A stretch of DNA of 56,162 bases, from NCBI GenBank assembly GCA_938017975.1, contig CALIKQ010000013.1:1-56162 (forward strand), given 5' to 3'. Position numbers and translations under genes: made by a program. The stretch is from an uncultured Pseudomonadales bacterium (lineage in GTDB: Bacteria > Pseudomonadota > Gammaproteobacteria > Pseudomonadales > Azotimanducaceae). The notes under the pieces are model-generated. The model was not told where the DNA came from. It did not search any database and saw nothing but the letters and a program-made list of their open reading frames with translations. Shown one piece after another: positions 1 through 56,162 of this stretch. Position 1 is the first letter of the stretch. The number at the start of each line of letters is the position of its first letter.

Positions 1-35
1 CTTTATCTAAAACAACTCAGAACGGGGAGACAAAA

Positions 36-584
36 ATGGGTTTGAATTTGGCAACAATGGAAAAAATCACGGCGGATGTTCAGATGAACGACCTGCAGTG
101 GGTTGAGGTGGGTGAGGGCTCTTATTTTAAAGTGCTCACCGTTCATGAGCCCACCAATACTGTGGCCTTTGGTTACAAAATGGATCCCGGTGCGCCAGAC
201 TTTCCATCTCATTTCCACATTTGCCGAGCCATGGCTTGGACGGTTAAGGGCTGGTACGGCTATCGGGAATCCAAAGATCCTGAGGCGAGTCGTATTACCA
301 CCGGGATGTTTTCTTACGAAGCCGCAGGATCATTTCACACGCCCTTCAGCGACTGCCCTGAGGGCTTTCAAACGGTGGGCATTTTCGAAGGGGATACTGA
401 AGTATTGCTCCAGAATCATGCTGAGCCTGACCCAGCCTCGGAACGAATCGGAGACTTGCTGGTCAGCGACTTTATCGGCTGGTCTAGTCCCGCGACGCAC
501 ATTGTGCATCGGGATGGCTCGATTACTGGGGATCCAACCTTCAAGTATGATTTCACGTCGGGTGTCAATGCTTTCAAAGTTTAG
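36..584 (+). CDS. Cupin-fold protein, possible small dioxygenase
   Basis: A 182-residue soluble protein with no signal peptide. The ATG follows GGGGAGA with about 6 nt spacing. The pattern H59-x-H61, a Gly near 72 and a later His at 101 fits a single cupin domain that binds Fe or another divalent metal, as in 2,4'-dihydroxyacetophenone-dioxygenase-like cupins. The HxHxxxxE consensus is imperfect because no Glu follows the HxH pair at the usual distance. The nitroreductase gene starts 92 nt downstream on the same strand. Metal-dependent cupin is fairly secure from the pattern; any substrate is unknown. Confidence 0.75.
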   Translation: MGLNLATMEKITADVQMNDLQWVEVGEGSYFKVLTVHEPTNTVAFGYKMDPGAPDFPSHFHICRAMAWTVKGWYGYRESKDPEASRITTGMFSYEAAGSFHTPFSDCPEGFQTVGIFEGDTEVLLQNHAEPDPASERIGDLLVSDFIGWSSPATHIVHRDGSITGDPTFKYDFTSGVNAFKV

Positions 585-676
585 AGAAAGGTTTTACATG
601 TTGAATTTGGTTTTGGTGCCTCCCTTGACGAGGAAGGTCTGCAACACCAGTAATGACACTAACGGGTTGATGTGAG

Positions 677-1303
677 ATGAGTGAGCAGCAAGCAGAAACA
701 AACCTAGAAGCCGCGATGTATTCCAGTCGGGCGATGCGACGGTTGAAGCCCACAGCAGTGCCTGAGCCAATGCTGATTAAGTTGATAGATGCTGCTAATC
801 AAGCACCTAGTGGGTCGAATGCACAGCTCACGCGTTGGATTGTCGTGCGCGATCCCGAGCAAAAAAAGAAACTCGCGGCACTCAACCGATTGCATGGTGA
901 ACCGCATATTGCCGCCGACGTGGCGCGCCCCAAAACTGATAAGCTAAAGCGTTTACTTGATGCTGTGGTATGGCAGATGGAACATCTGCACGAGGTCCCG
1001 GCGCTCATTGTGGCTTGTTATGACTATGAGGTGGTTGTTGATGGGATGGATGTCTATCGAAAAGCAGGTTCGGTCTGGCCAGGCGTGCAGAATTTATTGT
1101 TGATGGCGCGATCCCTGGGCTTGGGCGCGGCCCCAACAACGCTCGCGCTTCGGGACCAAGGGATGGTTCGCGAGGCTTTATCGTTGCCACCGACCTTTGC
1201 TGCGCTCTGCTTGATTCCCGTTGGGTTTCCCCAAGGACGATTTGGCCCGGTGACCCGACACCCTGTTGAAGATATCATGCGCTTTGACCGATGGTCTGAC
1301 TAG
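677..1303 (+). CDS. Nitroreductase-family FMN oxidoreductase
   Basis: A 208-residue protein of usual length for the nitroreductase superfamily. Near the N-terminus is an SSRAMRRL segment, the FMN-phosphate-binding S-x-R-x-R-x-F region of the family. It is followed by a QAPSGSNAQ segment at about 42-50, the usual APSxxNxQP flavin-contact motif in which the final Pro is replaced by Leu. A Gly-rich LGLGAAPTT stretch near residue 150 is also typical. Family members use NAD(P)H and FMN to reduce nitro compounds, quinones or enones, or act as dehalogenases. The substrate cannot be told from sequence. It follows the cupin gene and may be co-transcribed with it. A second, more distant paralog lies at 7828. 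Confidence 0.88.
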   Translation: MSEQQAETNLEAAMYSSRAMRRLKPTAVPEPMLIKLIDAANQAPSGSNAQLTRWIVVRDPEQKKKLAALNRLHGEPHIAADVARPKTDKLKRLLDAVVWQMEHLHEVPALIVACYDYEVVVDGMDVYRKAGSVWPGVQNLLLMARSLGLGAAPTTLALRDQGMVREALSLPPTFAALCLIPVGFPQGRFGPVTRHPVEDIMRFDRWSD

Positions 1304-1355
1304 CGATCATTGTTGATCAGGCATTGGCCCGAAAAACATGGTTTTGAGGGTGTTT

Positions 1356-2270
1356 TTAGTTACGACTGCTTTTGTCTTGATCGACTCGTTGGCCCCGAAT
1401 CGTCCCGATTGGGCTCGTGATTTCGAAGGCCTCAAAGCGAAAGCCTTCAGCGTGATCGCGGAAATGAACAACCATGTTTTGCTCTGTTTTGTTGAACGGC
1501 CAGAATCCTGGTTTCTTGTTAACCCTCTTCGCATTGTGCTCAGAAACGACTTCATGCTTGGCGAGCGATTCCCGGTCTATCGGGTCGCGACTGCGGACGG
1601 TCTCTGGACGAGCGGATTCGGTTTCAAGGATCACACGACATTTGATTTCGGGTTTTAGCGCTGACGGGTTTGACGCAAGATCCGGGGTCAGTGCGCCGGC
1701 TTCAGCGTCTGCAGGCAGGACCCTGACCTGATAACGTCGTTTGCCGTCGTAGACGGCAAGGTGGGCCTCACACGTTTGATCACGATTGATACGGGTTAAC
1801 ATTTTTTGAAGGGCATGAAGGGGATCGATCCGATCGTGATCAAGGGCATCAGATATGGCCAGGGGTGCTGCCTGAGTTCGGTCTGCGAAGTCCAATACTT
1901 CTGGAGGCGTATTTAAATTTGGGTCAAAGAGGATATGCCGGATTTCTCTAACGCCCCCATCTAAGGCCTCTACTCGATAGTGCCGCATCCCTGTTCGGCT
2001 CTGGTGTGATTGAAACGAGGCGCTGTACTCCTTAAAAAGGCTTACCGCGCCCCGAGTGCTTCCCTTGACCGCGAGTTGATGGGTTGCTGGTTCATCACTG
2101 ACGCGAGTTTGGTCGCTGCTGACCGTGGAATCAAAATAGGAAAAAGTGGCTTGGCCCAAAGGTACTCCGTGTAATTTGAAGAGAAATTCATCGGCGACGG
2201 CAGTCCCAGATAAGACCGATAGTGAGCCTAAGAGTCCAAGGGCTAAAATTTTGAAATAATTGGTGCGCAA
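1356..2270 (-). CDS. DUF3108 domain protein, periplasmic
   Basis: A 304-residue protein with an N-terminal hydrophobic signal segment (residues about 6-26, ending in TAVA) that predicts export. The middle matches DUF3108 as I know it: an N-terminal beta-rich half, a segment with DPLHAL near residue 150, and a YDGKRRY motif near 178. These proteins are common in proteobacterial periplasms and have no established function. The start appears to be TTG, since no in-frame ATG lies near the signal peptide, and the ribosome-binding site is weak. The C-terminal 70 residues are basic and lower in complexity. The gene is divergent from the amidohydrolase gene. Confidence 0.8.
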   Translation of the reverse strand: MRTNYFKILALGLLGSLSVLSGTAVADEFLFKLHGVPLGQATFSYFDSTVSSDQTRVSDEPATHQLAVKGSTRGAVSLFKEYSASFQSHQSRTGMRHYRVEALDGGVREIRHILFDPNLNTPPEVLDFADRTQAAPLAISDALDHDRIDPLHALQKMLTRINRDQTCEAHLAVYDGKRRYQVRVLPADAEAGALTPDLASNPSALKPEIKCRVILETESARPETVRSRDPIDRESLAKHEVVSEHNAKRVNKKPGFWPFNKTEQNMVVHFRDHAEGFRFEAFEITSPIGTIRGQRVDQDKSSRN

Positions 2271-2599
2271 GTCGTGCTGCTCAATCCAAGGATGTGTCGA
2301 GTCTACAAGATCGTGCCAGGATATTCAGTTGATGCGCAACTCGGGTGGGAGCGACAATCACGCCAGCAAAATATCAGCAACAAGAGGCTCTTAGAAAAAT
2401 CTTCTGAAAACTTTAACGACAATCCATCCATCTCCAAAATACTTGAGCGGCGGTACGTTTGCGTGTCCTGTCGGGATTTTTGGTCAGCGTTTGGCAATGC
2501 GTTTGAGCTGGTGTGGGTTTTGCCTCTCGTTAAGCGCACCGCGATGGCGACTGGCGTGAAAAATTGCTACCTTTAGTGTTCAAGACGAAGGAGAAGATG
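2271..2599. other. Intergenic region between divergent genes
   Basis: About 330 bp between the DUF3108 gene (minus) and the amidohydrolase gene (plus). It should hold both promoters. Short open frames exist on both strands but read as random composition with no ribosome-binding site. I see no RNA gene or repeat. AAGGAG at 2588-2593 is the ribosome-binding site of the downstream gene. Confidence 0.5.
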
Positions 2600-4336
2600 A
2601 TGTACGACTTAGTCATACGACGGGGCACAATCATTGATGGCTCAGGCGATGCGCGATTTGTTGCGGACATCGCAGTAAGCGCCGGAAAAATAGTCAAAGT
2701 TGGCGAGGTTCAAGAGAGTGGTCAGCGCGAGATCGACGCTGCGGGCCTCCTGGTCACCCCTGGCTGGGTTGATGTTCACACTCACTATGACGGGCAGGCT
2801 ACTTGGGATCCTTTGTTGGCGCCTTCGAGTTGGCACGGCGTGACCACGGTGGTCATGGGTAATTGCGGTGTTGGCTTTGCGCCGGTGAAACCGGAGGACA
2901 GAGAATTTCTGATTGAGCTTATGGAGGGTGTCGAAGACATCCCGGGTGCGGCGCTATCGGAGGGGATTGATTGGCAATGGGAGAGCTTTCCAGAGTATCT
3001 CGATGCCCTAGCCGCGTTTCCTCGCGCCATTGATGTTGCAACTCAGGTACCACATGGCGCCGTTCGTGCCTATGTCATGGGAGAACGATGCAATACCGAT
3101 TACGCCCCAACGGCCGATGAAGTCGAGCAAATGGCCGGGCTGGTAAGAGAAGGCGTTGCTGCTGGTGCCCTAGGGTTCTCAAGCTCGAAAACGCTGCTGC
3201 ACAAAGATGTTCACGGGGAATACATGCCCGGGACTTTTTCCGGTCATGACGAGATGTTGGCGCTGGGTCTGGGTATGAAAGGGTTGAACAACGCTGTCTT
3301 CGAATTGGTTTCTGATCACCTCGGAGATGATGAAGAGTGGGCATGGGTAAAAGCTTTTCAGGAACAAACTGGACTTGGTGTTACGTTGATCGCGACCACG
3401 GCACCGGCTTATGAAAACAACAAAATGTATCGTCTTGCAGAGCAAGCCCGAGAAGAGGGTTTTGAAATTCGCCCTCAGGCCGCCGGAAGGCCCACAGGCG
3501 TGTTACACGGGTTGCAGTCTAGTTTTCATGCGTTCGTCGGGCATCCGACTTGGCGTGAGGAACTCGCGGGACTTGATCACGAGGCGCTTCTGGCCAAACT
3601 GCAGTTGCCAGAGATGCGCGCCAAAATTCTCAGCGAGGTCTCGGTGATTCAATCGGGCCCGATGCAGGACCTTGAGCAACTGATGCGAATGGTCTTCCCG
3701 CTCGGAGAACAACCCAATTATGAGCCCACGTATGAGGACAGTATTGCCGGCATGGCGGAAGCGAAGGGCTGCGAACCGCTTGCTCTGATGTATGACCTGT
3801 TGGTGGCAAACGGTGGCCGAGAGTTGTTCTATCAACCCTTAGGTGGTTATCAGCGATATTCTCTTGATGCTCAGAAAAAGTTGCTAGAGCACCCCAACGT
3901 TTTGTTTGGCCTTAGTGATGGTGGGGCACACTGTGGGGTGATTGCCGATGCTGGCATGCCCACGTTCATTATGACGCATTGGGGCCGAGACCGAACACGA
4001 GGTGATAAATTGAGCCTTGAGTTTATCGTAAAGTCACTGAGCTCAAGTACAGCGAAAGCATTTGGCCTTTATGACCGTGGCCTAATCGGAGAGGGAATGA
4101 TTGCAGATTTTAATCTGATTGACTTTGATGCCCTTAGACTATTTCGTCCAGAGGCTGTGTTCGATTTGCCTGCCGGTGGACGACGTTTGGTGCAGCGGGC
4201 CGAGGGATATGAAATGACAATTAAGGCAGGTGAAGTCATTTTTGAACGGGGAGAACACACCGGGGCTTTGCCGGGACAGCTTGTTCGCAGATCGGATCAT
4301 CAGCCCAGTTCACAAAAATCTCAGCAATCGGCCTAA
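2600..4336 (+). CDS. Amidohydrolase, N-acyl-D-amino-acid deacylase family
   Basis: A 578-residue cytosolic metal-dependent hydrolase. The second of two tandem ATGs is chosen because AAGGAG lies 6 nt upstream of it. The N-terminal beta-sandwich ([12 protein letters not shown]) is followed by the amidohydrolase signature with metal ligands H60-x-H62 and a GNCGVG motif at 87-92. The Cys of that motif is the metal-bridging ligand characteristic of the D-aminoacylase branch. [10 protein letters not shown] segment and a late SDGGAHCG segment (around residue 440) supply the conserved Asp and His. Members cleave N-acyl-D-amino acids or act on related amides and ureas. The gene stands alone, divergent from the DUF3108 gene, so the substrate is open. 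Confidence 0.92.
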
Positions 4337-4576
4337 ATAGGGGCTCGGAAGAAGCGGTCGGCGTGGGAGGCCAAGGTCCGAACTAAATCTGTGATATTGA
4401 AAGTCCTTTTATCATGGACAGGTGAGCCCTTGGCACCTATGGTGCGCCCTCTTTGAAACAGCGCTCGTATTGTTGGTTTTCCCGAAGAGCTGTGCAGGCC
4501 TGCGCTCTCGGACCTAGCGAGCGCCCAAGCTGGAACCCTAGAGCGGTTTTTGAAATCATCAACCGGAGAATTCAAG

Positions 4577-5113
4577 GTGAAAATAGTACGAAAAATTGGC
4601 ATGAGTGCTTTGTGGTTTGTGCTGATTCTGGCGACCGCAGTGGCGACGGCTGCCGTCAAGCAGCGATTTGAGGATGGTCCAAACCGCGTTTTTTCTGGTG
4701 GCGCGCTTGTCTCAGGCGAGATTTATAAGGGGCCTGAGCCCGATTGGACCTTTGTCAACGACATTGACACGCTCGAGTTACAGTTGCTAGACCCCGTTTT
4801 GTCGCGCCGAATATGGACGGCCTCTGTCGATGGCAAAATCTACGTGTGGTCAGGCTACATGAACAGTCTCGTGGGACGACTTTGGAAGAGTTGGCCCTCT
4901 CAGGCAGAGCGCGATGGCCGAGCCATCCTTCGAATTGACGGTCGTCGCTATGAGCGTGAGCTCAAACGCATTAGTACTGGTGATGTGCTCGACACTCTGA
5001 CGGAAGTCATTAATAACAAGTATCCCTCGAGAACTTCCCGAAAGGCCGTCGAGTCTGGTGATGTTTGGGTGTTTGAGGCTGGACCAAGATTACAGGTTGG
5101 AGATGCGCGATGA
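4577..5113 (+). CDS. Membrane-anchored protein of unknown function, paralog A
   Basis: A 178-residue protein with one N-terminal hydrophobic helix (residues about 8-27) and the remainder predicted outside the membrane. GTG at 4577 is preferred over ATG 4550 because GGAG sits 8 nt upstream and the signal-like helix then begins at the N-terminus. The exported part carries a pattern shared with the genes at 5279 and 52003: a GG after the helix, Pro then Trp, an I-x-x-L(E/Q)L strand, Trp, then (I/L)YV. The pattern resembles small split-barrel proteins such as DUF2255, but I do not recognise a named family with certainty. The stop overlaps the start of the next gene (ATGA). Confidence 0.7.
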   Translation: MKIVRKIGMSALWFVLILATAVATAAVKQRFEDGPNRVFSGGALVSGEIYKGPEPDWTFVNDIDTLELQLLDPVLSRRIWTASVDGKIYVWSGYMNSLVGRLWKSWPSQAERDGRAILRIDGRRYERELKRISTGDVLDTLTEVINNKYPSRTSRKAVESGDVWVFEAGPRLQVGDAR

Positions 5114-5238
5114 GAACTTCCATTTTTAAGGTTGTTGGCGTGGTCTTGCTGACGGCTCTGAGCGTGTTTTTCATTCCCGGGTTGGATGACGCGGTGGAGA
5201 GCATCTTCCAAATTATTGTGCTCGTTGCATCGAGTTAG
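5110..5238 (+). CDS. 42-residue hydrophobic peptide
   Basis: The ATG overlaps the stop of the preceding gene in an ATGA arrangement, which suggests translational coupling. The product has a basic N-terminus (MRTSIFK), a hydrophobic run to about residue 23, a short acidic turn (LDDAVES) and a second hydrophobic run to the C-terminus. It could be a one- or two-helix membrane peptide. Its position between two related genes suggests a partner role, which is inference. It was found by reading the frame; no homolog is known to me. Confidence 0.5.
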   Translation: MRTSIFKVVGVVLLTALSVFFIPGLDDAVESIFQIIVLVASS

Positions 5239-5278
5239 CATGCTGTATGATCACAGCGTTCCGTTTGGTGACTGTTCA

Positions 5279-5731
5279 ATGACGCTCCGATTTAAATCGT
5301 CACGGTGGCCGGCTCTACTGTGTTGCTACCTTTTGATCACAGGGTGTGATTATTTGCCGTTTTCTGGCGGCGCAGTTGTGGGTGACGTCGTGCCGGTGCC
5401 CGAATCTTGGTCAGATGTCGCAAAGACCTCGATTATTCAACTCGAGACTCAACCCGATGACCCGTATTCCGTTAATCTTTGGACGGTAGAGGTTGGCGGT
5501 AATTTGTATGTCTTCGCTGGGGACAATCGAGCGACCTGGGTCGACCATATCGACTCGAATGACAGGGTTCGACTTCAGGCATCGAATGAGGTCTTTATAC
5601 TGTCCGCCGAGCGGGTTACAGATGCCGCGGAATTTTCGGCCTTTGCTGCCGCCTGGGCAAAGAAATATGGTAACCGTCCACAAAATGAGCGGGTTGATGA
5701 GACCTACCTCTATCGGCTAAGTCCGCGTTAA
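5279..5731 (+). CDS. Lipoprotein of unknown function, paralog B
   Basis: A 150-residue protein with a lipoprotein signal: basic start, hydrophobic core, and lipobox LITGC with Cys at about residue 23. The mature part has the same pattern as paralogs A (4577) and C (52003): GGAVVG, PESW, an IQLE strand, LWTVEVGG, LYVFAG, TW, then R-x-x-L with an (F/Y)-x-L-x-A strand. In-frame ATGs at 5240 and further upstream would bury the lipoprotein signal, so 5279 is preferred. It is 40 nt downstream of the 42-codon gene and probably in the same transcript. Function is unknown. Confidence 0.72.
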   Translation: MTLRFKSSRWPALLCCYLLITGCDYLPFSGGAVVGDVVPVPESWSDVAKTSIIQLETQPDDPYSVNLWTVEVGGNLYVFAGDNRATWVDHIDSNDRVRLQASNEVFILSAERVTDAAEFSAFAAAWAKKYGNRPQNERVDETYLYRLSPR

Positions 5732-5748
5732 GGCCGATCAATCGAAAT

Positions 5749-6138
5749 TTAAATTTTAGGCGCCAGTCCAAAATGAATTCGAGTCGCTTGGAGACTCTCG
5801 GCCATCACTTTATTGTTCCATTGTTTGACAATTCGTTGCGATCGAAACAGTTGCGGTAATTCAATCACCAGCACGAACACGATCAAGATCCAACCGCCCA
5901 TTCCAAAAGTTAAAAACCCAACGAGCGTCCCGATTAAATTAAGGAGGCCGAAAAGCCATTTGCCGAGATAAAAATGGTGGAGTCCGCCGATGATGATGTA
6001 ATTCAGGGCTGCATAGGTGTCTGGGTCTTTCAGCTTTGGGCGTTCGTGCTCGTAATAATATTTTCGATGCTCTGGTTGAAGTCGGGTCACTGCACTGCGA
6101 AGCGTATCTTCCTCTTGATCTAATGATGCTGTTGACAT
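5749..6138 (-). CDS. TM2 domain membrane protein
   Basis: A 129-residue inner-membrane protein. The C-terminal half holds the TM2 arrangement: two helices (about 46-64 and 72-95) joined by a tight turn, with the conserved GGLHHFYLGKW-type segment before the second helix. The N-terminal 40 residues are charged and cytosolic. An excellent GGAGG lies 5 nt before the ATG, inside the end of yidD; the two genes overlap by 19 nt. It is the last gene of a three-gene minus-strand operon. TM2 proteins have no settled biochemical role. Confidence 0.85.
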   Translation of the reverse strand: MSTASLDQEEDTLRSAVTRLQPEHRKYYYEHERPKLKDPDTYAALNYIIIGGLHHFYLGKWLFGLLNLIGTLVGFLTFGMGGWILIVFVLVIELPQLFRSQRIVKQWNNKVMAESLQATRIHFGLAPKI

Positions 6139-6371
6139 GGAACCTCCGGAACTGGATCAAATCGTTTATTAAAAGCATCTCTATCATTGCACCTACGAAT
6201 TCTGGCGAGACTGAGGGCCATGCCTCGTCTCAGCCCATGAGCTTCGAGCGCCTGGCAGGCGTATTCAGAACAGGTAGGCTCAAAGTTACAGTCGATCGCA
6301 AAATGAGATCTAGATCCTCCAAGCCTTTGGTAGCGCCGGATAAGTGCAATGAGCGCCTGTTTCATTGGCAT
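6120..6371 (-). CDS. yidD: Membrane protein insertion efficiency factor YidD
   Basis: An 83-residue protein with the YidD signature: a short amphipathic N-terminus (ALIALIRRYQR), CNFEPTCSEYA at about 28-38 with two conserved cysteines, then AxxxHGxxxG. YidD assists YidC-dependent insertion of inner-membrane proteins. The start overlaps the stop of the upstream DUF4177 gene in a TGATG junction, which fixes the start and implies coupling; a longer frame to 6467 is therefore not favoured. The family is usually found in the rpmH-rnpA-yidD-yidC block, so this location is unusual. The TM2 gene begins before yidD ends. Confidence 0.88.
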   Translation of the reverse strand: MPMKQALIALIRRYQRLGGSRSHFAIDCNFEPTCSEYACQALEAHGLRRGMALSLARIRRCNDRDAFNKRFDPVPEVPCQQHH

Positions 6372-6601
6372 CACTGGACTGAACGTCCCAAGGTCACGAT
6401 CATGGCCTCTCTGGACCAAAAGAGAAGGTATCGTTTGTTCTCGATCACTTGAAAGACCACTTGCCATCCATCAGCGGCCTCCTGGTTCAGTGTTGATTCA
6501 ATTTTTTTAAGGGGAAGCCCACTGGCGCCTAAAAAGATCGTGCCGCACCCACCTTCGGCAATGTGGAGGATCTTAAATTCATCATAGTGCGTTGTCGTCA
6601 T
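6371..6601 (-). CDS. DUF4177 domain protein
   Basis: A 76-residue soluble protein with the DUF4177 layout: an initial YDEFKILHI strand, a central amphipathic helix with LNQEAADGWQVV, and a final strand ending in FWSRE. The LNxxAxxGWxVV core is the best family marker. AAGGGGC precedes the ATG by about 9 nt. It is the first gene of an operon with yidD and the TM2 gene, sharing a TGATG junction with yidD. The function of DUF4177 is not established; it is a small fold often encoded beside membrane proteins. Confidence 0.78.
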   Translation of the reverse strand: MTTTHYDEFKILHIAEGGCGTIFLGASGLPLKKIESTLNQEAADGWQVVFQVIENKRYLLFWSREAMIVTLGRSVQ

Positions 6602-6885
6602 CGCTCTTGCCCCTTTTAAAGTTTGATCTGGAGTTCTAGCAAATCCATCTGCACTCTGTCAAAAAGTGCGATGTAGGAACCTTCGGTGGGACGCAGCGCA
6701 AACACCGATACTCAGGTTACTGGCTAGCCTACTGCGAAATCTTAAGGTCAACGGGTCTTGGAAGGTCATCCGCGTCGTTGGTCTCTCAGTGACCTGATTT
6801 GCAAAAACCGATATCGAACTATGGTTGTTGGCACTCAAAATTTCCACTAGCTTGAAAGATCAATTGATCAGTGGAGAAACGGCGA

Positions 6886-7578
6886 ATGATGCATATTAAA
6901 GGATTACTGATTGTTATGTTGTCGGTTGGTTTTTATCCAGCCCTTGGTGACCACCATGGGGCTGCCAAGGTCGATGATTCTCACTATGTATTGCACTCGA
7001 CATTTGAAATTGCATCGGGTCAAAACCCCGATGCTCTTCAGGAAGAGCTTGTGGCGTATCAAAAATCCCAAGAAGCCAACGGTTTCAATAATTGCGGCTT
7101 GTATAAGCACGAATATGGTTCTGCCCGGGGATTTTATGGTTTTTGTTATTTCGACGATTTTGCGCAACTCGATGCAATCATGAAAAAAGAAGCGACAACC
7201 ACCTCACCTGCTGAGCCTCAAACTTTTGCCCACCACGATGATAATATTCTTGAGATTCAGCAGCGCCAACTTAAGGCATCACCCCCGCGTGTTGTGCACA
7301 TGGTTTGGCGATTCGGGTCGAACCTAACGATGAATGAACGACAAGCACGTGCTGATCGCTTGTTCGATGTCTTCTCTCGAGGGTTTGGTGCGTGTAATTT
7401 GTATCACCATGCTTGGGGCTCTGACCTTGGTCATTACATGACCTGCGGCTATCGAGACTACACCGATTTTGGTAAGAAGTATGATGCCGTGAATAAAATC
7501 ATGGGCGAAGAATTGATGGATGCGAATCTCGATATTTTAGAACACTCCGATGAGTTGTTGGTTAAAATTATGGATTAA
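6886..7578 (+). CDS. Exported protein with two related halves, unknown
   Basis: A 230-residue protein with a signal peptide (residues about 1-20, then GDHHG). ATG 6886 is chosen because GGAG lies 9 nt upstream; a GTG at 6871 would overlap that site. The mature part looks like two copies of one alpha/beta unit. Each has a helix-rich segment followed by an NCGLY.H or ACNLY.H strand, then GSARGFYGFCYF or GSDLGHYMTCGYRDY. Each half therefore carries a paired-Cys pattern (NC..FC, AC..TC), which suits disulfides in the periplasm. The pattern resembles tandem ferredoxin-like alpha/beta barrels. No named family is recognised; compare the lipoprotein at 49105. Confidence 0.7.
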   Translation: MMHIKGLLIVMLSVGFYPALGDHHGAAKVDDSHYVLHSTFEIASGQNPDALQEELVAYQKSQEANGFNNCGLYKHEYGSARGFYGFCYFDDFAQLDAIMKKEATTTSPAEPQTFAHHDDNILEIQQRQLKASPPRVVHMVWRFGSNLTMNERQARADRLFDVFSRGFGACNLYHHAWGSDLGHYMTCGYRDYTDFGKKYDAVNKIMGEELMDANLDILEHSDELLVKIMD

Positions 7579-7827
7579 TATCCTGTGTGGGTCCTTGCAC
7601 TGATTGATTCGAGCCTGAATTCAAGTCGATAGACTCAAAAGCTTCACAGCCGCAATAACTTCTGTTTTGCTGGTCGCTGCCTGCGCGGGTTCGTAGCGGT
7701 ATTGCTGTCCTGATATAGCCTTGAAAGAGTTCAGGCATGGGACTGTATATTGAGCGGGCGATGAGTTTTCGATTCTTCAGACGGTAAGATATAGTACGGC
7801 CTTTCTAAAAAAAAGGACGAGAGACCG

Positions 7828-8517
7828 ATGGCTGAAATGACTTTGGACGCCGCAGTGACGGGGCGACACTCTGTGAGAGGGTTCTTGCCTGACCCGGTGC
7901 CTAAAGCCCTTATGCATAAAGTCTTCGACCTCGCGCAATGGTCCCCCTCTGGGACTAATGTCCAACCCTGGCATGTCTGCGTAGCTTCAGGCTCCGTAAG
8001 AGATGCCATGCGCGATGAGTTCCTGCACAGGGTAAAAAGCGGCGTTGCTGCAACGCCTGACCATCACGATAAAGGGCGGCTGAGCGAGCCGTTTAAAGAG
8101 CGTCGGCGAGCCTGTGCTCGGGTGCTCTATGATGCGATGGGTATTGCTTGGGAGGATAAGGCAGGCAGAGCTGAGGCAAGCCTGCGGAATTTTGAGTTGT
8201 TTGACGCGCCCCACGTAGCCTTTTTTTGCATGAAGGATATTTTTGGTGGGCAGTCGGCCGCCGATGTCGGTATGTATACCCAAACGCTGATGCTTGCCAT
8301 GACCGCGCATGGACTGGCCTCCTGCGCGCAGGGAACAATGGGCCACTACCCGGACCTGGTCCGGGAGACGTTTGGGCTGGACCCGGACATGACCATTCTC
8401 TACGGGCTGAGTTTTGGTTACGAGGATAAGTCTGTACCAGCTAACGCTGCGCGCACGACTCGCGCGAATAGGACGGAAAGTGTTCAGTTTCTCGGTGGGG
8501 AGATTGACTATGCGTAG
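7828..8517 (+). CDS. Nitroreductase-family FMN oxidoreductase
   Basis: A 229-residue protein close to the NfnB/PnbA-like group. It has GRHSVRGF at about 11-18 for the FMN phosphate, then WSPSGTNVQPWH at about 38-49, the full family flavin motif that the paralog at 677 only partly keeps. Later are GMYTQTLMLAM and a GLSFGYED segment near residue 195. AAGGACGAGAG lies upstream of the ATG. The role is NAD(P)H-dependent reduction of a nitroaromatic, quinone or enone; the substrate is unknown. It sits 119 nt upstream of the permuted Rieske oxygenase gene on the same strand and could provide or consume electrons there, which is inference. Confidence 0.92.
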   Translation: MAEMTLDAAVTGRHSVRGFLPDPVPKALMHKVFDLAQWSPSGTNVQPWHVCVASGSVRDAMRDEFLHRVKSGVAATPDHHDKGRLSEPFKERRRACARVLYDAMGIAWEDKAGRAEASLRNFELFDAPHVAFFCMKDIFGGQSAADVGMYTQTLMLAMTAHGLASCAQGTMGHYPDLVRETFGLDPDMTILYGLSFGYEDKSVPANAARTTRANRTESVQFLGGEIDYA

Positions 8518-8636
8518 TTTTTGAATGAGCGAGCGCCTCCCATTGAAGCGGCTAACCAATTGGTCTCTCGAACGATTGACATACTTGGTGGCCCCGATGA
8601 GGTTGATTAAGAAGCCTAGTGAGTAAGGGATCCTCG

Positions 8637-9485
8637 ATGTCGTTGGAAGTCGTATCAGCTTCGTCGCTTTGGGTAGGCAATTATCGTCGGCGTATGAAAG
8701 TGTCACTCGAGCGAATGTATGAAAACGCGCTGGATTGGGCGCATCTACCCTTTTTGCACAGCAGCGCTTTCTCAAGCATTGATCTGATCGATTCGGGAGA
8801 CTGGGGCTGGCGCGCCGATTTGGGCCTGGCGCAACGGCCCGAGGGCGGAGAGCCGCCTCACATTACTTTGCAGCTTTCTTTAGATCGGACGAACCGCCGC
8901 TGGATATCAAGTACTCTTGAGGGGCCAGGTGCCGGCAGTGAAATCTGGACGCACGTGTTTGAGTTTGGTCCCCGAGACCTCGAAATCCAAGCCGATTTTT
9001 TTATCCCAGGAGTCACTGAGGTTGATAGAGCTGCAACAGGAGCAGTCTATGCCGCGCTTTATCAAGGTCTATACGACGAGGACGAGGCGATGATGCTCGA
9101 GCGTCAGAGAGCCATTGATGAGCAGGCTGGACCTGAGGAGAAAATTGAAGGGTCACAGTTAGATGACTTTGCTCTTGGGCGTGTTTCAAGCCTGGACGCT
9201 AATTTGCCTTTTGATTTTCGATACGAGGGCCAACCGTGGCGTTTGATCAGGGATGAGGAGGCGTGGCTCGTTTATACGTTGACCTGTCCACATCTTCTTG
9301 GGAGTTTCAAGGACGCGGTCATTGAATCAGGCACTGTGACCTGTCCATGGCACGGCTACCGCTTTAGTCTGCGGACAGGTGAGTGCCTCTCGGGCGCCGA
9401 TTGTCGATTACCCGATCCGCCGAAGGTCATTGAACGGGCAGGCTGGCTCTACATTCAAGGAATGACTGCAAATCCAGAGCCATAA
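8637..9485 (+). CDS. Rieske non-heme iron oxygenase with C-terminal Rieske domain
   Basis: A 282-residue protein. The N-terminal part has D33-x2-H36-x4-H41, the mononuclear-iron motif of Rieske oxygenase alpha subunits. A DED-x(5)-E-x-Q segment around D149 matches the third-ligand region of VanA-type enzymes. The Rieske centre follows: C227-x-H229 and C246-x2-H249. Usual alpha subunits have the Rieske domain first and are 340-450 residues long, so the order is inverted and the protein compact. ATG 8637 has AAGG about 8 nt upstream; a GTG at 8619 lacks one. It probably hydroxylates or demethylates an unknown substrate and needs a separate reductase. Confidence 0.85.
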   Translation: MSLEVVSASSLWVGNYRRRMKVSLERMYENALDWAHLPFLHSSAFSSIDLIDSGDWGWRADLGLAQRPEGGEPPHITLQLSLDRTNRRWISSTLEGPGAGSEIWTHVFEFGPRDLEIQADFFIPGVTEVDRAATGAVYAALYQGLYDEDEAMMLERQRAIDEQAGPEEKIEGSQLDDFALGRVSSLDANLPFDFRYEGQPWRLIRDEEAWLVYTLTCPHLLGSFKDAVIESGTVTCPWHGYRFSLRTGECLSGADCRLPDPPKVIERAGWLYIQGMTANPEP

Positions 9486-9599
9486 CCCGGAGGACACCAG
9501 ACATCACCTAAGGTATTGAGCCCTCGAACAAGTGCGATCGAAGGCAACTCGGTCAGATTGCCAGCTCGGGTTTGATCAAGCTTCGTGCTCGCCGTGGCG

Positions 9600-10559
9600 C
9601 TACCACATTGCCACGGGATTGATGATCATCTGAACTGCACCCTTTAATTTTGCCTGCCCCAATACGAACATAAACTCGTAGACCTTTTCTCGGGCAAGAC
9701 GACCAGTATCCATGGTCTCGAGGATATAGATGCCGTTGTCCTTAAGCAGAATACTGTGCCCAAAAAACAGTTTGTCACCGGGCCCAGCAGGGACGGCTTC
9801 GAGCCCCCAAGTGTCGGCGCCGACAGCCATTGGATTGAGACCTGCCAGGTATGATGCAGCCTCATTGCTAATGCCGGGAATTGTAGAACCCCACTCTTCT
9901 GGATTGCTCTTGAGCTTTGCATCGGTCCAGCCCGTGTGCAACAAAATGACATCTCCGGTTTTAAAAGCAATCGATTGCGCCTTAGCGGCGCTTTTAATGT
10001 CATCCGAGGTAATGACCTGGCCTGCAGCCAAAGCATTGACGTTGAAGTGCTGGGTCATGTCCAGCAGGATGCCTCGTCCTATTAAAGGTGGCACTTGATG
10101 AGTGCCAAGTTTGGTGAGGCCTGTAATTTGAGCAAAATCTTTGCCTTGATTACAGTTATAAAAGAGGTTGTCCTCGCCAAGATGACCGAGGCCATCAAGT
10201 TGTGGTCCTGTTCCAAGCCACATCTGAACAAGGTCATCATTGTAGGACATCGGCCATCCATAGGATTCCGTAGTGTCGACGCCGAGTTGTTGACCTGGCT
10301 GGACAACTTGCAATTGCGTGTACCTGGGCGGAAAAGCCGGCATGCCTGGCTCGATCACGATACCTAGGCCGTGGCTTTCGCCAAGTTTGACCAGCTGCGT
10401 GGCTGCTAAGATTTGTTGGGGATTGACGTAGTTGGCAGCACCAATCTCATCAGTGGCTCCCCATTTTGAAGGTTGACAGTGATCATCGGCGGTGACTTCA
10501 AAAGAAAGTCCAAAGAACAATAGGACTATCGGCCAAGCTCTGTGGGTTCGGTATTGCAT
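9600..10559 (-). CDS. Exported cyclase-family (kynurenine formamidase-like) hydrolase
   Basis: A 319-residue protein with a signal peptide (hydrophobic residues 9-20, then ADDH). The mature protein fits the metal-dependent cyclase/formamidase family (PF04199). It has an N-terminal WGATDEIGAAN segment, QLDGLGHL with D122 and H126 in place of the HxGTHxD zinc motif, a GRGILLDM strand near 175, and a C-terminal LLHTGW segment near 215. Family members hydrolyse amides or lactones such as N-formylkynurenine. Export points to a role on an external substrate. It is convergent with the Rieske oxygenase gene. Confidence 0.85.
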   Translation of the reverse strand: MQYRTHRAWPIVLLFFGLSFEVTADDHCQPSKWGATDEIGAANYVNPQQILAATQLVKLGESHGLGIVIEPGMPAFPPRYTQLQVVQPGQQLGVDTTESYGWPMSYNDDLVQMWLGTGPQLDGLGHLGEDNLFYNCNQGKDFAQITGLTKLGTHQVPPLIGRGILLDMTQHFNVNALAAGQVITSDDIKSAAKAQSIAFKTGDVILLHTGWTDAKLKSNPEEWGSTIPGISNEAASYLAGLNPMAVGADTWGLEAVPAGPGDKLFFGHSILLKDNGIYILETMDTGRLAREKVYEFMFVLGQAKLKGAVQMIINPVAMW

Positions 10560-10998
10560 GGGTATCTCCTTATGTCTATCTTGCAGTGACGCGTTGCTAA
10601 ATGGCGCGGCGCTTATAGCGTCTCGAGCGCCATTGTGCCCGTTTTGAGATCATACGCGGCGGTTCTCTCGATCATTACTGGGTGCGTTACCTTTTGCAAG
10701 CGGGCCCTTTTACCCATTGCTGGGCTGTTGATGTTCTTGGTTGCGTTGATGGAATCAATGAGGGCACAATTCCTCGGCATGAGTTTGGACTCGTCTGAGT
10801 TAAAACGTCAAAGGGCAAGACGCGATCCATTCCATGGTCTCAGGCGAGACTTCGCGTAGAGGAGGTGGTTTAAGGGCGCCGCTTTGAGAACTAAAGATAT
10901 CCGTCAAGTTTGCTGTTGAGTTCCAGGGTTTATCTGGCCAATGACCCATCATATTTTAAGAGAAGATCTCGTTTAAATAACCTAAGAAAAGGAATCCC
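10560..10998. other. Intergenic region, mostly unexplained
   Basis: About 440 bp between the divergent cyclase and ABM genes, longer than two promoters need. A GTG-initiated 74-codon plus-strand frame (10635-10859) has a central hydrophobic stretch but no ribosome-binding site and an arginine-rich tail. I do not accept it as a gene. No tRNA, repeat or strong terminator is visible. The A-rich AAGAAAAGGAAT just before 10999 is the ABM ribosome-binding site. Confidence 0.4.
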
Positions 10999-11304
10999 AT
11001 GATAGTCGTCAATGCAGTAATTGAATCATCAGAAGTAGATATCCAAATGCTTAAAACGGCAATCGCCGAAATGGAAGTTGCCAGTCGACAGGAAGCAGGG
11101 TGTTTTGATTACACCTTTTCCGTCGAGCTAAATCAGCCTGGAACCCTTCGCGTCACAGAGTGTTGGGACTCTATGGAAGCGCTGAGTCGCCATTTTACCG
11201 AGCCTCATATGGCAGCTTTTCAGGCCGCACTTGCCGCTCATCCCCCGAAATCAGTACGTGCGACATTTTATGAGGCTAACGAGGTTGTACCGCCGGGTCG
11301 CTGA
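10999..11304 (+). CDS. Antibiotic biosynthesis monooxygenase (ABM) domain protein
   Basis: A 101-residue single-domain protein with the ABM ferredoxin-like fold. The pattern is a first strand (IVVNAVIES), helix with EMEVASRQEAGCFDYTF, strand, then LRVTECWDSMEALSRHF and PHMAAFQ. YgiN-like quinol monooxygenases share this layout and work as dimers without cofactor. AAAGGAAT precedes the ATG. It stands alone; a related protein with the same fold is encoded at 22803 on the other strand. Fold assignment is secure; the substrate is unknown. Confidence 0.88.
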   Translation: MIVVNAVIESSEVDIQMLKTAIAEMEVASRQEAGCFDYTFSVELNQPGTLRVTECWDSMEALSRHFTEPHMAAFQAALAAHPPKSVRATFYEANEVVPPGR

Positions 11305-11420
11305 TTGAACTGATCAGGACAATCGGCCAAAAATCCCGTGCTGCGATTGAAGGGGTTTTCAGGGTAGACTCATCCGAGAATGCCGAACCCTCATAGAGGT
11401 CGGACAATCTAGGGGGCTCC

Positions 11421-11819
11421 ATGAGATTCGTTAAGGCAGTGTTGGTGTTGTTAATGTTTTGGCTTGCTGGGGCGAGCCTCTTACCGGTCTTGGGTTGGAA
11501 TCTTTATCTGCCTTTTCAAGTTGAGGAACTTGACTTAACGGGGGTTTATTTGCGACTGGTTACGATTAAGTCAGCGGCTTTTATGACCATGGTTTACTTT
11601 ATTTTCAACTACTTGCGTCATCGCAGGCCCTTGTCCTCGGTTGCCCCTCTCTTAGTTTTCAGCAATTTCATTGTTGGTTTCGGCGTCTTTTTCATGGTTC
11701 GATACACCCATTTGGTGTTGATTGACTGGCTCGTTTTAACGCTGCTGGCGATTTTGTCGGTTATGTTATTTTTCGAGAATGAAAAAGAATCGCGGACAAT
11801 TTTCAAGGATGATTGGTAA
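11421..11819 (+). CDS. Small integral membrane protein, unknown
   Basis: A 132-residue protein with four predicted membrane helices (about 4-24, 44-68, 74-95 and 98-115) and a charged C-terminus (ENEKESRTIFKDDW). AGGGGG precedes the ATG by a few bases. It does not match any family I can name. It stands alone between the ABM gene and the DAHP synthase gene with long spacers on both sides. Composition is coding-like and the reading frame is clean, so the gene is probably real. Confidence 0.65.
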   Translation: MRFVKAVLVLLMFWLAGASLLPVLGWNLYLPFQVEELDLTGVYLRLVTIKSAAFMTMVYFIFNYLRHRRPLSSVAPLLVFSNFIVGFGVFFMVRYTHLVLIDWLVLTLLAILSVMLFFENEKESRTIFKDDW

Positions 11820-12149
11820 GTAGAAGCCGGGTGGTTCAACTCGGTTGCATCCGCTAAGAGATGCCCGCACCCCCCCTAACCCTGGAGCATATCTGGCAAT
11901 GGTTGCTCGTATGTACCTGGACACCGATCTTGCTGAGACATCCTCGCCGGGAACAGCAGTTGTAAACGGTGTTCTGGCAAGGGGTTGTCAAGAAGGACGA
12001 GATGTCCCGAAAAAGTCCTGAAAATAGATATTTTTGCGTTCCTGTTGGACAGCTGCGTTCAGGGAGGCTGGGCCCGGGCGTGATTTCAATATGTTGGATA
12101 TGCTAACATTCGCGCGTTTTTCTTCTAGTCCTCGTAGGAAGTGCGCCCG
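11820..12149. other. Intergenic region upstream of DAHP synthase gene
   Basis: About 330 bp with no acceptable open frame. It contains a CACCCCCCC run near 11870 and an AT-rich segment around 12088-12112 close to the aroG-type start, a reasonable place for the promoter. No attenuator-like leader peptide rich in aromatic codons is evident, and no clear terminator hairpin follows the upstream gene. AGGA at 12136-12139 is the ribosome-binding site of the next gene. Confidence 0.4.
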
Positions 12150-13205
12150 ATGTCCAAAACAACCGACGATCTTAGGATCGGTACGACTACCGAACTCGTA
12201 GAGCCGGAGAAGCTGATTTCTGAGATTCGGCCCTCTGATTTTGCCGAGCAAACCGTCAAAGGAGCGCGGGAAGGCATTCATCATATTTTGCAGGGTCAAG
12301 ACGATCGTTTACTTGCAGTCGTTGGCCCTTGCTCAATACATGATCCGAAAGCAGCGATTGAATACGCGAGACTTTTGAAAAAGACGGCTGACGAAGTATC
12401 GCAGGATATTTTGGTCGTGATGCGCGTGTATTTCGAAAAGCCAAGAACGATTGTGGGCTGGAAAGGACTGATCAACGATCCGGACTTAGACAACACCTTT
12501 CAAATCAATAAGGGGCTCAAGTTGGCTCGAGGACTTCTGTCGGAATTGGCGGAAATGGGCTTAGCAACGGGAACTGAGTACCTGGATCTGATTAGTCCTC
12601 AATACCTGGCTGACCTTGTCAGTTGGGGCGCAATCGGCGCGAGAACAACCGAGAGCCAGACACATCGGGAATTGGCCTCAGGGTTGTCTTGTCCGGTAGG
12701 TTTTAAAAATGCAACGGATGGCGATATTCAGGTTGCCGTTGATGCCATTCGATCTGCCTCACAACCGCACCATTTCCTCTCCGTCACCAAGCAGGGCCGT
12801 TCTGCTATTTTTAAAACCGTTGGAAACGAGGATTGCCACATTATTCTTCGAGGAGGCAAACGGGCGAACTACGACATGTTTTCCGTTCAGGACGCGTCCG
12901 GGATGTTAATGTCCGCTGGCCTGGCGCCGCGCATCATGATCGATGCTAGCCATGCCAACAGTCGAAAGATCCCTGCGAGACAGATTGATGTGGTGGTCGA
13001 TATTGCCACTCAGGTTAGGCGGGGAAATCAGGATATTTTTGGACTGATGATCGAGTCGAATCTTGTCGAAGGCCGCCAAGATGTCGTCGACCGCGCGTCT
13101 TTGACTTATGGGCAAAGCATTACAGATCCTTGTATCGCCTGGTCCGATACAGAAAAGCTGCTTCACTCCTTGGCCAGTGCAGTCCAAGCCAGACGAGCGC
13201 TATAA
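12150..13205 (+). CDS. 3-deoxy-7-phosphoheptulonate synthase, class I (AroFGH type)
   Basis: A 351-residue enzyme of normal length. It condenses phosphoenolpyruvate and erythrose 4-phosphate as the first step of the shikimate pathway. The family blocks are present: GPCSIHDPKAA near 65, MRVYFEKPRT with GWKGLINDP near 95-115, GARTTESQTHRE near 170, the GFKNATDG segment near 190, and IMIDASHANS near 265. The N-terminal 45 residues correspond to the regulatory extension of feedback-controlled AroF/G/H isozymes. Which aromatic amino acid inhibits it cannot be told. ATG 12150 is used because GTG 12141 is only 1 nt from the AGGA site. Confidence 0.95.
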   Translation: MSKTTDDLRIGTTTELVEPEKLISEIRPSDFAEQTVKGAREGIHHILQGQDDRLLAVVGPCSIHDPKAAIEYARLLKKTADEVSQDILVVMRVYFEKPRTIVGWKGLINDPDLDNTFQINKGLKLARGLLSELAEMGLATGTEYLDLISPQYLADLVSWGAIGARTTESQTHRELASGLSCPVGFKNATDGDIQVAVDAIRSASQPHHFLSVTKQGRSAIFKTVGNEDCHIILRGGKRANYDMFSVQDASGMLMSAGLAPRIMIDASHANSRKIPARQIDVVVDIATQVRRGNQDIFGLMIESNLVEGRQDVVDRASLTYGQSITDPCIAWSDTEKLLHSLASAVQARRAL

Positions 13206-13434
13206 CCTTTTAGTTTTCGCAATAGGCTAGAGCTTCTCCTCCATTTTATTCGAGCGGGCTGCCAGGGCTTATCCCAGTGGGGGGAGCCTGCGGCGGCGGT
13301 GAGCTCGCACTGCTTTGCAGCCTTGATGTCTTGGTCAAAAGCAAAGGGCCGATCGTGCCTGGTGGTTCGTCTAAACAGTTGACAGCGCGAGTAGAGCATG
13401 GATCCTTTGTTGCAGAGTTTGATGAGATGGAAGC

Positions 13435-14787
13435 GTGACCCAGAATTTGGCTAATCTGCCGGCACTCAAGGATTCTAAGTGGTTGCGACTATTCTCGCTC
13501 GCGTTGCTGTATGCGGGTCAAGGTCTACCCATCGGCATCTATCAGGTGGCGTTGCCCGCTTATATGGCTTCTCTGGACATGTCGGCGGCCGAAATCGGTG
13601 GGTTCATCGCGTTTGTTTTTATGCCTTGGAGTTTCAAGCTGATTGCCGGTCCGCTGATGGATAAGTTCGCCTTTCTGCCGATGGGTCGCCGGCGCCCTTG
13701 GGTGCTCGGAGCGCAATTTGGGCTGTTGTTAAGCTTCCTTTTGCTGCTGATTCTTGGGCCCAATCCCGTCAGTGATTACTGGCAACTTGCGATGCTAGGC
13801 TTTGTCAGTAATGTCTTTGGCGCTCTTCAAGATGTTGCGGTTGATGGAATGGCCATAGATTTGCTTGAGAACGAGGAACGTGCCCAAGGGAATGCGTTTA
13901 TGTATGGCGGCCAGATGACTGGAATCAGTCTTGCGGGCTCTCTGAGTAGTTGGGCAATGATGAGCTCGGGCCTAACCCTCGCGGCGGGACTCATGGCGGT
14001 CTGCGTCGCGCTGATACTGCTGGTGCCGCTGTTGCTGCGCGAGCGTTCCGGTGAACGATTGTTGCCTTGGAGTCAAGGCCAGGCCAGTATCGGTCACCGA
14101 GGCGAAACCGCGCAGTCTTGGTTAAGTTTATTGGCTCGAGTATTGAGAGTGCTCTTGCTTCCTATGAGCCTTTTGCTGATTTTGATCGAGGGCCTGAGCC
14201 GGGTCACGTCAGGTCTGCTGGTGGCGGTCAGCCCGATTCTGACTGTCCAGGAATTAGGTTGGCCGCAGTTGGATTACGCTAATTGGGTTGCGGTGACAGG
14301 TGTTTTGGCAGCAATAGCAGGTGTGGTTTTTGGTCCCATGATTGATCGTATTGGGGCGCTCACCGTTCTAAAGTGGGTCGTGCTTTTTCGAGTTTTGGTT
14401 TTCGTTGTGATGGCATTCACAGTCGAATTCTGGCCTTCGGGCTACGTTTTTCATTGTTTTATGCTGGTAAATGCTGTGGCGACACAATGGGTTACAGTTG
14501 CGATCATTGCGCTGTTTATGCGTCTTTGCGCTTCGAGTGTTGCTGCCTCTCAGTTTGCGGTCTATATGGCACTTGCCAATGTGACCTATTCTATGGGCTC
14601 GGGATTACTGGCTTTGATCAGTGATGTGATCGATTATTCAGGGATGATGTGGCTGTCTGGAATCATGATCGGATCGATGTGGGTACTGCTGCGGTTCGTT
14701 GATTTTGACCAGCATGGGCGAGATCTTGAGCGTGCAGAGGGCCTGGCTCAAGCGGCGTTAAAAAAACCTTTGAACCAAAGCGATTGA
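13435..14787 (+). CDS. MFS transporter, AmpG/PAT-like
   Basis: A 450-residue integral membrane protein with about 12 helices. The start is GTG after GATGGAAG; nearby ATGs are out of frame. It has an opening LYAGQGLPIGIYQVALPAY region and SFKLIAGPLMDKF followed by GRRRPW, the loop 2-3 motif of the MFS as seen in AmpG-like permeases. A DVAVDGMAIDLL segment near 140 is also typical of that group. AmpG imports muropeptides and relatives carry acetyl-CoA or other solutes. No peptidoglycan-recycling gene is nearby, so the substrate is open. It may be co-expressed with the carboxypeptidase gene 96 nt downstream. Confidence 0.85.
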   Translation: MTQNLANLPALKDSKWLRLFSLALLYAGQGLPIGIYQVALPAYMASLDMSAAEIGGFIAFVFMPWSFKLIAGPLMDKFAFLPMGRRRPWVLGAQFGLLLSFLLLLILGPNPVSDYWQLAMLGFVSNVFGALQDVAVDGMAIDLLENEERAQGNAFMYGGQMTGISLAGSLSSWAMMSSGLTLAAGLMAVCVALILLVPLLLRERSGERLLPWSQGQASIGHRGETAQSWLSLLARVLRVLLLPMSLLLILIEGLSRVTSGLLVAVSPILTVQELGWPQLDYANWVAVTGVLAAIAGVVFGPMIDRIGALTVLKWVVLFRVLVFVVMAFTVEFWPSGYVFHCFMLVNAVATQWVTVAIIALFMRLCASSVAASQFAVYMALANVTYSMGSGLLALISDVIDYSGMMWLSGIMIGSMWVLLRFVDFDQHGRDLERAEGLAQAALKKPLNQSD

Positions 14788-14883
14788 TGGAAAACCCTGA
14801 TCCAAAGACTCGACACGAGCTTTGGCGAGAGCGGGATTGACCCGCACTGACCGAAGCAGTTACTTAATAAGAAGGAGAGACTC

Positions 14884-16377
14884 ATGAACGCGTACGAAAA
14901 GCTGGAGGCGCACTTCACGAAAATTTCCGATCTCGGACATATCTCAGCCATTGTTAATTGGGATGAATCCGCCATGATGCCCGCTGGGGGCGGTGCGGCA
15001 CGCAGTCGCGCGATGGCGACACTCAACGTCATCTCTCATGATCTGGCGGTTGCACCAGAGATTGGCGCGCTGCTTGCAGAGTGCTCAGAACTTGAGTTGT
15101 CAGCATGGCAGCAAGCAAACGTTCGCATTATCCGCCGGAATTTTGATCGCGCTGGCTGTCTTTCTTCAGATTTTGTTCGTGAACAGACCGAAGCAGTGAT
15201 GGCCTCTGAACAAGCTTGGCGCGTGAGTCGCGCTCAAAACGATTGGCCAACGATGATGCCTCATCTGAAGCGGGTCGTGTCGCTTGCCAGGAGCGAAGCA
15301 GCGCAACGCGCCTCAAAAACCGGTCTTGCGCCCTATGATGCAATGCTGGACCTTTATGAGCCAGGTATGCGGGCTGACCGTCTCGATGCGTTATTTGAAC
15401 CCCTCAAACGTGAATTACCGGACTTAGTAACCGCCATCATCGAGCAACAGAGTCAAACGCCGTTGCTACCTTTGGGCAATGAGTTTGATGTTGCCGCACA
15501 GCGAGCGCTAGGGCTTACAGTCATGGAGGCGATGGGCTTCGATTTTGATCACGGGAGGCTCGATACCTCCCATCATCCTTTTTGCGGAGGGGTTCCCGAG
15601 GATGTTCGGTTAACGACGCGATATAATTCTGATGATTTCCTGCAGTCTTTGTTTGCGGTTATCCATGAAACCGGTCACGCGATGTATGAGCAAGGTCGAC
15701 CCAAATCCTGGCTTTCGCAACCGGTCAGTGAAGCGCTGTCAATGGGCACGCACGAAAGCCAGTCGCTACTCATGGAAATGCAGGCTTGTCGATCCCTCGA
15801 CTTTGTCAAATTCGCAGGCCCGATCATTGCTGAAGCGTTTGGCGGATCAGCCAGCGATCCCGCATGGTCTATTGATAACCTCTATCGCCATGTTACTCAG
15901 GTTAAGCGTGGCTTCATACGCGTCGATGCCGATGAAGCGACTTATCCTTTGCACGTCATACTCCGTTATGAGCTCGAGAAGTCTTTGCTTGAGGGAACCC
16001 TAGAGGTGGAAGACTTACCGGCAGCTTGGGACGAGAAAATGAATGCTTATTTAGGCCTTTCCACCGCGGGTGATTTCGAAAATGGTGTGCTCCAAGATGT
16101 GCATTGGCCTGCGGGCTTAATTGGTTATTTCCCCACGTATACGTTGGGGGCCATGATGGCGGCGCAGCTTTTTGCAGCAGCGCGGAAGGCAATTCCCGAT
16201 GTTTCTGCTCAGATCAGTTGCGGTGAATTTTCGGTGCTTGTCGCCTGGCTTCGAGCGCATGTGCATCATTTGGGGAGTTCGGTCTCGGCTGATGATTTGC
16301 TTCGCAGTGCGACAGGGGAAACGCTTACGCCTGAGCCTTTCCTTAGGCATTTGAAGTCGCGGTATTTGGGCGAGTAG
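14884..16377 (+). CDS. Metallocarboxypeptidase, family M32 (carboxypeptidase Taq)
   Basis: A 497-residue cytosolic peptidase of typical M32 length. The zinc motif is H261-E-T-G-H265, with the third ligand in HES at 290-292 (E291). Other family blocks are present: VNWDESAMMP near 25, the DVRLTTRYN segment near 240-248, and the DEATYPLHVILRYELE segment near 345-360. It removes C-terminal amino acids from peptides, with broad specificity apart from proline at the scissile site. GAAGGAGAGACTC precedes the ATG. It lies downstream of the AmpG-like carrier, which suggests, but does not prove, import followed by degradation of peptides. Confidence 0.95.
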   Translation: MNAYEKLEAHFTKISDLGHISAIVNWDESAMMPAGGGAARSRAMATLNVISHDLAVAPEIGALLAECSELELSAWQQANVRIIRRNFDRAGCLSSDFVREQTEAVMASEQAWRVSRAQNDWPTMMPHLKRVVSLARSEAAQRASKTGLAPYDAMLDLYEPGMRADRLDALFEPLKRELPDLVTAIIEQQSQTPLLPLGNEFDVAAQRALGLTVMEAMGFDFDHGRLDTSHHPFCGGVPEDVRLTTRYNSDDFLQSLFAVIHETGHAMYEQGRPKSWLSQPVSEALSMGTHESQSLLMEMQACRSLDFVKFAGPIIAEAFGGSASDPAWSIDNLYRHVTQVKRGFIRVDADEATYPLHVILRYELEKSLLEGTLEVEDLPAAWDEKMNAYLGLSTAGDFENGVLQDVHWPAGLIGYFPTYTLGAMMAAQLFAAARKAIPDVSAQISCGEFSVLVAWLRAHVHHLGSSVSADDLLRSATGETLTPEPFLRHLKSRYLGE

Positions 16378-16599
16378 AGGGTTCTAGCCGAGGCAATGGG
16401 TGAAGCTGAGGGGTTGGTGACCTTGAGAATTGATGCCGTTTCTGTCAGTTAAAATGCTGGCTTTATCATGATCTAAGCTGCGCCAAGTTTGAAATGGCCC
16501 GATCGAGGATCATTTAGTTGCACTGGGCTTTTTGGACGCTGCAGATCCTACGGGCATCGCGGCTGGCGAGGGTTTTGAGGCACTCTTACTGGGCGATGC

Positions 16600-17181
16600 T
16601 TACTCTGCTCCCGGTTTATCCGATGATCGAGTCAGGCGCAGCGCGCTGTACTGATGCTCAACCGCCCAATCTTCTGCCGCCTCAGCGAGTGCGCTTTCAG
16701 CGAAGGGGCCAATCACAACCCGGTGATGGGTTTCGCTCGATTCGACCTGAATGTCACGACTCGAATAGCCGTCTAAGATGGCTCCGCCTCGAAAGCTCTG
16801 AGCCCGTTCTAAATCTGAAAAAGAACCAATCTGGACATAATATGTTCGGTTTGGATCTTTGAGCGGTACGTCATAAGCCCCCTCAATCAATGTTACTGTC
16901 GACTTAAAAAAATTGTCGTAAAACGTATAGTCGACCTCTGGAACCGCCTCTCCAAGAGCGCCGACCGAAGTTCCAACTTCCTGCACCGTATCGGCAACCG
17001 TATCGGCAACGGTATGCGCAACTGTATCGGTGATGGTTGATACGACCGACAAATCGAGTTCTTGAACGGTCTGCTCAGCATGTTGAGCAATGTTACCGGA
17101 AGGCAGTGTGACAGTGTCACCAAACTCATAGAATCCAACTGTAATGAGCATCCCAAGGAAAAAACCAATCATTAATCGCAT
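16600..17181 (-). CDS. SPOR-domain protein with membrane anchor
   Basis: A 193-residue protein: N-terminal membrane anchor (residues about 3-20), a low-complexity linker, then a C-terminal SPOR domain at about 112-185 with YYVQIGSFSDLERAQ, a beta-turn, and HHRVVIGPF. SPOR domains bind denuded peptidoglycan glycans at septa or other remodelled sites. The linker holds a TVAD-type repeat encoded by a tandem 12-bp DNA repeat (separate entry). No cell-division gene is adjacent. It lies downstream of the methanethiol-oxidase-type pair but a terminator-like hairpin separates them. Confidence 0.82.
   Translation of the reverse strand: MRLMIGFFLGMLITVGFYEFGDTVTLPSGNIAQHAEQTVQELDLSVVSTITDTVAHTVADTVADTVQEVGTSVGALGEAVPEVDYTFYDNFFKSTVTLIEGAYDVPLKDPNRTYYVQIGSFSDLERAQSFRGGAILDGYSSRDIQVESSETHHRVVIGPFAESALAEAAEDWAVEHQYSALRLTRSSDKPGAE
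16985..17032. repeat. Tandem 12-bp repeat, four units, inside SPOR gene
   Basis: Two identical units ACCGTATCGGCA are followed by two diverged ones (ACGGTATGCGCA, ACTGTATCGGTG). On the coding (minus) strand they give a repeating Thr-Val-Ala-Asp/His series in the linker between the membrane anchor and the SPOR domain. Unit length is a multiple of three, so copy changes would alter linker length without shifting the frame. Confidence 0.85.
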
Positions 17182-17279
17182 AGGAATAATCCTCCTGGGT
17201 CAACGGTAATCATCGTCATTCAGAGCAGAGCACGGATACACGCTGAGTTCTGCTGGGCATTGGTAAGTCATTCAGTTTT

Positions 17280-17307
17280 AAAAAAAGGTTCAGGGTTGGT
17301 TCGAACC
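17280..17307 (-). terminator. Probable Rho-independent terminator of the SCO/MtoX pair
   Basis: On the minus strand GGTTC and GAACC form a 5-bp stem with an 11-nt loop, followed directly by seven T. The stem overlaps the stop codon of the SCO gene. The stem is short, so strength is uncertain, but placement and T-tract are as expected. Confidence 0.45.
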
Positions 17308-18003
17308 GCTCTCGGTCGACCGCTTTGGTTGCTGATCAATGGTAAGGATATCCTGAATCAAAATATCGGGGTGAAGAAACGATACCGAGTAAATTTCTCG
17401 AATTTGGCGATCAGTATCGATCAAATAAACGCGGAGTAAATGAGAGATGCTGCCGATTTTCTCTCCTTGCTCATTGGTGTCTTCAATGATGAATTGATTA
17501 TAGTCTGAAAGAATATCTCTGAGTGCGGAATCCGAGGGCGTGGTTAGAAAACGCCAGTTAGGGTGGTTTTTCGCCTCAAATCTTTCGGCATAGTTGGACA
17601 GTACGGCTGGGGTGTCGTTGATTCGGTCAAAGCTGAGAGACAATAATTGTACCTTGTCGTTGAGGCGTGGATCGTCGGCGAGTCTTTTAAATACTCGATT
17701 TAGAACAAAGCTTGCCAACGGGCAGCCATTGACGTCGCTACAGGAGGTATAGATAAAGCTCAGCAGGGTGATGCGCCCATCCATGAGTTGATGCAGGCTT
17801 GTGTTCTCTCCCTTGGAATCGATGACTGGGCCATCCTGAGCGGTGCCTAATCGAGGGCGCTCATAACTGCCTGCGGGAGGCAGGCTATAGCCGAGAGGAC
17901 CATAGCCAGGTGCTAATGGCACAGCCTGTGCCGGCATATGATGCGGCGCAGCGCCATAGGCTTTGATGCAGACCAGCATCAAAGCCGTTAGGACAACTCT
18001 CAT
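17290..18003 (-). CDS. SCO1/SenC-family copper chaperone-like protein
   Basis: A 237-residue thioredoxin-fold protein with an N-terminal signal sequence (residues about 1-18). The copper-site region is YTSCSDVNGCPLA: Cys88 and Cys94, with five residues between them instead of the three of canonical CxxxCP SCO proteins. The third ligand is probably H188 in ISHLL. SCO proteins deliver copper or act as thiol reductases in the periplasm. The start overlaps the stop of the SBP56/MtoX gene (ATGA), so the two are translated together. A copper-delivery role for MtoX is the natural reading, because MtoX-type enzymes are copper-dependent and their loci commonly carry a SCO gene. Confidence 0.88.
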   Translation of the reverse strand: MRVVLTALMLVCIKAYGAAPHHMPAQAVPLAPGYGPLGYSLPPAGSYERPRLGTAQDGPVIDSKGENTSLHQLMDGRITLLSFIYTSCSDVNGCPLASFVLNRVFKRLADDPRLNDKVQLLSLSFDRINDTPAVLSNYAERFEAKNHPNWRFLTTPSDSALRDILSDYNQFIIEDTNEQGEKIGSISHLLRVYLIDTDRQIREIYSVSFLHPDILIQDILTIDQQPKRSTESGSNQP

Positions 18004-19334
18004 TCCAGCCCCGCAAATTTCCTTGACGTTTGAGGCGCCTTGAGCCCGTACAAAGAATACGCGCCAAATCGCATTTGGTGCGGATACCCGAGTTTTTCAG
18101 CGAGAAAATCGATTGTGAGCTGGTGCTCGAGCGCTTTGCCGTCGTAGGTATAAATCTTGAAGTACTGAAGGTCTTTACCGGTGGATTCTGTCTTGTCCCA
18201 GTTCGCAAGCAGCGACGATGTGTAATAAAGACGCTGACCATCCCAACTCTGGGAAACCATATTAACTTGCTCGCCAATCGAGTACTCACTGACAAGACTG
18301 GGCGCGTTGGGGTTCGAAATATCGAAGAGGCGCGTCATCCCATCGTTCCAAGTATTGACCCAAAGCTTACTGTCGTCAGCAGTGATGGAAATATCAACAG
18401 GGAGCGGAATTTTTGAAGCATCAGCAATATCGGCAACTTTTTTAGCATGCCAGTCGTTGTCAGCTTCATAAATAAGCCAAATCTCAGAAGTCAGGGCTGT
18501 TGTTGTGAAGCAGTAATTGTTTTGCGAGCCCCAAGCGCAGCGTATTTCAAGGGGTGCACCCGGAACGTCAAGTATCTTCTTTGGCTTTTTGGTGTGTAGG
18601 TCCCAGACGACTACGGTGTTGCCAAAATTAGCCATCGCTTCGGGGCTGCTCATCATGGCACCAAGATTCATCATGTAGTTGTTCCAACCCGTAAAAGATG
18701 ACGTCATAAAGATGTTGCGTCGTGGCAGCGCGCGGACGTCGTATCCATAACCATCTGCATATTTCCCTGATTTAACAGCACCATTGAGCGCGCCGTCTTT
18801 GGGCATCCAGTAAGTCTTGATGTAGTCGCCCGCGTTGGTGTATTCCACCATTCCTGTGGTGCCGCCGTGGTCGGCCTCATTGGACAGCCCAGTAATGAGC
18901 ATCCTACCGGGCAGAGCATAGGAAGTGTGCGGTCCGACGACGCCTCCGGATTTAGCCACGAAGTCAGAGATGGTTTTATGGAGAACGGGTTTGGCTGGGT
19001 CAGTGTGGACGTCAAAGATAAAAATCTTGTTGGTATCGAGGCCGCTGGCCCATAGGTAGCGCCGATCGTCGGTGAAACCTGAATGGTGCGCTTCATTGCG
19101 GCCGCCAACTGACAGCGAACTCACAATCTCACCATAGTCGTCTCGGTTTGGATTAACCGCGATGGTGACCAACTTATCCTGCTCGTCTCCGATGCCCTCG
19201 ACGCCCAGCGTCCAGACATAGACAAAATCTTCTTGTCCGACAATTTTAGCCATGTAAGGAGACATACAGGTCTCATCGGCGGCAGTGAACGGGCTCAGTA
19301 AGGCCAAGGCGGCCAAGGCTATGAGTTTTTTCAT
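18000..19334 (-). CDS. mtoX: SBP56-family methanethiol oxidase-like protein
   Basis: A 444-residue protein with a signal peptide (residues 1-19, cleavage before DETC), as in bacterial periplasmic SBP56 proteins. The beta-propeller family blocks are present: NEAHHSGF near 80, GPHTSYALPGR near 135, the GYGYDVRALPRRN segment near 195, LPVDISIT and WVNTW near 325-340, and PHQMRFG near 425. SBP56 proteins of this type oxidise methanethiol with oxygen to formaldehyde, hydrogen sulfide and hydrogen peroxide using copper. Genetic context supports this: a SCO gene follows with a 4-nt overlap and a MauG-like di-heme gene is divergent. AAGGAAG lies before the ATG. The activity is inferred, not shown. 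Confidence 0.88.
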   Translation of the reverse strand: MKKLIALAALALLSPFTAADETCMSPYMAKIVGQEDFVYVWTLGVEGIGDEQDKLVTIAVNPNRDDYGEIVSSLSVGGRNEAHHSGFTDDRRYLWASGLDTNKIFIFDVHTDPAKPVLHKTISDFVAKSGGVVGPHTSYALPGRMLITGLSNEADHGGTTGMVEYTNAGDYIKTYWMPKDGALNGAVKSGKYADGYGYDVRALPRRNIFMTSSFTGWNNYMMNLGAMMSSPEAMANFGNTVVVWDLHTKKPKKILDVPGAPLEIRCAWGSQNNYCFTTTALTSEIWLIYEADNDWHAKKVADIADASKIPLPVDISITADDSKLWVNTWNDGMTRLFDISNPNAPSLVSEYSIGEQVNMVSQSWDGQRLYYTSSLLANWDKTESTGKDLQYFKIYTYDGKALEHQLTIDFLAEKLGYPHQMRFGAYSLYGLKAPQTSRKFAGLE

Positions 19335-19360
19335 TGGAAGCTTCCTTTATCCTCTCGGTG

Positions 19361-20482
19361 ATGAGCGTACAATGGTCGCCTATGGCGATGCAAATTCTAG
19401 TTTACCCGATTTTTTTTGCGAGTGTGGTGGCAACCCTATTGAGTTCGGCGGCAATGGCTCAGCCGAATTTAGGCCTGCCTGATCTGCAGCTCGAGGATAA
19501 TCCAAGCGTGGTGAGCTTGGGCCAAAAACTTTTCTTCGATCGAAGATTATCTTTCAATAACACGCTTTCTTGCGCGATGTGTCATATTCCAGAACAAGGC
19601 TTTGCCCAGAATCAGTTACAAACCTCCGTTGGTTTTGAGGGTCAGGTCACCGAGCGCAACGCGCCAACACTGCTCAATGTCGGTCTTTATCAGACGCTAT
19701 TTTATGATGGTCGTGAGTTTTCGCTTGAGAACCAAATTTGGAGCCCACTACTGGCCGATCGTGAGATGGCGAATCCTTCGATGGGTTGGGTAATCGAGCA
19801 GTTGCAAGGCATGGACGACTACGAGGATCAATTTGCTTTGTTTTCCGAGGGGTTGACGGCATCGACGCTCGGTCAGGCCTTGGCTGCGTATCAGCGGTCT
19901 CTCATCGCGGCCAATAGTCCATTTGACCGATGGTACTTTTTGGGCGATCAAAGTGCTGTGTCCGAGCAGGTTAAGCAAGGTTTTGCTCAGTTTAAGCGAT
20001 TGGGCTGTGCAGATTGTCATTTGGTTTTGGAGAATGAAGCACCCTTCACAGACCAGCAATTTCACAACACTGGCATTGGATATCATCGGTCTATGGGAAA
20101 TGGTTCCGGTCCACGGTCCTTTGTCGTCGGTGGCACGAGAACCATCACGACCCTCGAACGGTTCGATGACCGTCGGTCGAACGATCTTGGCCGTTATGAG
20201 GCAACTCAGGATCCTCAAGACCGCTGGAAGTTCAGAACACCCAGCTTAAGAAACGTCGCGTTGACCGCACCCTACATGCACGATGGCACGTTACCAACGC
20301 TTGGTGCAGTCATCGACTTCTATGCTCAGGGAGGGTTCCAGGCGCCGGGTCAAGACCCAAGAATAAGAACATTGTCGTTGCCTGTAGAACAGCGAGCGCA
20401 GTTGGAGGCATTTCTGAAATCTTTGACCAGTGATGAAGTGGGTCGTCTCATTGCACTCGCTAGAAACAAATCGAACCCTTAA
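19361..20482 (+). CDS. MauG/cytochrome c peroxidase-family di-heme protein
   Basis: A 373-residue exported protein: signal sequence at about 10-33 (ends in AMA), then two c-heme sites, C71-x2-C74-H75 and C216-x2-C219-H220. The segments around them (FFDRRLSFNNTLSC, GCADCH) are those of the MauG/CCP family. MauG uses peroxide to make protein-derived quinone cofactors; CCP removes peroxide. Next to an SBP56/SCO pair, a role in maturing MtoX or handling its peroxide is likely. The frame extends to a TTG at 19334; ATG 19361 is used, and ATGs at 19382 and 19388 are possible. The start is 26 bp from the divergent mtoX start. Confidence 0.88.
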   Translation: MSVQWSPMAMQILVYPIFFASVVATLLSSAAMAQPNLGLPDLQLEDNPSVVSLGQKLFFDRRLSFNNTLSCAMCHIPEQGFAQNQLQTSVGFEGQVTERNAPTLLNVGLYQTLFYDGREFSLENQIWSPLLADREMANPSMGWVIEQLQGMDDYEDQFALFSEGLTASTLGQALAAYQRSLIAANSPFDRWYFLGDQSAVSEQVKQGFAQFKRLGCADCHLVLENEAPFTDQQFHNTGIGYHRSMGNGSGPRSFVVGGTRTITTLERFDDRRSNDLGRYEATQDPQDRWKFRTPSLRNVALTAPYMHDGTLPTLGAVIDFYAQGGFQAPGQDPRIRTLSLPVEQRAQLEAFLKSLTSDEVGRLIALARNKSNP

Positions 20483-20549
20483 GTTTTGAGAGTTAGTTAA
20501 CGCACTTGCAACGTACTTTTGTTTGCCGCGGAAAGCTTGAAGTGCGCTT

Positions 20550-20572
20550 GGGACCTTGGATGGTTCCTTTTT
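20550..20572 (+). terminator. Probable Rho-independent terminator after MauG-like gene
   Basis: GGGACC and GGTTCC form a 6-bp stem (one G-U pair) with a 6-nt loop, followed by five T. It lies 68 nt after the stop of the MauG-like gene and just before the end of the convergent MBL gene. Confidence 0.6.
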
Positions 20573-20581
20573 GGCTAAGGT

Positions 20582-21538
20582 TCAGAGTGCAACAGCAACG
20601 CCAAATTCCATTTGCTTGAGTGCAGAGGGTAGTAGGCGCTGCATCAAGTCGAAGGCAGAGGTTCGATCAAATTCTGGGTACATCCAACTTTGCTCGACGG
20701 AACCCAAATTGCCGGTCAAATTGTCGTGGTGAATGGTAAAGACCGTTTGTGCTCGTCGTTGATGCACGAATTCGTCAAGGTACTGATCTTGATAGTCGCT
20801 GGGAAGGCCGCTGAGACCGCCTGTCCCTAAAAACACTGCATCCACTGTCAGGTCGCCCAAGACCCCCGGGATAAAGCCGGCACTGCCTTGAACTAAGAAG
20901 CGAGCCTTGGGGTGGTCAAAAATGAGACTGTAGGCTTTGCCTAGCTTCCAAGCAGTGTAGGGCGCAGGTAATGTTAAAGGCGCCGTGACAGGCCCTGAGA
21001 TTGGGCCATTGGTTGCCAGTGGTGCATGCTTTGACTCGACAAATCGGACCTTAAATGCTCCCAAATCATAGGTGATGCCCTCATCGACGATCTCGATCTG
21101 TTGCGGATCAAGCTCCGAACCTGCAGCGATGAAGGCGGTGGATTTTGAACCCATCAAGATTGCGCCGGTTTGTTTGGCGACTTCAGCACTGTCCATGGCG
21201 TGATCGAAATGAGAGTGAACGGGGATAACCGCTTTTAACCGGTCTATGGAGAAGCGGCTCAAGGTCTCTCGAATGGCTTTAATGTCTGGCTCGATCGGTC
21301 GCTCGAGTGCCAAGTCAACTAAGCTTGGCCGGCTGAAGAAACCATCGATTAAAATTTGGGTGGTGCCATCATCGATCAAAAGGGTGGTCACGCCAAACCA
21401 TGTCACCCGAATCGAGTCTGATTGCCCTTCGGCGGAATCAGCATAGGGAATGGGTAGGTCCTGCATCTTCGGGACACTGATTACCCACAGCGCTGTGACC
21501 GCCGTGAGACTGGCCAAAACCGCGAATATGGCTTTCAT
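20582..21538 (-). CDS. MBL-fold metallo-hydrolase, membrane-anchored or exported
   Basis: A 318-residue protein with an N-terminal hydrophobic segment (residues about 3-22). The metallo-beta-lactamase motif is H108-S-H110-F-D112-H113, giving a dinuclear metal site; a later His in SKHAP near 190 and a C-terminal HHDN segment near 268 fit the remaining ligands. The layout resembles the UlaG/RomA-like MBL group that acts on lactones or phosphodiesters. ATG 21538 is preferred; the frame is open upstream but only a TTG at 21595 is available, and that would bury the anchor. It is convergent with the MauG-like gene. Confidence 0.85.
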   Translation of the reverse strand: MKAIFAVLASLTAVTALWVISVPKMQDLPIPYADSAEGQSDSIRVTWFGVTTLLIDDGTTQILIDGFFSRPSLVDLALERPIEPDIKAIRETLSRFSIDRLKAVIPVHSHFDHAMDSAEVAKQTGAILMGSKSTAFIAAGSELDPQQIEIVDEGITYDLGAFKVRFVESKHAPLATNGPISGPVTAPLTLPAPYTAWKLGKAYSLIFDHPKARFLVQGSAGFIPGVLGDLTVDAVFLGTGGLSGLPSDYQDQYLDEFVHQRRAQTVFTIHHDNLTGNLGSVEQSWMYPEFDRTSAFDLMQRLLPSALKQMEFGVAVAL

Positions 21539-21693
21539 AAATAACGACCCAAAAAAGTTATGATGGCGGGCTGGGTTGGGATGATCGGGGCTCAATGCCC
21601 TTGCTTAAAGCAACGGCTCAGGGTTTTGCGTTGCGCTTGATGATGAGTGCTCGCCCTAAGGCACCCATCATCAAGAGGCGTTCGGGTTTAATT

Positions 21694-22077
21694 TCAGGAC
21701 TTGTCTAAACTCCAGATCCCAGGGCCTTTGGCTGCAATGAACAGAAACAGAAAACAATAAAGCGCTGCCAATTCACCACCATTTAGCATTGGGAATAGAT
21801 CACGCATGCCGTGGGCCATCCAGTAAGCAACCGCCATCGTGCCACTACAAATAAAGGCAGCGGGTCGAGTGAGCAAGCCAATCATGACCAAAATACCGCC
21901 GATGAGTTCGATTCCGCCTGCGGCGATCATCAAAGGACTGAGGTCGTAGGTGAATTCTTTTGGGAAATCTAAAAGTTTCTGTGAGCCGTGAAAAATAAAC
22001 AAAAGCCCCGTCACGATCCGCAAGGCGGCATAGGCTTGTGCTTCGAAGCCAGCGAGTAGGTCGTTAAATTTCGTCAT
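21694..22077 (-). CDS. DoxX-family membrane protein
   Basis: A 127-residue protein with four membrane helices. Markers are ALRIVTGLLFIFHGSQKL near 17-34, then GGIELIGGILVMIGL and TRPAAF, all typical of DoxX/DoxD-like proteins. GGAGAG lies about 8 nt before ATG 22077; the frame extends upstream to 22149 but without such a site. Some DoxX members take part in quinone-linked thiosulfate oxidation or in redox-stress systems, but the family is broad. It is in the same strand and order as the MBL gene, 155 nt apart. Confidence 0.88.
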   Translation of the reverse strand: MTKFNDLLAGFEAQAYAALRIVTGLLFIFHGSQKLLDFPKEFTYDLSPLMIAAGGIELIGGILVMIGLLTRPAAFICSGTMAVAYWMAHGMRDLFPMLNGGELAALYCFLFLFIAAKGPGIWSLDKS

Positions 22078-22306
22078 GGCATATCTCTCCATAGGTGCGT
22101 GAATGTTAGGTATAGCGTGCGCGTCAATGTATAGGCGCGTTATAGCCAAACGTTATAGGGCAGTAGCGGCAATTACAAGGGCGCCACTGGTTGGCCTTCT
22201 GCCTGAAAGGCGTAGGAGCGTCAGTGTGCTTTGCAATCAGTTGATTCAGCGTTGAGTGGTCGACAGAAGTAGCTTCCAGCTTGACCTTTTCGTCTCTTGC
22301 AGAGTC

Positions 22307-22780
22307 CTAGTCACTTTCTAAACCTATTTGTTTTTTAAAAAAGACAGCTCGTTCCGTTTCCTGAAAGCCCAACTTAAGGTGGGCTGCTATGCTGGTTTGG
22401 TTTGACGGGGCTGTGTCTGAGGCCATTTCACAGCACTGATTTGCGACAAACCATAAGGTCAGTCTATCGATCAATTGGCGTGCGATACCATGGCGTCGGT
22501 GTGCTTCAACGACGTAGAGGCCCTCAATGTAGCCTACTGGTGAGGAGGTCGTGCCATTGACATAATCGGAGCGAATTGAACCCTCGATAAAACCGAGGGG
22601 ATGACCTTTTGGGTCGATTGCCATCAAACTTTGGAAGCGTGATGGCTCTGCCAAAAACCCAAGAATTTCCTGATGGTGACTTTCAGGAGATTCATGCGGC
22701 CAAAGCGCGATGCGAAGGTTTAACCAAGCCTGGGATGGACCTTGCAACAATTCTATTCTGACCGGGTGCGAAATGCTCAT
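22307..22780 (-). CDS. GNAT acetyltransferase, AAC(6')-I-like
   Basis: A 157-residue acetyltransferase. The pattern follows AAC(6')-I aminoglycoside acetyltransferases closely. It has an early WLNLRIALWP segment, GFIEGSIRSDYVNG near 64-77, YIEGLYVVEAHRRHGIA (acetyl-CoA loop) near 85-101, then MASDTAPSN and the C-terminal LGFQETERAVFFKK. These enzymes move acetyl from acetyl-CoA to the 6' amine of aminoglycosides, though many environmental homologs are not shown to confer resistance. ATG 22780 is used; the frame is open to 22906 but would run into the upstream gene. It follows the ABM gene by 22 nt. Confidence 0.82.
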   Translation of the reverse strand: MSISHPVRIELLQGPSQAWLNLRIALWPHESPESHHQEILGFLAEPSRFQSLMAIDPKGHPLGFIEGSIRSDYVNGTTSSPVGYIEGLYVVEAHRRHGIARQLIDRLTLWFVANQCCEMASDTAPSNQTSIAAHLKLGFQETERAVFFKKQIGLESD

Positions 22781-22802
22781 AGGTTCAGAGTAATCATTGA
22801 TG

Positions 22803-23153
22803 TCACGTAAAAAAATCTGCTCGGGCGGTTCCAGTCTCATCGTAGACTGGCTCTTCGTGATCGATTCGAAATTTTTTGATGGGTTTTGCTTGGGGTTTGC
22901 GGGCAAATTTCCGCAGGTGCGCGCCCATATCGCGGTACCAGTGGCTGTTTAAATGATCGGCCAGAGTTTCTGAAGAGGTCCATTCTTCGTAGACCCAAAC
23001 ACGATTGTGCACGGTGTGATCCTGGGTCCAAGCGTAAGCAATGCATCCGGTTTCAGCGAGTGCACCGGCGATGAGAGGCGTCGCTGCTTGGAGAATCGAA
23101 GGGACGTCCTCATGATCTTCAAAGTCAAAATAGCCTGAAATAATTACGGTCAT
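22803..23153 (-). CDS. ABM-fold putative monooxygenase
   Basis: A 116-residue protein with the ABM dimeric alpha/beta-barrel pattern: a first strand with VIISGYFDF, helix ending in AGALAETGCIAYAW, VWVYEEWTSSETLADHL, then a short HWYRDMGAHL helix. AGGAGCC lies upstream of the ATG. It differs from the ABM protein at 10999 in its longer C-terminus. The GNAT gene follows 22 nt downstream, so the pair is likely an operon. Cofactor-free oxygenation of a quinol-like or polycyclic substrate is the family norm; the actual substrate is unknown. Confidence 0.82.
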   Translation of the reverse strand: MTVIISGYFDFEDHEDVPSILQAATPLIAGALAETGCIAYAWTQDHTVHNRVWVYEEWTSSETLADHLNSHWYRDMGAHLRKFARKPQAKPIKKFRIDHEEPVYDETGTARADFFT

Positions 23154-23507
23154 AGGGTTGGCTCCTGAGCTAAATGAAGTTTACGGGCTGAGCGAGATCT
23201 GTGATGAGGATCTTGCCGTTACGCATCGCCAGTCTATCGGCAAAACATCGTTGATGAAAAGAATAAAGGCTGTACGGCGGAGGGCTTCACCCGTAGCCGG
23301 GCATTTTAGAGGTTGATGTTTGTAGGAGGGGAATATGACTCCTTGACCCTTTGGTGCGCCAAAGGTATCTCTGTTCCTCATAGGGTGAGGCGGGCCAGTC
23401 AAAAAAAAGAAACGAAAGGTGAGTTAGCGTTTGCAAAGGGTGATGGATTTAATTTGTGCCGGTCGAACTCGAGTGCTAAGTTTTCGGCATACCGGAGGAT
23501 TTGATGC
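23154..23507. other. Intergenic region between divergent genes
   Basis: About 350 bp between the ABM gene (minus) and the phosphotransferase gene (plus). Short frames on both strands lack ribosome-binding sites and coding character. It should hold two promoters. GGAGG at 23494-23498 belongs to the phosphotransferase gene. No structured RNA is recognised. Confidence 0.45.
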
Positions 23508-24722
23508 ATGCGCATTCAAACCGATGTACCGTTCTCGCTCGAAGATATAACGCCTAACTGGCTTACTCATGTCTTGGCTGGCGAGGGCCTTTTAAAGTCA
23601 GCAAGCGTCACCCAATTAGACTGTCGGGTGATCGGTGAAGAAACAGGGTTTTTGGGTCTGGTAGCGATCGTTACGCCGAGATATTCAAGCCCTGAACCTG
23701 ATGCGCCAGACTCTCTGATTCTAAAAATTCCGACCCCACTTAAAAATAGGAGGCTGGGGCAATCTTTGGGCGTCTACGAAAAGGAGATTCGTTTCTATCG
23801 AGACCTCAAGCCAATGCTCAATGTGCGCACGCCCGCACACTACTACAGCGCATTAGACGCATTTGATGATCCCGATGAGGTTTTAGTACGGTTGGCTCGA
23901 ATTAACCGATTGCCGATGGTACTCGTTGGACTGATCGCGATCGCATGGAACCTTTGGGTTGGGTGCTTTCCTAGGCACTATGTACTCTTGATCGAAGATC
24001 TGAGTCGTTATCGGATGGGCGATCAACTCTCTGGATGCTCAAAAGATGATGCCAAGCGGGCACTGTCAGCAATGGCGAGCCTGCATGCGCAGTTTTGGAA
24101 CAGTGAAGTCCTCGATCATTTCCGTTGGATTGTGCCAGCAGAAATGACAGGAAAGCTGATTCACCTGATGTACCTTCAATCTATCGAGCAGTATAAGAAG
24201 GCGGCTGGGGCAAGGCTCTCTAAACGTCAATTGACTTTGATCGATTGGATTAAGCGTCGCGGGATTGCGCTGACCGAGATTCAGAGCAGTTGTGCGAGGA
24301 CGTTGCTCCATGGTGATTTTAGGTTGGATAACCTTTGTTTTGATGATCAATTAGATGAAGCTTTGATCCTCGATTGGCAAACCATGACCTCAGGGTCTGC
24401 GGGAACGGATCTGGCTTATTTTCTAAGCGCCGCGCTACCGCTGGATGCGTTAGAAAGCGATGTCGATGAGCTTATTCGATATTATCGATCAGCGCTTGAG
24501 CAATGCGGCGTTGTTATCAGTGAGGAGTCACTCTTCTGGCAGTATGAAGTGGGCATGTTGTCGATGCTTCATCGAGTAGCGCCGGTCATGGTCCAAGATC
24601 ACCTTGAACTCGGAGAGGACCGAGGGCCTGAATTGATGCAGAGCTGGATTAACAAGACTTTTAAACGATTAGAACGAGTGGACTTTGAAACAATACTAGC
24701 GCGAATGCCCGCATCGACTTAA
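23508..24722 (+). CDS. APH/CHK-like small-molecule phosphotransferase
   Basis: A 404-residue kinase-like protein of the ecdysteroid-kinase/CHK and APH group, common in marine Gammaproteobacteria. It has a nucleotide-lobe lysine in LILKIP (K73), the catalytic loop H268-G-D270 ending at N275, and the metal-binding D289-W-Q. GGAGG stands 9 nt before the ATG. A hydrophobic stretch at about 134-152 precedes the hinge and is unusual for a soluble kinase. The probable reaction is ATP-dependent phosphorylation of an alcohol; the substrate is unknown. The PPOX-fold gene follows 28 nt later and is probably co-transcribed. Confidence 0.82.
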   Translation: MRIQTDVPFSLEDITPNWLTHVLAGEGLLKSASVTQLDCRVIGEETGFLGLVAIVTPRYSSPEPDAPDSLILKIPTPLKNRRLGQSLGVYEKEIRFYRDLKPMLNVRTPAHYYSALDAFDDPDEVLVRLARINRLPMVLVGLIAIAWNLWVGCFPRHYVLLIEDLSRYRMGDQLSGCSKDDAKRALSAMASLHAQFWNSEVLDHFRWIVPAEMTGKLIHLMYLQSIEQYKKAAGARLSKRQLTLIDWIKRRGIALTEIQSSCARTLLHGDFRLDNLCFDDQLDEALILDWQTMTSGSAGTDLAYFLSAALPLDALESDVDELIRYYRSALEQCGVVISEESLFWQYEVGMLSMLHRVAPVMVQDHLELGEDRGPELMQSWINKTFKRLERVDFETILARMPAST

Positions 24723-24750
24723 TTGAATACATCCTGTGAGGACAGCCGTC

Positions 24751-25203
24751 ATGAACATTCCTGTAAAGCCCAGCGAAGAAACTGCTTTTTTTGAAGCGGT
24801 TGATGAGGCAAGTAAGAAGGCCGTCTGGTGCGCGATTGCAACGATTCAAAACGATCAACCGCGAGTGAGAATTGTCCACCCCTGTTGGGCCGAGCAAGTG
24901 CTTTGGTTTGCCACCGGCCCAACTTCGCCGAAGGCTAAGCAGATTGCCGAGAATCCTTGGGTTGATATTCAGTATCAAGTCGCCCCGCCAGACTTCGTGC
25001 ACGTTATGGTTCGCGGCAAGGCGGAACTTGTCCAAGACGATGCGGGTAAACAGCTCGCGTGGGATGCGATGGATTATGATTTGACGGCATTTGGTGCCAA
25101 AGGTTGGGATGATCCAAATTTCTGCCCTGTGAGGATAACGCCGACTCGGATTGAATTGTCTGAGATGTTCGGGTCGCAGAATAAGCGGCTCTGGAGGGCG
25201 TGA
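24751..25203 (+). CDS. Pyridoxamine 5'-phosphate oxidase-fold flavoprotein
   Basis: A 150-residue split-barrel protein. The family layout is visible: an initial helix, VWCAIATIQNDQPRVRIVHP, then LWFATGPTSPKAKQI and a strand with VDIQYQVAPPD, then VRGKAELVQDD. Proteins of this type bind FMN or F420 and reduce or oxidise small substrates; they are rarely true PNP oxidases. ATG 24751 is chosen over GTG 24736 because GAGG at about 24738 is 9 nt upstream. It follows the phosphotransferase gene closely. Confidence 0.82.
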   Translation: MNIPVKPSEETAFFEAVDEASKKAVWCAIATIQNDQPRVRIVHPCWAEQVLWFATGPTSPKAKQIAENPWVDIQYQVAPPDFVHVMVRGKAELVQDDAGKQLAWDAMDYDLTAFGAKGWDDPNFCPVRITPTRIELSEMFGSQNKRLWRA

Positions 25204-25557
25204 GGACGCCGTGGACCCTGTTTTTGCTAAACCCTCGCGAATGATTTTTGCTGGACTCGGACACGATTTTTTAGACGACTCTGGAGAATAAGCCATCGAT
25301 CGAGCGCTCCGTTGAGACGCTCCAGCGTTTGACTCGTTGGCGGGCCAGCAAGAAGGGTATGCCTCGCACAGCCTATGTGCAGGTTGCAATGCACATCGGT
25401 TGACGCGATGCCCAGCGTTCAAATCGGTTTGGACCGAGTCTCCGCTGAGCTGACTCATCTCATCGATGCGTCGTAGCAAAAGTCTTGCTGCAGATTCTTG
25501 GCGCAGCGCAAGGCTTTTTGCCACAATGGGTCTCTGCCCAGTCTCTAAGGATATCCG
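25204..25557. other. Intergenic region upstream of the eight-gene cluster
   Basis: About 350 bp before the Ldh_2-type gene. A long antisense frame covers the spacer and its flanks on the minus strand, but its translation is low-quality and it overlaps two clear genes. The spacer is a likely promoter region for the cluster. AAGGATATCC just before 25558 is the ribosome-binding site. No terminator or RNA structure is evident. Confidence 0.4.
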
Positions 25558-26553
25558 ATGCCCGTACTTCAATTACAAGAGATTCAGTCGTTGTGCTTTG
25601 ATGCGCTGACGCGAACAGGCGCGAGCCAAAAGCAGGCAGCCGCCGCTGCTTTGGAGCTGATGGATGCTGAAGCGGAAGGTATTCGAAACGTTGGGCTAGG
25701 GTACATTCATCTCTATCTCAAACATCTGAAGTGCGGAAAGATTTTAGGTGATGCCGAGCCAAAAATTACCCGAGCTTCAGCCTCAGCGACGGTGATCGAT
25801 GCAGCGTTTGGTTTTTGTCATACGGCTTATTTACTGGGGGAGGACCGGCTAGTGGCGTCTGCCAAGGACCAAGGCATTGCGCTCATGTGTATTCATCGCT
25901 CATCCTCAGCGGGGGTTTTAGGGTGGTTCGTGCGGAGATTGGCGCAGCATGGCCTTGTCAGCCTAATGTTCGCTAATTCCTCCAAGGCAGTTGCGGCTCA
26001 TGGGGGCAAAGTTCCCTTTTTTGGAACGAATCCATTTGCCTTTGGCTCTCCCCGGGGATGCGATGAGCCTGTCGTTTTTGATATGGCGACGGCCTCAACC
26101 GCTCGGGTTAACATCGTTCGGGCGGCGGCAGAGGGTCGCGCGCTCGATCCTGGTCATGCGATTGATGAGCACGGTCTACCGACCGTTGATGCTGCAGCCG
26201 CCCTCAAAGGGGCGCAATTGCCGGTCGGGGGGGCTAAGGGATTTGGGTTGGGGTTAATGGTGGATATGTTGGCCGGTGTGTTGACGGGCAGTAACTGTTC
26301 TTTTGAAGCCTCGATGTTCGCCAACGAAGAGGGTGGCCCGCCGAATGTGGGTCAAACCATCATTGCCATTGATCCAGCATTTTTGTCTGAACATTACATT
26401 TCGCATCTTGAGAGTATGTTTGATGCGTTGACTACGGATAACGAGGTACGAATCCCCGGTGAACGGCGCGCCGATCTGCGTAGCCACCACACTGAGCATG
26501 GCGTCGAAGTCCCCCAACATTTGCTCGACTTAATCGCCGAACTTTCGAATTGA
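25558..26553 (+). CDS. Ldh_2-family (malate/ureidoglycolate dehydrogenase-like) oxidoreductase
   Basis: A 331-residue protein of the Ldh_2 family (PF02615), which uses NAD(P)H to interconvert 2-oxo and 2-hydroxy acids or imino and amino acids. Family blocks are present: PFFGTNPFAFGSP near 155-167, FDMATAS near 175, and GGAKGFGLGLMVDMLAGVLTG near 222-242. Two usual active-site histidines seem absent: the RGxxSHG block reads EGIRNVG near 40, and the NSNHFG block reads RSSSAG near 120. The protein may have different chemistry or a structural role. It is the first gene of the cluster ending in soxG. Confidence 0.85.
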   Translation: MPVLQLQEIQSLCFDALTRTGASQKQAAAAALELMDAEAEGIRNVGLGYIHLYLKHLKCGKILGDAEPKITRASASATVIDAAFGFCHTAYLLGEDRLVASAKDQGIALMCIHRSSSAGVLGWFVRRLAQHGLVSLMFANSSKAVAAHGGKVPFFGTNPFAFGSPRGCDEPVVFDMATASTARVNIVRAAAEGRALDPGHAIDEHGLPTVDAAAALKGAQLPVGGAKGFGLGLMVDMLAGVLTGSNCSFEASMFANEEGGPPNVGQTIIAIDPAFLSEHYISHLESMFDALTTDNEVRIPGERRADLRSHHTEHGVEVPQHLLDLIAELSN

Positions 26554-26718
26554 GCGAGTCGTTTTGGTGCCCGTTTAGGGCATTGCGACGATCTGGTTAG
26601 GCGCGGCTGATTTGGGCGGTTTTGAGACTAAAAAAACACCCTTTTTAATGCTTGACAGGGCTACCCGCGATGGCCCACATTGCACCCATTCAGGTCTTGT
26701 TGGTTGGATGCAAATCTT

Positions 26719-27705
26719 ATGAGTAACGATGTCGTTATCGATTGCCTTCAATATAACAATTGGGATCGGGAACTGTTTCGAAAAACCCGCGATGGCGGCG
26801 TCGATGTTGTGCATGTCACCGTCTCATATTGGGAAGATCTTCGCGAGACGCTGCTCAACATCAGTCGCTGGCATCGGCACTTTATTCATAATGCTGATCT
26901 CATTGTTCCGATTAAAAGCGCTGCCGATGTAGCAGAAGCTAAACGCACGGGTCGCCTCGGCATTGTCTTCGGATTCCAAAATTGCTCACCCATCAACGAT
27001 GATTTAGGCCTTGTCCAAATTCTGCATGAACTCGGTGCACGGTTTATGCAACTCTCCTATAACAATCAAAGCCTTCTGGCAACGGGATGCTATGAGGAAG
27101 ACGACCCGGGGATTACACGTTTTGGTCGGCAAGTGATTCAGGAAATGAATCGCGTCGGTATGGTGATTGATATGTCCCATTCCGCTGAACGTTCCACCCT
27201 TCACGCGATGGAGCTGTCAACTCGGCCAATTGCGATTACCCACGCTAACCCTGATTTTTTTCATCCAGCGTTGCGAAATAAATCGACAACCGTGCTGAAA
27301 GCTCTGGGAGAGACCGGCGGTATGTTGGGACTCAGCTTGTATCCGTTTCATCTTAAGAACGGATCAGCCTGTACGCTCAAAAGTTTTTGTCAAATGATTG
27401 AAGAAACTGTTGAAATTATCGGCATTGACCAGCTCGGAATCGGGTCTGATCTTTGTCAAAACTGGGGCTACGACACCTTGGAATGGATGCGCAGTGGGCG
27501 CTGGACGTTTGTTGCAGATCACGGCGAGGGCAGCGCAGAGGACCCTAGTTGGCCAGATCAACCCAGTTGGTTTCGGAGCTCAGATGACATGCCCAACATA
27601 AAATCCGGTCTAGAACAGCGGGGTTTTAGTGCAGAAGACATCAACAAAGTGATGGGTAATAACTGGTTACGCTTCTTCCACGAATCCTTTGGCGCCGCTA
27701 ACTGA
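26719..27705 (+). CDS. Membrane dipeptidase (M19) family protein, divergent metal site
   Basis: A 328-residue TIM-barrel protein of the renal-dipeptidase family. Shared blocks include VHVTVSYWED, LGARFMQLSYNNQSLLATG, RVGMVIDMSHSAERST near 155-170, ITHANP near 182, and IGIDQLGIGSDL. The N-terminal HxD metal pair of canonical M19 enzymes is replaced (IDCLQYN), and the bridging Glu position reads FGFQN. It may not be a two-zinc dipeptidase. The start is ATG 26719; no strong ribosome-binding site is seen. The next gene starts 22 nt downstream. Confidence 0.82.
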   Translation: MSNDVVIDCLQYNNWDRELFRKTRDGGVDVVHVTVSYWEDLRETLLNISRWHRHFIHNADLIVPIKSAADVAEAKRTGRLGIVFGFQNCSPINDDLGLVQILHELGARFMQLSYNNQSLLATGCYEEDDPGITRFGRQVIQEMNRVGMVIDMSHSAERSTLHAMELSTRPIAITHANPDFFHPALRNKSTTVLKALGETGGMLGLSLYPFHLKNGSACTLKSFCQMIEETVEIIGIDQLGIGSDLCQNWGYDTLEWMRSGRWTFVADHGEGSAEDPSWPDQPSWFRSSDDMPNIKSGLEQRGFSAEDINKVMGNNWLRFFHESFGAAN

Positions 27706-27727
27706 CGAAAGCCAACGAGAGAAAGTC

Positions 27728-29476
27728 ATGGGTACACGGACGATTACGAATGCTTCACATGTTTTGGCTTCTGCCAAAGAAGGCCAAGCATTAACGTTAA
27801 GGTCCGCGGCTTTGGTCATGGATTTAGATCGATTTGGTGCACTGCAACCTTCGCGATTGAGTTTCATGCGAACATTGGTCCGTCGAATGGCCGAGGAAGC
27901 CTGGCGGATTCATTCAGAGCGCTTCGAGCTGGATGACCAAGGGCATGGCGAGGCTGTATACCGCGTAGTTGCCGGATCGGAAGAATACCGGTTTGTGGTC
28001 TTTTCGCGCCCTTTATCCGACGAACAAAGAAACGATCGTGTAATCAGCAATCAGTGGGATCTTACAATGGCGCTTGTTCAAGGCGAGCTGACCGGTGAGC
28101 AACTCAAGCGTTTACGGATCAATGTGCCCCTTCAAGAAGCGGGTCGCGTGGACGACAACGTGCTCGTACTGTCGCGTGCGAATCGTAGCTCGCGTAGCTT
28201 CCAGGCCGTGATCGAACGTTTGGCAGCAGGCATGCAGCCCGATGTAGAGCATTTGAAGGTGGTCGGGTATCTCTGCCGGACAACTGCCGTTTATGGCAGT
28301 GGTAAGTTTGGGATGGCGGATTGGCAGGTGGTTCAGTCCTATTGTCACAGCTTCAGGACGCCGTTTTCTGCAGAGATGTTTGCATGCTTTATGTTGCGCC
28401 ACTTCTCTTGCGAGCAGGTAGAGCATATTGCCAGGGTCTTAGCGCCCGGAACGGCAGTCAGTATTGCACCGCACATTAAACGCTACATTGGCATTGGCAA
28501 TGCGACGGGGTTAGGCATGGCGCCGTTTTTAATCAAACACCCAAAGCTCATCGCCCATTGGATGTTGCAACGAGAGACGGCACTGGCGCGGGTTCTGAGT
28601 CAGTCTGATTGTGATGATCAAAAATTGGATGCGCTGAAAACAATGTTAGCTCAGGTCATCCAGCATCTAAACGAAACTACGGTTGACGAGCGGCAACAAC
28701 AACAACGTAATGAGGGCTTGGTGACGTCGTTATCGCACCTTATCGACGCGCTCGAGCAGCCAGCTTTTAGCGGCTGGTTAAAAACGGAAGGTTGGTCTGC
28801 TTTGCAAAGCTTTGTCGCTGATCGATACGGCATCGATACTGACGAATTAGTTCAGGTTCTGCTGTTCGAGTTCTATCCCGATCTGGTCGATCCGCTTGAA
28901 GAATCAATGGCGGTGGATGAGGATTTGGATCTTGAGCCCCATGTTCTGCTGTCCGAATGTTTGGCGCTGATCAAGACGCACTATGACTGGGCACTTGGCA
29001 TTGATTTCCAGCAACCCGATCATCACGCGCTATTTTGGTACAGGTCCGAGGAAAAAATGGAACCCAGATTAGGTGACCGATTCTTTGAAATGGGGGCTGA
29101 AAAGGAAATGCCGATGCTGATCGCTTATGCAGTGCGAGAATGCTGTGATTTGATGGATTCCTTCGTTGCAGAATTTCCAGACAGTCTGGTGGTAGACTTT
29201 TTAATGCAGCACCCCAATCAATTAGGCATCGTTCGTCGAATTCAAAGCCTCTCTAAGCTTCATTACGGCGATATTCGTGGCAATCTATCGGATAAGAATC
29301 TTCAGCCGATGCATCTTTTACGCGCAAAGTTGTCGTTTTTTGGCGTTGGGAAATTCGACCCAAAATCGAGATTGTGGGTTCGCAATACCATGTTCCAAGG
29401 AGCCCCTTTGGTTGATGATATTAATGCTGGTTGCGCCGAAGATCGCTGGTATTTTCCAGTGGCGCCGGTGCTCTGA
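27728..29476 (+). CDS. Large protein of unknown function in sox-linked cluster
   Basis: A 582-residue soluble protein without signal peptide or membrane helix. I do not recognise a family. Visible features are a well-ordered N-terminal domain (about 1-120, alternating strands and helices), a TTAVYGSGKFGMADW segment near 190-203, a helical middle with a Gln-rich QQQQ near 320, an acidic stretch near 400, and a conserved-looking C-terminus (DDINAGCAEDRWYFP). ATG 27728 follows GAGAGAAAG. The stop is 2 nt before the DUF3726 start, so the two are translated together. Composition matches its neighbours. It is probably a specific component of this pathway. Confidence 0.7.
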   Translation: MGTRTITNASHVLASAKEGQALTLRSAALVMDLDRFGALQPSRLSFMRTLVRRMAEEAWRIHSERFELDDQGHGEAVYRVVAGSEEYRFVVFSRPLSDEQRNDRVISNQWDLTMALVQGELTGEQLKRLRINVPLQEAGRVDDNVLVLSRANRSSRSFQAVIERLAAGMQPDVEHLKVVGYLCRTTAVYGSGKFGMADWQVVQSYCHSFRTPFSAEMFACFMLRHFSCEQVEHIARVLAPGTAVSIAPHIKRYIGIGNATGLGMAPFLIKHPKLIAHWMLQRETALARVLSQSDCDDQKLDALKTMLAQVIQHLNETTVDERQQQQRNEGLVTSLSHLIDALEQPAFSGWLKTEGWSALQSFVADRYGIDTDELVQVLLFEFYPDLVDPLEESMAVDEDLDLEPHVLLSECLALIKTHYDWALGIDFQQPDHHALFWYRSEEKMEPRLGDRFFEMGAEKEMPMLIAYAVRECCDLMDSFVAEFPDSLVVDFLMQHPNQLGIVRRIQSLSKLHYGDIRGNLSDKNLQPMHLLRAKLSFFGVGKFDPKSRLWVRNTMFQGAPLVDDINAGCAEDRWYFPVAPVL

Positions 29477-29478
29477 CG

Positions 29479-30240
29479 ATGCGAGTCTCAAGCGGCGAGC
29501 TGCTGGCGCAGTTAAAGCAATCGTTTGAGGCATTTGGAGCCAGTCAAGGTGAATATGAAAGCGCAGCATCGAGTGTACTCGGGTTAGAGCGCTGGGGCTT
29601 CGACGGACTTGGGCTGATCGAAGGGGCGTTGTCTCGATTAGAAACTGATCCGAGACGCCCACCGCATGTGGTCTTTGAATCAACAGATCTGTTGATTGAC
29701 TGTTTTGGAGGGAGTGCGCTGTTTGGTTTAGTGCCGAGTGTTGAGCGCCTTTATGTGAATGCCTGGCGCAATAATGGTGCTCAAGCGACGGTTAAAAATT
29801 GTCGTGAGCCTGCGTTTATCCTCCCACTCTTAGTCAAAGTTTGTGAGCGAGGCTGTAACGCCGCAGTGCAATGGTGGATTGATGGCGAACCGCAACTCGT
29901 TCACCGTGTGCGAATAGAAGGCGGCGGTGGCGTTCGGGTCAGCTCGCAGGTCTGGGAGGGCGCGGATGTCGTAGCATGCGATATGCACGTGTATATGTCG
30001 CGAGATGCCCAAGGCTTGGATGGGGTTGAGAGTAACGCTATCGGTCCCAGTTTCAAGTTGGTGCAACAAAGAGGTCACGCTGAGCATCTCGCCTGCTTTC
30101 AGAGGAGTACTGTATCTGCCATCGAGATTAATCCTTTGCTTTGGCAGAGACTCGAGGATATTGGCCGGAAGATGTTGGTACCGGCGACGGTTCAATCGAG
30201 ATTGGGTGCTGGCGCAGATGCTCCGCCGCAGAAACGTTGA
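29479..30240 (+). CDS. DUF3726-like protein
   Basis: A 253-residue soluble protein. The C-terminal block LWQRLEDIGRKMLVPAT followed by QSRLGAGAD resembles the end of DUF3726 proteins (W-x2-L ... VPAT-x-x-SR-x-GAGA), and the N-terminal helix with ERWGFDGLGLI fits the same family. The family has no known function and occurs in amine and N-methyl compound catabolic neighbourhoods of marine proteobacteria, as I recall. The ATG lies 2 nt after the stop of the 582-residue gene. The soxB-like gene follows after 116 nt. Confidence 0.65.
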   Translation: MRVSSGELLAQLKQSFEAFGASQGEYESAASSVLGLERWGFDGLGLIEGALSRLETDPRRPPHVVFESTDLLIDCFGGSALFGLVPSVERLYVNAWRNNGAQATVKNCREPAFILPLLVKVCERGCNAAVQWWIDGEPQLVHRVRIEGGGGVRVSSQVWEGADVVACDMHVYMSRDAQGLDGVESNAIGPSFKLVQQRGHAEHLACFQRSTVSAIEINPLLWQRLEDIGRKMLVPATVQSRLGAGADAPPQKR

Positions 30241-30356
30241 TGAACAATGACGCTATCTGGGCATCGAGGACAGCCGGCACCACGAAGTGAGCACTGCGGC
30301 GAATTGGATCAAGCCGCGATAAGGCCTGATGAAAGCATAAATGATAAGGACGTTGT

Positions 30357-31598
30357 GTGCCCTTTGGATTGTTAAAATACGGTTTGCGTAAAAAATACCC
30401 GGCTGAGCGTCATTTTACGCCGACCAAACCGCTGAAGTCCCACTACGATGTTGTCATCATAGGCGCAGGGGGACACGGCAGCGCGATCGCTTATTACCTG
30501 GCTAAAACGCATGGCATTACGAAGGTCGCGCTCATCGACAAGGGCTATCTCGGCGGCGGCAATACCGCACGAAACACCGCGGTGATTCGGTCGAATTATC
30601 TGACAGAAGCTGGCGTCAAATTCTATCGAGACTCAGTCGAACTCTACCAAAACCTAAGTAATGAGTTCGGTTACAACATTATGATGGAAAACCGCGGTCA
30701 GCTGACCTTGGCGCACAGCGATGCGGCGATTCGCAGTTTTCGATGGCGCGCTGAAGTAAATCAGCATCTCGGTGTCAGATCTGAGCTGGTGGATCGTCAG
30801 GCGATTAAAGCGATGGTGCCCAATCTCAATTTATCCGAAAACGCGCGATTTCCGGTTTTGGCTGGCTTGTGGCACGCCGATGGCGCGACCGCGCGTCATG
30901 ATGCGGTGGTTTGGGGTTACGCCAGGGGTGCGTGTCAGCGCGGGGTAGAGCTGCACCAACTCACTGAGGCACAGGGGATAGACGTTGAAGGAGGCCGGGT
31001 TGTTGGTGTTCGCACCAATCGGGGCCGAATCCGCTGTGGTGTTGTTGTACAGGCTGTCGCCGGGGCCAGCTCAGTTGTAGGCCAGATGGCCGGCATCAAA
31101 CTCCCGATTCACTCCTTTCCTTTGCAGGCGATGGTAACCCAACCCTACAAGCCTATTTTGACGCCTCACGTGAGCTCGCCACACGTTCATGTCTATGTGC
31201 ACCAGACCTCTCGAGGTGAGTTTGTTATCGGCGGTGGCTCGGATCCATACCCGCTCTATCACACACGCGCGACGCTCGATCAAAAAGAAATTTTGTCCGC
31301 TGCAACTCTCGAGTTATTTCCTTTCTTAGCCCAGGCAAAAATTCTGCGACAGTGGGCCGGAACCACCGATATGACCCCGGATTACAGCCCAATCATGGGA
31401 TTAAGCCCTGTCGAGAATTATTACTTGGATGCTGGTTGGGGGACTTGGGGTTTTAAGGCAACGCCAATCAGCGGAAAAATGATGGCGGAGTTAGTGGCAA
31501 CCGGGCGGGTGCCAGCTTTGATAGAGCCTTTCGAACTCGAACGGTTCTATCGATTCGAGCAGGTCAATGAGGCGGGTGCTACCGCAGCGAGCCATTAG
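30357..31598 (+). CDS. soxB: Heterotetrameric sarcosine oxidase-type beta subunit
   Basis: A 413-residue flavoprotein. It has the dinucleotide-binding GAGGHGSAIAYYLA at 36-49, LGGGNTARNTAVIRSNYL near 65-82, and ARHDAVVWGYARG near 179-191. H181 fits the histidine that binds FMN covalently in heterotetrameric sarcosine oxidase, and a C-terminal DAGWGTWGFK segment is typical. The start is GTG 30357, 6 nt after AAGGA. The complex oxidises an N-methyl amine at the beta-subunit FAD, usually sarcosine to glycine and a one-carbon unit. soxD follows 9 nt downstream. Specificity for sarcosine itself is not proven. Confidence 0.92.
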   Translation: MPFGLLKYGLRKKYPAERHFTPTKPLKSHYDVVIIGAGGHGSAIAYYLAKTHGITKVALIDKGYLGGGNTARNTAVIRSNYLTEAGVKFYRDSVELYQNLSNEFGYNIMMENRGQLTLAHSDAAIRSFRWRAEVNQHLGVRSELVDRQAIKAMVPNLNLSENARFPVLAGLWHADGATARHDAVVWGYARGACQRGVELHQLTEAQGIDVEGGRVVGVRTNRGRIRCGVVVQAVAGASSVVGQMAGIKLPIHSFPLQAMVTQPYKPILTPHVSSPHVHVYVHQTSRGEFVIGGGSDPYPLYHTRATLDQKEILSAATLELFPFLAQAKILRQWAGTTDMTPDYSPIMGLSPVENYYLDAGWGTWGFKATPISGKMMAELVATGRVPALIEPFELERFYRFEQVNEAGATAASH

Positions 31599-31607
31599 GG
31601 AGCGACC

Positions 31608-31913
31608 ATGAAGCAGCTTCTCTGCCCTTTAAACGGTCTTAGAAATATATCCGAGTTTCTCTATGGCGGAGAAGTTCATGAGCTTTCTGATCCTCGCGAC
31701 TATTCGGCCAAAGATTGGGCGGAACACGTATTCTTTGACGAAAATCGGGCAGGTCTTGTTTTAGAGTGGTGGTGTCACCGTCCGACGTCTTATTGGTTTA
31801 TCGCTGAGCGCAACACAATTACCGATGAAGTGGTGAGGTCATTCCCGAGCAGTGAGATCTTTACGCACCGAATTGACTTTGACCAACGTCGGGATCGAGG
31901 CGAGCATGTCTGA
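31608..31913 (+). CDS. soxD: Sarcosine oxidase-type delta subunit
   Basis: A 101-residue small subunit with the family layout: LLCPLNGLRNISEF at 4-17, YGGEVHEL, SAKDWAEHVFF near 33-43, and EWWCHRPTSYWFIAERNT near 53-70. In characterised enzymes the delta subunit binds zinc through a CPxCG pair and a later His/Cys pair. Here the second Cys of the first pair is Asn and the later Cys is Ser, so the zinc site appears lost. This variant may be common in its subgroup. GGGAGCGACC precedes the ATG; the gene overlaps soxA by 8 nt. Confidence 0.88.
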   Translation: MKQLLCPLNGLRNISEFLYGGEVHELSDPRDYSAKDWAEHVFFDENRAGLVLEWWCHRPTSYWFIAERNTITDEVVRSFPSSEIFTHRIDFDQRRDRGEHV

Positions 31914-34818
31914 TTCGCGACTGCCACCGCCCTTTGGCCTTCAGATCGAACGTAACCGATTGGTCCATTTTTCATTCGACGGCCACGCGTTTACAGGACT
32001 AGAGGGTGACACCATCGCCAGTGCGCTGGCGGCAAATGATCAATGGTTGCTGAGTCGTTCATTTAAGTATCATCGACCTCGAGGATTCTTGACCTTGGCA
32101 GGGCAAGATGCGAACACACTGGTGCAGCTGCCAGCGAATCCGAACGCGCTTGCTGATGTTGTTCTAATTACCGAGGGACTCGAGGCCCTCCCGCAGAACT
32201 TCAGCGGGACGCTCAAGCGGGACCGAAGCGCGCTTCTGGGACGTTTCGCTCGGTTTTTGCCGGTGGCTTTTTACTACAAGGCTTTTTTTAGGCCTCGAGG
32301 AATCTGGCAGCTCTGGGCGAGGTTTTTTAGAAAACGGGCCGGTTTGGGTGTGATCGATCAGTCTTTTGATCCCGAGCGCTTTACCCAAACATACCGTCAC
32401 TGCGATGTCTTGATTGTGGGGGGTGGCCCTGCTGGATTGGCGTCGAGTCTTGAAGCCGCCGCAGCTGGCGCAGACGTATTACTGGTTGATGAAAATGCGG
32501 CCCTAGGGGGATCGCTGAATTACGCTGAGTTTGGAGACCCCTCTGCGCCCGAAGGTTCTCGACGCGAGACCTTGATCAGTGCCGTCGAGGCTTCCGAGTA
32601 TATCGAGACTTTCACCGGTGCAGTCTGTAACGGATGGTTCGCCGATAATTGGGTTCCCGTTATTCAGGGCAAGACGCTGATTAAAGTACGTGCTCAAAAG
32701 GTCATATTTTGCACCGGTTCTTTAGAGCAGCCCGCAATTTTTAGAAACAATGACTTGCCGGGGATTTTTCTGAGCAGCGCTGTGTTGCGACTCATGCACC
32801 TCTACGGGGTTCCTCCGGGTCATCACGGTGCGATTGTATGTGGCAACTGGGAGGGCTATCGAGCCGCTCTGGCGTTGTGCCGCGCGGGTATCAGCGTCGT
32901 TGGAATTGTTGATTTTCGACCTCGTCCGCAAGCGGGTCATCCCCTGATTGATCAGGTCATGGATTGCGGACTCCCTATTTGGTTCGATCATGGCGTCGAT
33001 CAGGCGATCGCCTCAAACGATCAGAATCACGTCGTCGGAATTGATATTGGAGCGCTTGATTGTGGCGCAGTCGATCGAGGTAATCTCAGCCGGCTCCATT
33101 GCGACTTTGTGGTGATGGCGGCGGGCTTTGTACCGACATACCAGTTGGCGGCTCAAGCAGGAGGGAGACTGACCTATGACGATGCCAGTGCAGTTTTCTC
33201 GATCGATCAGTTGCCTGATAACTGCGGCCTCGGGGGGTCGGTGAATGGTTTTTGGAACATTGAAGACGTGATTGAGGATGGTGTTCGAGCCGCTAAAGAG
33301 GCGCTCTGGGAGAAGGGCGCTAGTGGGGGTCTTGAGTCTAGGGGTTTGGATAACGAGCGCATTAATTTCCCATGGCCCATTTTTGCGCATCCTAGAGGAA
33401 AGGAGTTTGTCGACTTTGATGAAGATCTGCAGATCGCAGACATCGTTAATGCAACCCGAGACGGTTACGAACACATTCAGCTTGTTAAGCGCTATTCAAC
33501 CGCTGGCATGGGGCCGTCTCAAGGTCGTCATTCAGCATTGACGGTTGCGCGATTGGTTGCTGATGCGACGGGGAAGTCAGTTGCTGAAACTGGTGTGACG
33601 ACGGCCCGGCCACCTTTTGCTGCAGAGCAATTGGCGCATACCGGAGGGCGTGGTTTTTTTCTCGCTCGCCGCAGCGCTATGCATCATCGTCACCTTGAGC
33701 TCGGCGCCGTCATGTTGCAAGCAGGTGCATGGCTTAGACCGGCTTTTTATGGCGTCCCATCAGAGCGACGTGCCTGCATCGAGGCCGAGATGCGGCATGT
33801 GCGTCGCGCGGTGGGCTTGATCGATGTTTCTACTTTGGGCGGGATAGAGATTCGAGGGCCCGATGCAGCCGAATTTTTGAATCGCATCTATACGGGTGGA
33901 TTTAAAAAACAGCCGGTCGGTAAAGCGCGCTATGCGCTGCTCATTAACGAAGCGGGCGTAGTTCTGGACGATGGCGTTGCATGTCGACTTCACGCTGATC
34001 ATTACTACGTCACAGCGACCACGGGCGGTGTCGACTCGGTTTATCGCAGTATGTTGAAGTGGAATGCCCAATGGCGCTTGCAACTCGATATCGCCAATGT
34101 GACAAGCGCCTATTGTGCGATGAATATCGCAGGGCCCGACGCGCGAGCGGTGCTGTCCCGCGTAGTTCAGGATATCGCGTTGGATGAGGCAGCCTTCCCC
34201 TATATGGGCGTGAGAACAGGACACCTAGGTGGAGTGCCGATTCGGCTGATCCGAGTCGGTTTCGTCGGGGAATTGGGCTTTGAGTTACATGCGCCCCAGC
34301 AGTTTGGGGAAGCGCTTTGGGATCGATTAATGCTGGCCGGCAAAGACGCCAACATTCGGCCTTTTGGGGTTGAGGCGCAGAGAGGTCTGAGGCTGGAGAA
34401 AGGGCATATCATTGTTGGCCAGGACACCGACGCGATGTCAAATCCTTTCCAAATCCAGATGGATTGGGCGCTTGCCAGAAAGAAACCTTTTTTCGTAGGG
34501 CATCGAACGCTCCAGGAATTAGAGAAACAACCTTTAGACAGGGTGTTGGTCGGTTTTGAGATCGAGGACATCCAGCAACCGATACCTCTTGAAAGTCATC
34601 TGGTACTAGATGGTGAGGGGATGATTGGCCGGGTTACCTCGTGTATTGCCTCACCAACATTGAATTCGATCATCGGGCTTGCCTATGTTGATGCTGACTA
34701 TGCCGAGTTGGGTCGAAGCCTAACAATTAAAGTCGAAGGCGGAGCACGAGTTTCGGCAAAAGTTGTGCCTACTCCGTTTTATGATCCTAAAAATCGGCGT
34801 CAGGTGATGGAATCATGA
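31906..34818 (+). CDS. soxA: Sarcosine oxidase-type alpha subunit
   Basis: A 970-residue large subunit. The order is an N-terminal ferredoxin-like segment (about 18-90), a NAD-binding Rossmann domain beginning at GGGPAGLAS near 172-180, a second dinucleotide half, and a GcvT-like tetrahydrofolate domain from about 620 to the C-terminus. The last domain includes GRHSALTVARLV and GLIDVSTLGGIEIRGPDA. In the known enzyme the C-terminal domain transfers the one-carbon unit to tetrahydrofolate. ATG 31906 overlaps soxD by 8 nt and the stop overlaps soxG (ATGA). No glyA, purU or folD gene is present, unlike many sarcosine operons. Confidence 0.92.
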   Translation: MSDSRLPPPFGLQIERNRLVHFSFDGHAFTGLEGDTIASALAANDQWLLSRSFKYHRPRGFLTLAGQDANTLVQLPANPNALADVVLITEGLEALPQNFSGTLKRDRSALLGRFARFLPVAFYYKAFFRPRGIWQLWARFFRKRAGLGVIDQSFDPERFTQTYRHCDVLIVGGGPAGLASSLEAAAAGADVLLVDENAALGGSLNYAEFGDPSAPEGSRRETLISAVEASEYIETFTGAVCNGWFADNWVPVIQGKTLIKVRAQKVIFCTGSLEQPAIFRNNDLPGIFLSSAVLRLMHLYGVPPGHHGAIVCGNWEGYRAALALCRAGISVVGIVDFRPRPQAGHPLIDQVMDCGLPIWFDHGVDQAIASNDQNHVVGIDIGALDCGAVDRGNLSRLHCDFVVMAAGFVPTYQLAAQAGGRLTYDDASAVFSIDQLPDNCGLGGSVNGFWNIEDVIEDGVRAAKEALWEKGASGGLESRGLDNERINFPWPIFAHPRGKEFVDFDEDLQIADIVNATRDGYEHIQLVKRYSTAGMGPSQGRHSALTVARLVADATGKSVAETGVTTARPPFAAEQLAHTGGRGFFLARRSAMHHRHLELGAVMLQAGAWLRPAFYGVPSERRACIEAEMRHVRRAVGLIDVSTLGGIEIRGPDAAEFLNRIYTGGFKKQPVGKARYALLINEAGVVLDDGVACRLHADHYYVTATTGGVDSVYRSMLKWNAQWRLQLDIANVTSAYCAMNIAGPDARAVLSRVVQDIALDEAAFPYMGVRTGHLGGVPIRLIRVGFVGELGFELHAPQQFGEALWDRLMLAGKDANIRPFGVEAQRGLRLEKGHIIVGQDTDAMSNPFQIQMDWALARKKPFFVGHRTLQELEKQPLDRVLVGFEIEDIQQPIPLESHLVLDGEGMIGRVTSCIASPTLNSIIGLAYVDADYAELGRSLTIKVEGGARVSAKVVPTPFYDPKNRRQVMES

Positions 34819-35552
34819 GCGCTTCTGTTTTGAGCGTGTTGGAATCAACTGTGCTTCGCAAAAGCCCCTTGCATCGAGTTCACCTGGCAGCGGGCGGAAC
34901 GATGATCGAGTCTGAATTGGGCGAGGCTGTAGGCGTTTATCGCTCTGAGATAACGGACCGTGAGGCTGCTGCTCACCTAGGGTTGGTTGATCTCTGCTTG
35001 CAGCCGCGTTCGGGTTTCAAAGGGGGCGGATCATCAGACTACTTAAGGACGTTTTCGATTGACCTCCCTAGTGGCCCGAATCGGGCAAGGTTTCTCTCTG
35101 AGGGAGTTTTGGTCAGTCAACTCTCGTTCGACGAGTACCTGTTGCTAGAGACAACCACGGAGGCCTCCAATACAGCGCGAGCAGCGAGTCAGGCTTGGTC
35201 GATGGAAGATGATACAAGGGATTGTTACGAAGTGCCGCGACAAGACAGTCATGGCTGTCTTGCGGTTGTTGGTGCTCAAGCAGCCAATACATTGTCATCG
35301 CTGATATCCGTCGATCTTAGATCCCAGCATTTTGAGAATTTGTTCGTTGCCCAAACCCTCTTGAACGAGGTCAGCGTGATCGTCATTCGGCAAGATTTGG
35401 GGTTCTTACCTAATTTTTTCTTGCTGGCAGATATCTCGGCGATGGAATACCTGTGGACTGTTTTGTTGGATGCAATGGGCGAGGACGGAGGCGCTGCGGT
35501 CGGCCTAGAAGCGTTTCACTGGATTCAATCAGGGTCTGCAGGACTGTCCTAA
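34815..35552 (+). CDS. soxG: Sarcosine oxidase-type gamma subunit
   Basis: A 245-residue subunit with low conservation typical of SoxG. It has an early strand (GEAVGVYRSEITDREAAAHLG), LGLVDLCLQPRSGFKG near 54-69, then a GcvT-like C-terminal part with VGAQAANTLSSL and VIVIRQDLGFLPNFFLLADIS. It is longer than many SoxG proteins of about 200 residues. The start overlaps the soxA stop, so it is coupled. It is the last gene of the cluster; no clear terminator hairpin follows within the 220-bp spacer. Confidence 0.85.
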   Translation: MSASVLSVLESTVLRKSPLHRVHLAAGGTMIESELGEAVGVYRSEITDREAAAHLGLVDLCLQPRSGFKGGGSSDYLRTFSIDLPSGPNRARFLSEGVLVSQLSFDEYLLLETTTEASNTARAASQAWSMEDDTRDCYEVPRQDSHGCLAVVGAQAANTLSSLISVDLRSQHFENLFVAQTLLNEVSVIVIRQDLGFLPNFFLLADISAMEYLWTVLLDAMGEDGGAAVGLEAFHWIQSGSAGLS

Positions 35553-35775
35553 CGTGACCCAGTCAACGCAGGATCGAAGCGCTGCGCTTTGACCAGCCTC
35601 GATAGGCTACGAATGTCTCCTCGGTGTGTCTTTGCATCTATGGACCACGTTTGGAGCGAGATTTCACAGCAGGCAGTGGTAAATGATTCGCCTGTTCGCT
35701 TTTCCTGTCGGTTCTTCAGGCGATTCACTCTGATCGGCATGATACCGATAGGCGGCATTTTTAAGCCTCATTCGT

Positions 35776-36549
35776 TTAGCGCGTGTTGGTCTGACCGCCG
35801 TCGACAGGGATGAGTTGGCCGGTGATAAAGCGAGAGGCATCCGAGGCAAAAAAGACCATGACTGGACCAAGGTCGGTAAGGGGATCGCCGTACTTTTCTC
35901 CAAGTGAGATGGAATGATGATTCATCCAATAGGAGGCGTCCGATTGCGCGTCGGTCATCAGGGCCATTGCTTCGAGGTACATAGGGGTCGCCATTGCGGG
36001 GAGAATTGCGTTGACTCGAATCTTGTCGCCTCCCCAGGCCGCAGCTGAACTGCGAGTCCAGGAATGGACGGCGCCCTTTGCAGCGGAGTAAGACGCGGCA
36101 CTGGGCTCAGCTCTTTGGCCGGAGATTGAACCGAAGTTGATGATAGAGCCCCCGCCCGATGCCTTCATATGATGGAAAGCTGCTTGGTTTGTAAGCATGG
36201 TCCCTCGGACGTTTACCGCGAACATTTGATCCCAGTCGTCAACGTTGACTCGACTCGGGTCTGCGCCGGCTTGGATGGCAGCAGGATGTGCTAGGGCATC
36301 GAGGCCACCCAGATGGGTAGCCGCTTGGTCAAATGCGGCAAACACGCTGTCTTTGTCGGCGATATCGATATGTTGGTAGATGGCTTGGCCCGGTCCCTTT
36401 TTGTTGGCTTCAGCGACGACTGCAGCGCCGCTTTCATCGTTGATATCCATGGCCACAACGTGGGCTCCTGCGCTGACATAGGCGATGACAGTCGCCTCAC
36501 CCATGCCCCGTGCGGCGCCTGTGACGATGATTCTTTTGTTCTCAAGCAT
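35776..36549 (-). CDS. Short-chain dehydrogenase/reductase
   Basis: A 257-residue SDR. The cofactor motif is TGAARGMG (G11, G15, G17), and the Asp in AMDIND favours NAD(H). The catalytic set is S141 in NFGSIS and Y154-x3-K158. The central NNAG-type motif is replaced by AHPAA at 87-91, so the usual Asn-Asn-Ala-Gly contact is altered. AAGGAA precedes the ATG. The gene points toward the sox cluster but is convergent and separate. It probably oxidises or reduces a secondary alcohol or ketone of unknown identity. Confidence 0.88.
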   Translation of the reverse strand: MLENKRIIVTGAARGMGEATVIAYVSAGAHVVAMDINDESGAAVVAEANKKGPGQAIYQHIDIADKDSVFAAFDQAATHLGGLDALAHPAAIQAGADPSRVNVDDWDQMFAVNVRGTMLTNQAAFHHMKASGGGSIINFGSISGQRAEPSAASYSAAKGAVHSWTRSSAAAWGGDKIRVNAILPAMATPMYLEAMALMTDAQSDASYWMNHHSISLGEKYGDPLTDLGPVMVFFASDASRFITGQLIPVDGGQTNTR

Positions 36550-36661
36550 GGAAAATTCCTTTTTGTCGGGTTTGTGTCTGTAAACACTCTAACGAAAGTA
36601 ATCTGGGATTAAGATTCTGGCTGTGACTGAATGTGCTCAATGTTAGGTCGATTTGATATGC

Positions 36662-37057
36662 CTAGCTATTTGGGGTCCGAGTGAGTTGATAACCGCGCCA
36701 GATGAAATGGAGAAAAGCGACCCAGATAAGCAGGTAGGACAACGCAAAGCCCCAATCAAAACCGGCGTAGCCCAATCCAATGCCAATAACTGGCAGCATT
36801 GCAAGATAATGACCGGTGACCCAGCTGTGGGTTTTGATACTGATCAATAATGCGCTCGCAAACGAGAGAATCATCATCCCCGAGAAAGCGTGTAAAGCCC
36901 AGTCAAATCCGTTTGCGAACATCAGTGCACCCAAGAGAAGACACAGCACACCTGCGCTGGAATGAATGACGACGTCCCAAGGGATGGACTTTTTTGAGGA
37001 ATCTGCTTGAGTCACGATGGAAGTCCGTATCAATAAACAGTGGGGCAACGCTAGCAT
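36662..37057 (-). CDS. Small integral membrane protein, unknown
   Basis: A 131-residue protein with four predicted helices (about 27-48, 54-74, 82-99 and 102-119) and polar ends. The only in-frame ATG gives a 25-residue polar N-terminus and has no clear ribosome-binding site. A GTG about 14 codons in is a possible alternative start. No family is recognised. It lies 112 nt upstream of the SDR gene on the same strand and may share its transcript. Confidence 0.6.
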   Translation of the reverse strand: MLALPHCLLIRTSIVTQADSSKKSIPWDVVIHSSAGVLCLLLGALMFANGFDWALHAFSGMMILSFASALLISIKTHSWVTGHYLAMLPVIGIGLGYAGFDWGFALSYLLIWVAFLHFIWRGYQLTRTPNS

Positions 37058-37174
37058 GAAAAATTACTTGAGTCATGAAGTCGTGAGACAAGGAGAATTT
37101 GGGAGCAGGACGCTTGGCAAATTGTTCCTAGCCCTTCCTGGTATTGGTACACTGTCTGCTCGACTCACACATTC

Positions 37175-37753
37175 ATGAAAAGGCTGCCGATGTTTCGTAT
37201 TTTGGTTCTCAATCTTTTGTTGATCAGTAGTTCCCATGCCGCCTGGAATCCATTGGAGCAGAAAACTGATGAGCAGACTGGCGCAAAATTGGAGACCATG
37301 GTCGCGGTCGAAAAATTCAAGGCAATTCCTGAGCTCGCTATTTTTTTCGAGCAGGCGGACGGCTATGCCGTGTTTCCGAATGTCGCCAAAGGCGGGTTTG
37401 GTGTTGGCGGCGCGGTTGGAAAGGGTCAAGTGTTTCAACAAGGCCAGCTTGTTGGTTCAACCTCGCTCAAACAGCTGTCGATCGGCTTCCAATTTGGGGG
37501 ACAGGCTTTCAGCGAGATCATATTTTTTAAAAGCGCGTTGGATACCAGGCGCTTTATGGAAGGGAATTTTGAATTTGGAGCCCAAGCCAGTGCGGTTTTG
37601 ATCAAACAGGGCGTGTCAGTTGATTCGGCCTACAGCAATGGAACCGCAGTGTTTACGATAGCAAAGGGTGGCTTGATGTACGAAGCAAGCATTGGCGGCC
37701 AGAAGTTTAGCTTCGTCCCTACGGGCCCAATCGAGGTGAAAGTGCTCGAATAA
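37175..37753 (+). CDS. SYLF-domain (Ysc84-type) lipid-binding protein, exported
   Basis: A 192-residue protein with a signal peptide (residues about 1-22, ending SSHA). The mature part is a SYLF domain: AYAVFPNVAKGGFGVGGAVG-like segment near 70-88, then QLSIGFQFGGQAFSEIIFF near 108-126, and a C-terminal GLMYEASIGGQKF. Eukaryotic SYLF domains bind phosphoinositides; bacterial versions are periplasmic and of unknown role. It stands alone; a hairpin that could terminate it lies 64-97 nt downstream. Confidence 0.88.
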   Translation: MKRLPMFRILVLNLLLISSSHAAWNPLEQKTDEQTGAKLETMVAVEKFKAIPELAIFFEQADGYAVFPNVAKGGFGVGGAVGKGQVFQQGQLVGSTSLKQLSIGFQFGGQAFSEIIFFKSALDTRRFMEGNFEFGAQASAVLIKQGVSVDSAYSNGTAVFTIAKGGLMYEASIGGQKFSFVPTGPIEVKVLE

Positions 37754-37816
37754 CAATCTTACCAGGTGCTGGGGTTTCAACGGCTTGTCTGGAAGATGCA
37801 GACGTTGCGCGGTTTC

Positions 37817-37850
37817 AAAGGACATCCCCTTAAGTTGGGGCCTATCCTTT
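37817..37850. terminator. Hairpin between convergent genes
   Basis: AAAGGA pairs with TCCTTT (6 bp) and encloses a CCCC/GGGG inner stem with a small internal loop. It lies between the SYLF gene and the convergent crotonase gene. No strong T-tract follows on either strand, so termination is plausible but not certain. Confidence 0.4.
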
Positions 37851-37872
37851 GATTTCCGCAGGCGTTGGGCGC

Positions 37873-38634
37873 CTAACTACCCGTCCAATTTGGGGCGCGC
37901 TTCTCTGCAAAAGCAACCGGACCTTCTTTAGCATCGTTGGAACTGAACACTTTCTTTTGCAAGGGGATTTGCATTTCCCAGAGTTGATCCTCCTCGACAC
38001 CCGATGCAGCAGCGCGAACTAAGGCCTTCGAGGCAGCGACTGCCAGTGGGGCATTTTCAGCAATACGCTCAGCCAGTTCGACTGCCGCAGTGAGTACATC
38101 CTCGGGTTCTGTCAGGGCGCTGAGCATACCAGCGTCCATGGCTTCTTCGGCCGTAATCGGCTCGCCTGTGAGGGCCATTTCCATTGCCTTGGAGTAGCCA
38201 ACCCAGGCGGGCAGTCTAAAAACGCCACCCGCGGCTGCAAATAACCCGACCTTAACTTCTCGAATACCAATTTTGGCACCTTTAGCGGCGACCAGGAGGT
38301 CGCAGGTCAGCGCGATCTCGCAACCCCCAGCCAACGCGAAACCATTGATTGCGCCGATCAGCGGTTTTGAGGCTCCCGTTCTAACAAATTCGTTGAGGGG
38401 CCCGATGTCTTCGCCCCGGGCAAATGCCTTTAAGTCCATGCCAGCACAGAAAGCTCGGCCGTTTCCTGTGATCACGCCTGCGGTCAGGCTATCGTCGGCA
38501 TCGAGTTCTTGGATGGCAGCCCATAAGCTATTGGAGAGCGCGCCGTTGATCGCGTTCATCGCATCGGGGCGATTTAAGGTGATAATCATGACGCGATTGC
38601 GGCGCTCGACGAGAATGGCTGGTTCTTCTGACAT
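37873..38634 (-). CDS. Enoyl-CoA hydratase/isomerase family protein (crotonase)
   Basis: A 253-residue crotonase. It has NRPDAMNAI near 23-31, an oxyanion-hole AFCAGMDLK segment near 61-69, ALAGGCEIALTCDL near 99-112, and REVKVGLFAAAGG near 122-134, where the Glu fits the first catalytic glutamate. The second glutamate position is not obvious, so the protein may be an isomerase or another crotonase. ATG 38634 has GGAG 9 nt upstream; a TTG at 38649 is less likely. It is divergent from the PhyH-type gene, with a 324-bp spacer. Confidence 0.9.
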   Translation of the reverse strand: MSEEPAILVERRNRVMIITLNRPDAMNAINGALSNSLWAAIQELDADDSLTAGVITGNGRAFCAGMDLKAFARGEDIGPLNEFVRTGASKPLIGAINGFALAGGCEIALTCDLLVAAKGAKIGIREVKVGLFAAAGGVFRLPAWVGYSKAMEMALTGEPITAEEAMDAGMLSALTEPEDVLTAAVELAERIAENAPLAVAASKALVRAAASGVEEDQLWEMQIPLQKKVFSSNDAKEGPVAFAEKRAPNWTGS

Positions 38635-38958
38635 GGACTGATGCTCCAAAAAAATTGATTAATAATGGATTCCCACCATATCGTACTTGAGCGCTTCCGA
38701 AAACCAGCGATAGGCACACCGGCTTTTCTTCCGAAGCCAGGGTGGCGGACTGACACCAAAAAAATTCGGTAACTCGCCGAAGCATTCAATCCGTAACATT
38801 AAAAAATGGTTTAAAGGTCTGAAATAGAGCGCCTACTGAGGCATCGGCGCAATTTGACTGTTGATATGAAATCATTATGGTTGATTCGGGACGTCGATGG
38901 GGCTGGAGCGGCTTCAAGGTGAATCGTCGCTTAGAGCGTTTGACACCCTCAACCCTTT
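38635..38958. other. Intergenic region between divergent genes
   Basis: About 320 bp between the crotonase gene (minus) and the PhyH-type gene (plus). It contains an A/T-rich segment close to the crotonase start. Short open frames on both strands read as shadows. If the PhyH start is really the GTG at 39064, the spacer is longer. No RNA gene or repeat is seen. Confidence 0.4.
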
Positions 38959-39972
38959 TTGCAGCCAACGCGAGACACCGACCAAAGCGTCTCACCAACC
39001 GAGGTTTTTCGAGAACCAAAGCGCTTTGCGAAAGAGGCGCCGATCAACGATGGGGATTACCGAGTGAATTTAACGCCGCCACAACTACCGGAAGACCAAA
39101 AACCCTCGCGACCTCTTGAGACTTACCTTGCTGAATTACGTGAACATGGCTATACGGTACTTGATGGTGTGGTTGATAAGGCTGCTTTGGCGCGCATCCG
39201 AGAGGACACCGACGCTGCCTGCAAGGCGTTGGGAGAGCGCCCTCCCGATTTTGACGATCGTTTCGGGGTCCCAAATAGCATTGCTTGGAGTCGAGATGTT
39301 TGTCGCGCCGTAACGCATCCTGGCGCACTTTGGGTGATGCGTGCCTACTTAGAAACTGATATTCATTTCTGTCACCAGCCAGCAATGACAGTATTGCGCC
39401 CTGCAAAAGAACTCATAGGGCATCACCCTGAATCGGGTTGGCACAGTGACTATCCCTATCATCCAGATGTTTATCCCGAAGACCGCTGGACGGATGAAAC
39501 GATCTACGGCGTCCAGTTTAATATTTGTATCGACGCGTTTCGGACTGATAACGCGGCGACCCAATTTGTTCCGCAATCTCACCGCAAGCAATGCTTTCCG
39601 CCTGTGGAAATGAACCGGGGGGGTACTCGAATGGGGGTGTCGCCGCATGAAGCGGTCGCGCAAATGGTAGCGCCTGAAGGATCGGCGCTGATTTATGATT
39701 CTCGAATATGGCACCGAGCTTGCCCGGAACTCAATATTAGCGGCAGTGACAGATTGGCGATTTTAAATGCCGTTTGCCCCAATTGGGTAAGACCCATGGT
39801 AGATAAGAGGCCAGGAGTTGTGGTGTATCGAGATTCGGATATGGCCTCGAGCTTGCCTGCCAGCGTCGCAGAAGAAATAACACGATTGTGCTGCACGCCA
39901 ACCCAGGCAGCACCTGTGGGTTCGCCAAATATTCTCGAGAAGCCCATCGGACCAAGAAAAATTAACATTTAG
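38959..39972 (+). CDS. Phytanoyl-CoA dioxygenase (PhyH) family protein
   Basis: A 337-residue Fe(II)/2-oxoglutarate-dependent oxygenase-like protein. The iron triad is H162-x-D164 in GWHSDYP and H252 in SRIWHRACP, and an Arg in SDRLAIL near 271 suits 2-oxoglutarate binding. The central DNAATQFVPQSH segment (around 197-208) is a PhyH marker. The start is uncertain: the frame has no ATG near the N-terminus. TTG 38959 lacks a ribosome-binding site, and GTG 39064, after GGGGAT, would remove 35 residues. It probably hydroxylates a small organic substrate; which one is unknown. Confidence 0.85.
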   Translation: MQPTRDTDQSVSPTEVFREPKRFAKEAPINDGDYRVNLTPPQLPEDQKPSRPLETYLAELREHGYTVLDGVVDKAALARIREDTDAACKALGERPPDFDDRFGVPNSIAWSRDVCRAVTHPGALWVMRAYLETDIHFCHQPAMTVLRPAKELIGHHPESGWHSDYPYHPDVYPEDRWTDETIYGVQFNICIDAFRTDNAATQFVPQSHRKQCFPPVEMNRGGTRMGVSPHEAVAQMVAPEGSALIYDSRIWHRACPELNISGSDRLAILNAVCPNWVRPMVDKRPGVVVYRDSDMASSLPASVAEEITRLCCTPTQAAPVGSPNILEKPIGPRKINI

Positions 39973-40138
39973 ATCTGAGCCAACGTGTATGCGTGGTTTG
40001 AATGCCAGTCTCTGTGGCCCATTTTGACTGGGTCGTTGATAAAAGTTGGGTTCATTGCGCTGGCCGGAGGTTTATGGTCGACTCGTTGATTGCGCCGTTG
40101 AAAACGGAAGATTCAAAACCTTGCTGGAGCTCCAAAAT

Positions 40139-40825
40139 ATGAGTAGACCGATTGTTTTGGTTCATGGCGCCTGGCATGGACCCTGGTGTTGGGAGCGCGT
40201 TACCCCATTTTTAGATGCCGCCGGTGCCGAATGGACTGCGGTCGATTTGCCGAGTGTAGCCGCTGCTGATTCAGGTGCCTCAGATCAAGATGATGCAGTC
40301 GCTGTCAGAGCAGCTTTAGATGCGCTACCAGGCCGCGCGCCAGCAATTTTGCTGGGACATTCTCGGGGTGGACGAGTGATTTCCGAAGCCGGAGACCATG
40401 ATCGCGTGGGGCATCTTGTCTATTTGGCAGCTTTGCTGAATGAGAAGAATATCTCCCAGTCCACTCTGTTTTCCCCGGACCTTCCTAAAGCGTTGCTGTA
40501 CGGAGCGGATGGTACTTCTCGCGTCAACCCGGAGCTTGGCATGGCGGTGTTTTATAACGACTGCAGCGAGGATGATTATGCATGGGCGACCGCAAATTTG
40601 CGGGCGCAGAGCCACCGTGAGGCGGCTCTGCAGGCAAATGCACCCCGGAGGACGAAGCCCTCAACCTATGTGATTTGCTCTAGAGACAATGCGATTCCGG
40701 CGATTGCCCAGCGGCAGATGGCAGAGTCTGCAGGCAAGATCATTGAATGGGAGGTTGGACATTCTCCTTTTGCCAATCAGCCTGACAAGGTTGCTGCGCT
40801 TTTGATCGACTTGAGTCAGGCCTGA
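40139..40825 (+). CDS. Alpha/beta hydrolase
   Basis: A 228-residue hydrolase of the small esterase group (EstC / plant methyl-esterase-like). It has HGAWHGPWCWE at 9-19 as the oxyanion region, nucleophile S75 in GHSRGG, D183 in ICSRDNA and H208 in VGHSPF. All triad residues are present. GGAGC lies about 9 nt before ATG 40139; the frame extends upstream but lacks such a site. It is followed by the GPH-type transporter gene 58 nt downstream, possibly one transcript. Confidence 0.9.
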   Translation: MSRPIVLVHGAWHGPWCWERVTPFLDAAGAEWTAVDLPSVAAADSGASDQDDAVAVRAALDALPGRAPAILLGHSRGGRVISEAGDHDRVGHLVYLAALLNEKNISQSTLFSPDLPKALLYGADGTSRVNPELGMAVFYNDCSEDDYAWATANLRAQSHREAALQANAPRRTKPSTYVICSRDNAIPAIAQRQMAESAGKIIEWEVGHSPFANQPDKVAALLIDLSQA

Positions 40826-40883
40826 TGATGGGCCATGGGATTGAGACATCTTCGTTCAGTTTTAGCAGCAAAAGGACACCAGC

Positions 40884-42317
40884 TTGACCACAGAAAATAA
40901 GAGTGTTCTATCCTGGCGCGTCCGGTTCATGTTTGCTGTAGGACAAATACCTGAGGGCGTTCAGTCGACATCGTTCGGGTTTTTTTTGTTGTTTTTTTAT
41001 AATCAAGTGCTGGGCCTTTCAGGATTTTTCGCGAGTCTAGCCATTGTCGTTGCACTTTTGGTGGATGCGGTGAGTGATCCGGTGATCGGGTCTTGGTCCG
41101 ACGGGTTTCGCAATCGCTGGGGGCGCCGCCATCCCTTCATGTACGCTGCTGCTGCGCCTTTTGCGATTTGCTTTTATTTTCTCTTTGCGCCGCCGGCTGG
41201 CCTAACTGAAACAGAGGTCTTTATTTGGTTAGTGGTTTTCTCAGTTTTAACCCGCACCACCCAATCGGTCTACTCTATTCCGCATACGTCGTTAACTGCA
41301 GAGTTGTCGACGGATTATCAGGAGCGAACATTGCTGTCTTCACTGCGGTCTATTTTGCAGTCCGTTGGAATGCTGATGGTTTTCTTGATTGGACTGCAGA
41401 TCTTTTTTGGCGCGACCCCTGAGTATCCCAACGGCCAACTTAATCCCGAAGCCTATCCAAAATTTGCGTTGATGTTCGCTTTGATTATCTTCGTAGGCGT
41501 GATGCTGACCGCTTACGGGACCCACAGTCATATTCCGTATTTGCCTCAGGGTAGCGCGATACGGCAACGCTTTAGCCTCGGGCAAGTGGTTCGTGAGGCT
41601 GCTCGGGCTTTTGATCTTCGTTCGTTTCGGTCGGTGGTGCTCACCGCGGTGCTCTTTGGGATGACCATGGGCATGGTATCGGCGCTGTCGATTTATTTGG
41701 GGACGCTTTACTTTCAATTCAGTCTCGAGCTAATTGGATTAAGTTTTCCTGCCTCGGTGTTCGGTAGTTTTGTAGGCGCTGGCCTTGCCACGCCGCTGGG
41801 ACGCTATTTTAAAGAAAAGAAAACCCTGCTGATTGGTGGGCTGATTTGGTATGCGTTCTGGAACACATTGCCGATAATTCTGAGTCTGTTGGGATGGTTT
41901 CCTAAGCCTGGTGCGCCCACGCTGTTTTATCTGGTAATGACCTCAAATGCGATTTGCAGTATGGGAATAGGGGTTTTGACCGTGATGATAGGCTCGATGA
42001 TCTCGGATATCACCGATCAACATGAAGAGAGGCATGGTGATCGAAGCGAAGGGATTTACTTCGCCGCTTCATCCTTCGCCTCGAAGGCGATTGGCGGCTT
42101 TGGGATTGTTATCTCTGGTGTTGTTGTTGATCTGGCGGGTATACAGCGCAGTGCGACCATCGAGACGATCAACCCGGAGTCGCTCCAGACACTGGCGCTG
42201 GCCATGGGCCCAGGCGTGCTTTTGATGATCGGGGTCACCGTGATCGCGGCCAGCTTTTATGATCTCTCGGAAGCGGAGCATTCTAGAATTCGTGACGTGA
42301 TTGCAGACCGAACTTGA
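40884..42317 (+). CDS. MFS transporter, glycoside-pentoside-hexuronide (GPH) type
   Basis: A 477-residue integral membrane protein with about 12 helices. The first loop has DAVSDPVIGSWSDGFRNRWGRRHP near 58-81, the GPH/MelB signature with two conserved aspartates and GRRHP. The start is TTG at 40884, 7 nt after AAAGGA; no ATG is near. MelB-type carriers couple sugar uptake to Na+ or H+, and many marine homologs have unknown cargo. No glycosidase is adjacent, so cargo is open. Confidence 0.88.
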   Translation: MTTENKSVLSWRVRFMFAVGQIPEGVQSTSFGFFLLFFYNQVLGLSGFFASLAIVVALLVDAVSDPVIGSWSDGFRNRWGRRHPFMYAAAAPFAICFYFLFAPPAGLTETEVFIWLVVFSVLTRTTQSVYSIPHTSLTAELSTDYQERTLLSSLRSILQSVGMLMVFLIGLQIFFGATPEYPNGQLNPEAYPKFALMFALIIFVGVMLTAYGTHSHIPYLPQGSAIRQRFSLGQVVREAARAFDLRSFRSVVLTAVLFGMTMGMVSALSIYLGTLYFQFSLELIGLSFPASVFGSFVGAGLATPLGRYFKEKKTLLIGGLIWYAFWNTLPIILSLLGWFPKPGAPTLFYLVMTSNAICSMGIGVLTVMIGSMISDITDQHEERHGDRSEGIYFAASSFASKAIGGFGIVISGVVVDLAGIQRSATIETINPESLQTLALAMGPGVLLMIGVTVIAASFYDLSEAEHSRIRDVIADRT

Positions 42318-42582
42318 TCGAAAAATTTGCTCGTTTAGCAGCCGCTCAGCGACTGATTGAATCTCATCAGATTCGTCATAAGGGTGCGTGATTGAAAGTC
42401 CTGTCTCTGATCGAAACGAAGCTTGCCCATTGCCTGTTTAGGGTGATTGAGATTCAGCTGGCTACAGTTTAGACGAGGTTCGGCGGAACTTGCTGTCATG
42501 GGCGAAGGGCCATCAGAACTGAGACAGAAGCGATGAGATCAGTTAATATTTGGCCATCAACTCACCTTTCTGGAGAAGTCCC

Positions 42583-43725
42583 ATGGCTGAAGCTTTTATG
42601 GCCTACCCTGAACTTCGAAGTCCCTTTGAGCCCAAGGCGATCAATGCCGACAGCAGCGCTACGATTTTGTATCAAGGCAGAACGATCAAGCTTAGCAGCA
42701 GGGGTGATGGGGATGGATTATTGATCGACCCAATAGATCTTCAATCGATCAATGGATTTGAGATCAAACCTGAGGGGGTCTGTTATGAAGACCTTTGTGT
42801 GCCGCTGGATGACTCGCTGATGATTACCCAGGCGGGGCAGAAATGGTTCAGTCTGACGGCTTTGGCGGAGCTGCTGGGGCAGCCCTTTGTGGTCGATGAG
42901 GAGGCGGGGGTTTGGAGCTTTGCTGAGATCCCAGCAAAACGAGAAAATATGATGGTCAACGCGATGGCGCCTGATCTTGAACTTACTGATCGGCAAGGGA
43001 AAGTGGTTCGGATGGCAGACCTGAAAGGTAAAAAGGCGCTGATCGTAACCTGGTCCTCGTGGTGAGGCTGCTTTCTTGACGTGCCCGTGTGGCAACGCAT
43101 CTATGAAGAAATTAATGATCCCGATTTTGTATTGATCTGTGTCGCCGAAGACGTCGGTGGTGAGGCGGTTGCCGGTCCAATTTTTGATGCCGCGAACCCG
43201 ACCTACATTCAGGTCATCGATGAAGACCATCTCGTCAGCAGCGCGTTTAATTTTGTCAATGTGCCATCGGCTGCATGGATCGATGAATCAGGCAGAATTG
43301 TTCGGATAGATGAAGGCACCTATTCGATGATTCATACCTTTGGTGAAGGTGAAGAGGCGATTGCCTTCGGCAACGATGTCTATGAGCCAGCACTCAAAGA
43401 TTGGATTGCCAAAGGCGGTGATAGTGCCCATGTTCAAACGGCGAAAACCGTGTCCAGCCATATTCGTCAACACTCAAGCGACCAGCAGAAGGCAGATGCA
43501 GCATTTCGGCTGGGCAACCTTTTTCGTTTGCATGGTCAAAACGATAAAGCCGATGAGTATTGGCAAATGGCCAGAGATTTAAACCCAGACAGCGTGAACT
43601 TCATTCGTCAAAATTTAACCCTGACTGAAGAGGGATCGGCGGGCGAACAATTCAGGACAATGATGGGTGAGTACGTCAGTAGCGGCAAAGACTATTATCG
43701 GCCGCTGGATATTGAGAACGTCTAG
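42583..43725 (+). CDS. Probable selenoprotein: redoxin-like protein with in-frame UGA (Sec161)
   Basis: One continuous frame of 380 codons contains a single TGA at 43063-43065. Before it is a redoxin opening (APDLELTDRQGKVVRMADL, then ALIVTWSSW); after it, without frame change, come GC, VPVWQRIYEE and VNVPSAAWID, the rest of a thioredoxin/TlpA fold. The TGA falls where the active Cys should be, giving WSSW-U161-G-C163. The N-terminal 130 residues are a separate beta-rich domain; the C-terminus has TPR-like helices. GGAGAAG precedes ATG 42583. A hairpin at 43080-43097 could serve as bacterial SECIS. An assembly error or broken gene is possible but less likely given the exact position. Confidence 0.8.
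43080..43097 (+). promoter_or_regulatory. Candidate bacterial SECIS hairpin
   Basis: A 6-bp stem (CG-TGCC with GGCA-CG, one bulged A at 43095) closes a 5-nt CGTGT loop. It starts 15 nt and its loop about 21 nt after the in-frame TGA, inside the coding region, as expected for bacterial SECIS elements that bind SelB through G/U in the loop. Such small hairpins also occur by chance. Confidence 0.5.
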
Positions 43726-43790
43726 CTTATAGGCAGAATGAGCGCTGGAAACCATAGGCGACAATCAGCAAAATTGCCGGAGATGGCCGA

Positions 43791-46700
43791 ATGAGGGCTA
43801 GGAAATTATGGCCAGGCAGACACGTTAGGCAAGGAATGTTTGGAGATGAAATCATCGTAAGCGTAAAGGCCGGTAAGCTGTCGCTTTTAGTGATGAGCCT
43901 GTTTGTGCTCACACTGCTGGTGCCGCTTCAAGGGTTCGCTGAAGAGGGTTTTACGCTGGATGTCGATGGAGACGGCGCGCAAACCCCTTTGACAGATGGT
44001 CTGTTGGTAATTCGCCATCTTTTTGGTTTTACTGGCGATCCTTTGAGTCAGGGGGCGGTCAATAGCAGCGGCACCCGTACCGATTCGGCAGCAATTACGC
44101 TGTACTTAGACGATAACCTCGCGGCCCTAGATATTGATCAAAATGGCGAGGCGCTTCCACTGACCGACGGTTTGCTCATTATTCGTCATCTCTTTGGTTT
44201 CACAGGCGATGCCCTCGCGCAGAGCGCGACGGATCCGTTAGGCGCTCGCAAATCGAGTGACGAGATATCGGCTTACCTGAATTCTATTGCGGTCTCTGAT
44301 GCTTCATCCGGAGGATCTGTAGAGGAGCCTTCAGTCTCAGCGAAACAGTTTTTTGAAGACTCGGTATCGACCATTATTTTGGCGAATTGTGCGGGTTGTC
44401 ATAAATCAGGCGGCAGCGCTCAGGGCACGCCGCTACGCTATATCAACGGCTCTGACGATGCAGCTCTGACCCAAAATTTCAATACTTTGCGAGACTATAT
44501 TGCGTCGGGCAACGGCGCCAAACTGCTCAGCCGTGCACGGGGTGTCAGTCATGGAGGGGGGGCTGTGCTGAGCGCGAGTAGTGCAGCCTATAGCACTTTA
44601 GAAGAATTTGTTGGCTTGGTTCAATCCGAGGCCGGTATCTCGGAGATCGACAAAGATCCGGTCGTCGCCCTTCCAAGCGGTTTCTTCAAATCGTCTCGAT
44701 TACTTTCTGCGCAGGGAACCTTGCGTCGTGCGAGCATTTTGCTCTTAGGGCGGAATCCAACAGCCGAGGAGTATGGCGCGCTGTCCGATGAGTCTCAAGC
44801 GGGCCTTCGCCTTGCGCTGAAGATGCTGACAGCGGATCCAAACTTCCATCAATTTCTAACCCGCGCGGCCAACGATCGATTGCTTACTGATGCCTTTCTT
44901 GAAGGGATGCCTCTGGAGCAATCATTTATTGAGAGTAATCCTAATTATCCCATTGCTACCAATGCCTTTGTAGAGGCACAAGCAGAGGCTGGAGAGCGTT
45001 TTTTCGATTGGCCTAAGTACCGCCATTGGCGTTGGGGATTGGCTCGCGCGCCAGTTGAGCTAGTTCGTTACATTGTGGAAAACGACCGGGACTACCGCGA
45101 GGTTTTGACCGCCGACTATATGATGATGAATTACGCAGTGAATGATTTTTTAAACGGCGGCGCTGAATTCTCCCCCTCTAACACTTCGAGTCTGCCTTAT
45201 TGCCTTAAGGAACCCGATGAAGCTTGCATCGACCACCGCATTTTTAAACCCGGGGTCAATCGCGGACAGGTGCCTTTGGATGAAAAGGTGGTTTTTGAGG
45301 ATACTGAATTTCAGTCGAGGCGCATTGCGGGTCATGGCGCGTTCATTGATTACCCACACGCCGGCGTTTTAAATACGCAGGCTTTTCTGAATCGCTATCC
45401 AAGCACGGAGACAAATCGTAACCGGGCGCGCGCGCGTTGGACTTACTATCATTTTTTAGGGGTCGACATTGAAAAATCTGCACCCCGGACCACAGATCCG
45501 GTAGCCCTCGCCGATACAAATAATCCGACGCTAAAGAATCCGGCATGTACGGTTTGCCACCAGGTCTTGGATCCTGTCGCTGGTGCGTTTCAACATTTTG
45601 GCGATGTCGGATACTACAACGAATCTTGGGGAGGACTCGACGCGCTGCCGCAAACATACAAGGAGCTTCTCCCAGATCCGAGCTTAAGTCCGACGTATCG
45701 TGGCGGAGAACGGGTGATGGTTGATGGCGAGACTTTTGATCTTGTCTCAGACTTTGCCACGAGTTTAGACGCGGGAAGAATCTACTACCGAGTGTCCTTT
45801 GATAATGATGAAGGCGGCCCGGAAGGGGATCGGAACGTTTTTTATGATCGTCTGGTTGTGACTGGTCCAGATAAGGAGACGATCATTGAATTTGAATCGC
45901 TGCCAGAGGATGCAGTGACAGTTGGATGCGGCGGCATAACGTCTCAAGGTTATGGTCAATATTGCGGAGGTTATGTGCTTGTGCCCATCGACCTCAACGA
46001 ATCTGGAGATCACCTTTTTGAGCTTCACGCAAAAGGTGAACAGTACGGGGATTCTGACGTCCAGCTCACGGTGTCGGTTGACACCGATGGCCAAAGCTTG
46101 GATGCGCTTGGCTACCAAAGGGGAGATACTTGGTATAAAGATATGCGGGAGCCTGGTTATTTAACCGGCAGCGCCCCAGATCAAAGCGACAGTCTGCAAT
46201 GGGTCGCAGAGCAGCTGGTTGCTGATCCGTGGTTTGCTGAAGCGTCTGTAAAATTTTGGTGGCCAGCGCTGATGGGGCTAGAGGTGGCGGCAGCACCAGA
46301 GGTTGAAGACGATGTTGGTTTTCAGGAAAAGCTTGCGCTGTTTGAAGCCCAAAATGATTATGTAACAAGTCTTGGCGCACGGTTTGCAGAAGGCATCGAG
46401 GGAGGCGCGCCCTTCAATGGCCGTGATCTTATCGTGGAGTTGTTGCTCAGTCCTTGGTTTAGAGCGGACGCGGATGATGCGTCGCCAAATTCATTCGGCG
46501 ATGTTGGCACCCGAAGATTGCTGACCCCAGAGGAGTTAGAGTCTAAATTCTATGGGCTCTCCCAATTTTATTGGGGCAGCGATGATTCCTTCTCCGAGTG
46601 GCAATTCGATGGCCGTTACTCCCACCTCACCGATCAAGCCAATATTTTGTATGGTGGGATAGATTCACGGAACGTCACGCTTCGTGCTAGCCAGATGACA

Positions 46701-47543
46701 CCAGTGATGTTTAACATCGCTGAAAAAATGGCGCTCCAAACTGCCTGTGAAATCGTATCCCGTGATTTTGAGCGGCCAAAGTCAGCGCGTCTGTTGTTCA
46801 CGGAAGCAAATGCTCAGACAACTCCTTTCAATCGTTTTTTGAGTCAGGCCTCGGGTTCAGCCAGCTCGACAAGTTTTGAGGTGGCCATTCAACATGAGGC
46901 CCAGCTAGAAGTGGGCTCAATTAACATTGCGGTTTCTTATGTGAATGACTATTACTCTGAGACCTTGGGTGATCGGAATGCCCGATTTGATCGATTGATG
47001 GTGTCGGGACCAGATGGGTCAGAAATGACGATCGAGTTCGAAACGCCGCCAGAGGGAAGCAAAATAACGGGCTGCGGCCACAGCGCAGAAACCTACCACC
47101 AGCTTAGCTGCAACGGCACCATTTCGTTGCCTTTTGAAATTACCGTGGCAGGCAACCATGTGTTCACGCTAGAAGCGGCGGGGGAGCAGGCAGGGGATGA
47201 TGCCGTTGCACTTGAGCTCGCTTTGATTGAAACCTCAACAACCGAACAAGTGGGCATGTTAGAGCTCAAGGCACAATTGGGACTGATGCATTGGAAGCTA
47301 TTGGGGGAGCCCGAAAGCGGCAACGAGACTGAGATCGATGCCAGCTACGCATTACTCTTAGAGAGCTTAGATCGCTTGGCAGAACAGGAAAATCAAAGTT
47401 TAACTAACTGGCCTTACCAGTCCTGCTCGAATCACGATTGGCGAGGGGAGGCTCTTAATCTTGCAGATAGTAATGGGATGAAGGGCGCGTGGATTAGTGT
47501 GCTCACGTATCTGATGACGGACTTTAGGTTTCTTCATGAGTAA
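43791..47543 (+). CDS. Giant exported heme protein with dockerin-like repeats (DUF1592/DUF1588-type)
   Basis: A 1250-residue exported protein. A hydrophobic signal lies at about 29-49. Two EF-hand/dockerin-like units start near L56 and L113, sharing PLTDGLL then IRHLFGFTGD. A c-heme site C200-x2-C203-H204 and a second, C586-x2-C589-H590 in a DUF1588-like CTVCHQVLDP segment, follow. Two related beta-sandwich modules at about 663-765 and 1040-1145 share FDRLMVSGP or YDRLVVTGP and a GEQ(Y/A)GD motif, as in calcium-dependent carbohydrate-binding modules of PSD1/DUF1592 proteins. GGAG is 8 nt before ATG 43791; ATG 43836 would also keep the signal. It is paired with the DUF1501 gene 6 nt downstream. 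Confidence 0.8.
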   Translation: MRARKLWPGRHVRQGMFGDEIIVSVKAGKLSLLVMSLFVLTLLVPLQGFAEEGFTLDVDGDGAQTPLTDGLLVIRHLFGFTGDPLSQGAVNSSGTRTDSAAITLYLDDNLAALDIDQNGEALPLTDGLLIIRHLFGFTGDALAQSATDPLGARKSSDEISAYLNSIAVSDASSGGSVEEPSVSAKQFFEDSVSTIILANCAGCHKSGGSAQGTPLRYINGSDDAALTQNFNTLRDYIASGNGAKLLSRARGVSHGGGAVLSASSAAYSTLEEFVGLVQSEAGISEIDKDPVVALPSGFFKSSRLLSAQGTLRRASILLLGRNPTAEEYGALSDESQAGLRLALKMLTADPNFHQFLTRAANDRLLTDAFLEGMPLEQSFIESNPNYPIATNAFVEAQAEAGERFFDWPKYRHWRWGLARAPVELVRYIVENDRDYREVLTADYMMMNYAVNDFLNGGAEFSPSNTSSLPYCLKEPDEACIDHRIFKPGVNRGQVPLDEKVVFEDTEFQSRRIAGHGAFIDYPHAGVLNTQAFLNRYPSTETNRNRARARWTYYHFLGVDIEKSAPRTTDPVALADTNNPTLKNPACTVCHQVLDPVAGAFQHFGDVGYYNESWGGLDALPQTYKELLPDPSLSPTYRGGERVMVDGETFDLVSDFATSLDAGRIYYRVSFDNDEGGPEGDRNVFYDRLVVTGPDKETIIEFESLPEDAVTVGCGGITSQGYGQYCGGYVLVPIDLNESGDHLFELHAKGEQYGDSDVQLTVSVDTDGQSLDALGYQRGDTWYKDMREPGYLTGSAPDQSDSLQWVAEQLVADPWFAEASVKFWWPALMGLEVAAAPEVEDDVGFQEKLALFEAQNDYVTSLGARFAEGIEGGAPFNGRDLIVELLLSPWFRADADDASPNSFGDVGTRRLLTPEELESKFYGLSQFYWGSDDSFSEWQFDGRYSHLTDQANILYGGIDSRNVTLRASQMTPVMFNIAEKMALQTACEIVSRDFERPKSARLLFTEANAQTTPFNRFLSQASGSASSTSFEVAIQHEAQLEVGSINIAVSYVNDYYSETLGDRNARFDRLMVSGPDGSEMTIEFETPPEGSKITGCGHSAETYHQLSCNGTISLPFEITVAGNHVFTLEAAGEQAGDDAVALELALIETSTTEQVGMLELKAQLGLMHWKLLGEPESGNETEIDASYALLLESLDRLAEQENQSLTNWPYQSCSNHDWRGEALNLADSNGMKGAWISVLTYLMTDFRFLHE

Positions 47544-47549
47544 TCAGCG

Positions 47550-48863
47550 ATGATGAAAAGACGAACTTTCCTCAAAACATTTGCTCAGATGGCGGCTTTG
47601 CCTTTGGTCGGGTTGCCCACCCTTTCGAGAGGCTTGATTGCTGGGGGCTATGCAGGGCCTTTACTGCTTCAGATTCAGGCTGAAGGGGGTTGGGATGTGA
47701 CCAGCTATGTTGACCCGAAAGTGAATCAGCCCGGGGAAAAAGTGATTACGAATTGGTCAAAAGGTAATGAGCCTGGGCTGGCTGGCGGGATACCCTTTGC
47801 GCCATTTGCTAACAACGCTGAGTTCTTTCAGCGACACCACAAAAAAATGTTGGTGATAAACGGCATTGATATGCAAACGAATTCGCACACGACAGGGGTA
47901 CTGCACAATTGGAGCGGCCGAAATGCTGAGGGTTTTCCCGCGTTGACCGCATTATTCTCCGCGCATCATTCGCCAGAGGCGGCAATGCCTTATCTGAATT
48001 TTGGTGGTTTTGGCGCTACCCAGAATGTCGTGCGGTTCACTCGGCTTCAGGACAATCCAGAACAGTTGGGTCGTGTGCTGGAGCCGAACCTCTCGGGCTT
48101 TCATACACCGAATCAGTACAATGATTATGAGGGACCCACTTACTTTCGCGATGCTGATGATCTGGCGTTGATTGATCGTTACCGCCAAGCCCGATTGGAT
48201 CGATTGAGCAACAGCGATAATCAATTAGCCAGACAAGCGAATAACCTTTATGCCTATAAGGCTGCCTTACGTGGTCGTAAATCGCTCGCAGAATTTGCGC
48301 CCTATCTCCCCTCGGGAGACGCGGTTATCCAGCCGGTCGAGGGCCTGCAAAATTTGAAGGGTCAAGTCCAGTTGGTTAGTGCAGCATTTAGAGCAGGGGT
48401 CTCCAGCGCTGCAGACGTTCATTTAAATGGCTTTGATACCCATGATGACCATGACCAAATGCACACCGTGCAGCTGAGCTACTTGAATGAATCTATCGAT
48501 TTGGTTTGGCAATTGGCCGAGGAGGGCGGCTACGCCGATCGATTAACCGTCGTCGTCGGCTCTGATTTTTCAAGAACACCTCACTACAATGAGCAAGATG
48601 GTAAGGACCATTGGCCAATCGGGTCGGTGATTGTGATGCAATCGGATCCCAGTTGGGGCGATCGTGTGCTTGGTAAGACAGATGCAATGCAAAATGCTTT
48701 GCCGATTGATCCACAGCGGCTGGTGGAAGATGAAGTCAACGGCAGCGTGATCTATCCAAAACATGTGCATAAGGCACTCCGCGGCTTACTTGGCCTTAAC
48801 GACTCCGTGCTCGATCAGCGCTTTGCATTCAACAATACCGAAGCATTTGAATTTTTCTCCTAG
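47550..48863 (+). CDS. DUF1501-family exported protein
   Basis: A 437-residue protein with a Tat-type signal (KRRTFLK, then a hydrophobic stretch to about 32), so it is probably exported folded. The rest matches DUF1501 (sulfatase/alkaline-phosphatase-like fold): LLLQIQAEGGWD near 36-47, INGIDMQTNSHTTG near 110-123, and VNGFDTH-like LNGFDTHDDHDQ and VVGSDFSRTPHYN further on. DUF1501 genes are usual partners of DUF1592-type heme proteins; function is not settled. It follows the giant gene by 6 nt and is surely co-transcribed. No clear T-rich hairpin follows. Confidence 0.88.
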   Translation: MMKRRTFLKTFAQMAALPLVGLPTLSRGLIAGGYAGPLLLQIQAEGGWDVTSYVDPKVNQPGEKVITNWSKGNEPGLAGGIPFAPFANNAEFFQRHHKKMLVINGIDMQTNSHTTGVLHNWSGRNAEGFPALTALFSAHHSPEAAMPYLNFGGFGATQNVVRFTRLQDNPEQLGRVLEPNLSGFHTPNQYNDYEGPTYFRDADDLALIDRYRQARLDRLSNSDNQLARQANNLYAYKAALRGRKSLAEFAPYLPSGDAVIQPVEGLQNLKGQVQLVSAAFRAGVSSAADVHLNGFDTHDDHDQMHTVQLSYLNESIDLVWQLAEEGGYADRLTVVVGSDFSRTPHYNEQDGKDHWPIGSVIVMQSDPSWGDRVLGKTDAMQNALPIDPQRLVEDEVNGSVIYPKHVHKALRGLLGLNDSVLDQRFAFNNTEAFEFFS

Positions 48864-49104
48864 CACTTGTAATCCCCTGATTTAGAACCTCGCCGTTTGC
48901 AAGGGCCAAACCATAGTCTGCGTAAACACGAAACGGTTACAGGATCTGCAAAGGTCTTGATGGCGTTAGAACGCCGCGGCGCCTTTTCCTTGAAATTTTC
49001 ACGACCAAAATCGAACTAAAATTGTACCTAGCATGCGCAAGCTCTAACCTTAATGAAAGGCCATGGTCGCCACGGGCCCTGCCTGACTGATAAAGGAGAT
49101 TGAG

Positions 49105-49977
49105 ATGAAACGATTGAAGCTATTGACGACCTTGGTCAGCATTGTTGCGCTCGGTTTGGCGGGTTGCGCTGATTCTGAAAACGCGGTGTCAGAAGTCACG
49201 CCTCCGCCGGCACCGATTCAGGCTGAAGTACGCTCAGAACCCATTGCTTATGTGGAATATTTGCAGTGCAGATTTGGTGAGAACTATAGTCCTGAAAGTT
49301 TTGCTCCCTACCTCGCTGCATGGAATGCCGAAATTGATGACATGACCGATCGTGGTCTGAGCGCCTTTGGATATCTTCCCAATGATTGGCGCTCCGATGC
49401 CTTTGATGGCGTCTGGGTTTTAAGATGGAACGACAAAGAAAGTCGCGATGCGGGTTGGCAGGAGTACGCAGCATCTGGAGCTGCGGAGCGTTTGAGAGAA
49501 GAATACCCCGGGTTGATTGAATGTGCCCCAAATGATGGGCTCGATCTGTTTGCGTTTAACACCTACTCACAAAAATCACCCACAAAAACCTGGACTCAAC
49601 AGAACCCACCTTACGCCGCTACCATGCAGTTTTGCTCGATGATTGACGGTAAGGCGCCGAGCGTTCTAAGGGATCATGTCACTGATGAGTTCCTACCCTA
49701 TTTGAAGGCCACTGATGCTCGCATTAAAGATAACACTTATTGGTATCAGGTTGCTTTTATGGACGAGGACACCAGTACAGGAGATCCTTCAACGGCCACG
49801 GGGGAATTTGACTTTGTTTGGATGAACTTTTGGGAAACCTTAGATCAGCAATCGGAGGGCAGCGCCGATTGGGCTGAACATGGTGCTGCCATGCAAGCGA
49901 AGTTCGATGAGATTATCCAGTGTGGTGATGAAATACCTTACCGCGGCCATTACTTCCGAACGCCAGCAAATTCGTAG
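49105..49977 (+). CDS. Lipoprotein with two related halves, unknown function
   Basis: A 290-residue lipoprotein: basic start, hydrophobic core and lipobox LAGC with Cys21. AAAGGAG lies 7 nt before the ATG. The mature protein has two alpha/beta units of about 110 residues, the first starting near AYVEYLQC and the second near AATMQFC. Each has a strand with a Cys, a long helix with (A/L)PYL, a Trp-rich strand (DGVWVLRW, DFVWMNFW) and a final (I)ECAP or IQCGD Cys. This suggests tandem ferredoxin-like domains with one disulfide each. No named family is recognised. Confidence 0.72.
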   Translation: MKRLKLLTTLVSIVALGLAGCADSENAVSEVTPPPAPIQAEVRSEPIAYVEYLQCRFGENYSPESFAPYLAAWNAEIDDMTDRGLSAFGYLPNDWRSDAFDGVWVLRWNDKESRDAGWQEYAASGAAERLREEYPGLIECAPNDGLDLFAFNTYSQKSPTKTWTQQNPPYAATMQFCSMIDGKAPSVLRDHVTDEFLPYLKATDARIKDNTYWYQVAFMDEDTSTGDPSTATGEFDFVWMNFWETLDQQSEGSADWAEHGAAMQAKFDEIIQCGDEIPYRGHYFRTPANS

Positions 49978-49993
49978 TGTGAGATCGATCTAC

Positions 49994-50018
49994 GTCAGGC
50001 GGTGGATTGCCGCCTGAC
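49994..50018. terminator. Strong hairpin between convergent genes
   Basis: GTCAGGCGG and CCGCCTGAC form a perfect 9-bp stem with a 7-nt loop, 16 nt after the lipoprotein stop and 35 nt from the DUF418 stop on the other strand. No long T-tract follows on either side, so it may act as a bidirectional 3'-end or stability element. Confidence 0.5.
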
Positions 50019-50052
50019 ATCTCTGTGTACTGCGTCCAGTCTCGAAATTCTC

Positions 50053-51321
50053 CTAACGAACCGTACGTAAAAAAATCGGTCGTCGTCCATAGGTCAGCGC
50101 TCGCCACAACCATTCCATCGGACCGTAATAGAAACGCTGCAACCACCAAGTTGAAAACATCAACTGAAACACCCAAATCATCAAGACCAAGAGATAGGTT
50201 TGAGGCAGCGCTATTTGGTTGACGAGGCCAAGGCCCGCACCTGTAAAAATAAAAAGACAGATGAGCGACTGCATCAAGTAGTTTGTCAGAGCCATTCGGC
50301 CCACGTTTCCAAGTCGCCAGCCAATACCGCCACGTTTAATCATCAATATCAGTGCGCCGACCCAGCCTAAAGCCATTGCTACCCTTCCAAGGTGATAGGT
50401 TGGGCTCAAAATTGTAAATGCTTCGATTACAGCCAACTGGCTTTGGATGGCATACCAGACTTCAAAGCTATTGATGACAAGCCCTGTACTGAATCCATAA
50501 ATCATCATCTTCCGGTAAATGTGATCGGCTGCATTGCCTTGTAAAATTCCTAGGCGGAAAAGTGCCATACCAAGAATCATTAAAACCAAAGCATCGGGTA
50601 GCAAAATCTGCCAAAGGGTGCTTGAAAGAATTTCCGTGTTGTGGTCGAGCGTCCACAAAAAGGCTGAACGATAAGAGGTTGACCGTTGTTCTGTTTCTTC
50701 TACGCTCACGTCAGGCGCGGGTGAAACCTCGGATTTAAAAGCGATCCATTCCTCGGCAGATTCTTTCAATGATTTCGGGACGTCTGAACCTTGAGCCTCC
50801 AGGGCGGCAACCGCCTGAGCAGAATCTCTAAGGTACTTTAAGCCAAAGTGCATCGCCGTGTTGTAAAGGCTGATCAAAACAAGTGCCGTTATCGACAATT
50901 TAAGTAGTGCCTGGCCCGTTAGGTTTCTCATGAAGTACAGTAAAAATCCTGCAAGCGCATAAGTAACCAAGATATCTCCGGTCCAGAGAAGGATGTAGCC
51001 GTTTGCCAAACCAAAGATCAAAAGCCAGGTAGTTCGTTTGAAATGAAGCCAACCGCGAGAATGACTGTCTTTGCCTAAAAAGAGCAACACGCCGGCGCCG
51101 AATAAGATAGAGAACAGGGCGCGCATCGCGCCTTCAGCAAAAAGTTCCACACCTGCCCAGGTCACTAGGTCTGCTGTGCTGGTTACGATGAGGCCCGGCG
51201 TGGTGTAGGCAGCCGCGATGAATCCGAATCCCATAATGTTTAATAAAAGGATGCCGAGTAAAGAAAAGCCTCGCAAAACGTCTAGGCTCTCGATGCGGTC
51301 TGATTCATTCACGGGTTGCAT
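50053..51321 (-). CDS. DUF418 integral membrane protein
   Basis: A 422-residue membrane protein with about ten helices and the DUF418 opening ESDRIESLDVLRGFSLLGILLLN. The C-terminal half contains NVGRMALTNYLMQS near 343-356 and a YYGPMEWLWRALTYG segment near 397-411, the conserved DUF418 end. ATG 51321 is chosen because the frame upstream (to 51543) encodes a basic, unlike N-terminus. DUF418 and related acyltransferase-3-like proteins lack a proven activity. It is convergent with the lipoprotein gene. Confidence 0.88.
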   Translation of the reverse strand: MQPVNESDRIESLDVLRGFSLLGILLLNIMGFGFIAAAYTTPGLIVTSTADLVTWAGVELFAEGAMRALFSILFGAGVLLFLGKDSHSRGWLHFKRTTWLLIFGLANGYILLWTGDILVTYALAGFLLYFMRNLTGQALLKLSITALVLISLYNTAMHFGLKYLRDSAQAVAALEAQGSDVPKSLKESAEEWIAFKSEVSPAPDVSVEETEQRSTSYRSAFLWTLDHNTEILSSTLWQILLPDALVLMILGMALFRLGILQGNAADHIYRKMMIYGFSTGLVINSFEVWYAIQSQLAVIEAFTILSPTYHLGRVAMALGWVGALILMIKRGGIGWRLGNVGRMALTNYLMQSLICLFIFTGAGLGLVNQIALPQTYLLVLMIWVFQLMFSTWWLQRFYYGPMEWLWRALTYGRRPIFLRTVR

Positions 51322-51546
51322 AGCGATAAAGTTTCTGCGTTGTAGTCGAGGGGCCAGTTTACTGAGAGGTAATCGAGACACAAGTTGCTTTTCCGCATGC
51401 GACCTTACACTGAGGAATACGGCATGAGCACGTTCATAACGCGCTGAGGTGTTTTTTATGGCACCTATTTTTTGAAGCTCATTGATAGATTTACCGAAAT
51501 GGGTAACCGGTGTAACCTTCAACTTTGATGATTTAGATCCCATGTC

Positions 51547-51786
51547 GTGAAATACGTTGTCATAACCATCATTTCTTTGTGCTCGCTAAGTAGTTGCTCG
51601 AGCGCACCTGATTCGGGCGATAGCTGGATTAATCAAACCGGCATGGTGGCCTGTCAATATGCTGCCGCTACGATCTCAACGCCAGTTACAAATAGACAGG
51701 ATGTCACATATGGCGAGGGCTCAGTAAACGCTCGTGTCCAGGCGCGCAATGGCGCCGAGGAATGCGCCAGGAAATTAGAACGATGA
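51547..51786 (+). CDS. Small putative lipoprotein
   Basis: A 79-residue product with a signal-like start (KYVVITIISLCS) and a lipobox LSSC with Cys at about 17. The mature part has two further cysteines (VACQYA, EECARK) that could pair. The start is GTG with no good ribosome-binding site, so the gene is plausible rather than certain. It is divergent from the DUF418 gene; if the latter started at 51543 the two would abut. Confidence 0.5.
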   Translation: MKYVVITIISLCSLSSCSSAPDSGDSWINQTGMVACQYAAATISTPVTNRQDVTYGEGSVNARVQARNGAEECARKLER

Positions 51787-52002
51787 GCGGCTACTTTCGT
51801 TATCGGCGCAAGCGTTAGTTCTCCAACGGACTCGAAGCAGGTGTCTGCAGCTCTTTCCCTACTGATCAAGAATCTTTGGTTTTGAGCCTCTGCAAGGTCT
51901 ACGGTTTTCCCCGCTAACAACGAGCACGATAAGCAGATGTATTCGCTCCCAACTAGGGAAAGGGCGATCAAAAAAGCTCCGTCTACGCGATCTGGGCTAC
52001 GT

Positions 52003-52467
52003 CTATCGAGAAAGTTTGAAGACGGCGATCTTACCCATCGCCTCCCCGACGGCTGGAAGACCCGCAATTATGCCTGGATAGTCTGGTTCATATTTGTCGA
52101 CATACGCTTTCATCATGGGTTCCCAGCCCGTCTGAACGAGGGAGGCTGTAAGAGAATAGGTGTTTTCGCCAAGACGCATTTTCACCGGAGCTGTTTGCCC
52201 AATCATATTCACCCAAGTGCTTTCAGAACGTCCGACGATATAAAGCTCCGCTTCAAAGTCGATGACCCAGATGATAACGGCCCGCGGAGGTGTGCCAGGG
52301 ACTTGTAACTCAATCTCGTCGACCCCTGATGTATCTGGCCAAGTTGCAGGCACTTCCGTTGCCGTACCGCCGATGAAGAATCCTGGTACCGGCCCGATAG
52401 GCGCGAGGATGATCAATAGCGTCAAAAGACATCCCAATATCACGCCTATAGTTTTGGCTATCTTCAT
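52003..52467 (-). CDS. Membrane-anchored protein of unknown function, paralog C
   Basis: A 154-residue protein with one N-terminal helix (about 6-29) and an exported domain related to paralogs A (4577) and B (5279). The shared pattern is GG after the helix, VPATW, a DEIELQV strand, IWVIDF, then LYIVG, STW, and YSLTAS. ATG 52467 has GGAGACAG upstream, so the longer frame to 52584 is not needed. It stands 47 kb from the other two copies and is solitary. Function is unknown. Confidence 0.68.
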   Translation of the reverse strand: MKIAKTIGVILGCLLTLLIILAPIGPVPGFFIGGTATEVPATWPDTSGVDEIELQVPGTPPRAVIIWVIDFEAELYIVGRSESTWVNMIGQTAPVKMRLGENTYSLTASLVQTGWEPMMKAYVDKYEPDYPGIIAGLPAVGEAMGKIAVFKLSR

Positions 52468-52689
52468 GTGACTGTCTCCGGTAATCCTTCGAGGTAGAAA
52501 TTTAGGTCGATGGACGAAGCGCTCCCCAACATTTAGAAAAGGTATCACAAAACGCCTTATCCTATTCGTCAGCTTTGATAGCATCCTGAGTCATGCGCTG
52601 TCTTTTTAGCGTTGTGTCGAGGTGTTCAAGGTCTAGCGCCCTTGAGCACGTTTAAATCTTCGGTATTCGATTTGATTACAACCGATCGA

Positions 52690-54276
52690 CTACAGCCCCA
52701 GCGCCTGCCACCGTTTTCGGTCCTTGCGATCCAGATCAACGATGATCTTTGGTACCTGATCGAGAATCATGGTGTTGCGTGCGTCTCTGCGGTAGCTTGG
52801 CCACACTGGTAGTCCGGCCCCATTCGGGTTTCCGGTCCTGGCGAACTGCATGAGGGTGTTTGACCAGTTTTCTGAGAGCTCGCGAACAGCTGAGTCGTTC
52901 GAGTCATAATAGCCAGCGTCTTGCTCCGCAAAGAGGTTAAACGTGAAAGGAATCTCAAGGGCATGGCTCGCGCCTAATTCAATGCCAATTGGATCGTTCT
53001 GTGCTGCCATATCAAATCGATAGAGCCATGAACCTTGGCCTGTATTGCTTGCATGTTCGGCAACTCTGACGGCATTGAATCGAAACAGGTCATACCAAAT
53101 ACGCTCATACTGCTCGCGACTGGAGTCAGCAGGAAAATTTGTCTTCAAAGAATCGATATAGGCAGAAGTATTTTTCGCGTTGGTGAAAAGTTCGGCAATG
53201 AATGGTCCCGCTAGGCCATAGGCGAATCTAGGGGTTAAGAAACTGAACAGTGAGCCCTCATTTTTGTTACTGCCAACGATGATAGGTATGTCCGACTCTC
53301 TGATCGCCTGATAACTGGACTTTGTGACGACGGCGCCATCGATAATGCCGCCCAATTGTCCTGGTAGATTATTGTTTTGAAGCGCTGTTATCTCTGCTGC
53401 ATTCATGGCACGTAGTTTCTGGAGCAAATCATCTGAGGGGACTTCGAGTATCTCTGACAGGAACCCTCGAAAGTCATCTGGTGGTGCAATGACAGGCGCG
53501 CCGCTATGGATAATGGCTTTGTGGAAGAGTCCAGCGGTGCGAGGCGCAGCCAGTAGCGAGGCGACCGAAGTGGCGCCAGCAGACTCGCCAAAGATCGTGA
53601 CATTATTGGGGTCGCCCCCATAATTTTGGATGTTGTGATGTACCCATTCGAGCGCGAGGATTTGATCCCGAATCCCGTTTGACGCTGAACCAGTGTAAGC
53701 CTCGCTGAAACTCGAGAGATCCAAGAAGCCCAGTATACCCAGGCGGTAGTTGATGCTCACCAGCACCACATCACCTTGTTTGGCAAGCTGTGTACCGATA
53801 TACCCATTGCCAGAGCCTGCGGTGAATGAGCCGCCATGTATCCAGAACAGAACCGGACGATTTTTAGTCTGCGTTGAAGGCGTATAGATGTTTAGGAAGA
53901 GACAATCTTCGGACATCGCAAATGAATTGGGCTCAATAACAATTGGTGCAAGATCAATTTGCATGCAGCGATTTGGGAAGCTCGTCGCCAATAAAGGTTC
54001 CTGCCAAGGTTCAACGGGAACGGGTGGCATAAATCTCAGTTCATCGGTGGGTGCTTTGGCAAAAGGTACTCCAAGAAATGCCAGCCCTTTGCTGTGCTTG
54101 AGCCCAATAACGCTGCCGAGTCGTGTAGAGAGCGGCGCCGTTTGTTCCCATGACGAAATGTCTGTATCGCTCGACATGGGCGGCGCGAAATGTGAGAAGA
54201 GATAGGGACCGAGCAGCAACCATGCGCCCAGGAACCCAGTAAGCGCGAGGGTAAGGAGTAAGACCAACACTTTCAT
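52690..54276 (-). CDS. Type-B carboxylesterase, exported or anchored
   Basis: A 528-residue serine hydrolase with an N-terminal hydrophobic segment (about 3-25). It has the oxyanion H147-G-G149 and nucleophile S232 in FGESAGA, a Glu in NKNEGS near 328, and a His in GASHALEIPF near 450, the full carboxylesterase triad. EDCLFLNIY near 123-131 is the second family signature. Length and features fit bacterial type-B carboxylesterases. It probably hydrolyses esters outside the cytoplasm. It stands alone between paralog C and nhaB. Confidence 0.93.
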   Translation of the reverse strand: MKVLVLLLTLALTGFLGAWLLLGPYLFSHFAPPMSSDTDISSWEQTAPLSTRLGSVIGLKHSKGLAFLGVPFAKAPTDELRFMPPVPVEPWQEPLLATSFPNRCMQIDLAPIVIEPNSFAMSEDCLFLNIYTPSTQTKNRPVLFWIHGGSFTAGSGNGYIGTQLAKQGDVVLVSINYRLGILGFLDLSSFSEAYTGSASNGIRDQILALEWVHHNIQNYGGDPNNVTIFGESAGATSVASLLAAPRTAGLFHKAIIHSGAPVIAPPDDFRGFLSEILEVPSDDLLQKLRAMNAAEITALQNNNLPGQLGGIIDGAVVTKSSYQAIRESDIPIIVGSNKNEGSLFSFLTPRFAYGLAGPFIAELFTNAKNTSAYIDSLKTNFPADSSREQYERIWYDLFRFNAVRVAEHASNTGQGSWLYRFDMAAQNDPIGIELGASHALEIPFTFNLFAEQDAGYYDSNDSAVRELSENWSNTLMQFARTGNPNGAGLPVWPSYRRDARNTMILDQVPKIIVDLDRKDRKRWQALGL

Positions 54277-54513
54277 AAAAATCCAACTGAAATAGCCGAC
54301 GTGAGAAGAATAGGATGGTGCCTACTAAAAGCTTAGCAAGAGCGTTGGCAGATCGGCGGGGGAGCAAGCACCAAAACAATCGTTCATAGGGCCGCCGCGC
54401 TCCCTCCTGAGTTCCTTTTATTAGTTGTTGTTACGGTATGTTTTAAATGCTTTTTAAAACTCACTCTGCTTTAACTCTAGTCGGAGGGCTGATCTCAATG
54501 ATCTGGCCAAGCT

Positions 54514-54539
54514 CGATGCCTGCTGAGCCGGCAGCATCG
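54514..54539 (-). terminator. Hairpin directly after nhaB stop
   Basis: CGATGC pairs with GCATCG (6 bp), extended by CTG/CAG-type pairs past one bulged C. It lies immediately downstream of the nhaB stop on the minus strand. No T-tract follows, so a terminator role is only probable. Confidence 0.35.
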
Positions 54540-56012
54540 TTACTGGAATATATAACCAACGATCGTCAACACAACAGTATAGGGCAGTGCCATATACACC
54601 ATTCGCCCATAGCCTAATCGAATGATTGGAGCCAGCGCCGAAGTCAGCAGAAATAAAAATGCAGCTTGGCCATTGGGTGTTGCCACTGATGGGAGGTTTG
54701 TGCCGGTGTTAATGCTGACTGCTAAGGTTTCTAAATGGGCGCGGGTAATGTCACCGGCGTCAAAGGCATTTTTGACTTCATTAATATAGACCGTTGCCAC
54801 AAATACATTGTCAGAGATCGCAGACAAGATGCCATTTGCAAGAAAAAAAGCTCTTGGTTGCATATCAATCGGCAGTGTCAGCACCCAATTGATGACCGGC
54901 GTAAACAAGTGCAGATCGTGGATCATCCCAACCACCACGAAAAAGATGCAAAGCAGAGATACGAACGGTAAGGATTCCTCGAAAGCATGACCAATCCGGT
55001 GTTCTTCGTTAATGCCAGTCAATCCGGTTACGACCACTAGGAGACAGAGACCTATGAGACCAACTTCCATCAGATGAAGTCCAAGTCCGATGATGAGTAG
55101 GACCCCACAAATGCCTTGCACCCAGAGTCCATAAACTTCTCTTGGCGTGCGCTTCGCATCCTCCTCGGCAACATAGGCGTTGAGTATGTCTCGCACCACG
55201 GGGTCTAACTTTTTACCGTAACCAAACTTGCCAGATAGCTCCAACAGCACGCAGGTCAAAAGGCCAGCGATCACCGCGGGTATTGTTACATGCGCCATGA
55301 CTTCGACAAATTGTAAGAACTCCCAGTCCATTTTTTCAGCGATTAAAAGGTTTTGCGGCTCTCCGACCATGGTAGTGACGCCCCCAAGCGCGGTGCCCAC
55401 GGCGCCGTGCATCACCAAACTGCGAATAAAGCTCCTAAAGTCCTCAAGCGTCTCTTCTCCCATCTCTTGCGCATCGGGAATAATATCCTGGTTGTAATCG
55501 GCGGCCTGTGCGGAATGGATCTTCTCGTAAACGCCATAGAGCGCCACGAAGACAGCGATGAGTACGGCCGTAACCGTGAGCGCGTCTAAAAATGCTGATA
55601 AAAAGGCCGCCATAAACGAAAACAAGATGGAGAGCGCTACTTTGTTATGCACACCAACGATGATTCTCGCAAAGACAAAGCTCAACAGCGGTTTCATAAA
55701 GTAAATAAAACTCACCATAAAAATCAGTAGCGCTAAAACGGGGAGATTTTGTTGTATCTCGTGCCAAACCGTTTCTGGGGTGGTCAGGCCAAGAGCAAGG
55801 ATTGCGATCGCGATCAGCCCACCACTTTGCAGCGGGTAACATTTAAGCGCCATTGCGAGGGTGAGAATAAACATTGCGATGAACATCCAGCCAAGAATGG
55901 TGGTGCCTGCGATCAGTTTTAGCGGCCAACAAACCACCAAAAACAAGAGAATGATGTTTTTAAACCAGAGTGGGCTGTTGCCCAGAAATTCTTTGTAAGC
56001 CAACGCAAGCAT
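54540..56012 (-). CDS. nhaB: Na+/H+ antiporter NhaB
   Basis: A 490-residue inner-membrane antiporter with about 12 helices. Diagnostic segments are the opening FLGNSPLWFK, the TLAMALKCYPLQSGGL block near 55-70, YFMKPLLSF, the AAFLSAFLDALTVTAVLI block near 134-151, VGEPQNLLIAEKM near 215-227 and SDNVFVATVYINE near 405-417. These match NhaB rather than NhaA or NhaD. It exports Na+ in exchange for protons and suits a marine or saline habitat. It is slightly shorter than the E. coli protein. The 150 bp upstream to the window end likely contain its promoter. Confidence 0.95.
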   Translation of the reverse strand: MLALAYKEFLGNSPLWFKNIILLFLVVCWPLKLIAGTTILGWMFIAMFILTLAMALKCYPLQSGGLIAIAILALGLTTPETVWHEIQQNLPVLALLIFMVSFIYFMKPLLSFVFARIIVGVHNKVALSILFSFMAAFLSAFLDALTVTAVLIAVFVALYGVYEKIHSAQAADYNQDIIPDAQEMGEETLEDFRSFIRSLVMHGAVGTALGGVTTMVGEPQNLLIAEKMDWEFLQFVEVMAHVTIPAVIAGLLTCVLLELSGKFGYGKKLDPVVRDILNAYVAEEDAKRTPREVYGLWVQGICGVLLIIGLGLHLMEVGLIGLCLLVVVTGLTGINEEHRIGHAFEESLPFVSLLCIFFVVVGMIHDLHLFTPVINWVLTLPIDMQPRAFFLANGILSAISDNVFVATVYINEVKNAFDAGDITRAHLETLAVSINTGTNLPSVATPNGQAAFLFLLTSALAPIIRLGYGRMVYMALPYTVVLTIVGYIFQ

Positions 56013-56162
56013 GATCTACCTCGGTACTGATTCCGGAGCTTTAATCAAATCTCCAGTGTATTGGTTAAACCGAATCTTTAAGCCGTGATTAAAAGCGCAA
56101 TTCAGAGTCTTCGATTCTAAGCGAGATCTTCCGACTTTGGGGAAATTTTTTGAGGAATCGCT

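Follow-up and report, generated by a model that had tools for sequence, protein, structure and literature searches.

The gene described in Table 1 is best explained, taken as a whole, as that of a 380-residue selenoprotein with selenocysteine (Sec) inserted at an in-frame UGA, a prediction from sequence to which we assign a probability of about 95%. It lies in a 56,162-nucleotide stretch of DNA from an uncultured Pseudomonadales bacterium (the window). The evidence consists of the location of the UGA at a site occupied by Cys in a homologue, the coding constraint that persists past the UGA, a conserved hairpin just after it, and the Sec machinery found in congeners. Redoxin selenoproteins with a UGC motif (U, Sec) are a known kind; this gene is a further subfamily of them, and a well-conserved one. 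An ordinary open reading frame search cuts such genes in two at the UGA, as happened here.

Table 1. Coordinates in the window of the predicted selenoprotein gene and its features
Feature	Position	Strand	Remark
UGC redoxin selenoprotein CDS	42583..43725	+	380 residues if UGA is read through
N-terminal Cys67 and Cys72 (codons 67-72), KPEGxC-x4-C motif	42781..42798	+	
Redoxin/ResA-like domain, residues 126-245	42958..43317	+	Pfam; Foldseek
In-frame TGA, codon 161, Sec at catalytic Cys position	43063..43065	+	predicted from sequence
Cys163 codon, partner in U-G-C	43069..43071	+	
Putative bacterial SECIS hairpin	43079..43098	+	loop CGTGT at 43086-43090
TPR-like segment, residues 304-336	43492..43590	+	sub-cut-off Pfam TPR; model helices

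The frame starts with ATG at 42583, ends with TAG at 43723-43725 and contains a single in-frame TGA, which is preceded by VTWSSW and followed by GCFLDVPVWQ. The original prediction, of a frame open except for one TGA between WSSW and GC, was thus borne out. The redoxin-like identity that it proposed also held, since the Pfam families Redoxin (PF08534, 32 bits, gathering cut-off 26.6) and AhpC-TSA (30 bits, cut-off 26) both matched over their cut-offs, with a domain at residues 125-245 that spans the TGA. Pfam TPR matches at residues 304-337 were weak and under the cut-off. In the best of five AlphaFold models (mean pLDDT 78.6, pTM 0.80; pLDDT 49 to 65 in the others) the parts before and after the UGA are predicted to join in one thioredoxin-type domain, and the TPR-like segment is modeled as helices. 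Cys67 and Cys72 are invariant in alignment A1 (24 sequences) and were found in all nine WAxxUGC-type sequences compared; KPEG is present in eight of the nine, and the form with Cys at codon 161 has REEG. When the N-terminal domain was searched alone against Pfam, no family was found at E up to 1, and the idea that it resembles the copper amine oxidase N-domain gained no support from this search. The architecture had been called unusual, a description that did not survive comparison; it is common to the other WAxxUGC-type proteins compared and is nothing special to this gene. The protein is probably cytoplasmic, with no signal peptide apparent by eye.

Codon 161 was followed in two overlapping sets of relatives. 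Within the family, 206 genomes were searched, with 90 matches in 72 of them (E up to 1e-50), and among the 88 that cover codon 161, TGA was found in 87 and Cys in one. The Cys exception (L026, on contig C130 of genome G018) has TGC at this codon, a WASWCGC motif and one continuous frame. A scan of GTDB genome contigs identified 29 loci. The motif is covered in 28, every one of which has WSSWUGC with TGA; at least 24 of these 28 loci correspond to genes of the 206-genome set, so that the counts are not additive. The exact location of TGA at the motif was confirmed in the loci read individually, and the remaining matches were assigned by the stop count of the search. Loci L091 to L096 did not match the motif pattern. 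In a further set of 58 genomes, composed of the source genome and its relatives, TGA-bearing homologues were present in 22. The stop-free matches of that search, which were not read individually, were mostly shorter redoxin-domain matches at ~21-36% identity, with exceptions such as short 69-70% fragments in which codon 161 is not covered. According to their record titles, the GTDB loci are gammaproteobacterial (one is named only as 'Proteobacteria') and come from metagenome-assembled genomes, several of them marine, and from one isolate, 'Candidatus Litorirhabdus singularis' IMCC14734 (L109).

The nucleotide differences between orthologues have the pattern of a translated sequence on both sides of the TGA. 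Third codon positions dominate the differences in both halves of the gene against each of the four orthologues compared (of 28). Against L101, for example, the differences at codon positions 1, 2 and 3 numbered 38, 20 and 90 before the TGA and 30, 13 and 114 after it, which are third-position shares of 90/148 and 114/157. This bias on both sides, together with TGA in 87 of the 88 covering matches, argues that the TGA at codon 161 is not a chance stop. The expectations of the original prediction, that homologues would have Cys or Sec at this codon and that a random stop would be unlikely there, agree with these counts and with the constraint that continues past the TGA. Two damaged copies were seen as well. 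One metagenome-assembled genome, present twice under L014 and L115, has a scrambled stretch at codons 184-205, where codon 189 is a TAG, with intact codons to either side, and G034 (L025) carries a broken copy of the UGA gene.

A putative SECIS hairpin is located directly after the UGA, with 20 bases between the UGA and the loop. Codon usage was compared among 31 non-redundant orthologues (39 before filtering at 97%). The codons at +6, +7 and +8 after the UGA are GTG, CCC and GTG without variation (n = 31; CCC in the 30 with Pro). At 108 other conserved degenerate codons, by comparison, the normalised codon entropy averaged 0.82, and one of these codons (+14) is invariant too. The entropy at codons +4 to +11 is below that of the rest (p = 2.7e-4), and the upper stem and loop of the hairpin coincide with the invariant codons. 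In 16 diverged homologues, standard pairs were found in all 96 hairpin cells; when the partner was slid by one to three bases, the paired cells fell to 27-66%. At one pair, CTG..CAG (Leu, Gln) is replaced by TTG..CAA in L023 and L086, which belong to two different motif classes. Both changes are synonymous, and therefore the co-change is inexplicable by the protein. Among 28 close orthologues, 93.9% of the hairpin cells are paired, and one pair is doubly changed in four sequences. The covariation score, the paired cells and the doubly changed cells were each matched by only 1 of 500 shuffles in both alignment sets. The other two of the five covariation measures were no better than shuffles: as many doubly changed pairs arose in 60/500 (A3) and 390/500 (A2), and as many pair types in 332/500 (A3) and 500/500 (A2).

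The bacterial SECIS model, as given in the review PMC13188914, has a loop of 3-9 nt that carries a G at its first or second position, a stem of 4-16 bp, a spacing of 16-37 nt and an energy of -7.5 kcal/mol or lower. The loop, stem length and spacing of the hairpin described here fall within these limits, and its G is at the second loop position. The window copy alone is weak (-5.8 kcal/mol) and does not reach the energy of that model; the minimum-energy fold of 48 bases in this copy is another structure, at -8.1 kcal/mol. Across the 28 orthologues, the hairpin energy was -7.1 to -7.6 in 18, -3.8 to -4.8 in eight and -6.1 in one. An Rfam search of the window at gathering cut-offs returned nothing. 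Two characteristics of bacterial selenoprotein genes, an in-frame UGA at the Cys/Sec position of homologues and a SECIS hairpin just after it, were both found, the latter with the exception of its energy in the window copy.

The source genome (G000; 96.5% complete, 79 contigs) was inspected for the Sec machinery, which the original prediction had named as a check and whose absence it would have taken as a refutation. Part of it was present, so that this refutation applies, nominally, to half. A tRNA-Sec was located by ARAGORN at G000:C24:7251-7341, with an Infernal score of 45.8 bits, just under the Rfam value of 47, and the sequence of its 91 bases is exactly the same in G000, G003 and G007. 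A SelD domain was found at G000:C24:8928-9833, within a 754-residue open frame. The remaining part was missing from the assembly, in which neither PF03841 nor TIGR00474 detected SelA, and SelB gave no match over the cut-off. G003, which has the UGA gene, likewise had no SelA with TIGR00474 and no SelB over the cut-off. The congeners G005, G007 and G010 have the UGA gene and selA directly followed by selB. In the 58 genomes, selA was detected in 20 of the 22 with a TGA homologue versus 15 of the 36 without one (Fisher p = 1.6e-4, a value that ignores relatedness); two of these 35 selA genomes are below the cut-off. The probable selenoprotein of the original prediction is therefore supported by UGA or Cys at codon 161, by the SECIS-like hairpin with its synonymous conservation, and by tRNA-Sec and SelD.

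Some side observations concern these genes. The SelD domain of G000 is the C-terminal part of a long frame (L065, positions 8814-11051, on contig C24) and is apparently fused to a second domain; among the 20 SelD matches over the cut-off, 18 sit in open frames of >700 residues. No tRNA-Sec was found near selD in 9-14 kb of G005, G010 and G012, congeners that also have the UGA gene. The sequence at 7372-7460 of L158 is tRNA-Lys (ctt) according to ARAGORN versus tRNA-Sec at 49.8 bits according to Infernal, a form that is easily missed.

The absence of SelA and SelB permits a different reading, in which the protein is ancestrally a selenoprotein but selA and selB were lost here, the UGA now acting as a stop or being read through (e.g., as Cys or Trp). 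In its favor, neither G000 nor G003 has SelA or an over-cut-off SelB. Moreover, the G005 neighbors of selA-selB, named by eye as LolC-like, D-cysteine desulfhydrase-like and permease genes, are poorly represented: for the first two, the matches in G000 and G003 are all distant (<=36% identity), and the permease has none in either. One of the neighbor searches was run without a positive control. However, past the LolC-like gene, 20 kb of G005 align collinearly with G000:C9:65455-81166. Contig C9 has a length of 81170 bases and stops 4 bases after the final G005 match, on the selA-selB side. By G005 gene order, selA would lie ~12 kb further on, past the end of that contig. Since contig C9 ends where the G005 order leads to selA-selB, an assembly gap is the likely cause of the absence in G000, although its position is fixed from one side only: for the other flank, 9 kb of G005 gave a match in G010 and none in G000 or G003. 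In G003, which shares only two short distant matches with the 20 kb stretch and for which no contig end was located, an assembly gap is a possible cause. The tRNA-Sec, letter-identical in G000, G003 and the selAB-bearing G007, and the retention of SelD also speak against the loss of Sec decoding. On the strength of the contig end and of the tRNA-Sec identity with G007, such a loss was set aside as very improbable.

Two explanations without any Sec are less probable still. A lone TGA in a frame that is open elsewhere can have the appearance of a nonsense mutation or a sequencing error truncating an ordinary Cys redoxin, but its presence in 87 of the 88 covering matches and the third-position-biased divergence past it refute this explanation, to which we give practically no weight. 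Two separate proteins, one ending at the UGA and another starting downstream at GTG 43081, would agree with the open reading frame list, in which 42550-43065 and 43081-43725 are separate frames. Nonetheless, the UGA falls inside a single Pfam redoxin domain, the homologue with Cys reads as one uninterrupted frame, and the predicted model puts both parts in one thioredoxin-type domain; two products are, therefore, scarcely credible. Insertion of Sec at codon 161 is the reading retained in what follows.

The closest named family is NCBIfam NF041054 (WAxxUGC_long), the 'ResA-like WAxxUGC motif-containing protein', which has the UGC at the same place, an N-terminal Cys-x4-Cys, a redoxin domain and a TPR-like tail. 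Its motif is WAPYUGC as opposed to WSSWUGC in the protein described here, which scored 241.2 bits, below the NF041054 cut-off of 300. Scores of 487 and 472 bits were obtained for the paralogues L087 and L089, 306 for the Cys form L026, 258 and 284 for the WASWUGC forms L020 and L024, and 229 for the orthologue L109. Because its 241 bits are under the cut-off, the protein is placed, on profile scores, as a sister subfamily of NF041054. It also scored below the cut-off of the ResA family NF002854 (50.4 bits, curated cut-off 170). The 50 Foldseek matches listed for the central domain are mostly of thioredoxin, ResA and TlpA types, with target-normalised TM of 0.66-0.76 for the ResA entries among them; ResA and TlpA thiol-disulfide oxidoreductases (e.g., 1su9 and 3c73) share the fold type over this domain. 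While ResA has CxxC, the protein described here has U-G-C, with one residue in between, as well as an extra N-terminal domain and a TPR-like tail; inspection by eye showed neither a signal nor an anchor.

Relatives by description appear in two published sources. The review PMC13188914 has an entry named 'UGC-containing TlpA disulfide reductase family protein', and the 2008 GOS survey (PMC2398784) reports 46 'Prx-like (UGC-containing)' selenoproteins and 855 Cys homologues. As described, these entries likewise have Sec in a UGC motif of a TlpA or AhpC-TSA type redoxin. A literature search for the family name or motif identified no paper, and nothing on the WAxxUGC family beyond that review. 'Ca. 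Litorirhabdus singularis' IMCC14734 is described as a pure culture in PMC10100682, the main text of which contains 'seleno' 0 times. If the strain has selA-selB, its culture makes the Sec prediction directly testable.

In the proposed mechanism, SelB carrying Sec-tRNA-Sec would bind the hairpin, and selenocysteine would be inserted at codon 161. Within the ResA/TlpA-like domain, U161 and C163 would then form a U-x-C redox pair, alternating as selenenylsulfide and selenol, that could reduce or exchange disulfides or reduce a peroxide. Cys67 and Cys72 of the N-terminal domain are likely a second thiol pair in the same chain, with a relay between the two as a possibility, and the TPR-like tail is likely a docking surface. 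We tentatively hypothesized that the WSSWUGC proteins form a cytoplasmic enzyme class of their own, with electrons exchanged within one chain between U161-C163 and C67-C72, a proposal that we consider rather unlikely. If true, gammaproteobacteria would have in these proteins a disulfide relay that depends on selenium and is complete in itself.

The gene neighborhood was compared among the loci, several of the 28 ending close to the UGA gene. The two halves of the gene were each recovered in 26 of the 28 loci and in the window. The best-shared flanking cluster, of the short-chain dehydrogenase type by eye, was present in only seven loci and the window, and therefore the gene context gives no function. 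Directly downstream of the gene, at 43791-48863 of the window, a 1250-residue DUF1588 (PSCyt3) protein with dockerin-like repeats by eye is followed by a DUF1501 protein. Among the 28 loci, only L120 has this pair downstream of its UGA gene, likewise with the DUF1588 protein first. In G005, an open frame at 10660-11193 of L098 contains a run of near-identical MLETT-type repeats.
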